The translations under genes were made by a program, and so were the position numbers. The notes under the pieces are model-generated. The model had not been told where the DNA came from. It saw nothing but the letters and a program-made list of their open reading frames with translations, and ran no database searches. 64,000 nucleotides of DNA from an uncultured Devosia sp. (lineage in GTDB: Bacteria; Pseudomonadota; Alphaproteobacteria; Rhizobiales; Devosiaceae). The stretch's first letter is position 1. Every line of letters begins with the position of its first letter. The stretch is taken from positions 1-64,000 of the forward strand of contig NZ_CAJXJS010000001.1 in the NCBI RefSeq assembly GCF_913055165.1. Direction: 5' to 3'. Shown here piece by piece: positions 1 to 64,000 of the stretch.

Positions 1-37
1 TTCGGGGCCAGGTTTTCGCAACATGACCCAGTGAATC

Positions 38-65
38 AAAAACCCCCGGCAAACGCCAGGGGTTT
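38..65 (-). terminator. Rho-independent terminator for the leftward nat-rbsK-YCII run
   Basis: Read on the minus strand, a GC-rich stem (AACCCCTGGC paired with GCCGGGGGTT, loop GTTT) is followed by a run of T. It lies about 70 bases after the stop of the YCII-like gene, the last leftward gene here. Confidence 0.6.
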
Positions 66-78
66 GTCAGCAGTCTGG

Positions 79-101
79 GGGCGCCACATGGCGCCCTTTT
101 T
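79..101 (+). terminator. Rho-independent terminator for a gene left of the window
   Basis: A perfect 7-bp stem, GGGCGCC and GGCGCCC around the loop ACAT, is followed directly by five T on the plus strand. It would end a rightward transcript entering from outside the window, and faces the leftward terminator beside it. Confidence 0.6.
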
Positions 102-131
102 GTTGGCTGGACACTATTTCCGCAGTTGGAG

Positions 132-485
132 CTAGAGATCCGGGCCCGCCAAAAATGGCATGATATCGACGCCGTCGCCGGGGAAGGTGCTGATATGGGG
201 ATGGTCGGCGAAGAGCCGGGCAGCGGCCTCCGCGCTTTCCGCCTCGACGATCAGATAGCCGCAAAAATCATTGGTGGCCGGGGCGATGCTACCGTCGCGG
301 GTGATGCGGGTGGTCTTGCCCACCATGCCGCCATGATTGACGATGGCAGCCGCATGACGCCTGTTCCACTCCTCCCATTCCGGCAGGCCCTTGGCGTCCA
401 CCGCGTCCTGTTCAGATTTCGGCATGGCCCGGAACTTGGCCAGGTCCGAGCGTGTCATCGTATAGACGGCCAGAAAATGCGGCAT
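132..485 (-). CDS. YCII-related domain protein
   Basis: A 117-residue cytoplasmic protein resembling the YCII/DGPF family: small alpha-beta barrels of mostly unknown role, often next to sigma factors or metabolic genes. What supports the call is the size, the start MPHFLAVYTM and a conserved-looking end in which an acidic strand (GYLIVEAESAEAA) precedes a helix and a PF-type ending. It is the last gene of a leftward run and sits about 65 bases after rbsK. No catalytic role can be read from the sequence. The family call is moderate; a specific function is unknown. Confidence 0.6.
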   Translation of the reverse strand: MPHFLAVYTMTRSDLAKFRAMPKSEQDAVDAKGLPEWEEWNRRHAAAIVNHGGMVGKTTRITRDGSIAPATNDFCGYLIVEAESAEAAARLFADHPHISTFPGDGVDIMPFLAGPDL

Positions 486-551
486 GGCGGCGTCCTGCAG
501 GTAATAAAACGCCGGACCAGACTAGCCCTTCACGGCGAAGGCGTCACCGGG

Positions 552-1445
552 TCAACTGGCGATCGCGTCCACATCCGCCTTCTTCGGGATGGCCGGTTGC
601 GCGCCGGGTTTGAGGCAGGCGAGGCTCCCGGCTACTGCCGCGCGGCGCAAGGCGGCTTCGAGCGAATATCCGGCGTCAAGCCCCGCCGCGAGATAGCCGC
701 AGAACGTGTCGCCCGCCCCGACGGTGTCGACCGGCTTGACCTTGTGCGCCGCCACCGAAATGGGACCATCAGGTGTGCGGGCTCGGGCGCCTTCGGGGCC
801 AAGCGTCACCACAATGGTACGACCAGTCTGGTTGACCCAGTCCTGCATGGCCATGTCGAGCTGATCAATGGGGCGGCCGGTCAGCAGGGAAAACTCCGTT
901 TCATTGGCCACCACAATATCGGCCATAGGTGCGAGCCTTGCCGTATCGGGCAGGAAGGGCGCTGTGTTGAGAATGGAACGCGCACCCTTTTCGCGGGCTA
1001 TTTCGAGTGCCTTGCGCGTTGCGGCCTGCGGCACTTCCTGCTGCACCAGCAGCGTGTCCGCGCTAGTGAGCTTGGCCAGCCCGCGCGTTGCGTCTTCAGC
1101 GCTCACCGTGCCATTCGCGCCGGGCAGGATGGCGATGACATTCTCGCCCGCCGCATCGACGAAAATCATGGCGATGCCGGTTGCCGCCTCGGCCCTGCGC
1201 AGCTGGCTGAGATCGACCCCACCATCCCGCAGCAGTTCGGTCGCAAGATCAGCAAAGGCGTCATCACCGACGGCCGAAACATGCAGCACCTCTGCCCCGG
1301 CGCGGCGCGCCGCCAGCGCCTGGTTGGCGCCCTTGCCGCCAGGGGCCATGGAGAAGGTGCCTCCAGCCACGGTTTCCCCCGGCTTGGGCAGGCGGGTGAC
1401 GGTGCCGATCTGATCGAGATTGGTGGAGCCGAATACGGTGATCAT
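552..1445 (-). CDS. rbsK: ribokinase, PfkB-family sugar kinase
   Basis: This 297-residue PfkB-family kinase most likely phosphorylates ribose to ribose 5-phosphate with ATP in the cytoplasm. The N-terminal signature GGKGAN (36-41) and the C-terminal signature DTVGAGDTFCG (240-250), with catalytic Asp246 and the anion hole before it, are both intact, and the length is normal for RbsK. The start is one base after the stop of the DUF1697 gene, so the two are translationally coupled. No ribose transporter or RbsR lies nearby, so another pentose or nucleoside substrate is possible. Confidence 0.85.
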   Translation of the reverse strand: MITVFGSTNLDQIGTVTRLPKPGETVAGGTFSMAPGGKGANQALAARRAGAEVLHVSAVGDDAFADLATELLRDGGVDLSQLRRAEAATGIAMIFVDAAGENVIAILPGANGTVSAEDATRGLAKLTSADTLLVQQEVPQAATRKALEIAREKGARSILNTAPFLPDTARLAPMADIVVANETEFSLLTGRPIDQLDMAMQDWVNQTGRTIVVTLGPEGARARTPDGPISVAAHKVKPVDTVGAGDTFCGYLAAGLDAGYSLEAALRRAAVAGSLACLKPGAQPAIPKKADVDAIAS

Positions 1446-1985
1446 TCAGACGATCTTTTCTATCGTGTTCCAGTTGCGCATGGTGTCAAGCACGCCTTTG
1501 TCCAGCTTTGCATAGAGTGGCTTGAGCACCTCTTCGACATGCTCGGTATAGCGCCCATTGGGCTGCCGATAGGCGGCGATATAGATATCGCGCTGGTCGA
1601 TGCGCAGGATTTCGGTTTCGCCGGGCCGATCGGCGAGGTCGATGCCTTGCGGCAGCGCTTCAGCAAACATCAGCACATGCCGCGCGACGTCGGCCTTTGG
1701 ATCAAGAGTACCGAATGGATGGTCCTTGAGCATGGCCCTGAGTTCACTCTCGGAGCGCAGCACCACACCAACGCGGAACCCGAATTGGTTCGCGATGGTC
1801 GTCTCCAGGGTCGTCTTGACCTCCGCCTCGCCACCCTGAGCCGAAAGCCGCACATTGCCACTGGCCAGCACCGTCTTCACGTCGGTGAATCCAGCTGCCT
1901 CCAGACAGGCCCGCAAGTCGGCCATTTTCATCTGTCGCTTGCCCAGGTTGATGCCGCGCAGGAAGGCCCCCCAGATATGGCTCAT
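1446..1985 (-). CDS. DUF1697 family protein
   Basis: A 179-residue protein with the hallmarks of DUF1697: an N-terminal LRGINLG segment, then KMADLRACLEAAGF and an ASGNV strand, and a C-terminal TMRNWNT motif. Family members are small cytoplasmic alpha-beta proteins of unknown function that are often found in operons with unrelated enzymes. Its start codon overlaps the stop of the YdeI-like gene (ATGA type) and its stop abuts rbsK, so it is read as part of one leftward operon. Nothing unusual is seen in it. Confidence 0.85.
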   Translation of the reverse strand: MSHIWGAFLRGINLGKRQMKMADLRACLEAAGFTDVKTVLASGNVRLSAQGGEAEVKTTLETTIANQFGFRVGVVLRSESELRAMLKDHPFGTLDPKADVARHVLMFAEALPQGIDLADRPGETEILRIDQRDIYIAAYRQPNGRYTEHVEEVLKPLYAKLDKGVLDTMRNWNTIEKIV

Positions 1986-2578
1986 GGCCTGGCCTTCTGC
2001 GGATAGATGGCGTCTCCACGAGCAAGCATGGCGACGTAATCGGCGATGCGCTTTTTTCGCGCCGCTTCGGTCTTAAGCGAGATGATCCTAAAGGTGAGGG
2101 CGAAGCGGTTCTGGGCGGTCAAGCCGTCATAGGTCGCCTGTGCCGCCGGGTTGGCGGCGATGGCTTCCAAGAGGTCGGCGGGAGGCTCCTGTGTGGTCTT
2201 GTAGGCCGCGTCCCAGCGGCCGTCTGCCTTTGCCGCCTCCACATGGACAAGACCATGTTCAGTCATGAGACCCTGTTCGATCAGCCGGGCGACATTGTCG
2301 CGATTGATCTGGCTCCACACCGATCTGGGGCGCCGCGGGCAATAGCGCTGCACAAAGCTCTCCGCGTCCCAGCTTTTCTTGATGGCATCGATCCAGCCCC
2401 AGCAGAGCACGACGTCAATGGCTTCGACCGGCGTTATGGTCGGCCTGCCCGATGCCTTCTTGAAAATACGGATCCAGACCTCGTCGGCCTGGTCGTGATT
2501 GCCAGCCAGCCAGGTATAGAAGGCATCAAAATCCACGAACTCGAACAGCTTGTCCGTCGGAACGGTGACCGGCGCCAT
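1982..2578 (-). CDS. YdeI/OmpD-associated family protein
   Basis: A 198-residue protein resembling the YdeI/OmpD-associated family (DUF1801-like N-terminal part, sometimes annotated as bacteriocin protection). Visible family features are DEVWIRIFKKASG near residue 35, the CWGWIDAIKKSWD segment near 60, the RRPRSVWSQIN segment near 85, and a basic C-terminal KTEAARKKRIADYV helix. It lies four bases after nat and overlaps the DUF1697 gene, so all three are probably co-transcribed. The biochemical role is not established for the family, and the bacteriocin label should not be taken literally. Confidence 0.8.
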   Translation of the reverse strand: MAPVTVPTDKLFEFVDFDAFYTWLAGNHDQADEVWIRIFKKASGRPTITPVEAIDVVLCWGWIDAIKKSWDAESFVQRYCPRRPRSVWSQINRDNVARLIEQGLMTEHGLVHVEAAKADGRWDAAYKTTQEPPADLLEAIAANPAAQATYDGLTAQNRFALTFRIISLKTEAARKKRIADYVAMLARGDAIYPQKARP

Positions 2579-2582
2579 GGCG

Positions 2583-3419
2583 TCAGGCGGCTGGGGCCGG
2601 CTTGGGAGTCAGCAGCTCTGCCAACACTCTGTCCAACCGGTCATGCTGGGGCAGAACGATGCCGAAATCCTCGGTCAGCACCTGCTTGATGTCTTCGGCC
2701 GAGGTCAGCTCGCGATAGTCTGCCTCACCATCGGTAGGCTGACGGGTGAACTTGGTGTTTTGCAGCTTGAGGCGCTTGCCGCTGGGGGCCAGTGCGACAC
2801 GCAACTCATGCGTGAAGGGAGAAGCCGGATCAGTGGCGATCCGATGGTTGATCGCGGCGATGCTGTCCTCGCTCACTTCGTCCAGCGTGAAGACATAGAC
2901 CGGCCGCCAGTCTTCGGCGAGCTTCACCTCAAGCGTCCAGTCCGGCTCGCCGCCGGTCAGCCGGAAGGTTTCGTGCGGTGTGGTTTGCGCGCTGTCGGCC
3001 CTGAGCCGCAGCGGCGTGGTGAGCGTCAGCCCGCCAAACCCAACATCGGCAATGTGGTTCTGCCCATTGACCTCAACCAGCAGCAGCATGTGGCTGGGGG
3101 GCAGGCTGGCGGCATCCGGGTTGGTCCAGACCACGCGCGCCAGCAGAGGCCGGACGATAAAGTCGAGGTCCTGGAGCATGCGCATGAACAACAGATTATG
3201 TTCAAAGCAATAGCCGCCGCGCTTGTCGGTCAGGAGCTTCTTTTCGAGGCTCGGCTGATCAAGCCGCACTGGTTCGCCCAGCAGCGGATTGAGGTTCTCG
3301 AAGGGGATAGTGGCGGGATGCAGCGCGTGCAGCAGGTCCAGCGTCATCAGGGTCGGCGCGATCGAGCCGGCAAACCCGATTCGCTCGAAATAGCCCTTGA
3401 GATTGACCTTTTCAGCCAT
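2583..3419 (-). CDS. nat: arylamine N-acetyltransferase
   Basis: NAT enzymes transfer acetyl from acetyl-CoA to arylamines and hydrazines in the cytoplasm. The 278-residue protein has the expected length and the full Cys-His-Asp triad: Cys71 in RGGYCFEHN, His110 in PPSHMLLL, and Asp125 in HIADVGFGG. The substrate-facing segment IPFENLNPL (38-46) is also typical. It is the first gene of the leftward run, and the roughly 100-base gap to irr probably holds the promoter. Physiological substrates in this organism are unknown. Confidence 0.93.
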   Translation of the reverse strand: MAEKVNLKGYFERIGFAGSIAPTLMTLDLLHALHPATIPFENLNPLLGEPVRLDQPSLEKKLLTDKRGGYCFEHNLLFMRMLQDLDFIVRPLLARVVWTNPDAASLPPSHMLLLVEVNGQNHIADVGFGGLTLTTPLRLRADSAQTTPHETFRLTGGEPDWTLEVKLAEDWRPVYVFTLDEVSEDSIAAINHRIATDPASPFTHELRVALAPSGKRLKLQNTKFTRQPTDGEADYRELTSAEDIKQVLTEDFGIVLPQHDRLDRVLAELLTPKPAPAA

Positions 3420-3516
3420 TAGCCACCCGTGCCGCTGTTAAAACCGAGGCACAATATGGTCACCCCGATTGCCTTTGTCACGGGCTGACAGGCGCCTCTG
3501 CGCAAAACGGCCGTAC

Positions 3517-3963
3517 TCAGGCCGACGCCTTGCGAACGCGGATCACCACATCGACATGGGACACTTCCATGCCTGCGGGCGCAGTGGGCAGTGCCTTGAA
3601 CTCAACCGAATCGGGCGGGATGTCGATCATCCGCTGCTCGTCTTCGACGTAAAAATGGTGATGGTCGGACGTGTCGGTATCATAATAGGAGCGCGACGCA
3701 TCGATCGCCACTTCGCGCAGTAGCCCCGCCTCGTGAAATTGGTGCAGCGTATTGTAGATCGTGGCCAGGGACACGTTCACATTGGCAGCGTCCGCTTCAC
3801 CATGCAGCTGCTCGGCACTGACATGCCGGTGCGGGCCGCCGAACAGCAATTCGGCCAGGGCCACGCGCTGCCGGGTCGGGCGAAGACCGGCCATGCGCAG
3901 CACGGCCGTCAGGCACGGCTTGCGGGATGGAACGGGCCGGGCGGCGGTATCGCGATCGGGCAT
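3517..3963 (-). CDS. irr: Irr, Fur-family iron response regulator
   Basis: Irr senses haem status and controls iron and haem genes in Rhizobiales and Rhodobacterales. The 148-residue protein has a Fur-type winged helix ([15 protein letters not shown] from residue 27) and the diagnostic triple histidine HHH at 101-103 in [11 protein letters not shown], which contributes to haem binding in Irr. The N-terminal GCPWHDV haem regulatory motif of the Bradyrhizobium protein is absent, as in the Rhizobium type. It is divergent from fabA across about 170 bases, an arrangement I know from many Rhizobiales. The exact start is uncertain within the first 15 residues. Confidence 0.9.
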
Positions 3964-4134
3964 AGGGCCTTCGGGTCTCTTATTCAGGTCCGGATTTGTC
4001 GCTATCTTATAGTCGCCAAGCCCCTGCCAGACAAGCGCAGCCCATGGGTGGCCTGTCGCGCTGCCCCCGGCTGTCTTGACCCTTACCCGGCACCCCTATA
4101 CGAGACGAGACTTGAGCGAGAGCGAGGAGCTTTG

Positions 4135-4665
4135 ATGGCTGAGCGGCAGCACGCATTCAATTACGAGGAATTGTTGGCCCATGGACGCGGCGAATTGCCG
4201 GGACAGGGCGATGCCCGCCTGCCGGCCCCGCCCATGCTGATGTTCGATCGGATCACCTCGATCACCGAGGACGGCGGTGCGCATGGCAAAGGCCAGGTGC
4301 GGGCAGAACTCGATGTCAATCCGGACCTGTGGTTCTTCAAGTGCCACTTCATCGGCGATCCGGTGATGCCCGGTTGCCTGGGACTTGATGCCGTCTGGCA
4401 GATGACCGGCTTCTTTCTCTCCTGGATCGGCCAGCCCGGCAAAGGGCGCGCCCTTGGTGGCGAAATCAAGTTCACCGGCCAGGTGACCGATGACGTCAAG
4501 CTGGTCGAGTATGGTATTGATCTCAAGCGGGTGATGCGCTCGCGGCTGACGCTGGGCATTGCCGATGGCTGGGTCAAGGCTGACGGTAAAGTGATCTACG
4601 AAGCCAAGGACCTGCGCGTTGGACTCTTCACGGAAGCCCAATTGCACGAGCAGCAGTCCGCTTGA
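4135..4665 (+). CDS. fabA: 3-hydroxydecanoyl-ACP dehydratase/isomerase FabA
   Basis: FabA dehydrates 3-hydroxydecanoyl-ACP and isomerises trans-2 to cis-3-decenoyl-ACP, the branch point of anaerobic unsaturated fatty acid synthesis. I start it at 4135, giving 176 residues, because the hot-dog fold begins there ([20 protein letters not shown]) and a GAGG-like ribosome site precedes it; the open frame extends further upstream without similarity. The active-site pair His71 ([13 protein letters not shown]) and Asp85 (GLDAVWQ) is intact. fabB follows 87 bases later in the same direction. Confidence 0.95.
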
Positions 4666-4752
4666 CCGGCCTTAATGCTGGCCGCAACGACCCTATATAA
4701 GTGCGACGCCAACCCCGATGCGAACGCACGAAACGACTAAAGCGAGGACGAA

Positions 4753-5979
<1,227 letters not shown>

Positions 5980-6100
5980 GACGGCGACCCCATGGGATAT
6001 TTCCCAATAGGTAGTCGCACTTATAGCGCCTAGACATTAGGGATCGGCGCGGGTTCTGTGCCCGGCGCTGACCCTCAATAGGGACGCGGCCGGAGGGCAG

Positions 6101-6988
6101 ATGAAATCAGAGATGACCTCCGGGTCTCTAGTCCCCAGTGTCCTTTCCGACTCCTGGGGCAAACATGAGTCGAACCCGCTCGCCATTGTCCAGATCATCG
6201 AGCATCATCTGGGGATCGGCACCTTCCACCTGGAACTACCGAGTGGACATCTCTACCTGTCCGACGCCGCCTGCCGCATCTATGGCTACGCGCCCACAAG
6301 GGAGCGGGTGCCGCTCAACCTCATTCTCAACGCGCTGGTGCGTGAGGACCGGCGTCGCGGCGCCGATCTGCTCTCGCACGCCATTGCCAAGAAATGCGGC
6401 TACCGCTTCGTGCTGCGCATTCTTCCGGAGGGAGGTTCGATCAAGATTATCGAGGTCTTTGCCGACGTCGTGCTCAGCAAGCTTGGCGAGGTGGTGGCAG
6501 TGGTGGGGACGGTCAGGGACATCTCCGAACGCGCCAAGGCCGACGCACAAGCGGCTGGACGCAGCCTGTTGGTGCGGTCTCTGCTGATCAATATACCCGC
6601 CGCCATTGCCGTTCTGGATCGCGACATGCGCTATCTGGCCGTATCCAATTACTGGGCGGCCGGTCATGGCATGAAATCTCCCAACGACCTGATCGGCCTC
6701 AGCCATTATGACGAGCATCCGGATCTGCCCGCAGAAGTCCGGCGCGAGCATCAGCAGGTCCTCAATGGCGCCACCCTGCGCAGGCCCAGGGCATATCTGA
6801 AGGATCGCAAAGGCCGACCCATCCGGCAGACCTGCGTCATCTGCCCCTGGTACACCATGGAAAAGAAGGTCGGGGGCATGATCATCATGCTCGGCAGCGT
6901 CGATATGGCCAACGCGCTGCCGGCGGAGAAATCCGAGACCTCCCTGCCCACCCGCGAGGAATTCCTGCACCTGCTGGCAACCCTGTAG
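6101..6988 (+). CDS. PAS-domain protein without recognisable output domain
   Basis: A 295-residue soluble protein with two PAS-like sensor regions: one at about 35-140, ending in the PAC-type VGTVRDISERAKADAQ linker, and a second at about 155-275 (IPAAIAVLDRDMRYLAVSNYW, then GLSHYDEHPDLPAEVRREHQQVL). No histidine kinase, GGDEF, EAL or DNA-binding domain follows; the chain ends at residue 295. It may be a stand-alone sensor or adaptor that works through a partner encoded elsewhere. It is convergent with the ThiF-like gene and about 120 bases after fabB. The ligand is unknown. Confidence 0.7.
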   Translation: MKSEMTSGSLVPSVLSDSWGKHESNPLAIVQIIEHHLGIGTFHLELPSGHLYLSDAACRIYGYAPTRERVPLNLILNALVREDRRRGADLLSHAIAKKCGYRFVLRILPEGGSIKIIEVFADVVLSKLGEVVAVVGTVRDISERAKADAQAAGRSLLVRSLLINIPAAIAVLDRDMRYLAVSNYWAAGHGMKSPNDLIGLSHYDEHPDLPAEVRREHQQVLNGATLRRPRAYLKDRKGRPIRQTCVICPWYTMEKKVGGMIIMLGSVDMANALPAEKSETSLPTREEFLHLLATL

Positions 6989-7057
6989 GGCGCCTGGTAG
7001 GACGTCCCGCCCGCGGGCGCAATGCCGGGCAGCATTCATCGCCACAGGTCGGAAGGT

Positions 7058-7825
7058 TCAGTAACTCAGTTCGGAGAACCCGGCTTCTCTGGCATCATAG
7101 ACCAGCAGCCGCCCGATGAGGGGCTCTCCCAAGCCGGTGATCAGCTTGATCGCCTCCATGGCCATGAGCGCGCCGATCACACCCGTGACGGGCCCCAATA
7201 TGCCGTTGGCTTCGCAGGAAGGCAGGACGTCATCGCTGGCTTCGTCTGGATAGAGGGCTGAATGGGGTGGCCCGCCCAGATGCGGGGCGAACACTGTCAC
7301 CTGGCCCGAAAACATCGACACCGCTCCGGAAACCAATGGCTTGCCCTGCCGCTCCGCCGCCGCCGCAACGATCCGGCGGGTCGAGAGATTGTCGGTACCG
7401 TCGAGGACGACGTCAGATGACCCAACAAGCTCGCCTGCATTCGCCGCTGTGACGGCCTCAGTCCGCAGCGCGAGCCCTACATGCGGATTGAGCGCGGCCG
7501 CGAAGGCGCCGGCGCTGTCCGCCTTACTGGTACCGATTGACCCGGTCGTATGGATCACCTGCCGCTGCAGGTTGGAGAGGGAGACCGTGTCGTGATCGAT
7601 GATCGTCAGGTAGCCAATTCCGGCAGCTGCCAGATAGGCAATGGCCGGGCTCCCCAGCCCGCCGGCGCCAACGACCAGTGCCCTTGCTCCCTTCAGCCTT
7701 TGTTGGGCTGCGCCGCCAAAGCCCTTGAGCACCAGGTGGCGCGCATAGCGCCTCGTCTCTTCGGGGCTGAGCGGATGATCAGAGGCCAAGGGGGACCGCC
7801 AGGAAGCGCCGGTCCGGCCCTTCAA
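7058..7825 (-). CDS. ThiF/MoeB/HesA family adenylyltransferase
   Basis: An E1-like enzyme that would activate the C-terminus of a ubiquitin-like sulfur carrier (MoaD or ThiS type) with ATP. In 255 residues it shows the nucleotide motif GAGGLGSP (53-60), the LSNLQRQV segment, DGTDN, and LPSCEANGILGPV. Both zinc-binding CxxC pairs usual in MoeB are absent (the position of CYRCLFP reads HSALYP), and there is no C-terminal rhodanese domain. The ATG at 7825 overlaps the upstream gene by about 47 bases; a TTG near 7790 is an alternative. It is last in a leftward operon. Confidence 0.8.
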   Translation of the reverse strand: MKGRTGASWRSPLASDHPLSPEETRRYARHLVLKGFGGAAQQRLKGARALVVGAGGLGSPAIAYLAAAGIGYLTIIDHDTVSLSNLQRQVIHTTGSIGTSKADSAGAFAAALNPHVGLALRTEAVTAANAGELVGSSDVVLDGTDNLSTRRIVAAAAERQGKPLVSGAVSMFSGQVTVFAPHLGGPPHSALYPDEASDDVLPSCEANGILGPVTGVIGALMAMEAIKLITGLGEPLIGRLLVYDAREAGFSELSY

Positions 7826-8522
7826 ATCCGCCGGGATAGACGGAAACTATTGCCACGGCATTGCTCAGGATCGCCCCCTGGAACGGCATGACCACCGAAT
7901 GGATGCGATACTCGGTAGGGCAGCCGCGCGATCGCGGCAGGTTCTGGTCGCGATATATCAGCCTTGTGCTGCCGCTATCGGTGATCGTCAATTGGTACCC
8001 GAGTGGGGCGACGCTGAACCATTCCGCGCAGGGGCTGGTGGCGGTGGCCGGGAAGGTGGAGAGCTCCAGCGTGTAGTCTCCAGCCACCGTGCCGGGCAGA
8101 TAGCCGGGCGCACCGAAGCTGAGGGCCTTGGCTTCGCTATCGGGCACACCATCGCCGATCAGTGCCGCAATCTCGATCGGCACATCAATGCTGAAACCCT
8201 CGATATGGCTCGCCGCCTGGTCGGCCACCTGGGCGCGCACGGCGCTCAGGCTCGTCTCCTCGCTTTCCGCCTGCACCCGGACCGGAGTGCCCACGACCCA
8301 GCTATCGGTCCTGAGGTCGACGACATAGAGATTGGAATAGGCAAAGCCAGAGCCATCCTGGATGCCGAACTCCTCAAAGGCGAAATAGCGAAAGTCTTCG
8401 GAAAAGCCGACATAGTCGATCAGGGCGCGGTCTCCGGCCTTGGCCGGCATGGCCAGGATCACCGCAAGAAGGGCGCTAACGGCCAGTCGAGCCGTGGCCG
8501 CCTGCACCACGTTCGGTTGCAT
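7779..8522 (-). CDS. secreted protein resembling DUF2259
   Basis: A probable periplasmic protein of about 247 residues. I start it at 8522 because a signal peptide follows at once: [15 protein letters not shown], a hydrophobic stretch, then AMPAKA before GDRALI. The mature part has the look of DUF2259 ([32 protein letters not shown], and a C-terminal [14 protein letters not shown]). It overlaps dut at one end and the ThiF-like gene at the other, so it belongs to the ubiE-to-ThiF leftward run. Its function is unknown; the compact overlaps suggest co-expression, not shared pathway. Confidence 0.7.
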
Positions 8523-8928
8523 CCAGTTCATCAACTTCCACCAATTCAACGGCGCTGACGGGCGCCACAATCATTTGGGCCACGCGCTCACCACGGCGCA
8601 GGCTAAAGGGTTCTCTACCATGATTAATAAGCAGTATTTTGACTTCGCCGCGATAATCCGCATCCACCGTACCGGGTGAGTTGAGCACAGTCACGCCATG
8701 CTTGGCCGCAAGCCCCGAACGCGGCCTGATCTGAGCCTCGAATCCTTCAGGAAGGGCAATGGCAAGCCCCGTGGGCACCATCACATAATCGCCCGGGGCA
8801 ATGGTCACAATCTCGTCAGCACCAATGGCGGCACACAGGTCAAGCCCGGCCGCGCCAGCGGTTTGTTGGCGGGGAAGGGGGAGGCCCGCGCCATGCGCGA
8901 GCCATTTGACATTGACCCGGACGCTCAC
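8476..8928 (-). CDS. dut: deoxyuridine 5'-triphosphate nucleotidohydrolase
   Basis: The trimeric dUTPase hydrolyses dUTP to dUMP and pyrophosphate, keeping uracil out of DNA and feeding thymidylate synthesis. The 150-residue protein has the conserved motifs in order: [33 protein letters not shown] and a C-terminal glycine-rich arm. In that arm the usual GGFGSTG reads GGHGSTG, so the aromatic residue that stacks on the uracil ring is His instead of Phe. It overlaps the upstream lipoprotein gene by four bases. A dut near ubiB and ubiE is common in Rhizobiales. Confidence 0.93.
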
Positions 8929-9524
8929 GGCGCGCGCACCACGGCAAACAACTCGTCAGGCAGATCGGCCGCGCCATTGATCAGGTCGAGCATGTCGATC
9001 ACCTGCTCGGCCCGGGTCTTGTCTGCCGAGAGCGTCATATTGGTGTCCACAATCTCGGCGCCCGAAACCGCGATCGTCATGGTCCGGCCTTCAAAGAAAG
9101 CTTCGACCATCTGTCGGGTCTGCTCGTCCATGTCGTCCTCGGCGCCCAATTCAGCCTGCATGTCGGCTGTGGGGAGGGCCACGCGGACCAGGCCAGGCCC
9201 GGCTTCGCTAAAGCTCATGCCGCCTTCGTTCTGCCCGAGATCGAGATCGGCAAAATTGCCTTCCTCAACGATCGTGCACGTCGCGCTGCCATCGGCGTTC
9301 TCGGTCAGGGTGCCCTCCGCACAGAAGCTGTCGGCATCATCTTCGCCGCTTTCCGCACTCATCTTGACCATTGAATACACATCGGCACCCATGACCTGGG
9401 TCATGGTGGCTTTTGCTGTGGTCGCGCTGGTGATGGCGACGTCGACGGTCACATCAATGCAACCGGTCAGCCCGGCGGCCAGCAGGACCGCTGTTGCCAG
9501 CTTGCCAAACAGTTTGACGCTCAT
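8925..9524 (-). CDS. predicted lipoprotein of unknown function
   Basis: A 199-residue exported protein with a type II signal peptide: a [15 protein letters not shown] core and the lipobox LTGC, which makes Cys22 the lipidated residue. The mature part is acidic and rich in Thr, Asp and Glu, with SVxITS-like strands at the start and a C-terminal helix followed by [12 protein letters not shown]. It vaguely recalls other small bacterial lipoproteins with beta-rich bodies, but I do not recognise a family. Its stop overlaps the dut start. In relatives I recall coaBC between ubiB and dut; here this gene takes that place. Confidence 0.65.
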
Positions 9525-9615
9525 TGTCTTCTCCCGTGTTGGCGGCCTCCGCCGCTTGTGAGGGCAATCTATGGGGCATACCCGGCAATGGACAAGCCAC
9601 GGCAGGACTTTCCCG

Positions 9616-11160
9616 TCAGGTCGAAACCAGAGCCTGCCAGATGAGAATGCCGATGAGCGCGAGTACGCTCACCATCACCGCTATCGCCAGGCCCCGCAAA
9701 AGCCTGTCGCGGGGCCGGTTCACCATCGCCCGGTGCTCGGCCAGGGCAATTTCGGCCTGCTCGATCAGAGCGGGCACCCTGCCGGCCGCCGCACCGATCC
9801 GGCCCAGATGGCCAGCCAGGTCCTCCAACCGGCCAATGGGCCCTTCCTCCCGTCTCAGCCATTCGCTCACGACCGGTTCGGCGATCGTCCAGATATCGAG
9901 GTCAGGGTCGAGATTACGCGCCACCCCTTCCACCAGCACCATGGACTTCTGCAACAGCACCAGCTCGGGTCGCGTCTGCATGTCGAACAGGTCGGTGACG
10001 GTGAACAGCTGGCCCAAAACCTTGGCCATGGAAATGTCGGCGGCCGTGCGGCCATGCAAGGGTTCGCCGATGGAGCGGATAGCGAGGGTGAAATCATCCA
10101 CCGACTGGGTCCTGGGCACATAGCCGATATCGAAATGGCGCTGCGCCACCAGGCGGTAGTTGCGGGTGATGAAGCCATAAAGGATATCGGCGAGGAACCG
10201 TCGCTCGGTCTTGCCAATGCGGCCCATGATGCCGAAATCCACGGCGATTACGTCGCCCGTTCGGGGGTCGGCGAACAGATTGCCCGGATGCATGTCGGCA
10301 TGGAAGTAGCCATCGCGAATGGCGTGGCGCAGAAAGCTTTGCAGCAGTTTGGCGGCAAGCGCCTTGCGGTCGATCCCCGCCGCGTCGATGGCGGCGTGGT
10401 CCCGAATGGGAATGCCCTGCATCCAGCTGGTCGTGAGGACATTTTGCGCCACATGATCCCAGTGGACCTCGGGAATGACAAAGCCTTCGTCCTTGCTGAT
10501 GTTCTCGGCCATCTCGGAGATGGCGGCGGCTTCCAGCCGCAGATCCAGTTCAAGCTTCATGGAGCGGTCGAGCGTGCGCACCACCTCGGTCGGGCGCAGC
10601 CGCCTGCTGGCTGGCGAAAGCGCCTCCGCCAGCCGCGCACCGGCATGGAGACTGTCCGTGTCTGCCCGAAAGCGCTCAACGACGCCGGGCCGCAGCATCT
10701 TGACCGCCACGACGCGTGGGACCTCATTGGGTACGCGCAGACGCGCCTTGTGCACCTGGGCGATCGAGGCCGCAGCAATCGGCTCGCTGATCTCGGTGAG
10801 TTGCTCCGCCTTGTCTCCCAAGGCCGCCTGGAGGATGCCGGGGACCAGCTTCGGATCGAACGGCGGCATGCGATCCTGGAGGCCCGAAAGATCTGCCGCT
10901 GCCTGCACGCCGACAATGTCGGGCCGGGTGGCCAGCGTCTGGCCGAATTTCACATAGGAAGGGCCCAGCTTGTGCAGGGCGGCATTAAGCCGCTCAATGC
11001 TGCCGGTTCTGCGCACGGCACGTCGTTCGACCAGCCGCGCCAAGCCGATGCCGGCCTTCATCATCGGTGGCAGCGACTCCGCCGGCAGCACGGAGAAAGC
11101 GCCCTCGCGCGCCAGCACCCAGCCGGCATGGATCAGGCGGAGCAGGGACCCAAGTGCCAT
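9616..11160 (-). CDS. ubiB: UbiB, ubiquinone biosynthesis accessory ATPase/kinase
   Basis: UbiB is an atypical kinase-fold ATPase of the ABC1/ADCK family needed for coenzyme Q synthesis at the inner membrane. The 514-residue protein has the KxGQ motif (SYVKFGQTLATRPD), the Ala-rich loop AAASIAQVH in place of a Gly-rich loop, the HADMHPGN catalytic loop and the VDFGIMG metal-binding motif. Two hydrophobic segments at the C-terminus, the last being GLAIAVMVSVLALIGILIW, anchor it. It starts three bases after ubiE and is clearly coupled to it. Confidence 0.93.
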   Translation of the reverse strand: MALGSLLRLIHAGWVLAREGAFSVLPAESLPPMMKAGIGLARLVERRAVRRTGSIERLNAALHKLGPSYVKFGQTLATRPDIVGVQAAADLSGLQDRMPPFDPKLVPGILQAALGDKAEQLTEISEPIAAASIAQVHKARLRVPNEVPRVVAVKMLRPGVVERFRADTDSLHAGARLAEALSPASRRLRPTEVVRTLDRSMKLELDLRLEAAAISEMAENISKDEGFVIPEVHWDHVAQNVLTTSWMQGIPIRDHAAIDAAGIDRKALAAKLLQSFLRHAIRDGYFHADMHPGNLFADPRTGDVIAVDFGIMGRIGKTERRFLADILYGFITRNYRLVAQRHFDIGYVPRTQSVDDFTLAIRSIGEPLHGRTAADISMAKVLGQLFTVTDLFDMQTRPELVLLQKSMVLVEGVARNLDPDLDIWTIAEPVVSEWLRREEGPIGRLEDLAGHLGRIGAAAGRVPALIEQAEIALAEHRAMVNRPRDRLLRGLAIAVMVSVLALIGILIWQALVST

Positions 11161-11163
11161 GAA

Positions 11164-11928
11164 TTAGAGCTTCCAGCCCGAGAACAGCGTGGCGATATTG
11201 CCCGTGAAGCTGTGGTGTTTGGTTCTTTTGAACCCGGCCTTGCCTAGCATGGCCGAGAACTCAGGCGGCGCCGGAAACTTGCGGATCGATTCTATGAAAT
11301 ACTGATAGGGCTGCGCGTCGCCTGTTACCACCTTGCCCATGGGCGGGATGAACCTGTCCGAATAGAACCGGTAGACGGCGTCGAACCCGGGCACGTCGAC
11401 CTGCGAGAATTCGAGAACAAGGATGCGTCCGCCCCGCTTGAGCACGCGATGCGCCTCGTCCAGCGCCTTTTGTATGCGGGGCACATTTCGGATCCCAAAG
11501 GCGATGGTATAGGCGTCAAAGCTGTTGGCTTCGAAGGGCAGTTCCTCGGCATTGGCCTCGATGAACTGCACCTGCCCAGGGTAGCGCCAGGCCTTCGCCC
11601 GGTCCGCACCGACGCGCAACATGTCGTCATTGATGTCCGAGACGATGACCTCGGCATAGCCGAGGGAAGCATTGACGATGCGTTCGCCGATATCGCCTGT
11701 GCCCCCCGCCATGTCGAGCACCCTATAGGGGCGCGAGCCGGCCTTGGGTGGCGCAAGCTCGGCAACCAGCGCGTCTTTCCACAGGCGATGGACGCCAACG
11801 CTCATCAGATCGTTCATCAGGTCGTAGCGGTCGGCCACATCGTGGAACACCTTGTCCACCAGCCCCTGCTTGTCCTCCAGGGCGACGGTCCGTTCGCCGA
11901 AATGGGTGGTCTCGCGGGTCTGGTTCAT
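11164..11928 (-). CDS. ubiE: demethylmenaquinol/2-methoxy-6-polyprenylbenzoquinol methylase UbiE
   Basis: A SAM-dependent C-methyltransferase of ubiquinone (and menaquinone) synthesis. The 254-residue protein carries the UbiE signature [18 protein letters not shown], the SAM motif [15 protein letters not shown], a NAEELPF motif, and [16 protein letters not shown]. The frame is open far upstream through mutM antisense sequence; I choose the ATG at 11928 because an AAGG ribosome site lies about ten bases before it, with 11952 (MPVEKAF) as an alternative. It is divergent from mutM and co-directional with ubiB. Confidence 0.94.
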
Positions 11929-12042
11929 GGCAAAGGCCTTTTCAACCGGCATCGGGTCGATGGATCTTGTGTTGCCCGTATACATAAGCCGCATAGACTT
12001 GCCCATGCCACAAAGGCGCGCAGGGTGAAGGAGTTTTTGCCA

Positions 12043-12927
12043 ATGCCCGAATTGCCGGAGGTCGAAACCGTGCGCCGGGGTCTGGCGCCCTGGCTTGAGG
12101 GGGCCACCATCAAGGCTGTGACGCTCAACCGCAAGGATCTGCGTTTCCCGTTTCCCGAAGGCCTGAAGGGCGCGCTGGAAGGCCAGCGGGTAACCCATGT
12201 CGGAAGGCGGGCCAAATATTTGCTGATTGCTCTCTCGAACGGAAAGACGCTGCTCAGCCATTTGGGCATGACCGGCTCCTGGCGCTTCGCCGAGCATCCG
12301 ATTGACAAGCCCCCGCGTTACTATGAGCCGGGGACTGAGCCCCGGCACGACCATATGGTCTGGGCGCTCGATCATCCCGATCACGGCAGAAGCCACCTTA
12401 TCTATGCCGATCCACGCCGTTTCGGCTTCATCGCGCTTTATGACGACCCGGCTGACAGCCCCTATTTGCAGGACCTGGGGCCCGAGCCGCTCGGCAATCA
12501 CTTCAGTGCCGCGCAGATGGCGCAGGCCTTTGCCGGCAAGAAGGCGCCAATCAAGGCGGCTCTGCTCGACCAGCGCGTGGTGGCCGGACTGGGCAATATC
12601 TACGTTGCCGAGGCGCTGCATCGGGCCCATATCCTGCCCATGGTCGAGGCGCGCACCCTGGTCACAAAGGCGGGGAGGCCCAAAAAGGCGCTGGATCATC
12701 TTACCCACGCCATACGCGAGGTGCTGACGGCCGCCATAGAGGTGGGCGGCTCCACGATCCGCGACTTCCGCAGCCTCGAGGGCGCGGGCTACTTCCAGCA
12801 CAATTTTGCGGTCTATGACCGGGAAGGCGATCCCTGCCCGACCCCACTGTGCAAGGGTGTTGTCAATCGTATCGTCCAGTCGGGCCGCTCGACCTTTTAT
12901 TGCCCGGTCTGCCAGAGGGCGCCCTGA
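12043..12927 (+). CDS. mutM: formamidopyrimidine-DNA glycosylase MutM
   Basis: MutM (Fpg) removes oxidised purines such as 8-oxoguanine and cleaves the abasic site. The start at 12043 is fixed by the catalytic N-terminus: Met is removed to expose Pro2 of [13 protein letters not shown], with Glu3 as acid. A good AAGGAG ribosome site precedes it. The 294-residue protein also has the [15 protein letters not shown] helix-two-turn-helix and the C-terminal zinc finger with four cysteines (CPTPLC and CPVC). It is divergent from ubiE and 157 bases before rpsT. Confidence 0.96.
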
Positions 12928-12949
12928 CCCGCCTCGGGCCCGAATCCAG

Positions 12950-12978
12950 TTGACGCCTACCAGGCTTTGCCCTATAGA
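12950..12978 (+). promoter_or_regulatory. sigma-70 type promoter for rpsT
   Basis: TTGACG (12950-12955) and TATAGA (12973-12978) are separated by exactly 17 bases, a near-consensus housekeeping promoter. Transcription would begin about 100 bases before the rpsT ATG, leaving a leader in which S20 autoregulation could act. The elements are seen; the use is inferred. Confidence 0.7.
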
Positions 12979-13084
12979 CCCCCCGACTTGGCGGCAGCTG
13001 TGCCGCCGCTTTCATTTCATCCCGGACGGTTGCAGCGCTCGATAGGCGCACAATCTGCCGGTTGGACGACCCAAGAGGACCACA

Positions 13085-13351
13085 ATGGCCAATACGCCGT
13101 CAGCCAAGAAGGCGACCCGCAAGATTGCTGCCCGCACCGCGATCAACAAGTCGCGTCGCAGCCGCGTGCGTACGTTCATCCGCAAGGTTGAGGAAGCGAT
13201 CACCGCTGGTGATCACTCTGCTGCCTTCGCGGCTCTCAAGGCTGCCGAGCCGGAAATCCATCGCGCTGCCGGCAAGGGTATCGTTCATGCCAATCTGGCC
13301 GCTCGCAAGGTCTCGCGGCTGAACAGCCGCGTAAAGGCTCTGGCCGTATAA
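13085..13351 (+). CDS. rpsT: 30S ribosomal protein S20
   Basis: S20 binds 16S rRNA early in small-subunit assembly. The 88-residue, strongly basic protein starts [18 protein letters not shown] and shows the family helices ([41 protein letters not shown]). It has its own promoter and terminator, so it is monocistronic. Its position between mutM and dnaA matches the chromosomal replication region of many Rhizobiales. Confidence 0.97.
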
Positions 13352-13400
13352 GCATTAAGGACCGCGCGGTCTTCGCAAGGCGGTCTGGGAACTGCAATTC

Positions 13401-13423
13401 GGGCTCCGCAAGGGGCCCTTTTT
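13401..13423 (+). terminator. Rho-independent terminator of rpsT
   Basis: GGGCTCC and GGGGCCC form a 7-bp stem (one G-U pair) around the stable GCAA tetraloop, followed by five T. It lies 50 bases after the rpsT stop. Confidence 0.85.
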
Positions 13424-14169
13424 GTTGTATGGTAGTCGGGTAGTTTTTTCGCCATTGTTCTGTCACATGACTAAATAGTGACGGACGGGCCGGACCGGGA
13501 ACGAACCGGGAAGCTTTGGTTTTCTCTATTCTTTACAGAGGCCTAGGCCTTCCGGAGCACTCGTGCCTTTCCGCCAGCCCGGCCTGTGGGCACGGTGAGG
13601 TGAAAAATTCTCCTACTGTGGCAAGGGCGGCTAAGTGTTCGAATCTGCCTTGAGTCACAGGCTCTTGTAAGGGGTCACTTTCCCGGGTCCGCGGACCACT
13701 AAAATCCCGCCTCCGAGTCAAGCCCCTATTTCAACGATTCACGTGTTGCGGGTCCAATTTCGTGCCTCTAATGTACCTTTGCCGACAGGGAAAGAGAGGG
13801 GTGGAACGACCCTCCGGACCTTGCGGCAGGCTCCCGCCAGGGAGTTTGGGTTTGGGGCAGTTCCGGCAGCAATGTCGGGAAATTCAGCCAGTAACTTTGT
13901 GTAGGCCGCACAGGTGGCGGCCGGTCAAACTTGGGTTGGCAGCGTTCATTCGACCAGTGACCGAAAAGGCCTGGTTCAAGTGAAAGGTCAAGACGGGAAC
14001 GGCGGACCATGAGCCGCCGGACAATAGAATTGTGTCCGCGTTTTGCGGGCGCAGGGGCGAAGCCGTGTCTGAACCGGACCATCAGGGGCCGGCTGGGCAC
14101 AAAACTAATCAGGGGCGATTCCGGCATTGCGGACCGGAACGGCGGCAACAAAGAATGGGGCAAGACACG
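13424..14169 (+). other. non-coding region upstream of dnaA
   Basis: About 750 bases with no convincing gene. The replication origin of relatives is not always here, and I looked for DnaA boxes (TTATNCACA or its complement) on both strands and found none; the nearest matches, such as TGTGGCAAG near 13617, are poor. A perfect 12-bp palindrome GGTCCGCGGACC lies at 13686-13697. The stretch presumably holds the dnaA promoter and a long leader, but I cannot place the promoter with confidence. Confidence 0.5.
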
Positions 14170-15711
14170 ATGATGCGACAGGCAACCGCGGGAAGAGATG
14201 ATTGGGCTGCGGCCAATTCCTCTTCTCCTTCCACTTCCAGCAAAGGCGGTACTCCTGTCATGTCCACACCAGAGGCTTCTTCTCCCGATCAGCGCGAGCT
14301 CTGGACCCGCGTGCGGGCGCGGCTCAAAGCGGCTGTGGGCGAGGATGTTTTTGCCTCCTGGTTCGCCCGGCTTGAGCTCGAAGAACTGGTTGATGACCTC
14401 GTCCATCTGAGTGCCCCGACACGCTTCCTGTGCTCTTGGGTGCAGTCCAACTATGCCGACCGTATTCTGGAGGCCTTCCGCAATGACGTGCCTGAAGCCG
14501 GACGCCTGCAGGTGACCATGCGGGTCAACGGCCAGGCCCGGCCGCGTCTGGCGCCCGTCGCCGAAGCCGCGGCGCCCGAAGCTCCGGCAGCGCAGCCCTC
14601 CGCTCCGGCTCCTTCGGCCCCCGCCCTGCCGCGGCTGGTGCGCGACAACGCCAAGTCCGGCGATGCTCTTTCCGGCAGCGCCATTGATCCGCGCATGACT
14701 TTCGACAGTTTCGTCGCCGGTGCGGCCAATGAAATGGCCCTCGGCGTGGCCCGTCAGATCGCCAATGCGGCGATCAACAATGCGGTCACCTTCAACCCGG
14801 TCTATATCCATTCCACCGTCGGTCTGGGCAAGTCGCACCTGCTCAACGGCATAGCCCATGCCGTGGCCGAGGCCGACCCCACAAAGAACATCGTCTACCT
14901 GACCGCCGACCACTTCATGTACCACTTCATTACCGCCGTGCAGCGCCAGAGCGCGCTCGGCTTCAAGGAGTGGCTGCGCCGTGTCGACCTCCTGCTGATC
15001 GATGACATGCAGTTCCTGCAGGGCAAGTCGGCCACCGAGTTCGGCCACACGCTGGGCGCTCTTCTGACCGGCGCCAAGCAGGTCGTCGTTGCCGCAGATG
15101 CTCCGCCGCGTGATCTTGAAATGCTCGATGAGCGCGTCCGTTCGCGCCTCTCGGGCGGCCTGGTTGTGCCCATCTCTCCCTTTGATCACGAATTGCGCCG
15201 GGATATCGTCCAGCGCCGTGCAGATCAGGTCAATGCCCGCTTCGGCATGCAGTTCCCGTCGGCTGTGATCGACTATATTGCCCGCGCCGTGGTCAGCCAT
15301 GGCCGCGACCTCGATGGCGCCGTCAACCGCCTGGTGGCGGCCAACCAGCTCACCGGTGAACTGATCACCGTGCCGCTGGCCGAAAAGACCCTGGCCGATC
15401 TCATCCGTGCCCGCGATGCCAAGCGCGTGCGCATCGAGGACATCCTCAAGATCGTGTCCCGCCACTACAAGGTGCCGCGCAACGAATTGCTTTCGGCTCG
15501 CCGCTCGCGCGATGTGGTGCGTCCGCGCCAGATAGCCATGTACTTGGCAAAGGCGCTGACCAGCCGCTCGCTGCCGGAAATCGGTCGTCGCTTCGGCGGT
15601 CGCGACCACACCACCGTGCTCCATTCCGTCCGCAAGGTCGAGCAAATGATCAAGGATGACCTGGAACTGGGTCAGGAAATTGAGCTGCTCAAGAGAATGC
15701 TCGAAGAATAG
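14170..15711 (+). CDS. dnaA: chromosomal replication initiator DnaA
   Basis: DnaA is the AAA+ protein that opens the origin. Domain I starts near [23 protein letters not shown], a Pro/Ala-rich linker follows (about 130-165 of this model), and the ATPase shows Walker A TVGLGKSH and Walker [10 protein letters not shown]. The C-terminal domain IV has the DnaA signature [15 protein letters not shown]. The start is uncertain: I use the ATG at 14170 (513 residues), but the ATG at 14260 lies just before the conserved part, has an AAAGGCGG site upstream and would give 483 residues. The sequence between them is poor in coding character, so 14260 may be correct. Confidence 0.93.
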
Positions 15712-15748
15712 CCTTTGAATAGCCGGATTGGCGGGGCAGTTTTCCGCA

Positions 15749-16144
15749 ATGTTTCGTGCTTCTGCCCGCCTTCTGGCCCTTCTCGGTCTCATCAGCAGCC
15801 CTGTCTTTGCCCAGGTTGCCCCCAAGCTCCCAACTCCGGAGGAGCGGGCGGCCCAGAACCTGGCCATCGCCACGGCCGTTCAGGAACAATTGCTTGATTG
15901 CTGGCGCCTGCCGGCCGGGTATGAGAGCCGGTCGATCTCCGTTCGGCTGGCCTTTCTGGGGAATGGCGAACTGGACGGCGATCCCCATGTCTTGGCTGAG
16001 AGCCTGCGAACGGCCGGCAAATATCCCGAGTTGATCCGTTCGATCGCGGACGCGATCGCCAATTGCGTACCGTTTCAGGGGCTGGATGCATTGGGTGCGC
16101 TGCCGGGCGAACGATTTGACATCACCGTTCACTTCTCAGGCTGA
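15749..16144 (+). CDS. secreted protein with TolA C-terminal-like domain
   Basis: A 131-residue exported protein: the start at 15749 opens a signal peptide (MFRASARLLALLGLIS, cleavage after SPVFA). The mature part reads like the periplasmic C-terminal domain of TolA or a TonB-type protein: VQEQLLDCWRLPAGYE, then SVRLAFLGNGEL, and a closing DALGALPGERFDITVHF with a second Cys that could pair with the first. Without the membrane-spanning rod of TolA it would be a free periplasmic domain. It lies 38 bases after dnaA. The similarity is by pattern only. Confidence 0.6.
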   Translation: MFRASARLLALLGLISSPVFAQVAPKLPTPEERAAQNLAIATAVQEQLLDCWRLPAGYESRSISVRLAFLGNGELDGDPHVLAESLRTAGKYPELIRSIADAIANCVPFQGLDALGALPGERFDITVHFSG

Positions 16145-16266
16145 AGTCCACAGCTAGCATGCGGCCAAAGGTCCCCTCGGCCTTGCCAATTTCCTATGAA
16201 ACTGTAAACGTCCCAACCCCGGCTTCGCCGGGTCTGCTGTCGCGTATTGCCGGGAAGAAGAACTCC

Positions 16267-17388
16267 ATGAAAGTCACGCTCGAACGCAATCATCTGCTCA
16301 AGTCGCTGAGTCATGTGCACCGGGTGGTGGAGCGCCGCAATACCTATCCGATCCTGGCCAATGTGCTGTTCAAGGCGAGCGACGATCGGGTGGAACTGCG
16401 CGCTACCGACCTCGATATCGAGGTGACAGAGAGCGTGCCCGCCATGGTATCCACGCCCGGCTCCACCACGGTGCCGGCGCACACCCTCTACGAGATCGTC
16501 CGCAAGCTGGCCGATGGCGCCGAGGTGCGGCTGGAAACCGATGGCGGCGAGAACATGGTCCTGACCTCGGGCCGTTCGCGCTTTAACCTGGCTTGCCTTT
16601 CACCGGACAGCTTTCCCGACCTCAAGTCCGGCGCCTTTGCGCATGAGTTCGACATCCCCGCCGCATCCCTGCGCGAGCTGATCGAGCGTACCCAGTTCGC
16701 GATCTCCAATGAGGAGACGCGCTACTATCTCAATGGCATCTACTTCCATGCTGTCGAAAGCTCCGCAGCCGGGTCGCTGTTTCGCGCCGTCGCCACCGAT
16801 GGGCATCGCATGGCCCGGGCCGAAATTGCTGCCCCTGCCGGTGCCGAGGGCATGAGTGGCATTATCGTGCCCAAGAAGACTGTCGGCGAGGTGCAGAAAC
16901 TGCTCGATGGCGTTGATGGCGATGTGCATGTCGAGGTGTCCGACACCAAGATCCGCTTCACTGTCGGCCCGGTGGTGCTGCTGTCAAAGCTGATCGAGGG
17001 CACCTTCCCCGACTATGATCGGGTGACGCCAAAGAACAACGACAAGCAGATGATGGTCGACAAGGCCGGCTTTGCCATCGCCGTTGATCGCGTCTCGACC
17101 ATTGCCTCGGATCGCGGCGGCAAGGCGGTCAAGCTTTCGGCCAAGGACGGGCTGCTTGAGCTCTCGGTGACCAATCCGGACCATGGGACCGCCAGCGAGG
17201 AAGTCGCGGTCGAATTCGAGACCGACGGCTTCGAAATCGGCTTCAACGCGCGCTACCTGCTCGACATCATCCAGCAGATCCGTTCGGACAGCGCGGTATT
17301 TTTGTTCAACGATGCCAATTCTCCGACCCTGGTCAAGGAAGAGGGCGAATCCAGCGCGCTCTATGTGCTGATGCCGATGCGTGTCTAG
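16267..17388 (+). CDS. dnaN: DNA polymerase III subunit beta (sliding clamp)
   Basis: The ring-shaped clamp tethers DNA polymerase III to DNA. I start it at 16267, where the family N-terminus MKVTLERNHLLKSLSHVHRVVERRNTYPIL begins, giving 373 residues; the frame is open 36 codons upstream without similarity. The three clamp domains are present, with the typical end SSALYVLMPMRV. It precedes recF by 132 bases, the usual dnaA-dnaN-recF-gyrB order apart from the inserted TolA-like gene. Confidence 0.96.
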   Translation: MKVTLERNHLLKSLSHVHRVVERRNTYPILANVLFKASDDRVELRATDLDIEVTESVPAMVSTPGSTTVPAHTLYEIVRKLADGAEVRLETDGGENMVLTSGRSRFNLACLSPDSFPDLKSGAFAHEFDIPAASLRELIERTQFAISNEETRYYLNGIYFHAVESSAAGSLFRAVATDGHRMARAEIAAPAGAEGMSGIIVPKKTVGEVQKLLDGVDGDVHVEVSDTKIRFTVGPVVLLSKLIEGTFPDYDRVTPKNNDKQMMVDKAGFAIAVDRVSTIASDRGGKAVKLSAKDGLLELSVTNPDHGTASEEVAVEFETDGFEIGFNARYLLDIIQQIRSDSAVFLFNDANSPTLVKEEGESSALYVLMPMRV

Positions 17389-17520
17389 GCGGCGTCCCGT
17401 CGGGGACATCGCTCCAGTGGAGCGAATTGAGCCGACTAGGTCCGCAGGGTCCCGGTGTCCGGCATGCTCGATCCCGCTGTTTTCGAAGGGGCCAAGGGTT
17501 AGCCGGAGCGTGAAGTAGTC

Positions 17521-18636
17521 ATGATCCGCCATATTTCCCGCCTGCGCCTCACCGCCTTTCGTAATTATGCCAGTGCTGCGCTCGATCTTGATGAGCGTCA
17601 CGTCGTGCTGACCGGGCCCAATGGCTCGGGCAAAACCAATCTGCTCGAAGCCATCTCCGTGCTCTCGCCCGGACGAGGTCTGCGGGGGGCCAGCTTCGAC
17701 ACACTGCAATCGCATGGATCGGACCTGCCTTGGGCCGTAGCGGCAACCATTGAAACCGATGATGGCCCGGCCGATATCGGCACCGGCGCCCTCCCTGACG
17801 GCGGCCGGCGTGTACGTATCAACAGCGCCAATGCCCGGTCCATTGAGGCCATGAGCGACTATCTGCGGGTGCTCTGGCTGACCCCGGCGATGGATGGCCT
17901 GTTCTCAGGGCCGGCCGGCGATCGACGTCGCTTTCTCGACCGGTTGGTCACAACGCTGATCCCTGGCCATTCCGCCGCCGTCTCCGACTATGACAAGGCC
18001 ATGCGGCAGCGCAACAAGCTGCTCGAGGACGGGGGCGATCCGGGCTGGCTGGGTGCCGTTGAGGCACAGATGGCCGAACTGGGCGCCTCGATCCATCTCA
18101 ATCGCACCGATAGCCTCACTCACCTGCAAGCATTGATCGCGGAAAGCCTGGACGACGGCAGTTTCCCCGCAGCTCTGCTGGCACTGACGCCATTGTTTGA
18201 AGACACGCAGGAGCCGTCGACCTCGGCGGCGCTTGAAGCCTTGCTGGCAGAGCGCTGGAATGCATTACGGCCTCTTGATCGGGCAGCGGGACGCACCACA
18301 TCTGGTCCACACCGCGTCGATCTTGAAGTGGTGCATGCGCAAAAGCAGATGCCCGCCGCTCTCGGCTCGACCGGGGAGCAGAAGGCGTTGCTGATCGGGC
18401 TCATTCTGGCCCATGCCCGACTGGTGCGGCTGCGCACGGGTATCGTGCCTATCCTGTTGCTCGACGAGATCGCCGCCCATCTCGATCCGGATCGCAGAAA
18501 AGCCCTGTTTGCGGCGCTCGATGGCCTGGAGACCCAGTGCTTTTTGACCGGCACCGACCCTGTGTTGTTCGAGGCGCTGGAGGATCGCGCCCAGCGCATT
18601 GGCGTGCGCGACGGCAGACTGGCGGCACAAGGGTGA
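17521..18636 (+). CDS. recF: DNA replication and repair protein RecF
   Basis: RecF is an SMC-like ATPase that helps load RecA at gaps through RecOR. The 371-residue protein starts with the RecF pattern HISRLRLTAFRNYASA, has Walker A GPNGSGKT (32-39), and near the C-terminus the ABC signature-like STGEQKALLIGLILAHA followed by Walker B ILLLDEIAAHLD. Length is normal. It sits between dnaN and gyrB. Confidence 0.95.
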   Translation: MIRHISRLRLTAFRNYASAALDLDERHVVLTGPNGSGKTNLLEAISVLSPGRGLRGASFDTLQSHGSDLPWAVAATIETDDGPADIGTGALPDGGRRVRINSANARSIEAMSDYLRVLWLTPAMDGLFSGPAGDRRRFLDRLVTTLIPGHSAAVSDYDKAMRQRNKLLEDGGDPGWLGAVEAQMAELGASIHLNRTDSLTHLQALIAESLDDGSFPAALLALTPLFEDTQEPSTSAALEALLAERWNALRPLDRAAGRTTSGPHRVDLEVVHAQKQMPAALGSTGEQKALLIGLILAHARLVRLRTGIVPILLLDEIAAHLDPDRRKALFAALDGLETQCFLTGTDPVLFEALEDRAQRIGVRDGRLAAQG

Positions 18637-18714
18637 AAATCCCCGGCAAAAGCCGGTGAAACGGCCAATTTTCTTGGGGTTTCACCCCCATTCCGCTAGA
18701 ACCATACCACGTGA

Positions 18715-21189
<2,475 letters not shown>

Positions 21190-21205
21190 GAGCCGTGCCG
21201 AAGGC

Positions 21206-21230
21206 AAAATCTCCCCAGTGGGGTGATTTT
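21206..21230 (+). terminator. terminator of gyrB
   Basis: AAAATCTCCCC and GGGGTGATTTT form an 11-bp stem with one mismatch around the loop AGT, with the T-rich arm acting as the U tract. It begins 17 bases after the gyrB stop. Confidence 0.7.
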
Positions 21231-21465
21231 AGGTGAGCAGGCCATGAGACCTATGCTCGAATGGCGTTTTGGCTTGGTTGGTCGGCTGCGCATGTCTCAG
21301 GCTCGCGCTGTCGCCCATGAGCACATAGGCGTGCCTTCTTGTCTGCGCGACATTGTTCGACCACATGGATCAATGCGTCTGACCCGGTGATCTTCTCATC
21401 GGCGCGGCAGATGCTTAGTTACGGACGAGAGCCGGTTCCGGCTGCACCATTTCCGCGAGGTTTCC

Positions 21466-22488
21466 ATGAAAAAGATCGGCTTCCTCTCTTTTGGTCATTG
21501 GAGCCCGTCGCCCAATTCGGGCACGCGAACGGCGTCGGACGCTCTCCTGCAGTCAATTGATCTGGCCGTGGCCGCAGAGGAGCTGGGCGCTGACGGGGCC
21601 TATTTCCGGGTGCATCATTTTGCCCGCCAGCTTGCCTCACCCTTTCCGCTTCTGGCGGCGGTGGGTGCGAAAACAAGCAAGATCGAGATCGGCACCGCCG
21701 TTATCGACATGCGCTACGAAAATCCGCTTTACATGGCCGAGGATGCCGGGGCGGCCGACCTGATCTCCGAGGGGCGGCTGCAATTGGGTATTTCGCGCGG
21801 CTCGCCCGAACAGGTGATCGATGGCTGGCGCTATTTCGGCTACGAGCCGGCCGAGGGCCAGACCGATGCCGACATGGCCCGGCTCAACGCAGAAATTTTC
21901 CTCAAGGCCCTGACCGGCCAGGGTTTTGCCCAGCCCAATCCGCGCCCCATGTTTCCCAATCCCCCCGGCATGCTCAGGCTCGAACCCTATTCCGAGGGTC
22001 TGCTCGAGCGCATCTGGTGGGGTGCGGCCAGCGACGCCACGGCCGTCTGGGCGGCCAAGATGGGCATGAATTTGCAATCCTCGACACTCAAATTCGACGA
22101 AAGCGGCAAACCCTTCCACATCCAGCAGGCCGAACAGATCCGTGCCTACCGCGCCGCCTGGAAGGAAGCCGGCCACACCCGCACCCCACGCGTTTCGGTC
22201 AGCCGCTCCATTTTCGCCCTCGTCAATGATCGGGACCGCATGTATTTCGGCTCTGGCCGACCCGAGGAAGACCAGTTCGGCTACATCGAACCGGAAAAGC
22301 GCGCCGTCTTCGGCCGCGGCTATACGGCCGAACCGGACAAGCTGATCGAGGAACTCAAGCGCGACGAGGCCATCGCCGAGGCCGATACACTGCTGCTGAC
22401 CGTGCCCAATCAACTGGGTGTGGACTACAATGCCCATGTCATCGAGAGCATCCTCAAATATGTCGCCCCCGGTCTGGGTTGGCGTTAG
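21466..22488 (+). CDS. LLM-class flavin-dependent oxidoreductase
   Basis: A 340-residue bacterial luciferase-like monooxygenase, a TIM-barrel flavin enzyme using FMNH2 or F420-type cofactor. Visible family features are MKKIGFLSFGHW at the start, the SIDLAVAAEELGADGAYFRVHHFA segment, KIEIGTAVIDMRYENPLYMAEDAGAADLISEGRLQLGISRGSP, and a late IWWGAASDATAVWAAKMGMNL. The substrate cannot be read. It stands alone: the 276 bases before it hold the gyrB terminator and no other gene, and the next gene is convergent and overlaps its stop by four bases. Confidence 0.88.
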   Translation: MKKIGFLSFGHWSPSPNSGTRTASDALLQSIDLAVAAEELGADGAYFRVHHFARQLASPFPLLAAVGAKTSKIEIGTAVIDMRYENPLYMAEDAGAADLISEGRLQLGISRGSPEQVIDGWRYFGYEPAEGQTDADMARLNAEIFLKALTGQGFAQPNPRPMFPNPPGMLRLEPYSEGLLERIWWGAASDATAVWAAKMGMNLQSSTLKFDESGKPFHIQQAEQIRAYRAAWKEAGHTRTPRVSVSRSIFALVNDRDRMYFGSGRPEEDQFGYIEPEKRAVFGRGYTAEPDKLIEELKRDEAIAEADTLLLTVPNQLGVDYNAHVIESILKYVAPGLGWR

Positions 22489-23015
22489 TCAGGCAAGCGA
22501 AATGGCGATTGGTCGCAATCATTGGCCCGCCAATAGCGCTCGACCGGCGTGAACGCCCCATTCGCCAGCAGTTCGACACGTGCGGCAAATGCCATGGCGC
22601 GGCATTCATCGGCGCCAGCGACGACGTGCACCATCTCGTGCAGCACCGTGAGCCGCCGCAGTGCCGGGGTTCCGTCGGCAGAAAACTGCGGGCAGACGAC
22701 CATGCGCACCCGGCCGTCATGGGCCGGCAGGTGCACATAGGCGGCAAACCGCGCGCAGGCGCCGCTGTTCTCCGCAGGTTCGATCAGCTCCACGGCGATC
22801 TCTCCGCCCCAATGCCGGGAGGCAAATTGTCCCTCCGTAAGGGCGTCCTGATAGGCAGTCACATCGACCCCGAAGTTCTCGGCCGCTAGTCCTGTCCGCG
22901 CCGTCTCAAAGGCGGCGATAGCGTCGTTGAACGCGGTCTGGACCGCATCGGCCCTGGGCTGGACAGCCGACAGGAGCAATATGGACAGGGCAAGCAAAGG
23001 CAAAAGCGCGCGCAT
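22485..23015 (-). CDS. secreted protein with HExxH metallopeptidase-like motif
   Basis: A 176-residue exported protein. I start it at 23015, where a signal peptide begins (MRALLPLLALSILLLSAVQPRADA); the longer frame upstream has no such sign. Near the C-terminus is HEMVH (126-130), followed by VVAGADECRAMAFAARVE, which offers acidic residues at 137 and 148 as a third zinc ligand, as in gluzincins. Four cysteines in the mature part could form disulfides. I do not recognise a named family. It is convergent with the oxidoreductase gene and divergent from the penicillin-binding protein gene, 258 bases away. Confidence 0.65.
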   Translation of the reverse strand: MRALLPLLALSILLLSAVQPRADAVQTAFNDAIAAFETARTGLAAENFGVDVTAYQDALTEGQFASRHWGGEIAVELIEPAENSGACARFAAYVHLPAHDGRVRMVVCPQFSADGTPALRRLTVLHEMVHVVAGADECRAMAFAARVELLANGAFTPVERYWRANDCDQSPFRLPD

Positions 23016-23273
23016 GACCGATGTGTTGCCCTGCCTGCTCTGCGCTGGCAAGAGCTGTGGCAGGTCTGTCACACATGCCGCACAAGTGGCGACTTGACCC
23101 ATAAACCGGCCACAATTGGCGCGGAGAAGCGTCTGCCATGTGCTGCTGGACCGCAGCGGGTGTTTAGCCAGTCGATATCGACCGATCTTAACCTCTTGCT
23201 TACCATTTGTTTCCCTTGCTGGACGAACAGGGTAGAAGCAGCTTGGATCCCTTCCCTTCACTAGGTTTGCCTG

Positions 23274-25991
23274 ATGGATTTCCGCATTTCGGCCGATGAT
23301 CGCGTTGGCGCTCCCAAGGATCGCCAGAACAAGACCCAGGCGCGGCCTGCGGCGAAGGGACAGCGCGTCGAGCCGACCATGGGACAGACCATGGCCTTCT
23401 CCGTGGATGAAGTCCGCACCGGTGGCGCCGGGGGCGGCGGTAAGCCGCCCAAATCACCGAAGAAGCCGGCGCGCAAGGGCAGGGCCGAACCGGCTCGCCC
23501 GCGCCGCAAGAAGCGTTCCGGCGGCCTGTTGATGGGCCTGTTGTGGTGGGGTTTTGTCGCCTGCCTTTGGGGTGGTCTGGCCGTGATAGGCGTTATCGTC
23601 TATTACGGGGCCCAACTGCCGTCCGCCGATACTTGGGCAATCCCCGAGCGTCCCCCAAATATTCGCATCCTGGCGGCCGATGGCAGCCTGATTTCCAATC
23701 GCGGTCAGACCGGCGGCGAGGCCATCACCTTCCGCGAGCTGCCCCAATATGTGCCGGCGGCCTTCATTGCCTCGGAAGACCGGCGCTTCATGAGCCATTT
23801 CGGCGTCGACCCGATCGGGCTGCTCTCGGTGGCCGTGGAAATGGTAGAAGCGCGCGGCGTGACCCGCGGCGCCTCGACCATCACCCAGCAGGTCGCCAAG
23901 AACCTGTTCCTTACACCGGACCAGACCTTGGGCCGCAAGGTGCAGGAAGCCATTCTCGCCGTCTGGCTGGAACAGAACTTCACCAAGGAAGAAATCCTCG
24001 AACTCTATATGAACCGGGTCTATTTCGGCTCGGGCGCCTACGGCATCGAGGCGGCGGCACAGACCTATTTCGGCGTTTCGGCGCGTAATCTTTCGTTGGG
24101 CCAGGCCGCCATGCTGGTCGGCATTCTGCCAGCACCCTCGGCCTATAATCCCAAGGCTAACCCCGATACCGCCCGGGACCGGCAGCGCCTTGTCCTCAAT
24201 GCCATGGCGCAGGAAGGCTATATCACCCGCGAAGAAGCCGACGCGGCCCGCATCGATCCCAACCAGACCATTCGCACCGTCGTCGCCGGTTCCGAATCCT
24301 ATGTCGCTGACTGGGTCGAAAGCCTGATGACCGCCTATATCGGCGAGATCGAAGGTGACGTGGTGGTCCAGACCACCATCGACTACAAGATGCAGAAAGA
24401 CGCCGAGTTCATCGTCAAGGAGGCGGTGGCCAATGAGGGGCCGAAGCGCGGCTTCTCCCAGGGGGCTCTCGTGGCGATGGATGTCGATGGTACGGTGCGC
24501 GCCATGGTGGGCGGCGTGGACTACCAGGCCAGCCAGTATAACCGGGCCATCACCGCCAAGCGCCAGCCGGGCTCGACCTTCAAGCCCTTCGTTTATATGG
24601 CCGCCATGGAGAAGGGCTACACGCCCGACACTTTGGCCGAGGACGCCCAATTTGAATATGAGGGCTGGAGCCCGCGCAATGCCTCGGGCAAATATGCCGG
24701 GACGGTCACCTTGCGGCAGGGCCTGGCCTATTCGCTCAACACCATCGCGGCACGACTGGCGATCGACGTCACACCCGAGAAGGTGATCGAAGTGGCCATG
24801 CGCATGGGCATTTCCTCCAATCTCACGCCTGTCCCCTCGATTGCGCTGGGCACCCAGGAAGTGAACCTGCTCGAGCTGACCAGTGCCTACGCGCCCTTCG
24901 CCAATGGTGGCATGGGGGTCATACCCAATGTCATCACCAAGATTTCGGACGTCCAGGGCAATGTGCTCTATGAGGCCTCCAATGCCGGACCGGGCCGGGT
25001 GGTCGACCCCAACGTGCTCGCCGAGATGAACGACATGCTCAAGACGGCCGTTGAAGTGGGGACCGGTCGCGGCGCCAATCTGGGTGGTTGGGACTTTGCC
25101 GGCAAGACGGGTACCAGCCAGAACGCCCGCGATGCCCTGTTCGTTGGCTACACTTCGGCCATGGTCACTGGCGTGTGGCTGGGCAATGACAACGACACCA
25201 AGACCACGCTCTCGGGTGGCAATGTGCCGGCCAATATCTGGTCCGAGTTCATGACCAAGGCGCATGCGGGCCGTTCGCCTGCATCCATTCCCGGTGGCTC
25301 CTATGCCGGCCAGCTGATCGCCCAGCAGATGATCGATCCCAATACCGGCATGCCGGCAATCGATCCGGCCACGGGTCAGCCCATGGTGCAATATGTCGAT
25401 GGGGGTACCGGTCAGCCGGTCCAGACGATGACCGACCCGACCACGGGGCAGGTCGTGGCCATTGACCCGGCGACCGGCCTGCCCATTGAGGGTCTGGCGC
25501 CTGTGGACAGCCAGTCTATCAACCCGCCGATCCAGACCGGAACCATGGTGGATCCGGCCACCGGACTACCGGTCGGCCTGCAATACGATCCAGCCACCGG
25601 GCTCAACTATGATCCGGCGACGGGCGCGCAGTATGATCCCGCCACCGGTCTTCCAATCGATCCGGCAACAGGTCTGCCCCTGGCTACCGGAGGCGAGGCC
25701 GCGGTGCAGTACGATGCCAATGGTCAGGCCATTGACCCGGTCACCGGCTTCCCGCTGCAACAGCAGGCCAATGGGTTTGGAACCGCGCCTATCGACCCTG
25801 AAACGGGCCTGCCGATGACGCTCATCGTCGATCCGGCGACCGGCCAACAGGTCTGGGTGTCCAGCGCCCCCGCCGGACAGCAGGCTGTTCCCCAGGGTCA
25901 GATTGTCCCGCCCGGCCAGGTACAGCAACAGCCGACTTATCAGGAGCCGCAGCGCCAGCGCACTCTGATGGACTTGATCTTCGGCAACTAA
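23274..25991 (+). CDS. class A penicillin-binding protein 1A with DPATG-repeat tail
   Basis: A bifunctional peptidoglycan glycosyltransferase and transpeptidase of 905 residues. The cytoplasmic N-terminus (1-85) is basic and ends in a Lys/Arg cluster before a membrane span at about 90-112. The glycosyltransferase has catalytic Glu168 in ASEDRRF and the RGASTITQQ motif; the transpeptidase has S434-T-F-K437, S487-L-N489 and K611-T-G613. From about 685 to 860 comes a tail of about a dozen imperfect repeats of the form x-D-P-A-T-G-x-P, then a Gln/Pro-rich end. The tail is longer and more regular than I expect for the family. A strong terminator follows. Confidence 0.92.
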   Translation: MDFRISADDRVGAPKDRQNKTQARPAAKGQRVEPTMGQTMAFSVDEVRTGGAGGGGKPPKSPKKPARKGRAEPARPRRKKRSGGLLMGLLWWGFVACLWGGLAVIGVIVYYGAQLPSADTWAIPERPPNIRILAADGSLISNRGQTGGEAITFRELPQYVPAAFIASEDRRFMSHFGVDPIGLLSVAVEMVEARGVTRGASTITQQVAKNLFLTPDQTLGRKVQEAILAVWLEQNFTKEEILELYMNRVYFGSGAYGIEAAAQTYFGVSARNLSLGQAAMLVGILPAPSAYNPKANPDTARDRQRLVLNAMAQEGYITREEADAARIDPNQTIRTVVAGSESYVADWVESLMTAYIGEIEGDVVVQTTIDYKMQKDAEFIVKEAVANEGPKRGFSQGALVAMDVDGTVRAMVGGVDYQASQYNRAITAKRQPGSTFKPFVYMAAMEKGYTPDTLAEDAQFEYEGWSPRNASGKYAGTVTLRQGLAYSLNTIAARLAIDVTPEKVIEVAMRMGISSNLTPVPSIALGTQEVNLLELTSAYAPFANGGMGVIPNVITKISDVQGNVLYEASNAGPGRVVDPNVLAEMNDMLKTAVEVGTGRGANLGGWDFAGKTGTSQNARDALFVGYTSAMVTGVWLGNDNDTKTTLSGGNVPANIWSEFMTKAHAGRSPASIPGGSYAGQLIAQQMIDPNTGMPAIDPATGQPMVQYVDGGTGQPVQTMTDPTTGQVVAIDPATGLPIEGLAPVDSQSINPPIQTGTMVDPATGLPVGLQYDPATGLNYDPATGAQYDPATGLPIDPATGLPLATGGEAAVQYDANGQAIDPVTGFPLQQQANGFGTAPIDPETGLPMTLIVDPATGQQVWVSSAPAGQQAVPQGQIVPPGQVQQQPTYQEPQRQRTLMDLIFGN

Positions 25992-26009
25992 CACGCCGCC
26001 ATGTACATC

Positions 26010-26039
26010 AAAGGCCCCGGGAGCGATCCCGGGGCCTTT
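26010..26039. terminator. bidirectional terminator between the penicillin-binding protein and the L,D-transpeptidase
   Basis: A perfect 13-bp hairpin, AAAGGCCCCGGGA and TCCCGGGGCCTTT with loop GCGA, sits between two convergent genes. The A-rich and T-rich ends let it work in both directions. Confidence 0.85.
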
Positions 26040-26083
26040 GCTTGTCGCGTCTTCCAGAATGGTGCGTCGCGATGCCACGCACC

Positions 26084-26773
26084 TCAAATCACCAGGATCG
26101 GTGCTCCATTGGGAACGCGCTCATAAAGATCGATGACATCGTGGAACAACAAGCGCACGCAGCCGGACGACACCGCCTTGCCGATCGAGGCGACGTCCAT
26201 GGTGCCGTGGATCCGGTAGAGGGTGTCCCGATTGCCCTGATGGATATAGAGCGCGCGGGCGCCCAGGGCATTGAGCAGGCCCGGGGGCTGACCATGACGA
26301 TAGATTTCCAGTTCCGGCTGGCGCGCGATCATCTCGGCCGGTGGCGTCCAGACAGGCCATTTCCGTTTATAGGCGATGTGACCCTGGCCACTCCATTCGA
26401 AGCCGGCGCGTCCCAGCCCGACGCCATAGCGCATTGCCCGGCCCGATGGCATGGTGAAATAGAGGAAGTAACTGGTGGTATCGACGACCACCCGACCCGC
26501 TGGCTCCCCGGTTGGGTTGACGACGTCCTGTCGCCAGTAGTCCGGGTTCATCAGCGAAATGTCGGCCGCCGGTACGGGATGTGCTTCCTCCGGGCGGGCT
26601 GCATACATGGCCAGCACATCGAGGGGTATGGTGGGGCGGGTAGGCGTCGCCACCGCAGTGGCCAGGCGTGTGGTGCCGCTGGTGGAGCAGCCGGCAAGAG
26701 TGAGAGCGCCGAGGCCGGCAAGGCCGGCCATGACGGCGCGGCGCGACAGGGTCGCGTCGGTAAATGAAGACAT
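26084..26773 (-). CDS. L,D-transpeptidase, YkuD family
   Basis: A 229-residue exported enzyme that would form 3-3 cross-links in peptidoglycan or attach lipoproteins to it. The N-terminus combines a twin arginine (SRRAVMAG) with a hydrophobic core and the lipobox LAGC, so it is probably a lipoprotein, possibly Tat-exported. The YkuD signature is complete: His189 in HGTMDVASIG and catalytic Cys205 in SSGCVRLL. It faces the penicillin-binding protein gene, so two cell-wall enzymes are neighbours, though not one operon. Confidence 0.9.
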   Translation of the reverse strand: MSSFTDATLSRRAVMAGLAGLGALTLAGCSTSGTTRLATAVATPTRPTIPLDVLAMYAARPEEAHPVPAADISLMNPDYWRQDVVNPTGEPAGRVVVDTTSYFLYFTMPSGRAMRYGVGLGRAGFEWSGQGHIAYKRKWPVWTPPAEMIARQPELEIYRHGQPPGLLNALGARALYIHQGNRDTLYRIHGTMDVASIGKAVSSGCVRLLFHDVIDLYERVPNGAPILVI

Positions 26774-26836
26774 GAGGCAATCCTTGGTCCGGATGGGACC
26801 ATAAGCGTTTAATGTGTTTTGACTTGGCCCTGGCGC

Positions 26837-27175
26837 TCAGATGTGCCGGGGTGGACGCAGGGGAACCGGCTCGGTCCAGATGGGGGCCTGTGCTGTCAAT
26901 TCGGGCCACAACCTTGGGTCCGGCATTGTCGGTGGCACCCCCGGCAGGGACGTAGGGATGGCCTGGTGGTGTCCGCAGGGCATGGTAATCCCAGTCCCCA
27001 GATCAATCTGGCCGCGCTGTACATGTACCACCACCGGAATGGGTTGATTGAGCGCATCGACATGGTTGAGCACCACAATGGGTGTGCTGACATAGCGATG
27101 GGCATGCGCGGTCGTGGCGCCGGCCACGGCGGCAAAGGCAAAGATGACGATGATGAGAGCCACGAGTCGACGCAT
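26837..27175 (-). CDS. small secreted protein, unknown
   Basis: A predicted exported protein of about 112 residues. The start at 27175 opens a clear signal peptide (MRRLVALIIVIFAFAAVAG, cleavage after TTAHA); a longer start at 27190 adds five residues. The mature part is Pro- and His-rich (MPCGHHQA; LPGVPPTMPDP; EPVPLRPPRHI) with a single Cys. I do not recognise a family. It lies between the L,D-transpeptidase and the YgjP-type gene, all leftward. Confidence 0.5.
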   Translation of the reverse strand: MRRLVALIIVIFAFAAVAGATTAHAHRYVSTPIVVLNHVDALNQPIPVVVHVQRGQIDLGTGITMPCGHHQAIPTSLPGVPPTMPDPRLWPELTAQAPIWTEPVPLRPPRHI

Positions 27176-27224
27176 ATCCTGCTGATACATCAGCGATTGC
27201 GGCAGGATCGGGGCATAATGGGGA

Positions 27225-27974
27225 TTAGGGTGCTTCTCCGGGCGCTTGCCAGGCCATCAGCTCCCGACCGTGTGCTTTGAGCCACGCTTTGCCACGCTCC
27301 ATGTCGGGCAAGGTCCGCCGGACCGTGGCCCAGAAGGCAGGCGAATGGTTCATCTCCAAAAGGTGGGCCACCTCATGGGCGGCGACATAGTCCAGCACAT
27401 GCGGCGGGGCCAGGATCAGCCGCCAATTATAGTTGATATTGCCGCTCGAGGAGCAGGAGCCCCAGCGGCTGGACTGGCTGCGCAGCCGCACCTGCTTCAC
27501 CCCAACGCCAAGCCGCCCGGCATGCAAATCGCTCTGGGCCTCAAGATCGGCCAGTGCCTGGACCTTGAGCCAGTCATAGAGCCGGCGGGGCTGGTGTTCG
27601 GGCTCGCCAGGAACCAGCAGCACCGGACCTTCTGCGGTCGCGCTGGCCTCAACGCGGCCGCGCAGCCGGCCGGTGGCGATGACCCGGTGCATGACCCCCC
27701 GAAGCGGTACGGCCGCGCCGGCTACGAGCCTTTGCGCCTGCGTCGCCCGCGGCAATCGAGCAGCCAGCCAGTGCCGGTGCCGATGGAGAAACGCTTCAGC
27801 GTCCGCCCAGCGCGCGCCCTCGGGCAGGGTCAGCAGCGGCCCGGTCGCGGGCAGAGACAGGCGGAACGAACGCGCCCGGCTTGAGACTTTGACAGCGATC
27901 TCCACGGCCTGGCCGTCGAGCATCAGCTGTGTGGTCCTGGGAGGCGGGGTGCGCTGGCGCAGGAAGGAGAACAT
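27225..27974 (-). CDS. YgjP-like (DUF45) metallopeptidase
   Basis: A 249-residue cytoplasmic protein of the M48/SprT-like YgjP (DUF45) family, a zinc metalloprotein found across bacteria with no settled substrate. I start it at 27974 (MFSFLRQRT), because the upstream open frame has no similarity. Family marks are RSQSSRWGSCSSSGNINYNWRL and the zinc motif HEVAH (200-204) with His210 in LLEMNHSPAFW. It is separated from the DUF2852 gene by a terminator. Confidence 0.88.
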   Translation of the reverse strand: MFSFLRQRTPPPRTTQLMLDGQAVEIAVKVSSRARSFRLSLPATGPLLTLPEGARWADAEAFLHRHRHWLAARLPRATQAQRLVAGAAVPLRGVMHRVIATGRLRGRVEASATAEGPVLLVPGEPEHQPRRLYDWLKVQALADLEAQSDLHAGRLGVGVKQVRLRSQSSRWGSCSSSGNINYNWRLILAPPHVLDYVAAHEVAHLLEMNHSPAFWATVRRTLPDMERGKAWLKAHGRELMAWQAPGEAP

Positions 27975-28056
27975 GGTGCTCCAGTGAATCAGATCGGGCC
28001 AGTGTAACGCATTTGGCGCCAGCTTGCCCTTCCCCATGCTAGTGCAGCCCCGAATG

Positions 28057-28080
28057 AAAAAGCGCCCCTTGTGGGGGCGC
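28057..28080 (-). terminator. terminator of the DUF2852 gene
   Basis: On the minus strand GCGCCCC and GGGGCGC form a 7-bp stem with loop CACAA, followed by five T. It lies about 45 bases after the DUF2852 stop. Confidence 0.8.
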
Positions 28081-28122
28081 CAGTCGTCATTGGAGGCTAG
28101 GGAAGTCGGGAGGGACAACGGC

Positions 28123-28578
28123 TTACTGGCCGTTATTGTTGCCCCAATTGTTCTGGTTGTTGTCGCCAAAGCCCTGGCGGTTGCCGCGATGCTCGCTCAT
28201 GAAGCGGTCGAATTCCTCGCGGTCCTTGGCCTTGCGCAGATTGGCCATGTACTCGTGGAAGGCGTCGATCTCGGCATCGAGACGGGCGCGTTCTTCCTCA
28301 AGGCGCTTGAGCTGTTCTGTACGGTACTCGTCAAAGGCGGCATTCCCTGAGGAGGTGAATTCGCTGCGGCCGAAGCCGTGATGCTTGGAATTGTTGCGCA
28401 TATAGCTACACCCCTTGTTCCAATAGGCCTGTGCCTTTTCGGCGGAGCCGCCGAATTTTTCACCCCAGAGGATATAGGCCAGCATCGCCAGGCCGAGCGG
28501 CCAGAAGATGATGAAACCCAGAACCATGAGGGCGATGGTCAGCGGGGACCATTGCGGTTTGATGATTGCAGTTGTCAT
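28123..28578 (-). CDS. DUF2852 membrane protein
   Basis: A 151-residue protein typical of DUF2852, common in Alphaproteobacteria and of unknown function. I start it at 28578 (MTTAIIKPQWSPLTI). One long hydrophobic segment follows (IALMVLGFIIFWPLGLAMLAYILW, about 14-37), then a charged cytoplasmic or periplasmic coiled-coil-like region (DEYRTEQLKRLEEERARLDAEI) and a low-complexity Asn/Gly/Gln tail. It is divergent from regB over about 140 bases, so it may share a promoter region with that redox regulator. Confidence 0.85.
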   Translation of the reverse strand: MTTAIIKPQWSPLTIALMVLGFIIFWPLGLAMLAYILWGEKFGGSAEKAQAYWNKGCSYMRNNSKHHGFGRSEFTSSGNAAFDEYRTEQLKRLEEERARLDAEIDAFHEYMANLRKAKDREEFDRFMSEHRGNRQGFGDNNQNNWGNNNGQ

Positions 28579-28717
28579 ATCGTTCGTCTCCCAGTCACGA
28601 TGAGACTCAAATGGTCCGCCGCAGGGCAGGATCAAGCATGTGCCTACCAATTTTTGTGCTTGAAATCGGCATTGGTGCTTCCTATGCGCCACAAATGACA
28701 GCCTCGGAGCGAGCGGC

Positions 28718-30025
28718 ATGACCGAACAGACACTCCCGCAATTGCCCTTGCCCGCAAGCTGGCGGCCCTTGCGCCTGCAGACACTGGTCATTCTGCGCTG
28801 GCTGGCAGTGATCGGGCAGACCATCGGCGTTCTTTTCGTCAATTGGGGACTGGGCTTTCCCCTGCCGCTGCTGGAATGCCTGTTGCTCATCGGTCTGTCG
28901 GCGGCGCTCAATATCGGTCTGACCTTGCGCCTTGGGCCGCACTTTCGTCTTTCCGCGCGGGTCGCCGCCCTGCAATTGGCCTTCGATCTTTGTCAGCTCG
29001 GTGGCCTCCTGGCCCTGACGGGTGGACTGGAAAACCCATTCGCGCTGCTGCTGCTTGCCCCGGTCTCGGTGTCGGCGACCTCGCTGCCCAAGCGCCAGGC
29101 CTTTCTGGTCGCGCTGCTGGCCGCAGCCATCGCTTCGGTGCTGGCCGTCATGCACCTGCCGCTGCCCTGGGAGCCTGACCAGCACATTGTTTTCAACCGC
29201 ATCTATGTCATCGGCATCTGGGTGTCGATCATCTGCGGCGTGGTCTTCATCTCCGCCTATACCAATCGGGTGGCGAATGACGCCCGCCAGATCGCCGATG
29301 CCCTGGCCGCTACCGAACTGGCGCTGTCCCGGCGCGAGCAATTGTCGGCGCTCGATGGCCTGGCTGCAGCGGCGGCGCATGAACTGGGCACGCCGCTGTC
29401 TACCATTGCCCTGGCCGCCAAGGAGATGCGCGACGAGGTCGACAAGAACAGCCAGCTGGCTGAGGACGTGGAACTGATCATTGCTCAGGCGGCGCGTTGC
29501 CGGGCCATTCTGGCCAAGCTCCGGAACCTGGGCAGCGAGCCGGCGGACCTGTTTGCCGAGGCGCCTCTGCCGGACATTCTCGACGAGGTGGCGCGGCCTC
29601 ATGAAGGGCGAGGCAAGGTGATCCTCTTCGACGCCGAAAACACCGCAGGACCGCCTCCGGTCTTTCCCCGCAGTGTGGGCCTGCTCTATGGGCTGGGCAA
29701 TCTGATCGAGAATGCCACCGATTTTGCCGCCCAGACGGTCCGCATCGAGAGCGGCTGGGATCAACACCGGATTACCGTTTCCATCATTGATGACGGCAAG
29801 GGCTTCGCGCCCGAACTGATCGCCCGGCTTGGCGAACCATACCTCACCAGCCGCCCGCGCGACCCGGCAGGCAGCGACGCCCACCAGCCCGGCGGCCTGG
29901 GCCTGGGCATCTTCATTGCCAAGACCCTGCTGGAACGAACCGGGGCCCGGCTCACTTTCGACAATGCCCAGCCCAACGGTCACGCGCGGGTGCGCATCAC
30001 CTGGCTGCGCAGCAGCCTGGAGTGA
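28718..30025 (+). CDS. regB: ActS/RegB/PrrB redox-sensing histidine kinase
   Basis: A membrane histidine kinase that senses quinone redox state and phosphorylates RegA. The 435-residue protein has about six membrane segments in the first 170 residues, the quinone-site motif GGLENPF (102-108), the phospho-acceptor His221 in AAAAHELGTPLST, and Cys261 in ARCRAILAKL, which matches the redox-active cysteine of RegB. The ATPase lobe has NLIENATDFA and GGLGLGIFIAKTLLER. It is followed by regA in the same direction, 51 bases on. In relatives the pair governs respiration, nitrogen and carbon fixation genes. Confidence 0.93.
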   Translation: MTEQTLPQLPLPASWRPLRLQTLVILRWLAVIGQTIGVLFVNWGLGFPLPLLECLLLIGLSAALNIGLTLRLGPHFRLSARVAALQLAFDLCQLGGLLALTGGLENPFALLLLAPVSVSATSLPKRQAFLVALLAAAIASVLAVMHLPLPWEPDQHIVFNRIYVIGIWVSIICGVVFISAYTNRVANDARQIADALAATELALSRREQLSALDGLAAAAAHELGTPLSTIALAAKEMRDEVDKNSQLAEDVELIIAQAARCRAILAKLRNLGSEPADLFAEAPLPDILDEVARPHEGRGKVILFDAENTAGPPPVFPRSVGLLYGLGNLIENATDFAAQTVRIESGWDQHRITVSIIDDGKGFAPELIARLGEPYLTSRPRDPAGSDAHQPGGLGLGIFIAKTLLERTGARLTFDNAQPNGHARVRITWLRSSLE

Positions 30026-30076
30026 TCGGACCGGTTGGTTTTGACGTAGCGTGAGCAAAGGAATATTGGAAAAGCC

Positions 30077-30628
30077 ATGGATACGATTGAAGACCTTCTG
30101 GCTGCCGATCCGAGCCTGCTGCTCGTCGATGATGATGCCGCCTTTCTGAGCCGCCTCGAACGCGCCATGACGCGTCGGGGCTTTGAAGTGCGCATTGCCG
30201 GCACGGTGTCGGCAGGCCTGGCCGCCGTGGCGGAGCGTCCGCCCGCCTATGCGGTGGTTGATCTCCGGCTCGAGGACGGCAATGGCCTCGATGTCGTCTC
30301 CGCCCTGCACCAGAAGCGCCCGGACGCTCGTGCCGTCGTCTTGACCGGCTACGGCAATATCGCCACGGCGGTGACCGCGGTGAAGCTGGGCGCCATGGAT
30401 TATCTTTCCAAGCCCGCCGACGCCGACGATGTCATCAACGCGCTGCTGGCGACCGGCGAGGACAAGCCCGAGCCGCCGGAAAACCCGATGTCGGCGGACC
30501 GGGTGCGTTGGGAGCATATCCAGCGCGTCTATGAATTGTGCGACCGCAATGTCTCCGAGACCGCGCGGCGGCTCAACATGCACCGCCGCACGCTGCAGCG
30601 CATCCTGGCCAAGCGGGCGCCGCGCTGA
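30077..30628 (+). CDS. regA: ActR/RegA/PrrA response regulator
   Basis: The partner of RegB: a 183-residue regulator with a receiver domain (acidic pocket LLVDDDAAFL, phospho-acceptor Asp62 in VVDLRLEDG, conserved Thr in VLTGYGNIATA, Lys in YLSKPAD) and a short Fis-type DNA-binding end (VSETARRLNMHRRTLQRILAKRAPR). The proline linker between them is visible (KPEPPENP). This very conserved end makes the call firm. A hairpin follows shortly after the stop. Confidence 0.94.
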   Translation: MDTIEDLLAADPSLLLVDDDAAFLSRLERAMTRRGFEVRIAGTVSAGLAAVAERPPAYAVVDLRLEDGNGLDVVSALHQKRPDARAVVLTGYGNIATAVTAVKLGAMDYLSKPADADDVINALLATGEDKPEPPENPMSADRVRWEHIQRVYELCDRNVSETARRLNMHRRTLQRILAKRAPR

Positions 30629-30642
30629 GGCACCACACCCAA

Positions 30643-30661
30643 CCTCCCCTATCAGGGGAGG
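30643..30661 (+). repeat. palindromic intergenic element after regA
   Basis: CCTCCCCT and AGGGGAGG form an 8-bp hairpin with loop ATC, followed by GCCGGGAGGGGG. Sequences of this look are scattered in many Rhizobiales intergenic regions. There is no T tract, but it lies between convergent genes and could act as a weak terminator. Only one copy is seen in this window. Confidence 0.5.
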
Positions 30662-30678
30662 CCGGGAGGGGGCGACCC

Positions 30679-31029
30679 TCACTTCGTAAACAGCGTCTCG
30701 AAGCCGCCGAAAATCATCCGCTTGCCGTCAAACGGCATCTCGCCGAATTGCTGCATGGCTTCGGGCGCCATCATCTTGCGCATGGCGACGTCGCGAGTGG
30801 CCTTGTCGGGATATTCGATCCAGGAGAAGACGACGACCTCGTCGTCCCTGGCCTGGACGGCGCCATAGAAGTCGTTGAGCTCGCCCCTGGGCACGTCATC
30901 GCCCCAATTCTCCACCACCCGCGTCGCGCCCCAGGATTTGAGCAGGTCGGCAGCCTTGCTGGCATGCTCGATATAGGCCTGCCGGTTCGCCTTGGGTACG
31001 GCGGTGACCATTCCATCAATATAGGGCAT
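30679..31029 (-). CDS. DUF1428 family protein
   Basis: A 116-residue alpha-beta protein of DUF1428. The start at 31029 gives the family N-terminus MPYIDGMVTAVPK; the open frame continues far upstream in antisense to the next gene, but without similarity. Typical parts are KAADLLKSWGATRVVENWGDDVP, DEVVVFSWIEYPDK and the end KRMIFGGFETLF. It probably forms a dimeric ferredoxin-like barrel; the role is unknown. It is divergent from the beta-CASP gene. Confidence 0.9.
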   Translation of the reverse strand: MPYIDGMVTAVPKANRQAYIEHASKAADLLKSWGATRVVENWGDDVPRGELNDFYGAVQARDDEVVVFSWIEYPDKATRDVAMRKMMAPEAMQQFGEMPFDGKRMIFGGFETLFTK

Positions 31030-31137
31030 CGGTCGTCTCCTGATTTGCCCGGCGCGGGATTGCGCCTGTCTCGACTTTGACGAGCGGGAGGCGCTAACCT
31101 CGACATCCAATGCACCAAAAATCCCAGGAGCCTGCCC

Positions 31138-32796
31138 ATGACCGTCACCCTGCATTTCCACGGCGCGGCGGGCACAGTGACCGGTTCCTGCTATCGCGTC
31201 GTGCACCCAGGGGGGCAGTTCCTGGTCGATTGCGGCCTGTTCCAGGGCAATAAGAGCGTGCGTGAGCTCAATCTCAAGCCCACCCCCTTCGATCCCAAGG
31301 CGATCGATTTCCTGCTCTTGACCCACGCCCATATCGATCATGCCGGCCTCTTGCCCAAGCTGTGTGCCGAGGGCTGGCGAAAGCCGATGTGGATGACGGC
31401 GCCCACGGCCGGCCTGCTCGAATACCTGTTGCCCGATGGCGCCGGCATCCAGGAGAGCGAAGCCGAGCGGGAAAGCCGCAAACGTTCGCGCCGGGGCGAT
31501 GAGCCGGTAAGGCCGCTTTACACCATGGCCGATGCCGAAGAGGCGCTGGAGCACCGCCGCATCTGCGACTACGACAGCTGGATCGAACCCGGCCCCGGCG
31601 TGCGCGCCCGCTACTGGAATGCCGGGCACATTATCGGCTCCGCCTCCATCGAGGTGGAGGTCAAGGACAGCAACGGCAAGCCGGTGCGGCTGATGTTCTC
31701 CGGCGATATCGGGCCGGATGAGAAGGTCTTTTACACCGAGCCCGAGGGGCCGGCGGGCTTTGACTATATCCTGTGTGAATCGACCTATGGCGGCCGCGAG
31801 CGGGAGGAATATACGCTTGAGCAGCGGCGGCAGACGCTCAAGACCGAAATCCAGGAGGCGCTCCAGCGCGGTGGCAATCTCATCATTCCCACCTTTGCGG
31901 TCGAGCGCAGCCAGGAATTGCTGCACGATATCGGCACGCTCATCCGGGATGGCGAGATCACCCCGCAACTGGTCGCCCTGGATTCGCCCCTGGCCAGCAA
32001 GGTCACCGGCGTCTACCGGAAATACGCCAAGATGTTCGAGGACACCGAGCTTAGCGCCGGCGAATTGTTCAATGACGAGCGGTTCCGCATCATCGAGGCG
32101 GTAGAGGACTCCAAGGCGCTCAACGCCATCAAGGGTGGGGCCATCATTCTGTCGGCCTCGGGCATGGCCGATGCCGGGCGCATCAAGCATCACCTCCGGA
32201 ACAATCTGATCCGCTCCAATGCCACGGTTCTGTTCGTCGGCTACCAGGCGCCGGGCACGCTGGGGCAGATCATTCTCTCCGGCGCCCGGGAAGTGCGCAT
32301 CCACGGCACGCTGGTGCCGGTGCGGGCGACCATCCGCTCCATGGGCAATTACTCCGCCCATGCCGACCACACGGAGCTGATGGACTGGATCAGCAAGCGC
32401 CTGCCAGCCCATGGCGCGCTGTTCCTGACCCATGGCGAGGATGAGGAGCGCCATGCCCTGCGCGAAGCCCTGGTCGCTTCCGGCAAGCTCGGGGGCGACC
32501 AGGTCATCCTGCCGCAGCTCGACGACTTCTTCGAACTCAGCGCCGCCGGCATCCAGGCCGCCAAGGCGCCAAGGGCCCGTCGCGTCGATCTCAAGCAAAT
32601 GCCATCCGACTGGCACAATGCCTTTTCCGATTTCACCATCCGCCTGAGCCAGCGCCTGCACGAACTGCCCGATGCGGAAAAACTCGCCCTGATGCAGGCC
32701 TTGCAAGCCGAATTGTCCGCCCAGGGTGCCAATCCCACGCCCAAAGGCCGGCCCACGCCGATCACGCCGGTGGAGACGGCCGGCTATGACGAATAG
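31138..32796 (+). CDS. metallo-beta-lactamase/beta-CASP nuclease (CPSF-like)
   Basis: A 552-residue member of the beta-CASP branch of metallo-beta-lactamase-fold nucleases, which act on RNA. The zinc motif THAHIDHAG (from residue 62), the GHIIGSASIEV and FSGDIGPDEK segments, CESTYGGRERE, the beta-CASP helix SASGMADAGRIKHHL and the late NYSAHADHTELMDWI are all present. The length exceeds the roughly 430-470 of the best known bacterial members, with extra sequence after the last motif (about 430-552) that I cannot assign. It is probably monocistronic. Confidence 0.9.
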   Translation: MTVTLHFHGAAGTVTGSCYRVVHPGGQFLVDCGLFQGNKSVRELNLKPTPFDPKAIDFLLLTHAHIDHAGLLPKLCAEGWRKPMWMTAPTAGLLEYLLPDGAGIQESEAERESRKRSRRGDEPVRPLYTMADAEEALEHRRICDYDSWIEPGPGVRARYWNAGHIIGSASIEVEVKDSNGKPVRLMFSGDIGPDEKVFYTEPEGPAGFDYILCESTYGGREREEYTLEQRRQTLKTEIQEALQRGGNLIIPTFAVERSQELLHDIGTLIRDGEITPQLVALDSPLASKVTGVYRKYAKMFEDTELSAGELFNDERFRIIEAVEDSKALNAIKGGAIILSASGMADAGRIKHHLRNNLIRSNATVLFVGYQAPGTLGQIILSGAREVRIHGTLVPVRATIRSMGNYSAHADHTELMDWISKRLPAHGALFLTHGEDEERHALREALVASGKLGGDQVILPQLDDFFELSAAGIQAAKAPRARRVDLKQMPSDWHNAFSDFTIRLSQRLHELPDAEKLALMQALQAELSAQGANPTPKGRPTPITPVETAGYDE

Positions 32797-32824
32797 GGCC
32801 TGTAACAGACCAGGTGCGACCCCT

Positions 32825-32905
32825 CCGTCATCGTCACCACCCAGCTTGTCCGGGTGGTCCATGGCATTATGGGATGGATTGCCCGGACAAGCCGGGCAAT
32901 GACGA
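32825..32905. repeat. composite palindromic intergenic repeat
   Basis: Two hairpins lie in 80 bases: CCACCC/GGGTGG (32837-32857) and ATTGCCCGG/CCGGGCAAT with loop ACAAG (32878-32900). CTTGTCCGGG in the first is also the complement of CCCGGACAAG in the second, and the outer ends CGTCAT and ATGACG pair as well. The whole unit can therefore fold as one large or two small structures. Elements of this type (TGCCCGG...CCGGGCA) are widespread in Rhizobiales. Confidence 0.65.
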
Positions 32906-32935
32906 AGGAACCGGGAAATCAATGGCCAACCGCGG

Positions 32936-33964
32936 TTACCGCCCCTCCAACCCCTCCACACGCTCCACCAGCTCCTGAATCGCCCGAATAAGCGGGGCGA
33001 TGAACTGGTCGTAGCGCAGGGCCTGCTGGCTGGTCGGGTCTTCGGGGTCTGCCAGCACATGGCCGCCGAAGTCGATATCGAGATCGCTCACGATCCCGGC
33101 GACCTGCTGGGCGATGAGGCCATAGTGATGGCGCCCGTCGCCGCCCTTCCAGGCATAGCGGACCGGTTCCAGACGCCGGATGAAATCGAGACCCAGATCG
33201 GTTGGGACGATGTCTGTCTTGTGCCGAATGTCCGAGGTCTGGATGGTGCCGGTGGCCGACCACACGGCCGACCAGCGCGCGCCGCTGGCACCCAGGCTCT
33301 GGGTGTTGTCGCCAGCCGGGCGCAGCACGCCGGCAATGCTGACCGAAGCGGTGTCGGCCGCGATGGTGATTGCATCAGTCCAGGCCGAGCCGTCCGGGCT
33401 GATCTTGATGCGCCAGTGATCATCGCCCATCAGCCCCATTTCGGCCCGCCCCGACCAGTTGGACTGGAAGAGAAGGCTCGCCGTATCGCCGCTGGCTGCC
33501 TTGTTGAGCTTGAGCTGGTGCCCCGCTCCGGCATGGGTCAATAGCGTCGCGGCCGAAGCCACGGCCAGCCGGTTGGTGCTGTCTGCACTGGCATTGATGC
33601 CCAATTGCGGCAGGCCGGCTCCCGTGGCGGCAATTGGCACCCAGGCGGTTCCGGAGAAGAGCAGAAGCGCATCGCTGGCGCGATCGAACACCTGCCAGCC
33701 CTTTGCCGGGTCATAGAATATCCAGGCACCATCCTGAAAGGCGGCGATTTCGTCGGTATGGCCGCCCCAGGCCCCGCTGGCGCCGGACGGAACGATCCAG
33801 GCTTCGCCGGGCAGGGGCGAGACGGGCGGCACGGCCAGAACGGTGGATTCCACCACTGGCTGCACCAGGGCGTCGAGCCGGTTGAGGGCGTCATTATGGG
33901 TAATGTGCTTGAGCGCCTGTCCCGACATGATGAAGGGCAGGGAAAGCCGGGCGGTCTGGTCCAT
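32936..33964 (-). CDS. DUF2793 protein with peptidase S74 intramolecular chaperone
   Basis: A 342-residue protein built like a phage tail fibre. The N-terminal half is DUF2793 (LSLPFIMSGQALKHITHNDALNRLDALVQ; PGEAWIVPSGASGAWGG; AAFQDGAWIFYDPAKGWQVFD). The middle is a repeat-poor beta region, and the C-terminal part is a peptidase S74 domain: the Ser-Lys pair lies in TSDIRHKTDIV, followed by GLDFIRRLEPVRYAWK, YGLIAQQV and a helix at the end. S74 domains trimerise a fibre and then cut themselves off. No other tail genes are near, so it is an orphan or part of a scattered gene-transfer-agent-like set. Confidence 0.85.
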   Translation of the reverse strand: MDQTARLSLPFIMSGQALKHITHNDALNRLDALVQPVVESTVLAVPPVSPLPGEAWIVPSGASGAWGGHTDEIAAFQDGAWIFYDPAKGWQVFDRASDALLLFSGTAWVPIAATGAGLPQLGINASADSTNRLAVASAATLLTHAGAGHQLKLNKAASGDTASLLFQSNWSGRAEMGLMGDDHWRIKISPDGSAWTDAITIAADTASVSIAGVLRPAGDNTQSLGASGARWSAVWSATGTIQTSDIRHKTDIVPTDLGLDFIRRLEPVRYAWKGGDGRHHYGLIAQQVAGIVSDLDIDFGGHVLADPEDPTSQQALRYDQFIAPLIRAIQELVERVEGLEGR

Positions 33965-34424
33965 GGGGATGTCTCCGAGGTTGCATTCGGAGCCAGTGTG
34001 CGTCCGGTAGACGGCCCGGGGATAACTGGGTGCGCCGTATGCCGCTTGGCACTTCTGGCCAGCAGCTTTGGCCGCCCGGCCAGCTGGCCTCGCGGTTCTG
34101 AATGAAGAGCGGAGTCCCGAGACGGCTACCGTCCCTGAAACAAACAAAAACTGAGACGAAAGCCGTCTCGGGAACGCCGGGATTTCTCGATAGGGGATAA
34201 CTTGGAAGGCTGTCCGGCACGGCCGCCCTTAGGGCACCCGCTTTCAGCTGCGGCCGAAGCCACAACAGGCACGAACTCTCACCCGCCGACCCCCAGACCG
34301 CGGTGGCACGCGACTGCCCCACGCCCGGCTTTCCCTCCCGCCACTGGTCGCTGCAGGCCGCCCTATCGCGAGAGGAATAGGCGGGATTATGGGGCAGGAT
34401 TTGGGGGCGGGGATAAGTCCGCCG
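33965..34424. other. non-coding stretch with a 12-bp inverted repeat
   Basis: 460 bases between the DUF2793 gene start and the end of the metal permease gene, with no supported gene. It holds the inverted repeat CCCGAGACGGCT (34116-34127) and AGCCGTCTCGGG (34161-34172), arms 12 bp and spacer 33 bases. The rest is plain GC-rich sequence. The upstream part presumably carries the DUF2793 promoter. Confidence 0.5.
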
Positions 34425-35255
34425 TCAGACCGCCGCCACCCGTTGTCTCTGCGTGGCCACAAAGGCCAGGATGAAGCAGGCACTCATCAACAGCACAATG
34501 GTGGGCGCCGGGGCGCTGTCGAGGAAGAAGCTGAGATAGACGCCCAAAAGGTTGCATCCGACCGATACGCCCATGGCCACCAGCAGCATGACCCCGAAAC
34601 GACGGGTGATGAGGAAGGCAATGGCGCCCGGCGCAATTAATAGGGCAATGACCAATATCATGCCGACTGCCTGCAGGGCGCCCACAATGGTCAGGGAAAT
34701 CATGGCCAGAAGGCCATAATGCAGGAGGCGCGTATTGAGCCCGATGGCGCCGGCCTGCTGGGCATCGAAGATGAAGAGCATCAGGTCGCGCCATTTCGCG
34801 CCGACGACCAGCACCACGGCCAGGGCAATGATCGCCGCCAGCAGCAAATCCGCGCCATTCGCGCCCAGCATATTGCCGAACAGGATATGGTCCAGATGCA
34901 CATCGGTGGTGATGGCGGTGTAGAGCACGATCCCGAGGCCGAACAGGCCCGCAAACACCACGCCCATGACCGTGTCTTCCTTGATGCGGGAATTCTCCTT
35001 GAGAAAGCCGACCGACAGCGCACAGACCATGCCGGCGATGAAGGCCCCGACGCCAATGGGCAGGCCGACGACATAGGCCAGGACAACCCCGGGCAGCACG
35101 GCATGGGAGATGGCATCGCCCATCAGCGACCAGCCCTTGAGCACAAGGAAACAGGAGAGCAGGGCGGTTGGCACCGCCACGAGAACGCCGATCACCATGG
35201 CCTGAACCATGAAGGGAAGCTGGAAGGGCCAGAGCGCCATTTCATACCAGGTCAT
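34425..35255 (-). CDS. sitD: manganese/iron ABC transporter permease (SitD-like)
   Basis: An inner-membrane permease of the ABC-3 family, 276 residues with about eight hydrophobic segments. Family marks are LKGWSLMGDAISHAVLPGVVLAYVVGLP, ENSRIKEDTVMGVVFAGLFGLG and QAVGMILVIALLIAPGAIAFLITRRFG. It shares a single base with the stop of the preceding permease gene, so the two are coupled and would form a heterodimer. It ends the four-gene unit. The Mn/Fe assignment rests on the binding protein and operator described separately. Confidence 0.88.
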   Translation of the reverse strand: MTWYEMALWPFQLPFMVQAMVIGVLVAVPTALLSCFLVLKGWSLMGDAISHAVLPGVVLAYVVGLPIGVGAFIAGMVCALSVGFLKENSRIKEDTVMGVVFAGLFGLGIVLYTAITTDVHLDHILFGNMLGANGADLLLAAIIALAVVLVVGAKWRDLMLFIFDAQQAGAIGLNTRLLHYGLLAMISLTIVGALQAVGMILVIALLIAPGAIAFLITRRFGVMLLVAMGVSVGCNLLGVYLSFFLDSAPAPTIVLLMSACFILAFVATQRQRVAAV

Positions 35256-36106
35256 TATGCAGTCTCCCCGGCAATGCGGCGCCGCGCCGCCAGCCAGCCA
35301 TGCTTGGGGGCAAAGACAAAGGCGGTGAGGAACACCAGGGTCTGCAGCACCACGATGATGCCGCCGGTCGCGCCATCAAGGAAATAGCTCAGATACGCCC
35401 CGATGGCCGATGACAGGACGCCCACGGCAATGGCGATGCCGATGAGGCGCGGGAACCGGTCGGACAGCAGATAGGCGGTGGCGCCCGGTGTCACCACCAT
35501 GGCGATGACGAGGAAGGCGCCGACGGTCTGCATGGCGGCCACTGTCGCCGCGCTGAGGAGTGTGAAGAAGATCGCCTTGAGCCAGGTGGTCCTGAGGCCA
35601 ATGGAGCGGGCATGGCTCTCATCGAAAAAGGTGACCATCAGATCCTTCCAGATCACCAGCATCACGCCCAGCGTCACCACCGAGATCAGCACCAGCTGCA
35701 GCGTGTCTTCCGGCGTGATGGCCAGGATATTGCCCAGGACGATCGATTGCACATCGACCGAGGTGGGTGAGACCGAGACCATGAACAGCCCCAGGCCGAA
35801 AAAACCGGTAAAGATCAGCCCGATGACCGCGTCTTCCCGGAGCTTGGTGCGCTGGCTGAGGAACAGCATGGCCACGGCGGCCAGGCCCCCCGAGAGGAAG
35901 GCGCCCAGCGAAAAGGGCAGGCCCAGCATATAGGCCCCGGCCACGCCCGGCACGATGGAGTGCGATAGGGCGTCGCCGATCAGCGACCAGCCCTTGAGCA
36001 TCAGATAGGCCGAGAGAAAGGCGCACACACCCCCCACCAGGGCCGAGACCCACATGGCATTGACCATGTAGTTGTAGGAAAAGGGCTCGAGCAGCAGGTC
36101 GATCAT
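35255..36106 (-). CDS. sitC: manganese/iron ABC transporter permease (SitC-like)
   Basis: The first of two ABC-3 permeases, 283 residues, with [41 protein letters not shown] at the start, a [21 protein letters not shown] loop and [23 protein letters not shown] near residue 195. It overlaps the ATP-binding gene by four bases (ATGA) and the second permease by one. Sequence is clearly homologous to its neighbour, suggesting an old duplication. Confidence 0.88.
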
Positions 36107-36978
36107 TTTTCGCGGCTCGCCTGCTGGTGCTCTTCCTTGCCTTCTTCGCCATAAAAGACCAGCGGGCGCTCGTCGTCGGTGAGGACCGAAAGATGACGCG
36201 GATCGTCATCGGCATGCAGGCCCGCGCCAGACAGCACGAAGTGCCGCAGCACGCCGCCAAAGGCTTCCTCGAGCTTCTCGCGCGTGAAGACTTCAGAAGT
36301 CGGACCATAGGCCAGCACCGTGCCCTTGACCATGACGGTACGGTCGCAGAACTCGGGCACCGAACCCAGATTGTGGGTGGAGACCAGGATCACCTTGCCC
36401 TCGTCGCGCAGGGCCCGCAGCAGGGCGATGATGGCGTCCTCGGTCTTGACGTCGACCCCGGTAAAGGGCTCGTCGAGGAGGATCACCTCGCCTTCCTGCG
36501 CCAGGGCGCGGGCGAGGAAGACGCGCTTTTTCTGGCCGCCGGAAAGCTCGCCGATCTGGCGTTTGGCATATTGGGTCATGTTGACCCGCTCCAGCGCCGC
36601 CGCGACCTTGTTGCGGTCATTGGCGCTGGGGATGCGCAGCATGTTCATGTGGCCGAACCGGCCCATCATCACCACGTCTTCGACCAGGACAGGAAAATTC
36701 CAGTCCACGTCTTCGGACTGGGGCACATAGGCCACCTTGTTCTGGCGCTGGGCCTGGCGGCCCGCCTGCCCCAGAATGGAAATGGAGCCTGAAACAACCG
36801 GCACAAAGCCCATAATGGCCTTGAAAATGGTGGACTTGCCGGCGCCATTGACCCCAACCAGCGCGGTAATCGATCCGCGCGGGCTGGTGAAGCTGGCATG
36901 CCTCAGGGCCGTGGTGCCATTGCGATAGGCAACGGTAATGTCTTCTACCGCAATGCCGGGGCCTGCATTTTGTTTCAC
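36103..36978 (-). CDS. sitB: manganese/iron ABC transporter ATP-binding protein (SitB-like)
   Basis: A 291-residue ABC ATPase energising the two permeases. Walker A is GVNGAGKS, then the Q loop PQSEDVDW, the signature LSGGQKKR and Walker [13 protein letters not shown], with the switch His in STHNLG. A C-terminal extension after about 245 ([21 protein letters not shown]...EGKEEHQQ) is His- and acid-rich and is not part of the normal domain; it might bind metal or be disordered. It overlaps the binding-protein gene and the permease gene by four bases each. Confidence 0.9.
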
Positions 36979-37871
36979 TGAGTAAATCCTGCGGCGATCG
37001 TCTCTGTGGTGACCTTGAGCAGATCGAGATAGGTCGGGACCGGCCCGTCTGCCTCGGAAAGAGAATCCACATAGAGCACGCCGCCATATTTGGCGCCAGT
37101 CTCGCGCGCCACCTGTTCAGCCGGCTTGGATGAGATCGTGCTCTCCGAAAAGACGACCGGAATATTGTGCTCGCGCACCGCATCGATGACGTCGCGCACC
37201 TGCCTTGGGGTGCCCTGCTGGTCCGCATTGATCGGCCAGAGATAGAGTTCCTTGAGGCCAAAATCGCGCGCCAGGTAGGAGAAGGCGCCTTCCGAGGTAA
37301 CCAGCCAGCGGTTTTCCTCGGGGATGGCGGCCAGCGCCTGGCGGATCGGCTCCACCGTGGCGGTGATTTCGGCCGCATAGGCTTCGGCATTGGCATTGTA
37401 GATGTCGGCATTGGCCGGATCGGCCTCGACGAAGGCAGCGCGGATATTCTCGACATAGACCAGGGCATCGGTCGGCGACATCCAGGCATGCGGGTTCGGC
37501 TTGCCCTCATAGGGGCCTTCGCCAATGCCGATCGGCTCGATGCCCTCGGTCAGCACCACGCTGGGCACATCGGGCAGATTGTCGAGGAACTGTTCAAACC
37601 ATTGTTCAAGATTGAGCCCGTTCCACAGCACCAGATCCGCATCCTGCGCACCCACTAGATCGCCCGGCGTGGGCTGGTAATTATGGATTTCAGCGCCCGG
37701 CTTGGTGATCGAGACCACGTCGGCCGCGTCCCCAGCCACGTTCTGGGCCATGTCGGCAAGAATGGTGAAGCTGGTGACGGCCTTGAGGCGGTCCTGGGCG
37801 GCAGCGGGCAGGGCACAGGCAAGCGGCGCGGCAAGGATAAGGGCGGTCAGAAGGCGGCGGTGCATACTCAA
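36975..37871 (-). CDS. sitA: manganese/iron-binding periplasmic protein (SitA-like)
   Basis: The solute-binding protein of the transporter, 298 residues, of the cluster A-I (ZnuA/TroA) family. It has a signal peptide (cleavage after PAAA of the first 25 residues). The metal ligands are His63 ([10 protein letters not shown]), His128 (NPHAWMSP), Glu194 ([10 protein letters not shown]) and Asp269 (YVDSLSEA). His-His-Glu-Asp is the set of Mn/Fe proteins such as MntC and SitA, whereas Zn proteins have a third His in place of the Glu, and the long His-rich loop of ZnuA is missing. It is first in the operon, behind a Mur-like operator. Confidence 0.9.
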
Positions 37872-37893
37872 CTCCGAATGATTGGGCTTGGTC

Positions 37894-37922
37894 TAGATAG
37901 TGCAATTGCAAATCATTCGCAA
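37894..37922 (-). promoter_or_regulatory. sitABCD promoter with overlapping Mur/Fur-type operator
   Basis: On the minus strand TTGCGA (37922-37917) and TATCTA (37899-37894) are 17 bases apart, a good promoter shape about 25 bases before the sitA start. A 17-bp near-palindrome, TTGCAAATCATTCGCAA on the plus strand (37906-37922), covers the first element and much of the spacer: one mismatch in eight paired positions and a central C. It resembles manganese-responsive Mur boxes of Rhizobiales, so repression by Mur (or another Fur-family protein) at high manganese is likely. Confidence 0.65.
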
Positions 37923-38229
37923 GTAGCTTGATGCGGGCCGCGGGTCGAAAGCTGCCTGTAGGCAGAGCCATAGAATGGCTCGTCACTAGGGATATTGTGG
38001 CTCAAGCGGCTATTGCTTCCATCGCAATTCACACCTGCGTCTCCGGGCTGCCCATGGGCAATGGACCCAAGAGCTGCGTGAGTGGCGCGTACTTGAAGAG
38101 AATTGAAAAGCCGCCGGGCAGGTGCGCGCCCCAAGTCGGTCATTTAGGGAGCCGGAACACTGCCCCGACAACCGCCGGTCCGATGTGGCTTGTGATTTTC
38201 GTTTGGAGATCGATTTGTGCGGGAGCAAA
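37923..38229. other. non-coding stretch with degenerate repeat copy A
   Basis: About 310 bases upstream of the sit operator, with no gene. The part 38095-38156 (GAGAATTG, then CCGCCGGGCAGGTGCGCGCC) matches a piece of the spacer at 58012-58086, and is called copy A of a degenerate intergenic repeat. Confidence 0.5.
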
Positions 38230-38659
38230 TCAATAGGTTCGCCAGATGCCCGGTGTGCCCAGTTCGATCAGATGGCCATAGGGGTCGCGGAAATAGAGGC
38301 TCTTGCCGCCCTGATCCCAATTCATGCGTGCTTCGATAGGGATGTTTAGCTCGCCAAGGTGGGTCTCCCAATCGCCGAGCTGTTCGGCGTCGATGGCGAA
38401 GCAAAAATGGGTCGGGCCGGACCCGTCGTGGGGCGGGATCGTACCGCCCGCCAGCACGACTTCATTGAGGGTCGCGCCCCGCTTGAACAGCAGGAATATG
38501 GTAGAAGCCCCTTGCATCATAGGCCACCACGCGATTGTCGCGGACCAGGGCTGGAAAACCAAAGACTGTGTCGTAGAATTCGCTTGCACGGGCGATGTCG
38601 TCGACATAGATCGCTGTCTCGACGAGGCGGTTGACGCCGGGTTTCGGGCGTGTGGACAT
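38230..38659 (-). pseudogene. VOC-family protein broken by a one-base frameshift
   Basis: A glyoxalase/VOC-fold gene of about 143 codons split across two frames. The first part, read from 38659, gives MSTRPKPGVNRLVETAIYVD, ASEFYDTVFGFPAL and VVAYDAR; the second part, in another frame, gives STIFLLFKRGAT, THFCFAIDAEQL, GGKSLYFRDPYGHLIEL and a normal C-terminus. The break falls in a run of four C (38508-38511 on the plus strand). Deleting one C would restore a full protein. It is either a recent pseudogene or a sequencing error. Confidence 0.8.
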
Positions 38660-38722
38660 CGATAATCTCCATTTCTGTCCTGGCGAGAGCGGGCCGGCCG
38701 TTGACCGGCCCGTGGGCGTGGG

Positions 38723-39430
38723 TCAGGCCGCCTGTGTCCTGCGGGAACGCAAGCCGACCAAAAGGAGCGCTACGCAGAAGGCCGTCTCGGTCACCATCGG
38801 GACAATATAGGCAGCAGCAAAGATGCCGTAGAACTCGGGCGCGAGGAAGCGCAGGCCGCTGCCCATCAGATATACGGCTCCGGCAAGGGCAACGCCCAGG
38901 CCAATGCTCTTGTGCACCAGACCTGAGCGCCAGATCAGCACGCCGGTCATCACTGAATTGATGCCGAAGAAGACCAGGCCCAGGTCATAGCCGTGTGCAT
39001 GCATGTTGAGGAAAAACAGTGCCAGCGCTTCAGCGGTGCCGGATGCGAGGCCAGACAGATCTTGGCCACCCGCGATCAACAAGAGCGCGGCCTGCATGTT
39101 CATAAGATTGATGCCGATCATGACCGATTGAATGAGCCTGAAGATCATCGCTGCCAGGGCCAGGCGAGGCGCCACCGGCCGAAACAGAACGAACAGCAGA
39201 ATTGCCAGTCCGGCGTCGGCGACAGCCATGACGATGTCGGCTGCGATCGAGAGGCGGTAGGCGTCGAGGGCGCCAAGAATGGCGGTTGCCGTCCATCCTG
39301 CGTCGGTGAAATCCACCAAGGGGCCGCGCAGGGCTACCTCGGAGAAGATGCCGCAGACGATGATGATGAGATAGAGCAGGCCTGCAAGACGCGCTGTCTT
39401 GAGGTCAGCATGGCTGAATTGGGTTCTCAT
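38723..39430 (-). CDS. DUF4386 membrane protein
   Basis: A 235-residue protein with about six to seven membrane segments, matching DUF4386 (ADLKTARLAGLLYLIIIVCGIFSEV at the start, a LIQSVMIGINLMNMQAALLL helix, and the DLGLVFFGINSVMTGVLIWRS and LAPEFYGIFAAAYIVPMVTETAF segments). The family is of unknown function. Its start overlaps the stop of the NAD(P)-binding gene by four bases, so the two are coupled. Confidence 0.85.
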   Translation of the reverse strand: MRTQFSHADLKTARLAGLLYLIIIVCGIFSEVALRGPLVDFTDAGWTATAILGALDAYRLSIAADIVMAVADAGLAILLFVLFRPVAPRLALAAMIFRLIQSVMIGINLMNMQAALLLIAGGQDLSGLASGTAEALALFFLNMHAHGYDLGLVFFGINSVMTGVLIWRSGLVHKSIGLGVALAGAVYLMGSGLRFLAPEFYGIFAAAYIVPMVTETAFCVALLLVGLRSRRTQAA

Positions 39431-40167
39431 GGTCGTCCTCCAGTTTCAGGTGTGGTTCGGGTAGTGGCGATTGGTTGCTGTCCGCCTGAATGGCCGGCGT
39501 GAACGGACGCCGATGCGCGGCTCACCAGCGCGGGGGCTTGATGGATAAGGCTGTCATCGGTCAGGGCATTGACCATGAACAGGGCGAAGTCGGTGCGGCG
39601 GGTACGGTTGGAGCGCAGGATCGGGTCACCGACATGAGGTGCCCAGACGGGTAAGCCTTCACTGTCGCCATCCTCGAGATCCGAGGCGCGCACCAGGGTC
39701 CAGTCCCGATCAGATGCGAAAATGAGCCGCGCGGCCCGAACATGGTCACTGATATCGGCCATGCCGGTCAAACGGGCGAGACGGCCGAAAGCCCAGGTCG
39801 TCAGCCGATCCTTGAGCGCGTACCGGTCATGCTCGTTACGGCGGATGTGCCAGCCGGCCGAGAAGATCAGGCGCGCTCCCGGGTCGGCGCGTTCGAGCAC
39901 AGTCAGCGCCGTTTTCGTGGCCATGCCACCGATGCCCCAAGGCACCAAGACCGTCAAAACCCCGTCACAACCCCAGATTGCCTTCGCGATGACGTCGGGA
40001 TCGCTCGTCTCGCCAGGAACGACCGTAATGTGGTCCTGGAAGTGGTCCAGCTTTCCAACGCTTTCCGGCCGGCAAACGCCGGTAACCCGGTAACCGCGGG
40101 CCAGGGCGTGCTTGGCCATCAACTGGCCGAGCTTGCCTGAGATGCCGATGATCGCAATGTGTTTCAT
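39427..40167 (-). CDS. NAD(P)H-binding NmrA/SDR-like protein
   Basis: A 246-residue atypical short-chain dehydrogenase: Rossmann start KHIAIIGISGKLGQLMAKHALARGYRVTGVCR with a GxxGxxG-like loop, a CDGVLTVLVPWGIGG segment and DRDWTLVRASDLEDG. It lacks an obvious YxxxK catalytic pair, as in the NmrA-like and NAD(P)H-binding groups that act as sensors or quinone reductases. It overlaps the DUF4386 gene and follows the alpha/beta hydrolase by 31 bases; all are leftward. Confidence 0.8.
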   Translation of the reverse strand: MKHIAIIGISGKLGQLMAKHALARGYRVTGVCRPESVGKLDHFQDHITVVPGETSDPDVIAKAIWGCDGVLTVLVPWGIGGMATKTALTVLERADPGARLIFSAGWHIRRNEHDRYALKDRLTTWAFGRLARLTGMADISDHVRAARLIFASDRDWTLVRASDLEDGDSEGLPVWAPHVGDPILRSNRTRRTDFALFMVNALTDDSLIHQAPALVSRASASVHAGHSGGQQPIATTRTTPETGGRP

Positions 40168-40198
40168 GGTGGTTCACTCCTGCTGCGGACGTGGGACG

Positions 40199-41101
40199 TC
40201 AGTTGCCGAGGAAGTCGAAGACCGCGCTGGCAAAGTCCGGGCTGAGCGGCGCCATGAGATGGTCGGCATCTTCGATGCTGACGAAGGTGAAATTGGGTAG
40301 CGGTCCGGCCAGTCTGGCAACATTGTCATGTTCAGGATCGTCACTTCCGGCGAGCCCGAGAACGGGCGCGGTGATGGCGGACAGTTCCGCAGCATCGAGA
40401 TCGATGATCTCGGGCAGCGCCGCAGCGACAACCGCGAGGGGCCCGGTTGGCTGTTCCGGGTCTATGCCGTGTGCAGCGAGAAGCTCCAGCATAGCCGCCT
40501 GTGCTTCTGGCGGCATGTCCTGGTCGGGCGGCGCCATGGCTGCCATGAAGCTTCCGAAGGTCTCATTTTCAGACAAGGCGCCCGAGACGAAGCTATAGGC
40601 TTCGGCTTCAGCTTCTCCTGACCAGCCGGAGCCGGCAATGATCAGCGACGCAACGCGGTCCGGATGGATGACGGCCAGTTTCAGGGCGGTTTCCGCACCC
40701 ATCGAATAGCCCACAAAGTGCGCCTTGGTGACGCCGCGAGCCTCCATCACGGCCACAACATCGTCGACCATGGTCAGGCCATAGGCACTGGCATCGTCCG
40801 GCCTGCCGCTGCTGCCGTGGCCGCGGGCGTCCAGGGCTATGGTGCGGAAGTTCGACATAGGCGTCAGGCCGATGGCCGACCACATGTCCGAGGAGCCGGC
40901 AAAACCGTGCAGGAACACGACGGTTTCGCCCTCGCCTTCATCGACGAAATGGATATGAACGCCATTTGAGCTGATCGTGCCTTGCTCAGCCAGAGCGGTG
41001 GCAGGAAGCAACAGCGACAACGCCAACGGCGCGATCAGGGCAAGGCGATTGCTGCGCCGGACTGGATTGGTGGCTGCGAGGATGAATTGATCGGTGTGCA
41101 T
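40199..41101 (-). CDS. secreted alpha/beta-fold hydrolase
   Basis: A 300-residue hydrolase with a signal peptide (hydrophobic core about 19-36, cleavage after ATALA). The oxyanion motif HGFAGSSDMW (from 65), DARGHGSSGRP and the nucleophile Ser133 in GYSMGAE are present, with an acidic residue and a late His (DADHLMAP) completing the triad. The substrate is unknown. It is first in a leftward group with the NAD(P)-binding and DUF4386 genes, under the AraC gene 138 bases upstream. Confidence 0.87.
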   Translation of the reverse strand: MHTDQFILAATNPVRRSNRLALIAPLALSLLLPATALAEQGTISSNGVHIHFVDEGEGETVVFLHGFAGSSDMWSAIGLTPMSNFRTIALDARGHGSSGRPDDASAYGLTMVDDVVAVMEARGVTKAHFVGYSMGAETALKLAVIHPDRVASLIIAGSGWSGEAEAEAYSFVSGALSENETFGSFMAAMAPPDQDMPPEAQAAMLELLAAHGIDPEQPTGPLAVVAAALPEIIDLDAAELSAITAPVLGLAGSDDPEHDNVARLAGPLPNFTFVSIEDADHLMAPLSPDFASAVFDFLGN

Positions 41102-41239
41102 CGCTCGGACTCCCTTGTTGAAGCGGTGTTCAAGGGAATAGGCGGATCGAGGTCTGCAGTATTTGCCGACACTGCCAGGGTTTTGGCCGAGCCTGCCAAA
41201 GACGCTGTGCGGGACAGCGATGGAAGGGGCGTAGCGCTG

Positions 41240-42250
41240 TCAGGCGACCTGAGATGCGGCCCGGCGATAGGCACCGGGCGTCTGGCCGACCCAGCGCTTG
41301 AAGGCGCGATTGAAGCTGCTTTGCTCCGAAAACCCGGTGAGAAAGGCAATGTCAGGAATGGAAAAGGCAGGCTGGGACAGCAGGCGTTCGGCCAGAGAGC
41401 GCTGGGTGTCTTCCAGCACCTCCTGATAGGTCTGTCCGCTTTCGGCCAGCCGTCGATAGAGCGTCCGCTCGCTCATTCCAAGGGCGCGCGCTACATTGCT
41501 GGCCTTGGGAATGCCATTGCTTAGGGCTTCGGAAAGGTGCTCGGCCAGGGCGCGCTGCAGACTGTCCGGGGATGTCATGGCACCAAGCTCCGCGTCCAGG
41601 TGCTCGGTCAGGAAACGCGACACGGCGGCATCGCCAAGCCGTGTCGGCAAGTCCAGCATGTCCGAACGGATGGCGATGGCGTTCCGCTCGGCGCTGAAGC
41701 GGACCGGGGCGTCGAAGAAACCTTCATACCGCGCAATGGGACCGGGTGTTGGGTGTCGGAAAGACACAAAGTCGTAGGACAGATCAGGACCGATAAACTG
41801 CTTGAAGATGCGGCCAAAGCCACAAAGGGCGCATTCGTTGCGCAGGTGCAGCGCCGGATGCTCCCTGGTCTGCCGACGGAGGATGAACAGTGCTGGCTCG
41901 GCCCCTTCGTCCAACTGATAGGACACGGTGTCGGTCAACAGCCTGAAATAGCGCTCGGCCCTTTCCAAGGTGTCCCTGAGGCGCGGCGCGGTCTTCATGG
42001 CGAGGCCCAAGGCACCCAGGTTGTCGACATCGACAGCCTGGGCATAGGCAAAGGGCAGGCCAACACGATCGGGATGGGTGTCTCCAATCCAGGCGGTCAG
42101 GTCGAAGTAATCGGTATCCGTGAGCCTGCCATCGACGCATTCAAGCTGGCGCACGCGCTCTTTCCCGTCGAACAGACCTCCGTCCTCGGTCAGTCTCAAC
42201 CCGGCTGCGCTCGCCAAGGCCCGCGCAAATGCTGCTGTTACGGTTCCCAT
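41240..42250 (-). CDS. AraC-family transcriptional regulator
   Basis: A 336-residue regulator of the type with an N-terminal arabinose-binding-like domain (PF12625), seen as LGALGLAMKTAPRLRDTLERAERYFRLLTDTV, and a C-terminal AraC DNA-binding domain (KASNVARALGMSERTLYRRLAESGQTYQEVLEDTQ; IPDIAFLTGFSEQSSFNRAFKRWVGQTPGAYR). It sits between the leftward hydrolase group and a second AraC gene, so it is a candidate activator of the hydrolase group. Some such proteins sense fatty acids or ornithine-like ligands; the ligand here is unknown. Confidence 0.9.
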   Translation of the reverse strand: MGTVTAAFARALASAAGLRLTEDGGLFDGKERVRQLECVDGRLTDTDYFDLTAWIGDTHPDRVGLPFAYAQAVDVDNLGALGLAMKTAPRLRDTLERAERYFRLLTDTVSYQLDEGAEPALFILRRQTREHPALHLRNECALCGFGRIFKQFIGPDLSYDFVSFRHPTPGPIARYEGFFDAPVRFSAERNAIAIRSDMLDLPTRLGDAAVSRFLTEHLDAELGAMTSPDSLQRALAEHLSEALSNGIPKASNVARALGMSERTLYRRLAESGQTYQEVLEDTQRSLAERLLSQPAFSIPDIAFLTGFSEQSSFNRAFKRWVGQTPGAYRRAASQVA

Positions 42251-42419
42251 GCTGTGCCAGATATGGACGCCTACCCTGAGGGTTGGGGTACCACGTCAGT
42301 TGCAGATGGTCGACCTTGGGGTTCGGCAGGTTGGCTCGTGCGACGCTCACGAACTTGCCATTTCGTCTGCCGGAAAGTCGATTACCGCCCTCACCCTATG
42401 CCCGGTCGCTCCCCGGCAA

Positions 42420-43451
42420 TCAGGCCGAAGAGGCGAGCAATTGATCGCGATATTCGGCCGGGGTCTGGCCGGTCCAGCGACGAAAGGCGCGGACAAACGA
42501 GGAAGCCTCCGAAAAACCCACGAGATAAGCCGCTTCATTGACGGAGACCTTGCGGGCGGAAAGATAGTCAGATGCCATGCGGCATCGCAATTCATCGGCG
42601 ACCTCCGCAAAGGTCGTGCCTTCCTGCTTTAGGCGCCGATAGAGTGTTGCCCGGCTCATACCGAGTTCGGAAGCGATCGCGTCGCTCGAGACCTCGCCCT
42701 TGTGAAGGCCAGGCATCAGTCCAGCTTCCACACGTGAACGGATACTATCGTCTCTTGCCAGGTCCTTGAGCAGGGCATCCGCCTTGTCTGCGAATATGCC
42801 GAATACGTAGCGAGAGGTATTTTCGAAAGGACGCAGGAGCCATTCCGGAGCGATCTGCATTGCGTTGCGCGTGCATCCAAAAGTGATGGGACATTGCAGC
42901 AATTGCTCCAATTGGCCCGCATGCGCCGGTTTGGCATGGGTCATTTCAATTCGCACGGCGAACGGGTGCTCGGGAAGGTTGCGCCTGAACTCGCCGATGA
43001 AGCGTCCAAAAGCGGCCTCGGTCAACGCAGGGCTTCGGTTCGGATCGGGACGGTTGTCGATGATCCAGACTTCTGCGCCCTCCTGCGACACGCTGAACCG
43101 CGGGCCCCTTTCCATGATGTCGATATCCACCATGAGTGTGGAATAGCGGTTCAGCTGCTGCATTGCATCAGGCAGGGAGGCAGCGGAGCCCACGATCAAC
43201 CCGACGACACTGATTTTCTCAAGTTGCGTCTCAACGGCATGCTTTGCCAGCAAAGCTGGTTCGCCGGTCTGAGAGATGAGCACGTCAATGAGATCCAGGT
43301 AGGTGTCTAGGCCGACGCGGCTGTCTTGATCGCTGAGGTCGGCCTCGGTCAGTCCAACATCTTCAAGGATGTCCGGCTGGTGCAATCCATAGCGCGCCGC
43401 GTATGCAGCGAGCGAGCGGACTAATCCTGCGGCAACCGTTGCGCGTTTCAC
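42420..43451 (-). CDS. AraC-family transcriptional regulator
   Basis: A 343-residue regulator of the same architecture as its neighbour: an N-terminal ligand domain (YGLHQPDILEDVGLTEADLSDQDSRVGL; LPDAMQQLNRYSTLM) and AraC helices (SSDAIASELGMSRATLYRRLKQEGTTFAEVADELR; VNEAAYLVGFSEASSFVRAFRRWTGQTPAEYR). It is divergent from the membrane-protein gene starting at 43610, separated by about 160 bases, so it probably controls that gene. The two AraC proteins are clearly related, but far from identical. Confidence 0.9.
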   Translation of the reverse strand: MKRATVAAGLVRSLAAYAARYGLHQPDILEDVGLTEADLSDQDSRVGLDTYLDLIDVLISQTGEPALLAKHAVETQLEKISVVGLIVGSAASLPDAMQQLNRYSTLMVDIDIMERGPRFSVSQEGAEVWIIDNRPDPNRSPALTEAAFGRFIGEFRRNLPEHPFAVRIEMTHAKPAHAGQLEQLLQCPITFGCTRNAMQIAPEWLLRPFENTSRYVFGIFADKADALLKDLARDDSIRSRVEAGLMPGLHKGEVSSDAIASELGMSRATLYRRLKQEGTTFAEVADELRCRMASDYLSARKVSVNEAAYLVGFSEASSFVRAFRRWTGQTPAEYRDQLLASSA

Positions 43452-43609
43452 CTGACCATCCTCGTTTTGGCAGGACCTTAGTCAACATGACGCCCAAGGC
43501 CAACAACTTGAAACCAACGGTCATGCTCATCTGGAGAGCCGTCGCCTATCCCCTCACCATTCCAACACGGGGACAGTGGTTTCGCCCCACGAAAAGAAAG
43601 GTGACAGAC

Positions 43610-44269
43610 ATGTTCTCACTTCAAAAATGGGGCGCCGCAGCCGGATTTGGTGCTGCCGCGACCTATGTCTTCGGCTTCGTTCTCCTGCTCACAGTCCTTG
43701 CCGGATCCGGGTACGGCATGGCGGATGCTGATCCCGCCTCCGTCGTTTCCTTCGTGGTCAGCGAACGGCAGCTCATGACCAGCTGGTACACGATCATCTA
43801 TGTGGTCAATGGCTTTCTGGTCGCTCTGCTCGCCATTGCGCTCGCAGACATCTTCAAGCCGCATGCGCCGACGCTGTCCTCCGTCATCCAGGTGTTTGGT
43901 GCGCTTTGGGCGACCCTTGTGGTCGGAGCGGGCATGGTCGCCAATGTCGGTAAAGAGGTCGTCGCTTCCCAGTACGCTTCCGACCCCGAGGCCGCAGTGC
44001 TGATGTGGCAAATTTTCTCGGGCGTTGAAAACGGCCTTGGCGGCGGCAATGAGATCGCCGGTGCTGTCTGGGCGCTGGTGGCTGGGGCAGCCATGCTGCG
44101 CACCGCACTGATGCCGAAGCCCCTTGGCTTTTTCAGCTTCTTGATTGGAGTGTCCGGACTGTTGACCCTAATCCCGGCGCTCAATGACACTGCCGGTTCC
44201 GTGTTCGGACTTGGCTACATCGCCTGGTTTGTTTGGGTCGGGTTCGTATTGCTCAGCCGGAAAGCATGA
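43610..44269 (+). CDS. DUF4386-like membrane protein
   Basis: A 219-residue protein with about six membrane segments (TYVFGFVLLLTVLAG; YTIIYVVNGFLVALLAIALA; VFGALWATLVVGAGMVANVG; and two or three later). I start it at 43610 because a good GAAAGG ribosome site precedes it and the upstream frame is not coding-like. Topology and length resemble the DUF4386 protein on the other side of the AraC pair, though similarity is weak. The gene stands alone before a terminator. Confidence 0.7.
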   Translation: MFSLQKWGAAAGFGAAATYVFGFVLLLTVLAGSGYGMADADPASVVSFVVSERQLMTSWYTIIYVVNGFLVALLAIALADIFKPHAPTLSSVIQVFGALWATLVVGAGMVANVGKEVVASQYASDPEAAVLMWQIFSGVENGLGGGNEIAGAVWALVAGAAMLRTALMPKPLGFFSFLIGVSGLLTLIPALNDTAGSVFGLGYIAWFVWVGFVLLSRKA

Positions 44270-44308
44270 GGGTTCAGAAAGGGTCCTTTCTGTACGCAAA
44301 CCAAGTGC

Positions 44309-44339
44309 AAAGCGCCCCTGACTGTGGGGCGTTTTTTTT
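44309..44339 (+). terminator. terminator after the DUF4386-like gene
   Basis: CGCCCC and GGGGCG pair around the loop TGACTGT, with AA outside, followed by eight T. It lies 40 bases after the stop. Confidence 0.85.
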
Positions 44340-44418
44340 GCGCGGGTTGATCTGGATGCATTTGGCGGGAAAAAAGGGCTAGCGAGTTCTGCTCGAATTC
44401 TCAAAAGGGGCGAACCAC

Positions 44419-45657
44419 ATGCAAAACCCACGCACCGTCCTCTTGATCCTGATCGCCATTTTGGCGGTCAATCAGATGGATCGGACGATTTTGTCCATTC
44501 TGCTTGACGATATCTCGCTGGAATTCGGCCTGAGCAATACCCAACTCGGCTTGTTATCGGGGGGCGTGCTGATTGTCGTCTATGCGCTGTTTGGCTTCCC
44601 CATTGCGAAGCTTTCCGCAGGTGGCAATCGCCGCAACATCATTGGATTGACGACCGCGGTATGGAGCCTGCTGACGCTCAGTGTCGCTGCGGCGCAGAAC
44701 TTCTGGCAATTGATGCTGGCGCGTTTTGGCGTTGGGATCGGGGAGTCCGGGGCGGTCGTGCCGGCCCATTCCATCATTTCTGATCTTTATCCTGCCGATC
44801 GGCGCACTTCGGCCATGGCGAGCTTTGTCGTGGGCGCCAATCTCGGGGTTCTGCTGGCCTTTCTGGTCGGCGGCATCGCCGGCGAGCTGGTGGGATGGAG
44901 AGGCGCCTTTCTGATTGCCGGCGTGCCAGGCCTCATCCTTTCGGTGGTCCTGTTTGTCTTTGTTCGTGAGCCGCAGCGCGACCATGATGCGCGGGTTCTG
45001 GAAGGTAGCCTGTTCCTCCAGACCTGGCATGCAATCTGGCGGGACCGTGGGCTGCGTCACGCCCTGATCGGGGTTTTCCTCGCGTCCGTCCTGACACATG
45101 CCGGCCTTACCTGGAACGCCCCATTCATGATCCGGACCCACGGCCTGTCGCTCATTCAGACCGGGGTCTTTCTCGCATTGAGCGCGGGAATCCTGGGCGG
45201 GGCTGTCACTTGGGCAAGCGGCCAGCTCGCGGACAGATACGGGCAGAAAAATCCGCGCTTCCGTTTGGGCATGGTCGCTGCGGCAATTTTGATTGGAAAA
45301 CCCTTTTCTGCCGCCTTCGCCATTATCGAGCCAACCGTTGTCGCACTATTATGTCTACTGGTGCCGATTGGATTGGCGAGCGTCTTCTGGGGGCCGACCT
45401 TCGCCTTCCTGCACGGACGTGTGGAACCAGCGATGCGCCCAATGGCGACAGCGATATTCATGTTCGCCTTTTCCGTTGTGGGCGTTGGTGTGGGACCAAC
45501 GCTTATTGGGGTATTGAGCGACACGGTCTTCGCTGCATCCGGGGACCGGGCGCTTGGTTGGTCCATCGTCAGTGTTCAGCTGATTGGCGTATGGAGTGCA
45601 TTCCACTACTGGATTGCCATGAAGACATTGCCCTTAAGGGTCAGTCTTGGACCGTAA
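44419..45657 (+). CDS. MFS transporter
   Basis: A 412-residue major facilitator with about twelve membrane segments. The start MQNPRTVLLILIAILAVNQMDRTILSILLDDISLEFGLSNTQLG has the look of the ACS-like and spinster-like groups, and the loop 2-3 motif reads GFPIAKLSAGGNRRN. A GAGESGAVV-type helix (GIGESGAVVPAHSIISDLYP) supports an organic anion or metabolite carrier. The substrate is unknown and no adjacent pathway gene helps. It is convergent with the serine hydrolase gene. Confidence 0.87.
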   Translation: MQNPRTVLLILIAILAVNQMDRTILSILLDDISLEFGLSNTQLGLLSGGVLIVVYALFGFPIAKLSAGGNRRNIIGLTTAVWSLLTLSVAAAQNFWQLMLARFGVGIGESGAVVPAHSIISDLYPADRRTSAMASFVVGANLGVLLAFLVGGIAGELVGWRGAFLIAGVPGLILSVVLFVFVREPQRDHDARVLEGSLFLQTWHAIWRDRGLRHALIGVFLASVLTHAGLTWNAPFMIRTHGLSLIQTGVFLALSAGILGGAVTWASGQLADRYGQKNPRFRLGMVAAAILIGKPFSAAFAIIEPTVVALLCLLVPIGLASVFWGPTFAFLHGRVEPAMRPMATAIFMFAFSVVGVGVGPTLIGVLSDTVFAASGDRALGWSIVSVQLIGVWSAFHYWIAMKTLPLRVSLGP

Positions 45658-45721
45658 TATCAATCGTTTAGGGGTCGCGACCATCGCATGGACGGATGGC
45701 GCTTGCCGATTTCGCGCGTCA

Positions 45722-47128
45722 CTATCTGTCGGGCCTGGAATAAGCGAGGCCCAACCGAAATGCTGCCCAAAGCACTCCAGTGGCCGCTGTCGCCACGAAC
45801 GCGATACCCAAGTCAGGCTGAAAGCGGCTCAGCGTTTCAATGGAGGCCCCGAAAACCCTCGGAATCAGAAGAAAAACAATCCCGGCAATTCCCAACGTCG
45901 TGCACAACGGAAACCACAGGCTAAACTGGCCAGACCATCCGGATTTCGCGCGCAGATCGTCTCGATGTAGCCAAGCCCAGATCATGCTGAGCACGTAAGC
46001 AATGGGCAAAAGAACAAGTGCGACAAACACCGCTTTCTGCTCCCAGCGGCTTCCCTCGCCTGCATAGTCGAGACCAAGGGCCCTGGCGCTGATGCCGGTC
46101 CGCAGTTCGGTCGTTTCCCCAAACCCTATGCCACTCCCAGCATTGACCAGAACGACGACCCCCTTATTCTGTGCTGGCATTAGAGTTGCCAGTGTCTCCA
46201 CTCCTGGACTGGATCCGGAATGGAACGCGGTTCCAGTCTCGCTCGATAGAAACCAGCCAAGTCCGTAAAAGGGTGACACGGTGCTGGCCGGGCGTAGCAT
46301 GGCCGCTTTGCTTTCGGAGCTGATAATGTCGTCTGCGCCGTTCATCATGATCGCCAGATACCGAGCCAGATCCCTGGCGCTTGCTATGACGCCGCCCTGA
46401 GGTGCGGTGACACGGTTCGTCCTATCCGGCTCCATGGCGTGTTTGGTTCCAAACCATGGCCGGTGTCCCCGCGCCATTTCGTCATGGATTTGTCCATCAG
46501 CAACGAAGCTGTGCGTCATGCCGATCGGATCAAGAATCTCTGTTCTGATGTAGCTCGCATAGCCTCGGCCGCTTACAGCCTCGATCAGGGCGCCGGCGAT
46601 CTGGTAATTTGCGTTTGAGTACTCCCATTTGGTGCCGGGCACGTAGGCCGGTGTCCAACCCGCGATGCGGTCCACTTGCCGCGAGAGCGCCTCCTTGTCG
46701 TCGACGGGATCAAAGGCGGCTTCGTTGCCCTGCAGGGTTGAGTAACCGCTCGTGTGACTAAGCAATTGCCGTGTGGTGATGGCGCCAGAAGACTGGTCCG
46801 CAAACGCCTTCAGGTAGTGCGAAATCGGCGCATCCAGATCCACCTTGCCAACTTCGACCAGCCGCATCACGGCCATTGCTGTGAAGCTCTTTGAGATCGA
46901 GCCGAGCAGGAACGGCGTATCGGGTGTCACCAATCTACCGCTGCCGATCAGCACCTCACCATACGCGTCCGACTGAAATTCTCCATTCTTGACGATCGCA
47001 TAGGCCAGGCCCGGCACGCCCGAGACTGCCATCTCAGCAGCTATGAAGTCACCGATTGACCCTCGGGGTGCGTCTGCCCGCGCTGCAGTGACGACTCCCA
47101 ATGCAAGCAGAATAAAGAAGAGCCGCAT
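45722..47128 (-). CDS. serine hydrolase (beta-lactamase/AmpC-like) with membrane tail
   Basis: A 468-residue protein of the class C beta-lactamase/esterase group. After a signal peptide (MRLFFILLALGVVTAARADA) come the SxxK motif S77-I-S-K80 and Y170-S-N172. The last 110 residues hold three or four hydrophobic segments (AVFVALVLLPIAYVLSMIWAWL, and more), so the catalytic part is anchored outside. Such enzymes cleave esters or D-amino peptides as often as beta-lactams. There is no AmpR-type regulator beside it. Confidence 0.87.
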   Translation of the reverse strand: MRLFFILLALGVVTAARADAPRGSIGDFIAAEMAVSGVPGLAYAIVKNGEFQSDAYGEVLIGSGRLVTPDTPFLLGSISKSFTAMAVMRLVEVGKVDLDAPISHYLKAFADQSSGAITTRQLLSHTSGYSTLQGNEAAFDPVDDKEALSRQVDRIAGWTPAYVPGTKWEYSNANYQIAGALIEAVSGRGYASYIRTEILDPIGMTHSFVADGQIHDEMARGHRPWFGTKHAMEPDRTNRVTAPQGGVIASARDLARYLAIMMNGADDIISSESKAAMLRPASTVSPFYGLGWFLSSETGTAFHSGSSPGVETLATLMPAQNKGVVVLVNAGSGIGFGETTELRTGISARALGLDYAGEGSRWEQKAVFVALVLLPIAYVLSMIWAWLHRDDLRAKSGWSGQFSLWFPLCTTLGIAGIVFLLIPRVFGASIETLSRFQPDLGIAFVATAATGVLWAAFRLGLAYSRPDR

Positions 47129-47215
47129 GCTGTGGTGTCCCTCAGCGCCTTCCGGTCACCCGGATTGGATTGATCGATCCCAGTCAACAGGACCGGAAAT
47201 GCCTTGGTCTTGTAA

Positions 47216-47401
47216 CTACTCTGGCGATCTCCAGAGCCCGCCGAAAGCGGCAGCCACTCCCGCCACGGCAGGTCCTCCAGGTAGTATTTGACCGGCTACA
47301 ATAGGTTGCTCTGAAATGGCAAGGAAAAGGGCGCTCAGTACGCAGCCAAGTGGCAGGCCAACGCTGGCTAAGACCACAGCACGTTGCAGAGAGAATTTCA
47401 T
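47216..47401 (-). CDS. possible small membrane protein
   Basis: A 61-codon frame starting MKFSLQRAVVLASVGLPLGC, with one hydrophobic stretch to about residue 29 and then a Gly/Ala-rich end (GGPAVAGVAAAFGGLW). It could be a small inner-membrane or lipoprotein-like gene (LGC is a poor lipobox). No homologue is recognised, and it may be chance. Confidence 0.25.
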   Translation of the reverse strand: MKFSLQRAVVLASVGLPLGCVLSALFLAISEQPIVAGQILPGGPAVAGVAAAFGGLWRSPE

Positions 47402-47869
47402 CGTGGTGGTCCCTTGGAAGCGGCCGGCAATAACTCAACGAAAGGGCGCATACGCCTAGATCACAGATGTCAGAAGCGGAGAATCCAAGTGGGAGCCACG
47501 CTGCGCTAAAACAATGACAGCTCAAGTGGTTTGCTGTCCAGAACCTGAGAGTCCGCAAGCGGCCCCCGCTGGAGGCGCTGGCGTGGAGGATTGTAGGGCA
47601 GGAGGCTCCACAACTCGATCCAAACGGAAGCAGGTAGAACGAATTTCTATAGCCAAAGCGAGGCGCTTCTGCGGGACCGCAAGGTTGGTTGGGCGGCCGA
47701 CCTCCCCTCACACACACAAGACCAAATGCCCGGCAGCTCCGGTCGCCTCAACGCACCGACAGGCACCAACTCGCGGCATTGCGCGGTGCGAGCAGCGCTC
47801 GCCGGTGATCCTGGATGATTTTGAGTTTCTCCTTGCACGCTGGCAAGCTGCCTGCTAACAGTGAACCTT
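47402..47869. other. non-coding stretch with degenerate repeat copy B
   Basis: About 470 bases between the serine hydrolase group and the ArsR gene with no supported gene. The part 47515-47611 (CCAGAACC...GTCCGCAAGCGGCCC...GGCGCTGGCGTGGAGGATTGT) matches 57939-58036 at roughly four bases in five, by eye. I call it copy B of the degenerate repeat. Confidence 0.55.
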
Positions 47870-48235
47870 ATGGTTCAGTATTCTCAAGCCCGCCTCGACG
47901 CTTCATTTGCCGCGCTATCGGATGCCACCCGGCGCGGTGTGCTGGAGCAACTTGGCCGCGCCGATGCTTCGATCACGGATCTCGCCGACAGGTTTCACAT
48001 GACCCTAACGGGGATGAAGAAGCATGTTGGCGTGTTGGAAAGGGCGGGGCTCGTGACAACAGAAAAGGTTGGGCGCATCCGAACTTGCAGGCTTGGTATT
48101 CGCGCACTCGAAGAAGAAGCCGCTTGGATCGAGAGGCACCGCCAACTGTGGTGTGAACGTTTCGACGAGTTGGACAAGATTGTCGAAGAATTGAAAGCCA
48201 AGGAGAAGGCCCATGCAGGTAGAAGTAACAAGTAG
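47870..48235 (+). CDS. ArsR-family transcriptional regulator
   Basis: A 121-residue winged-helix regulator starting at 47870 (MVQYSQARLDASFAALSDATRRGVLEQL); the slightly longer frame from a GTG adds three residues. The DNA helix is SITDLADRFHMTLTGMKKHVGVLERAGLV. No metal-binding cysteine motif (CVC) is present, so it is of the metal-independent type that pairs with SRPBCC proteins. Its end overlaps the next gene by 23 bases, and the pair is a common two-gene unit. Confidence 0.9.
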   Translation: MVQYSQARLDASFAALSDATRRGVLEQLGRADASITDLADRFHMTLTGMKKHVGVLERAGLVTTEKVGRIRTCRLGIRALEEEAAWIERHRQLWCERFDELDKIVEELKAKEKAHAGRSNK

Positions 48236-48713
48236 TCCCGCCGCAGTGAAGCACACCGTCGTGGAGCGCAAGTCTGACCGCGAACTCGTCGTGACGCGCA
48301 GGTTCAATGCCCCTGCGCACATTGTTTTCGAAGCATGGAGCAAAGCCGAACTGTTCCGGCGCTGGTGGGTCCCTAAGGCGATGAGCCTGTCGCTGCTCTC
48401 GTGCGAAATCGATATGCGCACCGGGGGCGGATATCGTCTCGTGTTCCGCTTTCCGGACTCCGATCAGACGATGGCGTTCTTCGGCACGTACAAAAAAGTC
48501 GTGCCGAACAAGCGCATCGTCTGGACAAACGACGAAAGCGATCAGGGCGCCGTGACGACAGTGACGTTCGAAGAACATGCCGGCAAGACGCTTCTCACCT
48601 TCCACGAGCTCTATCCCACGACGGTAACCCTCGACGAGGCCCTCGCCGGTTCGGCAGAAGCGCTGCCCGAACAGTTTGCGCAGCTGGATGAATTGCTTGC
48701 AGGTGGACTGTGA
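48213..48713 (+). CDS. SRPBCC (AHSA1-like) protein
   Basis: A 166-residue START/Bet v1-like fold protein of the AHSA1 group: ELVVTRRFNAPAHIVFEAWSKAELFRRWWVPKAM, DMRTGGGYRLVFRF and TLLTFHELYPT. The fold forms a hydrophobic ligand pocket. It is translationally coupled to the ArsR regulator, which probably represses the pair. No enzyme activity can be read. Confidence 0.88.
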   Translation: MQVEVTSSPAAVKHTVVERKSDRELVVTRRFNAPAHIVFEAWSKAELFRRWWVPKAMSLSLLSCEIDMRTGGGYRLVFRFPDSDQTMAFFGTYKKVVPNKRIVWTNDESDQGAVTTVTFEEHAGKTLLTFHELYPTTVTLDEALAGSAEALPEQFAQLDELLAGGL

Positions 48714-48744
48714 TCATACGACGAGACACGAGGACAACATACTG

Positions 48745-49065
48745 AGAGGCGATTTCTTAAAAACCGCCATAGCGACCGAAGCGCTCACTGCGGCCCTTCG
48801 GATTCAAGCCGAGCAGCCCTCTGACATGCCGGATGAGAATTTTGCCGACGTCAATGGTCAGCGAATAATCTACAGCGTGAATGGTGTCGGCAAGCCGCTC
48901 GTTCTTCTTCACGGGGGGAGCAATCCTGACAGCTACGGAGCAATCTGGCTGAACTGGTCAAGAACCGTCAGGTGATCGCCATCCATCTTCAGGCGCATGG
49001 GCGCACGCCAGACACCGACAGGCCGCTGCGCCGTGAAGCGCTGTCCGACGATCTTGCCGCCCTCA
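48745..49065 (+). pseudogene. broken alpha/beta hydrolase gene fragment
   Basis: A remnant of a secreted alpha/beta hydrolase. One frame reads DENFADVNGQRIIYSVNGVG and KPLVLLHGGSNPDSYG, and then after a frame change near 48938 another reads SNLAELVKNRQVIAIHLQAHGRTPDTDRPLR and LSDDLAAL. The similarity then fades; the nucleophile elbow and C-terminal lid are missing. It has lost at least half the protein as well as the frame, so a sequencing error alone cannot explain it. Confidence 0.6.
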
Positions 49066-49434
49066 GCTCGCGGTATCAACGCAGACGCCCTGGATTACAT
49101 TCCCAGTTGCCGACACTACGACCGCGGCAACGTCGCCATGCACCCGCCCGTCGCTGGCCCGATGAACTCGGACGAGGCGTGTCGCCATGTCAATGAGCTC
49201 GGTCTTTTCCACGAAGCTTCCTCCGCAACGTCCGAACACTTCAGGATCATCAACCTACAGTTCCTTGCTACGGAGTGAAGACCCCACAGGCACTTCACCC
49301 ATATGGACGGCAGGGCAAGACCGGCGGCAGTGCGCCCCATTTCGGTCATCGGCACCCCTTCGGCGGCATCCCGACAGCTGTCCGTCAGCTCACGCCGGTG
49401 CTTCGTCTTCAACGGGGTGAAGGCAGTAGCCGCC
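49066..49434. other. stretch without a supported gene
   Basis: About 370 bases between the broken hydrolase and the LysR gene. A short frame gives DYIPSCRHYDRGNVAMHPP and LGLFHEASSATSEHFRI, which looks protein-like, but I do not recognise it and it has no credible start. It is possibly a second gene remnant. Confidence 0.35.
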
Positions 49435-50388
49435 TCAGCGGGGCTCGCCGCCTGAGAGGCTCTGTTCGATCCACTTCCTGAATTTGGCGAGGATAGGATC
49501 GGTCCATCGTTCTCCCGGCGCCACCAGGAAATAGGCGCCCAAGGTGACTTCTGTCTCGAGAACTTCGATCAGTTGGCCATTGCGGATCAGGTCTGTGGCC
49601 ATTGGGGCAAAGGTGAGCGCAATTCCCTGGCCGGCCAAGGCTGCATCCAGGCAAAGATTCGCATTCCAAAGCCGGGGTCCGGTCAGTTCGCCTGGATCAT
49701 CCACCCCCGCAGCGATCAGCCATCGGCGCCATTGGCTGCGGCTTTCCTCATGCAGAAGAGGCTGGCCGAGTAAATCCTGCAACGAACGCGGCACCGGATT
49801 GGCAGCCGCCCACTCCGGACTGACGACGGGAAATATCCTGGGACGAACAATCATCTGGGCGCTTGGCGGCACATCGTCCCGTTCACCAAACACGATCATC
49901 ACGTCCGCTTCGTAGCGGGTAAAGTCTGGCAGACGGTCGATTGCCCGCAGGATGATCTCTACCCCGGGGAGATGTCTTTCCAGCTCTGAGAGCTTTGGCG
50001 TTAGCCAGCGCGATGCCAGCCCAGGCATGCACCATATGCGGAGCGCTCCCTGCCGGGTCTGCGGGCGTATCTCCAGCGCCGCAGCGGCAATCGTGTTGAG
50101 CGCGCCCGAAACCGCAGCAAAGAAATGACGTCCCTCAGGAGTTAGCGACACACCCCTTGGGCTGCGCTCGATGAGGCTGGCATTGAGCCACCCTTCGAGA
50201 TTGCGCAGATGGTGACTGACCACGGTGTGGCTGACGCCGATATCATCGGCCGCCTTGCGCATGCTTCCCGTACGCCCAACCGCCTCGAACGCCCTCACCA
50301 TCAGAAGCGGCGGAAGGCGAGCAACAAGCTTGCCGAGCGGCGCAACACGGGCGTCGGGATCGTCCTTTGAACTCATCAAACAGTCCAT
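49435..50388 (-). CDS. LysR-family regulator, GcvA-like
   Basis: A 317-residue LysR protein: helix-turn-helix near residue 35-60 (SMRKAADDIGVSHTVVSHHLRNLEGWL), followed by RSPRGVSLTPEGRHFF and a C-terminal effector domain (ALRIWCMPGLASRWLTPKLSELERHLPGVEI). The GcvA-like look is common for regulators of amine and amino-acid genes. It is divergent from the ABC transporter operon across about 150 bases, so it most likely controls the uptake and gab genes. A start twelve bases later (50376) is possible. Confidence 0.88.
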   Translation of the reverse strand: MDCLMSSKDDPDARVAPLGKLVARLPPLLMVRAFEAVGRTGSMRKAADDIGVSHTVVSHHLRNLEGWLNASLIERSPRGVSLTPEGRHFFAAVSGALNTIAAAALEIRPQTRQGALRIWCMPGLASRWLTPKLSELERHLPGVEIILRAIDRLPDFTRYEADVMIVFGERDDVPPSAQMIVRPRIFPVVSPEWAAANPVPRSLQDLLGQPLLHEESRSQWRRWLIAAGVDDPGELTGPRLWNANLCLDAALAGQGIALTFAPMATDLIRNGQLIEVLETEVTLGAYFLVAPGERWTDPILAKFRKWIEQSLSGGEPR

Positions 50389-50542
50389 ACATGCTGAACA
50401 ATTTAGTGGAGCATGTGATGAACCACCTTGGCAACATAAATCTGCTGTTTCGTTCCGCGGTGGAACGTTAGCTTAAGTTGCGCGTGGGCCTCGATTGGTA
50501 GGCGAAATGCAAATGGGGAATCTAGATGGCAAAGGCAAGCAA

Positions 50543-51592
50543 ATGAGCAACAGACTGACTTTGACGATCGCCGGAGTGGTGGGTCTATCGACCCTGTTGG
50601 CGCCTACTATGACCATGGCACGAGACCTGACGGTCGTTTCATGGGGCGGCAATTACCAGGACGCGCAGCGCGAGATTTTCTTCAAGCCCTTCGCTGAAAC
50701 GTCCGGCATGCCGGTTCTGGACGAGGCGTGGGATGGCGGCATCGGTGTGATCCAGTCCAAGGTTCGGGCGGGGAACCCCAACTGGGACGTGGTGCAGGTC
50801 GAGGCCGAGGAACTGGCCCTGGGCTGCTTCGATGGCCTTTATGAAACCATCGACTGGTCCCGTGTTGCCGATCAGAACGATTTCCTCCCGCCGGCGATCA
50901 GTGAGTGCGGCGTAGGTGCTATCGTCTGGTCCACCGCCATCGCCTACGACAGCGCAGTGCTTGCCGAGGGGCCAAATTCCTGGGCAGACTTCTGGGACAC
51001 GGCCAAGTTTCCAGGCAAGCGGGCCTTGCGGAAGGGGCCGAAGTATACGCTGGAATTCGCCCTCATGGCCGACGGCGTGCCCCCCCATGACGTCTATCAG
51101 GTGCTGAGTACGCCTCCCGGTGTCGATCGGGCCTTTGCCAAGCTCGATGAGCTCAAGGACAGCCTGGTGTGGTGGGAGGCTGGTGCGCAGCCGCTGCAGC
51201 TCCTGGCCAGTGGCGAGGTGGTGATGACGGCGGCCTACAACGGCCGTATCACCGGCATCAATCGCAGCGAAGGGCGCAATTTCAAGGTCGTCTGGCCGGG
51301 CAGTATCCTGGCCGTGGACAGCTGGGTCATCCTCAAGGATGCCGAAAACAAGGAGGCCGCTCTCGATTTCATCTCGTTCGCAAGCAAGCCCGAGAACCTG
51401 GCAAAGCTGCCCGAATTCATCGCCTATGGCCTCCCTTCGATCAGCGCCTCGGACATGGTCCCCGCCGAATATCAGCTTGACCTGCCCACCTATCCGGACA
51501 ACCTGACCGAAGCACTGCCGCTGGACGTCGACTTCTGGATCGACAATTCAGAATCCCTGACCCAGCGCTTCAATGCTTGGTTGAATCAATGA
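50543..51592 (+). CDS. polyamine-type ABC transporter substrate-binding protein
   Basis: A 349-residue periplasmic binding protein of the spermidine/putrescine group (PotD/PotF-like). The start at 50543 follows an AAAGG ribosome site and opens a signal peptide (MSNRLTLTIAGVVGLSTLLAPT, cleavage near TMA). Family marks are LTVVSWGGNYQDAQREIFFKPF, VEAEELALGCFDGLYE, IAYDSAVLAEGPNSWADFWDT and FPGKRALRKGP. The neighbouring gabT and gabD suggest putrescine, GABA or a related amine as ligand. It ends with an ATGA overlap to the ATPase gene. Confidence 0.88.
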   Translation: MSNRLTLTIAGVVGLSTLLAPTMTMARDLTVVSWGGNYQDAQREIFFKPFAETSGMPVLDEAWDGGIGVIQSKVRAGNPNWDVVQVEAEELALGCFDGLYETIDWSRVADQNDFLPPAISECGVGAIVWSTAIAYDSAVLAEGPNSWADFWDTAKFPGKRALRKGPKYTLEFALMADGVPPHDVYQVLSTPPGVDRAFAKLDELKDSLVWWEAGAQPLQLLASGEVVMTAAYNGRITGINRSEGRNFKVVWPGSILAVDSWVILKDAENKEAALDFISFASKPENLAKLPEFIAYGLPSISASDMVPAEYQLDLPTYPDNLTEALPLDVDFWIDNSESLTQRFNAWLNQ

Positions 51593-52776
51593 CGGCCTCA
51601 ATGGCAACCAGCCGCGCCTCCGGGCGCGGCTCTACCACCGGGCGGGATGGCAGCATGGCAGCAAGTTCGGCACGGGTCGCGGCAATGAACGGCGCATCTG
51701 CACCCTTCATTGCTCTTGAGCAAGTCGAGATGATGTTCGGAACGCATCGCGTCGTCGATCAGCTGGACCTGACCATCACCCGCGGCGAGTTTGTAAGCCT
51801 GCTGGGACCTTCTGGCTCAGGCAAGACCACAATTCTGATGCTGCTGGCGGGCTTCCTGCAGCCAACGGCAGGTTCAATCTGTCTGGGCGGCAAGCGTATC
51901 GACCACCTGCCCCCGCATCGACGGGACATGGGCGTGGTGTTCCAGAACTATGCCCTGTTCCCCCACATGTCGGTTGCCGACAATGTGGCCTTCCCGCTGC
52001 GGATGCGCCGGGTTGGCAGGGAGGAGATCGAGCAGCGGGTTACGCGCGCGCTCGACATGGTCCAGCTCCAGCACCTGCGTGACCGCCGCCCGGCCATGCT
52101 GTCAGGGGGGCAGCAGCAACGCATCGCTCTGGCGCGCGCCCTCGTCTTCGAGCCCTCGGTTGTGCTGATGGACGAGCCCCTCGGGGCGCTGGATAAACAA
52201 CTCCGGGAGCAGATGCAGCTCGATATCCGGGACCTGCACAGGCGGCTGGGCCTGACCATTGTATTCGTCACGCACGATCAGGGTGAGGCGCTGACAATGT
52301 CTGATCGGATCGCCGTGTTCAACCGCGGGCGGATCGAGCAGATAGGCTCTCCCACCGAAATCTATGACCGCCCAGCATCGCGCTTCGTTGCGGAGTTCAT
52401 CGGTGAAACCAATTTGATGGCCGGAAAGGTCACTACGACTGGTCCGGACGGCAGCCTGATCCGGCTCGATAGCGGGGAAGATATGGCAGCCTCGGCCGCC
52501 GATTGGCCGGCAGCTGGCAATGAGGCACTGCTCTCCGTTCGCCCCGAAAATGTAACGGTGCAGCCTGTTGGCACTGCGCGCCGGACCGAGCGGGTCAACA
52601 TCATGCAGGCCAAGGTCGCCGACAGCGTCTATCAGGGCGACCATCTCCGCCTGCACCTCGATTGCGGACAGCGCAGGATGATTGCGCGGCTCGACCGCCA
52701 AGTCGCGGACTACGCGGTGGGAACCCAAGTGGATGTGGTCTTCCAGGCAGACAATTGCCGGGTGATTCCCACATGA
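51589..52776 (+). CDS. polyamine-type ABC transporter ATP-binding protein
   Basis: A 395-residue ATPase of the PotA type. An N-terminal low-complexity stretch of about 35 residues precedes the ABC domain: Walker A GPSGSGKT (73-80), Q loop VFQNYALFPHMSV, signature LSGGQQQR, Walker B VVLMDEPLGALD and switch THDQGEAL. The C-terminal third is a TOBE-type regulatory domain (ALLSVRPENV). The start at 51589 overlaps the binding-protein stop (ATGA); the permease start overlaps its own stop in the same way. Confidence 0.92.
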   Translation: MTASMATSRASGRGSTTGRDGSMAASSARVAAMNGASAPFIALEQVEMMFGTHRVVDQLDLTITRGEFVSLLGPSGSGKTTILMLLAGFLQPTAGSICLGGKRIDHLPPHRRDMGVVFQNYALFPHMSVADNVAFPLRMRRVGREEIEQRVTRALDMVQLQHLRDRRPAMLSGGQQQRIALARALVFEPSVVLMDEPLGALDKQLREQMQLDIRDLHRRLGLTIVFVTHDQGEALTMSDRIAVFNRGRIEQIGSPTEIYDRPASRFVAEFIGETNLMAGKVTTTGPDGSLIRLDSGEDMAASAADWPAAGNEALLSVRPENVTVQPVGTARRTERVNIMQAKVADSVYQGDHLRLHLDCGQRRMIARLDRQVADYAVGTQVDVVFQADNCRVIPT

Positions 52777-53963
52777 GCGCCCCCCAGGAGATAAAGACCG
52801 CGTCCGCGCGAGCAATGCTGCTGGGGCCGGCGCTTGTCTTCATGGCAATGGTTTTCTTCCTGCCGATCTGGACCGTGCTTGTACAGTCAGTCTCGGACCC
52901 CGCAATCAGCAATGCCCTGCCCGCGACAGTCGCGGCCGTGGCGGAGTGGGATCCGCATACGGCACCGACCATCGCCATGCAGGAGGCCCTGGCCGAAGAT
53001 CTGCGCGCCATCGACGATCCCCAGATTTTGGGCGACGTGGTCCGTCGCCTCAATAGCCAGCAGGCCGGCTTCCGTACGCTCATCTCGCGGACCAGCGGGG
53101 CTCTCAACCGCCTCGCCGACGACGCCTCCATCGACCTGGTGGCTATTGACCCGCGCTGGGATGATCCGATCTACTCGCAGGCAATTGCCGCAACCATGTC
53201 TCCCACGACCGACCGGTTCCTGCTGGCTGCTGTCGACATGGCAAGGGATGCCGCGGGGAATATCGGCACAGTCGGTCCCGACGTCTCCGCCAATCGCGAC
53301 ACTTTCCTGCGGACATTTGCAATCGCTGCGACCGTCTCGCTTGTGTGCCTGCTCATCGGCTACCCCTATGCCATGCTGATGGCGTCCAGCCGGGGCTGGG
53401 TCCGGGGCGTTTTGATCGCATCGGTACTGTTGCCGCTCTGGACCTCCCTGCTGGTCCGCACGGCCGCCTGGTATGTCCTGCTGCAAGACAAGGGGCTGAT
53501 CAATTCGGCCCTGCAATGGGTGGGCCTCATCGACGAACCGCTGGGGCTGCTGTTCAGCCGTACCGGCGTGGTCATTGCCATGAGCCATGTGCTCCTGCCC
53601 TTCATGGTCCTGCCGATCTACAGCGTGTTGTTGACCATACCGCCCAATCTCGGTCCCGCCGCGGCTTCGCTCGGCGCCAATCCGATCCGATCATTCCTGC
53701 ATGTGCAGCTGCCGCTCAGCTCGCTGGGCATTGCCTCCGGCTCCCTGCTCGTCTTCATGTCGGCGATTGGCTACTACATTACCCCGGCGCTGATCGGCGG
53801 GCCGACCGACCAGATGATCAGCTCGCTCATCGCCTTCTTTGCCATGGGCTCCGCCAATTGGGGCATGGCGGCGGCTTTTGGAGTCCTGCTGCTCATCCCA
53901 ACCCTCTTGCTCTACGTCGCCTACGACCGGGTGACATCGCGGACCAACGGACGTTCGACATGA
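52773..53963 (+). CDS. polyamine-type ABC transporter permease (PotB-like), with long periplasmic insert
   Basis: A 396-residue permease. Membrane span 1 lies at about 15-38, and then about 130 residues (41-175) with no membrane character intervene before span 2 (FAIAATVSLVCLLIGYPYAML). The insert is Ala/Asp-rich and helical (EALAEDLRAIDDPQILGDVVRRLNSQQ) and would lie outside the membrane. The usual coupling loop EAA motif follows (AAASLGANPIRSFLHVQLPLS). Ordinary PotB proteins have a much shorter first loop, though such inserts occur in some relatives. Confidence 0.88.
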   Translation: MSAPQEIKTASARAMLLGPALVFMAMVFFLPIWTVLVQSVSDPAISNALPATVAAVAEWDPHTAPTIAMQEALAEDLRAIDDPQILGDVVRRLNSQQAGFRTLISRTSGALNRLADDASIDLVAIDPRWDDPIYSQAIAATMSPTTDRFLLAAVDMARDAAGNIGTVGPDVSANRDTFLRTFAIAATVSLVCLLIGYPYAMLMASSRGWVRGVLIASVLLPLWTSLLVRTAAWYVLLQDKGLINSALQWVGLIDEPLGLLFSRTGVVIAMSHVLLPFMVLPIYSVLLTIPPNLGPAAASLGANPIRSFLHVQLPLSSLGIASGSLLVFMSAIGYYITPALIGGPTDQMISSLIAFFAMGSANWGMAAAFGVLLLIPTLLLYVAYDRVTSRTNGRST

Positions 53964-54751
53964 AAGCCGCCAAGATCGTATTCGGATTGCTTGCCGTAAC
54001 CTTCCTGATGGCGCCCCTGGTGACCATTCTGCCTTTGGCCTTCACGTCGAGCGACCTACTGAGCTACCCCATAAGGTCATTCTCGTTACGGTGGTTCGAG
54101 GAACTGATGATCTCGGACGCCTGGCGCATGTCGATCGTCAATAGCCTGGTGATTGGCGCCGGGGCGACCTTGCTGGCCACAGTTCTGGGTACCCTGGTGT
54201 CGCTAGGGCTCCGGCGGTCCTTCGCATTCTCCGGCATACTCAAGTCGGCGCTCCTTCTGCCCATGGTGGTACCGGCGGTCATCCTGGGGGTGGGGATGCA
54301 GATCACCTTCATCCAGTTGGGCCTCGTCAACACGCATGTGGGGGTGATCATTGCGCACACGGTAGTAGCCTTGCCCTTTGTGATCGTCAGCGTTTCGGGG
54401 TCGCTGGCAGGGATCGACATGCGGGTGGAGCGCGCCGCGATGAGCCTGGGAGCCAATCCCCTGCGCGTGTTTGGGCATGTTACACTACCCCTGATGCTGC
54501 CGGGCGTTCTCTCGGGGGCCGTGCTGGCTTTTGCCACGTCGCTGGACGAGGTCGTGCTGACCCTGTTCGTGGCGGGTCCCAACCAACGCACGCTCGCCCG
54601 ACAGATGTTCTCGTCAATCCGTGAGAATATCAGTCCCGCCATCGCGGCCGCAGCCTTCGTCATCATCGTGGGAACTGTTGTCGTTGCCGGACTGGTCTTA
54701 CTTTTCCGGGCCGCGGCGCAACGGCAGAAGCCGTCTACGGTGACCGTGTGA
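53960..54751 (+). CDS. polyamine-type ABC transporter permease (PotC-like)
   Basis: A 263-residue second permease with about six membrane segments, the coupling loop RAAMSLGANPLRVFGHVTLPLM, and a typical PotC start KIVFGLLAVTFLMAPLVTILPLAF. The ATG at 53960 overlaps the stop of the first permease (ATGA); the frame is open far upstream but lies inside the previous gene. A strong terminator follows before gabT. Confidence 0.92.
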   Translation: MKAAKIVFGLLAVTFLMAPLVTILPLAFTSSDLLSYPIRSFSLRWFEELMISDAWRMSIVNSLVIGAGATLLATVLGTLVSLGLRRSFAFSGILKSALLLPMVVPAVILGVGMQITFIQLGLVNTHVGVIIAHTVVALPFVIVSVSGSLAGIDMRVERAAMSLGANPLRVFGHVTLPLMLPGVLSGAVLAFATSLDEVVLTLFVAGPNQRTLARQMFSSIRENISPAIAAAAFVIIVGTVVVAGLVLLFRAAAQRQKPSTVTV

Positions 54752-54796
54752 CGCCACCGTAGAAACACATCGGCGCTGCCGCTTCGGTCGTCAGAT

Positions 54797-54835
54797 GAGC
54801 GCTGCTCGGGCCTTGCCCGGGCAGCGCTCTTTTTT
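54797..54835 (+). terminator. terminator between the ABC operon and gabT
   Basis: GAGCGCTGCTCGGGC and GCCCGGGCAGCGCTC form a 15-bp stem (one G-T wobble) with loop CTT, followed by six T. It ends the ABC transcript 46 bases after the last permease; gabT and gabD either read through it or use their own promoter. Confidence 0.88.
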
Positions 54836-54998
54836 CTTGCATGCTGGCGACCCTGCCGGTTTGCCGATCGTGCCGGCGTTCCAAGCTGGCATTGAGCCAA
54901 ATGGGTGGTGCATCAAATGCACCACCCTGTCGCTGATTATCTGCTTTTTGTGCCTCGCCTCCACGCCTATCCCAGGCAATGACAAGAAGGAGTGTTCC

Positions 54999-56285
54999 AT
55001 GAGCACAAATGCAGAGCTACATGCCCGTCGCATCGACGCTATCCCGCGCGGCATTGCCAATGCCTTTCCCGTCTACGTGGCACGCGCGGAGGGTTCCGAG
55101 CTTTGGGACACCGAAGGACGCCGACTTATCGACTTCGCTGGCGGCATCGCAGTGCTGAATACCGGTCATCGCCACCCCAAAGTCATGGCCGCCGTCGCCA
55201 CCCAGCTGGACGCCTATACGCATACGGCTTTCCAGGTTCTTCCGTACGAACCGTACGTTGAGGTCTGTGAACGCCTGAACGCCCTGGCTCCGTTCAGTGG
55301 CGCCGCCAAAAGCATACTCTTCACCACCGGTGCCGAGGCGGTTGAGAACGCCATCAAAATCGCTCGTGCGTCCACAGGCCGACCCGGCGTGATCGCGTTC
55401 GCCGGCGGATTTCATGGCCGAACCAATCTGGGCATGGCGCTCACAGGCAAGGTCGCCCCCTACAAGAAGAAGTTCGGTATCTCACCTGCCGGCATCTATC
55501 ATGTTCCCTTTCCGAGCGAGGCGGCCCGCATCGGTGTCGCCGACAGCTTGCGGGCGCTCGAGTACCTGTTTCGAGCAGACATTGATCCGACCGATGTCGC
55601 GGCCATCATTATTGAACCTGTTCAGGGTGAGGGGGGCTTTCTGCCGGCGCCGGCTGAGCTGCTGCAGGCTCTGCGCACGCTTTGCGACCAGCACGGCATT
55701 GTCTTCATTGCAGATGAAATCCAGACGGGCTTTGCCCGCACTGGTAAGATGTTCGGCATCGAAAATTCTGGCGTCGAGCCCGATCTGGTGGTCGTGGCCA
55801 AATCCCTGGCTGGCGGTTTTCCCCTGTCTGGGATCATTGGTCGCGCCGACATGATGGACGCCGCCGACCCCGGTGGTCTGGGTGGCACGTATGCAGGCAG
55901 TCCCGTAGGCTGCGCCGCTGCGCTGGCTGTGCTGGACGTGATCGCGGAGGAAGGGCTTGTCGAGCGGGCCAATGTGATCGGAGACCGGCTGAAGACTGCC
56001 CTGGCTGCATTTGCCAGCCGTAATGACACCGTGCCGATCACTGCCATCCGGGGACCGGGTGCAATGGTGGCGTTCGACATAGTAGAGCGTCATGGCACAA
56101 CCGAGCCCGACGCCGATGCCACCAAGCGGGTTGTGCAGGCGGCCCTAGCGGAAGGACTGGTACTGCTGAGCTGCGGTGTCCATGCCAATACGATCCGCAT
56201 ACTCAATCCTTTGACCATTCCTGACCCGGTGCTTGAGGATGGCATTGCCAAGCTCGGCCGCGCCCTCACCAATGCCAATATCTGA
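54999..56285 (+). CDS. gabT: 4-aminobutyrate aminotransferase
   Basis: A PLP-dependent class III aminotransferase that converts GABA (or a similar omega-amine) and 2-oxoglutarate to succinate semialdehyde and glutamate. The 428-residue protein starts at 54999, with an AAGAAGGAG ribosome site before the ATG. The PLP lysine is Lys268 in VVAKSLAGGFPLSG, preceded by the Asp of IADEIQTGFARTGKMF. SNAEAVENAIK-like TTGAEAVENAIKIAR and FAGGFHGRTNLGMALTGK are also typical. gabD follows 10 bases later. Confidence 0.93.
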   Translation: MSTNAELHARRIDAIPRGIANAFPVYVARAEGSELWDTEGRRLIDFAGGIAVLNTGHRHPKVMAAVATQLDAYTHTAFQVLPYEPYVEVCERLNALAPFSGAAKSILFTTGAEAVENAIKIARASTGRPGVIAFAGGFHGRTNLGMALTGKVAPYKKKFGISPAGIYHVPFPSEAARIGVADSLRALEYLFRADIDPTDVAAIIIEPVQGEGGFLPAPAELLQALRTLCDQHGIVFIADEIQTGFARTGKMFGIENSGVEPDLVVVAKSLAGGFPLSGIIGRADMMDAADPGGLGGTYAGSPVGCAAALAVLDVIAEEGLVERANVIGDRLKTALAAFASRNDTVPITAIRGPGAMVAFDIVERHGTTEPDADATKRVVQAALAEGLVLLSCGVHANTIRILNPLTIPDPVLEDGIAKLGRALTNANI

Positions 56286-56295
56286 CAGGACCACC

Positions 56296-57747
56296 ATGCG
56301 CATCCTCAGCGACCCAAATCTGCTCAAATCCCAGTATTTCCTGAACGGCAATTTCGGCGGCGTCGCGGAACTCGAGATCCGCAACCCGGCCAGTAGCGAA
56401 ATCATTGGCAAGGTTCCCAATGGAGGTGCAGCGCTGGCTACCGCGGCCGTCGACGCCGCCGCATCAGCGTTTTCGTCATGGTCGCGCCGCACAGCCAAGG
56501 AGCGCAGCAGCGTGCTGCGCTCCTGGTTTGACCTGGTCGTTAGCAATCGTCAGGATCTGGCCACCATTCTGACCAGCGAACAGGGCAAGCCTTTTGCCGA
56601 AGCGCTGGGCGAGATCGACTATGCGGCTTCATACATCGAGTTCTATGCCGAGGAAGCCAAGCGCGTCGCTGGTGAATTGCTCCCAGCGCACCGATCCGAT
56701 TCTCGGATCATGGTGTTGCGGCAGCCCATCGGGGTCGTTGCGGCGATCACACCCTGGAATTTCCCAGCGGCCATGATCACCCGCAAAATTGCGCCGGCGC
56801 TCGCCGCGGGCTGTACCGTCGTGGTCAAGCCCGCGCCGGAGACGCCGCTGACCGCCCTGGCGCTGGCTGAGCTGGCGCAGCGGGCCGGCTTTCCCGCGGG
56901 TACAGTCAACGTCATCACCGGAGATGCCATCGCCATCGGCGGCGTGCTCACGAGTCACCCCAAGGTGCGCCTTGTCGGGTTCACCGGATCGACTGAGGTC
57001 GGCAAGATCCTGATGCGCCAGGCATCCAGCACAGTAAAAAAGGTAGCGCTCGAACTGGGCGGCAACGCGCCGTTCATCGTCTTTGACGACGCTGACCTGG
57101 ACGCTGCCGTGGACGGCGCCATGCAGTCGAAATTCCGGAACATGGGGCAGACCTGCGTCTGCACGAACCGCATCTATGCCCAGGCTGGCATCTATGACGC
57201 CTTTGTCGACAAGCTGGCCGCCCGCATCGCACAGCTCAAAGTCGGCGACGGCTTTGCCGAAGGGGTGCAACAGGGGCCGCTCATTACCGAAGAGGCCGTG
57301 CAGAAGGTCGAGGCACATATCGCGGACGCCGTGAGCAAGGGGGCCAGCTTGCGTGTTGGCGGGCAGCGCCACGCCCTGGGCGGGACGTTCTTCGAACCGA
57401 CCCTACTGGCGGGGGCCAGCGCCGACATGACGCTGGCGAAAGAGGAAACCTTCGGTCCGCTGGCGCCGGTCTTTCGCTTTGACGAGGAAGACCAGGTCAT
57501 CGCTGCCGCCAACGACACAGAAACCGGACTCGCGGCCTATTTCTATTCCACGAATGTCAACCGTATCTTCAGGGTCCTTGAGCGCCTGGAATACGGCATG
57601 GTCGGTGTCAATACCGGCCTGATCTCGACCGAACTGGCGCCGTTCGGCGGCGTCAAGGAAAGTGGCAATTCCCGTGAGGGCTCCTCGCACGGCATCATCG
57701 AGTTCACTGAGCTCAAATATGCCTGCATCGGCGGAATCGCGCCGTGA
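56296..57747 (+). CDS. gabD: succinate-semialdehyde dehydrogenase
   Basis: An NAD(P)-dependent aldehyde dehydrogenase that oxidises succinate semialdehyde from GabT to succinate, feeding the TCA cycle. The 483-residue protein starts at 56296 and has the ALDH set: WNFPAAMITRKIAPALAAGCTVVVKPA, the GFTGSTEVGK turn, Glu253 in ELGGNAPFIV and catalytic Cys287 in NMGQTCVC, a second Cys two residues on being characteristic of the GabD group. The end FGGVKESGNSREGSSHGI is typical. It closes the gab pair. Confidence 0.94.
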   Translation: MRILSDPNLLKSQYFLNGNFGGVAELEIRNPASSEIIGKVPNGGAALATAAVDAAASAFSSWSRRTAKERSSVLRSWFDLVVSNRQDLATILTSEQGKPFAEALGEIDYAASYIEFYAEEAKRVAGELLPAHRSDSRIMVLRQPIGVVAAITPWNFPAAMITRKIAPALAAGCTVVVKPAPETPLTALALAELAQRAGFPAGTVNVITGDAIAIGGVLTSHPKVRLVGFTGSTEVGKILMRQASSTVKKVALELGGNAPFIVFDDADLDAAVDGAMQSKFRNMGQTCVCTNRIYAQAGIYDAFVDKLAARIAQLKVGDGFAEGVQQGPLITEEAVQKVEAHIADAVSKGASLRVGGQRHALGGTFFEPTLLAGASADMTLAKEETFGPLAPVFRFDEEDQVIAAANDTETGLAAYFYSTNVNRIFRVLERLEYGMVGVNTGLISTELAPFGGVKESGNSREGSSHGIIEFTELKYACIGGIAP

Positions 57748-58231
57748 AAGGTCCCCACTGCGACGGGCGGTCCGGTTGTAGAGCCTGGTGGGGAAACCCA
57801 TCTGCTGACGCAAGCTGTTCTTTAGGTTCGCGGGACAAATTGTAGATCGTCGATAAGCTGAGGTGTCCGTTCTGATCAGTCCAATCCCTTAAGGACGTGG
57901 CCTGACTTCGGGAAAGTCCCTCGATCATCGGCAATGGAGAGTCAGCTGTTGCAGCATTCCGCTCCAGAACCGGACGGTCCGCAAGCGGCCCCGCTTAAGG
58001 CGCTGGCGTGGAGAATTGTGGGGCAGGGGGCTTCCATAACCCGCCGGGCAGGTGGGCGCCCCATTCCTGCCGTTCAGGCGGCCATTTCGATTTCCCGTAA
58101 GCGGTCGGTCCGCTCTGGTCCTGGTAACGTCGAGAACGGGGTGGCTTGCGGACGGTCAGCTTTCAATGGGTTGTGTCCCAAACCTGCCTCTGGCCGGCCT
58201 GCCCCTGCCGACCATCGGTGGCCAAGGGCCA
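57748..58231. other. non-coding stretch with degenerate repeat copy C
   Basis: About 480 bases between gabD and the MFS gene, with no supported gene. The part 57939-58036 matches copy B (47515-47611), and 58012-58086 matches copy A (38095-38156). It is the longest copy, and the other two look like shortened versions of it. Confidence 0.55.
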
Positions 58232-59470
58232 TTATAACTCGCCGCCACGCGATCCGCGTCGACCGATGCTCATGGCGACAACCATGAGCATCATCAGGCC
58301 GGCCAATGAAAAGGTCAGTCGCATGCCTGAAGCGATGGCGCCGGGCTCCGCCTGGGCGAGTGCCGACGTTCCTGTAGCGAGGGCAAAGATCGCGCCCATG
58401 ACCACGGCACCAGCGATCAGGCCAGTATTGCGCGACAGGTTCAGCCAGCCCGATACCGTGCCCCGACGCTCGTTGGGAACATCGCCCATGGCGGATGTAT
58501 TGTTCGCCGCCTGGAAGAGCTGGTAGCCGGGCGTCAGGACAAAAATGCCAATCATGTAGTTGGTTGCGCCAGCCATGTCGGGCAGGAGTGCGAGCAGGAA
58601 TGTCCCTGCCGCCAGCAAGACAGCGCCAATAACGATCACGCTCGCGCTGCCCAAGGCATCGACGAGACGCCCCGACGGGATGCCGCTGGCAATGGAGATT
58701 GCGGGGCCGAGCGTCATGACCAAGCCGACCGCCCTCGCATCGAGCCCCAGCCCTGAGCCGAGATAGAAGGGACCGACGACCAGAGTCGTCATCATCACGG
58801 CGGCGACAAGGACGTTGGACACCAGCGTCACCATCAACCGTCTGTTCAGCTCGGTGCGCCCCTTTGGGGTAGAGACATTTCGCGTGGACCCATCTCTAGG
58901 CAGTGCCACCCAAGCCAGCACGAGCGCAAGCAGAGCCAACGGCACCAGAATGCCGAAAGGACCGCGCCAGCCCCAGACAGGCAACAGCACCCCGCCCAAT
59001 GACGGCCCAAGCGCCGTGCCAACGGCCGAGACGGTGCCGAGCAGGCCCATTGCCCGCCCGAGGTGCGTCTCACCCGCATTCTGGCGCATCAGCGCCAAAG
59101 TCAACGTCATCATCAGGGCGGCGCCAATGCCCTGCACGACTCTGGCCGCAACCAGCAAAGAGAGGTTCGGGGCGAGGCTGCTGGCGAGGGAGGCCACGGC
59201 AAAGAGGCTTACACCCAGCATCAGCATCGGCTTCATACCGAACCTGTCACCCAGTCGTCCGGCCAGCAGCACTGACAGCGTCAGCGCCGCGAGATAAGCA
59301 GCGATGACGCCCTGCACTTGGGCGAAAGGGGCGCTGAAATCCTCGCTCAGTGCGGGCAGCGTGATATTGGCGATGCTGGTGGCCAGCGACGCCAGGCCGA
59401 CGACGGCGGCCAGCATCAGAATGATCAATGTCGGTCGCGATGCGGTTTCGCCTGGGTTCCTAGGGTTCAT
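58232..59470 (-). CDS. MFS drug-efflux-type transporter
   Basis: A 412-residue major facilitator with about twelve membrane segments, of the Bcr/CflA or DHA group. I start it at 59470, where an AAGAGG ribosome site lies upstream on the minus strand. Visible parts are ANITLPALSEDFSAPFAQVQGVIAAYLAALTLSVLLAGRLGDRFGMKP (the loop 2-3 signature) and RVVQGIGAALMMTLTLALMR. It is divergent from the merR gene and its promoter overlaps a SoxR-type operator, so it is probably induced by a compound that the MerR protein recognises. Confidence 0.9.
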   Translation of the reverse strand: MNPRNPGETASRPTLIILMLAAVVGLASLATSIANITLPALSEDFSAPFAQVQGVIAAYLAALTLSVLLAGRLGDRFGMKPMLMLGVSLFAVASLASSLAPNLSLLVAARVVQGIGAALMMTLTLALMRQNAGETHLGRAMGLLGTVSAVGTALGPSLGGVLLPVWGWRGPFGILVPLALLALVLAWVALPRDGSTRNVSTPKGRTELNRRLMVTLVSNVLVAAVMMTTLVVGPFYLGSGLGLDARAVGLVMTLGPAISIASGIPSGRLVDALGSASVIVIGAVLLAAGTFLLALLPDMAGATNYMIGIFVLTPGYQLFQAANNTSAMGDVPNERRGTVSGWLNLSRNTGLIAGAVVMGAIFALATGTSALAQAEPGAIASGMRLTFSLAGLMMLMVVAMSIGRRGSRGGEL

Positions 59471-59503
59471 GGTTGCCTCTTGCAAACAGGGTAGTGGTGG
59501 CCG

Positions 59504-59534
59504 AAGCTGCCACTTCAAGTTAACTTGAGGTCAA
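59504..59534. promoter_or_regulatory. MerR/SoxR-type operator and promoter between the MFS and merR genes
   Basis: CTTCAAGTTAACTTGAGG (59513-59530) matches the E. coli SoxR box CCTCAAGTTAACTTGAGG in 17 of 18 positions, with a perfect 14-bp core palindrome (59515-59528). On the minus strand TTGACC (59534-59529) and CAGCTT (59509-59504) are 19 bases apart, the over-long spacer that MerR-family activators need, and lie 34 bases before the MFS start. On the plus strand the right arm also holds the GAGG ribosome site of merR. Confidence 0.8.
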
Positions 59535-59536
59535 GC

Positions 59537-59932
59537 ATGAAGTTTCTAGATATTGGGGAGGTCGCCGCCCGCAGCGGCATAAAGCCCTCGGCCCTACGCT
59601 ATTACGAGGAGGCCGGCCTGATCCGCTCGGTCGCCCGCCACGGCTTACGCCGGCAATTCCCGCCCGAAGTGCTGCTGCAGCTCAAGCTGATCCTTCTCGG
59701 CAAGAACGCCGGATTCTCACTGGACGAAATCGGCGCCATGTTCGGCCGCGACGGTTTGCCGGACCTGCAACGATCAGCCTTTACCGACAAGGCCGACGCC
59801 ATCGACCGTCAGATCGCAGAACTGCAAGCACTCAGCGACACGCTCCGTCACATCGCCCACTGCCCCGCCCCCTCGCATCTGGAATGCCCGAGCTTCAGGG
59901 CGCTTCTCGCTCGCGTGGAAACGCGTGGATAA
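59537..59932 (+). CDS. MerR-family regulator, SoxR-like but without the Fe-S cysteines
   Basis: A 131-residue MerR regulator starting at 59537 (MKFLDIGEVAARSGIKPSALRYYEEAGLI), with the helix-turn-helix, the wing (RHGLRRQF) and a dimer helix (TDKADAIDRQIAELQALSDTLRHI). Only two cysteines occur, Cys109 and Cys117 in HCPAPSHLECPSF. The SoxR pattern C-x2-C-x-C-x5-C that holds a [2Fe-2S] cluster is absent, so another signal is sensed, perhaps a metal, a thiol reaction or a drug. It almost certainly controls the divergent MFS gene and itself. Confidence 0.9.
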   Translation: MKFLDIGEVAARSGIKPSALRYYEEAGLIRSVARHGLRRQFPPEVLLQLKLILLGKNAGFSLDEIGAMFGRDGLPDLQRSAFTDKADAIDRQIAELQALSDTLRHIAHCPAPSHLECPSFRALLARVETRG

Positions 59933-60321
59933 ACGGAACCGCGCTCAGGTGGATCTCTTCATTGCGCCGAACGCTTTTGAAGTTCTGAAAGCGTGCTTCG
60001 AGCCACTGGTTGACGATGAGCCACGTGTTGAGATCGTATCGTCCGAGTTAGCGGCAAAATAGCTTTGACTCGCTTGCGCGGTATCGGATGTCCACTCTTC
60101 GGCAAAAATCCAATCTGGCCACATGACCGAAATGGGGTCGACTGCAGACTGGCGGAGACGCGCCCCTTTCCCGCCGTCCGCCGCGCTCGCACGGCTCCCC
60201 AAAAGCGGTTGGTGCATGGCCGGCGTAATTGGAAATACACCGTGTCCAATACCGGGCCGGGCCGTGTGTACCGCCATGCAATGGCCTGTCGGTCGGCAGT
60301 GATAGCTAACGTGCGGTTCTA
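59933..60321. other. stretch without a firm gene; possible small frame at 59949-60062
   Basis: 389 bases between merR and the oxoprolinase end. The frame from 59949 (GTG, or from 59925) to the stop at 60060-60062 translates to a protein-like string, DLFIAPNAFEVLKACFEPL followed by VDDEPRVEIVSSELAAK. It has no good ribosome site and looks like the end of a longer protein whose beginning was lost. Nothing else is recognised. Confidence 0.35.
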
Positions 60322-63300
60322 CTACGCCTCGCTGGGTACTGTGCCATAGCCACCGCCGGTCGGGGTAGAGATTGTGATGGCGTCGCCAGTCCCCAATGTT
60401 GTCTTGGTGCAGCCAGGCAGGTCCTCCTGGCTTCCGTCGTGACGACGGATGGTGTTGCGGCCCATTTCGCCTGGCCGCCCGCCCTTGAGACCGAACGGCT
60501 GCACCAACCGGTGTCCTGACAGGATGGCGCAGTTCATCGGCTCCCGGAAACGGATGGTGCGGCTGGTGCCATCCCCACTTCGCCACTGGCCAGCGCCGCC
60601 AGAACCACGGCGAATGTGGAAGTCTTCGAGGACGACAGGAAACCGGCTTTCGAGCACCTCCGGGTCGGTGAGACGCGAGTTTGTCATGTGGGTCTGCACG
60701 CCAGCGACACCGTGGAAGCCCGGGCCTGCCGGAGATCCTGAGCAGATGGTTTCGTAGTACTGGTGGTCGTCGTTGCCGAAAGTGAGATTATTCATCGTGC
60801 CCTGGGCGGACGCCATGGTTCCCAGTGCACCAAACAGGCAGTTGGTCACGGCCTGGCTGACTTCCACATTCCCCGCTACCACTGCGGCGGGCCAGCGTGG
60901 GGACAGCATGCTCCCCTCGGGGATGATGACCTTGATTGGTCTCAGGCACCCGGCATTTATGGGGATTGCGTCGGCGACGATCACGCGGAACGCATAAAGG
61001 ACCGCTGCACGCGTAATCGGTTCCGGCGCGTTGAAATTGTCAGGCTGCTGACCAGATGTGCCGGAGAAATCCACAATAGCTTCGCGGGCCTTGTGATTCA
61101 CCGTCACTTTGACCTGGATTTGGCAGCCCTGATCCATTGGATATGTGAACGTCCCATCCGACAGCTTCTCGATGGCGCGACGGACGCATTCTTCGGCATT
61201 GTCCTGCACATGGCCCATATAGGCTTCCACCGCAGGCAGGCCGAACTGCTCGATCATCCTCGTCAGCTCGTCGGCGCCCTTCTTGTTCGCGGCCACCTGG
61301 GCCTTGAGGTCGGCAATATTCTGCTCGAGGTTGCGGACGGGGTATTCCGCGTCTGTCAGCAGACGACTCAGCTCCTCCGTACGAAACCGCCCTTTGTCGA
61401 CGAGCTTGAAAGTATCAATATAGACGCCCTCCATCTCGATCGTTCGCGCGTCAGGGGACATGGAGCCAGGGGCTGTGCCCCCGATATCGGCATGGTGCCC
61501 CCGCGATGCGGTCCAGAACAGAATGCGCTCGTTGCTGGCGTCGAAAACCGGCGTGCAGACTGTAATGTCCGGCAAGTGGGTGCCGCCGTTGTACGGGGCG
61601 TTGATGGCAAAGACGTCCCCCGGAGAGAAGTGCTGGCCACTTTTTATGATGGCTTCGACCGAACGGTCCATGGACCCCAGATGCACCGGCACATGGGGTG
61701 CGTTGGCCACCAAGGCGCCGCTGCTGTCGAAGAGGGCGCAGGAAAAGTCCAGCCGCTCCTTGATATTGACCGAATATGCCGTGTTCTGAAGGGTCACCCC
61801 CATCTGGTTGGCGACGGACATGAAGAGATTGTTGAAGATTTCCAGCATGACGGGGTCGACATCGGTCCCCAGCGCCTTGGTCCGCCGAATTGGGACAAGG
61901 CGCTTCAGTTCCAAGTTGTTCTGGGGCGTAATTTTGGCTGTCCAACCCGCCTCTACCACGACCGTCTGGTTCGGCTCGATGATTGCCGCCGGGCCGTGCA
62001 CCACATGTCCTGATCGGAGGTGTTCGCGCCGGTAAATGCCGGCCTCATGCCACTCGCCGTTCGAATAGAACCTCGTGCGCTGGTCGGCCTCCGGGAGCCG
62101 GGCGGCTGTCGGCTGTACCGTGCAGACTTCGGGTCGCGAGCCGGTACCGATCGCCTCTACCGACAGCGATTCAACCACCAGCATTTTGCCAGGATCGACG
62201 AACCCAAACCGCGCACGGTGGCTGCGCTCGAAACTTTCCTGCAGCGTGTGTGTGTCGGTGCCGCTCGCCCAATCCTGCCCGAAAGCGATAGCGGGGCTAG
62301 AAAACAGCGGAACTTCCACCGTGGTGTCGGTCCCATGATACCTGAGGTGAACCGTACCATTGACCTTCATCTCTTCGAGATCGACGTGCTGATCAAGAAG
62401 TTCCCCTACCGCCTCCCGGCCAATACGCCGTGAAATGGTGTCCACTTCGGCAATGACGCTGCCATCCAGTTCCAGGTCCACCGTTGCCTGACGGATGGAG
62501 CGCAGGTCTGCCAGCCCCATGCCGTATGCCGACAGCAGCCCGGAATAGGGATGCACCAGAACCGTGCTCATACCCAGTGCGTCGGCAACGAGGCAGGCAT
62601 GCTGGCCGCTCGCCCCGCCGAACGCGTTCAGCACATACTTGGTTACGTCATAGCCGCGAGCAATCGAGATCGACTTGACGGCCTCAGCCATGTTTGCCAC
62701 CGCGATGGCGAGAAAACCATCGGCGACCTGCTCGGGGGTACGTCCATCCCCGATCTGTTGGGCGAGTTCGGCAAAAGCCGCCGTCACAGCCCCGGCATCG
62801 AGGGGCTGGTTCTGGAGGGGGCCGAAGATCGGCGGAAACAGCTCAGGCCGCAGTTTACCAACCATGACGTTGGCATCCGTCACAGTCAGAGGGCCGCCTC
62901 TCCGGTAGCATTTGGGTCCGGGATTGGCTCCGGCGGAATCGGGTCCGACCCGGAACCGTGAACCATCAAAGTGCAGGATCGACCCGCCGCCCGCGGCGAC
63001 GGTATGTATCTGCATCATGGGCGCACGCATCCGAACACCGGCGACCTCGGTTTCGAAGGCACGCTCGTAGTCGCCATCGAAATGGGCGACGTCCGTAGAC
63101 GTTCCGCCCATATCGAATCCTATGGTGCTCGAATAACCAGCTTCAATTGCAGTCTGGGCAAGCGCGACCACACCGCCCGCTGGGCCGGACAGTATTGCAT
63201 CTCTGCCTTGGAAGCGATCGGCGGAAGTCAGCCCGCCGGAGGACATCATGAACATCAGGCGAGCGCCCGAGCGGTCCAGATCGAGTTCTTCGGACACCTG

Positions 63301-63972
63301 GTCAACATAGCGCTTGAGGATGGGCGACAGGTAGGCGTCGACAACCGTCGTGTCGCCCCTGCTAACGAATTTGATGAGCGGTGACACTTCATGGCTCACC
63401 GAAACCTGCGGAAATCCCAAAGCGCGCGCCAGCCTGGCAACCGCTTGCTCGTGAGCGAAGTGACGGTAGCCATGCATCAGCACGATGGCGACCGAACGAA
63501 AACCCTCCGCCCAGAGCCGTTGCAGTTTTTCGGCAACTTCGACCTCATCGAGGGCCCGTTCAACCGTTCCGTCATTGAGGATTCGCTCGTTCAGCTCGAT
63601 CACGCGGCTATAGAGCAGTTCCGGCTTGATGATTTCCTGAGCGAAGATATCGGGCCGTGCCTGATAGCCGATCTCAAGTGCGTCGCGGAAGCCATGCGTG
63701 GTGATCAACGCAGTTGGCTCACCCTTGCGCTCGAGCAGAGCATTGGTCGCCACGGTCGTGCCCATGCGGACATCACCTACAGTACCGGGAGGGATTGGCT
63801 GCCCTGGCTCCAGGGCGAGAAGGGCGCGAATTCCCGCAACGGCGGCATCCCGATACGCCTCGCCATTCTCGGACAGCAACTTCCGTGCATGAAGGTTGCC
63901 CTGAGGGTCGCGACCAATGACGTCGGTAAAGGTGCCGCCGCGATCGATCCAAAAGTCCCAAGCGCGGCCCAT
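60322..63972 (-). CDS. fused hydantoinase A/B, 5-oxoprolinase family
   Basis: A 1216-residue ATP-dependent enzyme opening 5-oxoproline (pyroglutamate) or hydantoin-like rings. The A half (1 to about 700) has the actin-fold motifs [13 protein letters not shown] at the start and [13 protein letters not shown] in the middle. The B half begins near 708 ([42 protein letters not shown]) and carries [12 protein letters not shown] and [19 protein letters not shown] and B are separate genes in many bacteria; the fused form is typical of eukaryotic-like OPLAH and some bacteria. It starts 28 bases before the window end; a transporter may lie beyond. Confidence 0.92.
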
Positions 63973-64000
63973 CTCTTCGTCCCCATTCTTAATGACATAA

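Follow-up and report, generated by a model that had tools for sequence, protein, structure and literature searches.

A DPxTG-repeat tail of a Devosia PBP1a-type penicillin-binding protein as a predicted hairpin spacer for a putative docking peptide common to three envelope protein families

The window analysed here, a stretch of 64,000 nucleotides from a Devosia species, carries a gene for a class A penicillin-binding protein of the PBP1a type (Table 1). The assignment is based on the presence of both PF00912 and PF00905 in one chain together with a TIGR02074 score above the NCBIfam cut-off, and its enzyme activity and role in elongation are putative. PADLOC found nothing.

Table 1. Features of the PBP1a gene (positions in the window)
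Feature	Position	Strand	Evidence
PBP1a-family class A penicillin-binding protein, 905 aa	23274..25991	+	TIGR02074, 602.8 bits (cut-off 508.75)
Predicted membrane helix, residues 84-113	23523..23612	+	Hydrophobic stretch by eye; helix in full-length model, block pLDDT 64-83
Transglycosylase domain (Transgly), residues 145-311	23706..24206	+	Pfam PF00912, 212.8 bits
Transpeptidase domain, residues 397-660	24462..25253	+	Pfam PF00905, 114.5 bits
DPxTG repeat region (predicted hairpins), 12 DPxTG + 1 DGGTG	25332..25853	+	Motif count, genus alignment, pN/pS
Strict tandem octads YDPATGLN YDPATGAQ YDPATGLP IDPATGLP, OCRE-scoring part	25584..25679	+	Pfam, motif count
Pro/Gln-rich low-confidence linker, residues 864-893	25863..25952	+	pLDDT <50 at 866-891 (tail-model 206-231)
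Conserved C-terminal peptide QRTLMDLIFGN, putative docking motif	25956..25988	+	Genus/order conservation; helix 898-903 in models

The initial annotation described a DPxTG-repeat tail behind the transpeptidase domain, at 25325-25860, and this tail is real. It contains 12 strict DPxTG units, with their Asp residues at positions 688, 697, 721, 731, 760, 772, 780, 788, 796, 821, 841, and 853, and one DGGTG at residue 709, the unit codons spanning 25335-25844 of the window. In 20,000 shuffles of the 221-residue tail, DPxTG occurred 0.03 times on average and at most twice, and of the 14 DPxTG found in all six frames of the window, 12 belong to this tail. The claim of a dozen or more units stands, but that of a regular array does not, as the spacings between strict units run 9, 24, 10, 29, 12, 8, 8, 8, 25, 20, and 12 and the strict tandem octads are confined to residues 771-802. 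The repeated DNA had been proposed to expand or shrink. The unit number does differ between species, compared at one genome per species; however, Tandem Repeats Finder listed no tandem repeat within the window, and the 24-nt copies share a mean identity of 64%, with a longest exact direct repeat of 14 nt. The tail DNA is no recent tandem repeat.

The tail is present across the genus, with 4 to 12 units in 73 genus proteins and a length of 143 to 260 residues. The pN/pS ratio is 0.055 for the repeat-motif codons, a somewhat favourable figure because the motif is apt to be aligned with itself and deleted units are absent from the alignment, against 0.529 for the rest of the tail, 0.075 for the last 10 codons, and 0.184 for the catalytic part. 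A nonsynonymous count of zero between the copies was set aside as circular, since the motif had served to select them. The comparison demonstrates that the codons for D, P, T, and G are strongly constrained and that the residues between them drift. A tail of fixed length, predicted to be disordered and conserved in composition only, had been named at the outset as what would speak against a functional repeat; the genus presents a different picture, because the unit number varies and the tail is conserved beyond composition. The DPxTG tail is absent from 39 of 39 loci examined in other genera of Devosiaceae. As a query in its own genome, the tail gave a strong match to itself only (next E 0.025), and a profile search for DPxTG arrays elsewhere, in 398 genomes of the phylum, returned one other protein, an unrelated predicted membrane protein. 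On a tree of 111 rows (13 skipped, nine from the order), the repeat label needs three changes, at least two of them forced by starred branches, and the repeat may have arisen either once, with subsequent losses, or repeatedly. A single change, as given by a 68-row tree, was rejected since the too narrow anchor of that tree had left only seven repeat-free rows.

In the AlphaFold model of the tail, all 13 units (DGGTG included) have strand residues at -1 and +6, and no strand residue falls inside DPxTG except the D itself in two units. The pLDDT of the repeat-unit blocks ranges from 51 to 89 and is at least 71 in 12 of the 13. Each unit is predicted to fold into a tight chignolin-type beta-turn, which needs no metal and which the single Asp per unit fits. 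In this model, the tail is a succession of short beta-hairpins and not plain random coil, and 150 of its 245 modelled residues have a pLDDT of at least 70. The input alignment was shallow (32 near relatives), the tail model reached a pTM of 0.35, and the full-length model was poor (pLDDT 40); hence, the modelled packing of the hairpins is tentative. Chignolin itself is a hairpin with a Tyr2/Trp9 pair and strands paired in the -1/+6 register. Most units lack that pair and carry I or V at -1 and P at +6, so that their stability may be marginal. A fold search with the tail model gave no match at E≤0.001, and in VIA-align 4 of 985 chains reached Z≥2 and none reached 5.

It has to be considered whether the DPxTG units do no more than maintain the solubility of the tail. 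Class A penicillin-binding proteins with long outer C-terminal disordered regions are described (PMC12539705). The PBP1a linkers of the order also differ in length and composition. Nevertheless, the constraint seen at the D, P, T, and G codons and the confident local hairpins exceed what composition would account for, and a role limited to solubility appears unlikely.

The tail ends in RTLMDLIFGN, and the RTLMD start is found in 71 of 71 genus proteins. The terminal motif, scored by a rule framed with the sequences in view, is present in 73/73 PBP1a loci of the genus, 34/38 of the family, and 38/40 of the order, where it is retained as the linker varies in length and composition, and in only 6 of 28 loci outside the order. 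In one genome of the order, G517, the PBP1a frame ends without it. The conserved terminal peptide, and its link to two other proteins, had been overlooked in the initial annotation. Among the literature matches listed from open PMC, judged by title and start of abstract and obtained with queries other than the tip letters, none concerns this tail or the shared tip.

The two other proteins emerged from a DNA pattern for the tip, into which T-L-x-D is built. The pattern gave 201 matches, with at least one in each of the 75 genus genomes and fewer than three in 23 of them; the reversed pattern, which preserves base make-up and not coding structure, gave 0. Of 68 distinct places examined, 67 lie in three families (29 in SGNH/DUF459, 23 in Peptidase_M15_2/DUF882, and 15 in PBP1a) and one elsewhere, demonstrating that the tip is present in all three. 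Across the order, an equivalent motif was found in 34 of 40 PBP1a ends (shuffled mean 0.09, maximum 2), in 17 of 29 M15_2 regions behind the domain (shuffled mean 0.29, maximum 3), and in 10 of 21 SGNH N-terminal linkers (shuffled mean 0.03, maximum 1; nine more of the 30 SGNH loci were unscorable), under rules composed after viewing the sequences, which the shuffles take as given, and in loci that are best-scoring matches and not a random draw. Outside the family, only 13 of 25 M15_2 and 6 of 17 SGNH regions scored have the motif; loci L257 and L258 miss the rule yet show a looser form. As a rough background only, a sample of 798 kb was taken from G517, in which M15_2 and SGNH are encoded on contigs outside the sample. 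Among 704 ORFs chosen mechanically, the motif occurred 10 times, and one of these 10 fell within the 91 ORFs that a crude hydrophobicity criterion classed as exported. In the Devosia genome, the SGNH gene has a lytic transglycosylase gene next to it, and next to the M15_2 gene lies one for an L,D-transpeptidase.

The shared peptide might alternatively be an amphipathic helix lying on a membrane. In all three proteins it would hold the linker against one membrane, inner or outer, and no protein partner would be needed. This agrees with the FLIVMW fraction, which is 0.42 for the last 12 residues and 0.22 for the remainder of the genus tails, and with the short terminal helix predicted in the models. 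However, PBP1a already has a predicted membrane helix, and other genera of the family carry RTLFDLLFG, RSLFDILFG, and RTLMDVLFG (loci L283, L284, and L254), forms more exact than a membrane helix requires. On balance, a membrane helix is an unlikely explanation.

Far less probable is that the octads are an OCRE-like small beta-sheet binding proline-rich peptides. PF17780 scores 34.4 bits with the whole protein and 41.5 bits with the tail (cut-off 24.7), and chains of RBM5/RBM10, whose OCRE domain this family represents, are the sole PDB sequence matches at E≤10 (E 0.05-0.14). OCRE chains also top the VIA-align list, with Z 2.6 over 49 residues and 2.4 over 44, although two unrelated rows, at 2.1 and 2.0, tie with them; Foldseek compares OCRE with the tail model at E 1.4. 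The OCRE domain is described as comprising five imperfect octamers that bear aromatic triplets (PMC5127646), whereas the Devosia protein, a bacterial envelope protein, has four strict D-P-x-T-G octads without such triplets, one Tyr being present in each of three octads and none in the fourth. The first three of these octads are found in very few species (they align in 3-4 of 71 genus proteins, that of the window included), only 5 of 32 tails match at E≤0.01, and among 289 genomes of the class the cut-off is passed in 2, the window genome being one. Family membership was rejected on the missing triplets and the rarity of most octads, and the passing of a eukaryotic domain cut-off by some octads is probably convergence. 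At E≤0.01, the 32 tails further matched Plectin repeat (11, best 6.6e-05), DUF4585 (8), SBDS_domain_II (7), YL1_C (3), and others, and these are taken as short DPxTG-like matches; for the window tail, Plectin repeat was rejected at 16.5-16.6 bits, below its cut-off of 20.5.

Classical calcium loops follow the patterns DxDxDG (EF, dockerin, TSP3) and GGxGxD (RTX). Direct binding of calcium or glycan strands by the tail, as had been suggested, is the least probable reading: the tail is acidic (Asp 16, Glu 4; Arg 2, Lys 0) and should face the wall, but DxDxDG, DxDx[DNS]G, and GGxGxD are all missing from it and from 71 genus tails, and no calcium-binding Pfam family matches at E≤1. Even the looser D.[DN].[DN] occurs 0 times in the Devosia tail and seven times across the 71.

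A scaffold or placing role is the best remaining class of explanation for the tail. The evidence leaves us evenly divided on a specific form of it, in which the hairpin repeats are a spacer presenting a docking peptide common to three envelope proteins with a putative common partner. The hairpin string would hold the RTLMDLIFGN tip away from the transpeptidase domain, and the tip would act as a short linear docking motif. As the same motif lies in the linkers of two apparently exported proteins, Peptidase_M15_2/DUF882 and SGNH/DUF459, all three proteins probably dock on one shared periplasmic partner, and such docking would gather them at sites of wall growth. Against this form stands C. difficile PBP1, whose C-terminal disordered region is reported to be dispensable for growth (PMC12539705). 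More tentatively, and with somewhat less than an even chance, RTLxDLLFG (in wider form phi-phi-x-x-phi-F-G) may be a periplasmic docking code of the Hyphomicrobiales, by which one hypothetical hub recruits PBP1a (through a variable repeat tail in Devosia), the M15-like peptidase relative, and the SGNH hydrolase to the growth zone. We know of no settled account of how PBP1a is placed, and a motif common to PBP1a and two apparently exported proteins is a direct bait for a placing factor.

The proposed arrangement resembles several known systems. In SSB and FtsZ, a variable linker is followed by a conserved terminal peptide that docks partners; Devosia PBP1a would share this architecture, but its tip is periplasmic and also occurs internally in other proteins. 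The chignolin mini-protein of 10 residues, YYDPETGTWY (PMC10444755), shares with the tail units D-P-x-T-G and, in the model, the turn with strand residues at -1 and +6. By CD, a 15-mer containing YYDPETG is reported to adopt a beta-hairpin-like fold on its own (PMC3398312). The Devosia units differ in being natural, in their 13 repeats, and in carrying Pro or an aliphatic residue where chignolin has its Tyr/Trp pair. As a natural array of predicted chignolin-type turns, the tail would be useful for studying the effects of linker length and stiffness on a wall synthase. Likewise, PBP1 of B. subtilis and C. difficile (Bacillota) is described with a long non-catalytic C-terminal extension facing the wall (PMC12539705); the Devosia tail differs in its repeats of a predicted turn motif and in a conserved tip that other proteins share.

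The closest comparison is with Agrobacterium, which belongs to the same order as Devosia, the Hyphomicrobiales, and whose PBP1a is also a class A penicillin-binding protein. Agrobacterium is reported to grow from one pole without RodA/PBP2 and in dependence on PBP1a (PMC8546619; PMC11527210), which in A. tumefaciens is the essential polar-growth synthase with a demonstrated role in elongation (PMC8546619); most of the label incorporation at the new pole is credited to L,D-transpeptidases (PMC11527210). In the part of the A. tumefaciens text covered, a figure legend mentions predicted disorder and no tail motif is described (PMC8546619). The order-wide sample of PBP1a-type proteins shares with Devosia the variable linker and mostly the terminal motif, whereas the DPxTG linker sets Devosia PBP1a apart, being found among the loci sampled in this genus only.

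The transglycosylase and transpeptidase domains of the bifunctional penicillin-binding protein are both matched by Pfam, and the protein's score against the PBP1A subfamily model lies above its cut-off. Beyond the transpeptidase domain the tail runs through 12 DPxTG units and one DGGTG, followed by a Pro/Gln-rich stretch and the terminal QRTLMDLIFGN. The initial annotation had correctly described a DPATG-repeat tail on this class A protein, as shuffled tails contain two DPxTG at most in 20,000 trials. That description needs two corrections: the units are irregularly spaced, at 8-29 residues, and the repeated DNA is old, its copies having a mean identity of 64% with no tandem array in the window. 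Of the 38 loci recovered by scanning named genomes, six are distant; the same gene is present in the other 32 (L035-L066), most of which are titled Devosia, and therefore the window derives from a Devosia species. The window gene aligns to 31 of these 32 at 66-90% identity.

Coordinates of the penicillin-binding protein gene and its neighbours in the window
Feature	Position	Strand	Remark
gyrB gene	18736-21189		near PBP1a
Divergent ORF upstream of PBP1a	22485-23261	-	no Pfam match at E<=0.001
Bifunctional penicillin-binding protein (PBP1a)	23274-25991	+	905 residues
L,D-transpeptidase (YkuD, PF03734)	26084-26773	-	adjacent to PBP1a, convergent

Of the 32 loci examined, 16 have a tblastn relative of this L,D-transpeptidase in the downstream flank and 26 a relative of the divergent ORF in the upstream flank. 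In an order-level genome from a different family (L400), a single 18-kb piece contains both PBP1a and an ORF that by eye is GyrB-like, and the gyrB-PBP1a linkage may be old.

PBP1a matches were present in all 75 Devosia genomes searched, 132 of 136 at the family level and 217 of 249 at the order level. The genus set comprises 74 genomes, G062 being left out as its match stops at residue 572; among the extracted loci L111 ends at 610 aa, and L115 and L116 are partial. The number of repeats in relatives, proposed earlier as a check, does vary, from 4 to 12 DPxTG with a mode of 8 (73 genus proteins, L111 excluded), and the tail spans 143-260 residues (median 226 in 72 measurable proteins). The family extraction comprises 40 loci (L154 and L157 truncated at contig ends): 39 belong to other genera (38 genomes) and have no DPxTG, and L163, a second copy in a Devosia genome, has one. 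DPxTG is likewise absent from 40 order loci (20 best-scoring and 20 chosen by us), the closest form being a single NPGTG in L178, and from the portion taken as tail in 29 class-level loci (L217 duplicating the L215 gene). Judged from these sequences, the repeat tail is a Devosia feature within the sampled genomes. On a tree of 111 catalytic regions the repeat label requires three changes, at least two of them forced, and so a single gain of the tail is not demonstrated.

The second PBP1a-like gene (L163, G019:C1:2197390-2200600) contains a single DPNTG and a single DADTG and has no tip. The PBP1a frame of Devosia aurantiaca (L059 and L111) stops at 610 aa; since the gene is probably essential, this may reflect a sequencing error. 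In another lineage of the phylum, an unrelated predicted membrane protein of 317 aa (L247) ends in about five DPxTG octads, an array of convergent origin. One order-level PBP1a (L197, G596) has a tail with TYPQ-type repeats of its own, yet terminates in PGFFRRLFGG.

Within the genus, the units are under marked constraint. In a codon alignment of 71 proteins, comparing the window protein with the 70 others, pN/pS was 0.055 at the D, P/G, T and G codons versus 0.529 in the remaining tail; the last ten codons gave 0.075 and the catalytic part 0.184. The flanking positions, counted from D, are also biased: among 619 units pooled from 73 proteins, 82% have I or V at -1, 87% have Q, L or M at +5, 65% have P at +6, and 85% have V, M, L or I at +7. 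No unit is retained in all 71 proteins: the one at 688 comes closest with 68, other units near both tail ends persist in 60-67, and DGGTG at 709 in 38. The YDPATG octads (772-792) align in just 3-4 proteins, the window protein counted. The constraint on motif codons, together with the lack of a universal unit, implies that selection acts per unit and leaves unit number free to vary.

Unlike any single unit, the tip is universal in the genus, with RTLMD present in 71 of 71 proteins. Equivalent ends occur across the family and order, for example RTLVDLLGDIFGG, FFRRLFGG and GFLDRLFR, behind a linker that is often short and of a composition unrelated to the Devosia tail. A loose terminal-motif rule, applied without L111 (broken), L154 and L157 (contig ends) and L217 (the L215 gene), was satisfied by 73/73 genus, 34/38 family and 38/40 order loci, the remaining two order loci having the motif inside the last 60 residues. 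Only 6 of 28 wider-class loci carry it terminally, and another five inside the last 60 residues; shuffling those residues gives an expectation of 1.1-1.7 terminal motifs per set.

The tip motif is shared with two other protein families. A DNA pattern encoding T-L-phi-D-phi-phi-F-G, with the reversed pattern as control, matches three genes in the window's own genome versus none for the control; the first of the three is PBP1a. The second gene encodes an SGNH/DUF459 protein with RRRTLFDLLFGEE directly behind the signal peptide (by eye) and adjoins a lytic transglycosylase gene; the third, downstream of an L,D-transpeptidase gene, encodes a Peptidase_M15_2/DUF882 protein with a signal-peptide-like start and GRTLMDVLFGGN C-terminal to the domain. 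In the 75 genomes of the genus, matches to the pattern totalled 201 (summed from the per-genome table): 51 genomes had three, 21 had two, 2 had one and 1 had four. The reversed pattern had none. Thirty of the matches listed comprised 15 PBP1a, 8 SGNH and 7 M15_2; with 40 picked as non-PBP1a these make 70 loci, or 68 distinct places, with families tallied per place rather than per genome: 29 SGNH, 23 M15_2, 15 PBP1a and one other. That one (L341) is a 452-aa ORF starting MTKTLMDMIFGGG, with no signal peptide by eye. In G031:C30 the SGNH and M15_2 motif genes (L344 and L345) lie ~10 kb apart, and G048:C12 contains a pair of matches separated by the same distance.

Order-wide, M15_2 occurs in 116 and SGNH in 104 of 121 genomes. 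Under a rule fixed after inspection, the best-scoring 30 loci of each showed the motif in 17/29 M15_2 regions (13/25 outside the family; shuffled mean 0.29) and 10/21 scorable SGNH linkers (6/17 outside; shuffled mean 0.03), and the same rule found it in 34/40 PBP1a ends (shuffled mean 0.09). Unscored were L273 (no ORF) and nine SGNH loci without an anchor, four of which visibly carry the motif (L287, L290, L303, L310); several SGNH misses show near forms such as GFLKRLFRG. The T-L/S-L-x-D form extends to other genera of the family (M15_2 L254, SGNH L283 and L284), L253 deviating with TLLGWMFG, and the rest of the order has mostly phi-phi-x-x-phi-F-G in all three proteins. For an approximate background, a 798-kb sample of an order-level genome whose PBP1a frame ends without the motif gave 10 occurrences in 704 ORFs, one of these in the 91 called exported.

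We propose that the tail is a spacer built of hairpin units that holds a docking peptide outward, and that the same peptide would recruit two other envelope proteins to PBP1a's putative partner. For the tip, the main rival is a membrane-binding helix. A sorting or processing signal is disfavoured over a short linear motif because the sites differ (C-terminus, behind the signal peptide, behind a domain).

For the repeat part, the main rival is a disordered tail with a sensing function, such as has been suggested for Bacillus subtilis PBP1 (excerpt of PMC12539705); the same excerpt describes the disordered C-terminal region of Clostridioides difficile PBP1 as dispensable for growth, with cells slightly more curved. 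In an AlphaFold model of the Devosia tail (32 rows), 11 of 13 units have a block pLDDT of 81-89, and the remaining two reach 71 and 51; a full-length run, poor otherwise, repeats the tail's secondary structure. Calcium binding, suggested initially, found no backing, as the tail contains no classical calcium loop. The octads score above Pfam's cut-off for OCRE, a eukaryotic domain; OCRE chains are the tail's sole PDB sequence matches (E 0.05-0.14), and they top a weak structural list, tied with unrelated rows. An OCRE identity was rejected in favour of probable convergence on the same turn, because the aromatic triplets are absent and most octads are confined to very few species.

No literature on a hairpin-repeat linker or a shared tip was found among the matches listed (open PMC papers; queries without the tip letters). 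C-terminal extensions of class A penicillin-binding proteins are already known, and the Devosia tail is a variant thereof. By analogy with Agrobacterium tumefaciens, where PBP1a is the main elongation synthase (excerpt of PMC8546619), the Devosia protein would have the same elongation role. The modelled tail has strand residues at -1 and +6 flanking each of 13 units, in agreement with the register of chignolin, whose strand positions lie at -1 and +6 around its turn. Chignolin, YYDPETGTWY, has D-P-x-T-G as that turn (excerpt of PMC10444755), and a 15-residue peptide with YYDPETG is beta-hairpin-like alone by CD and refolds after heating (excerpt of PMC3398312).
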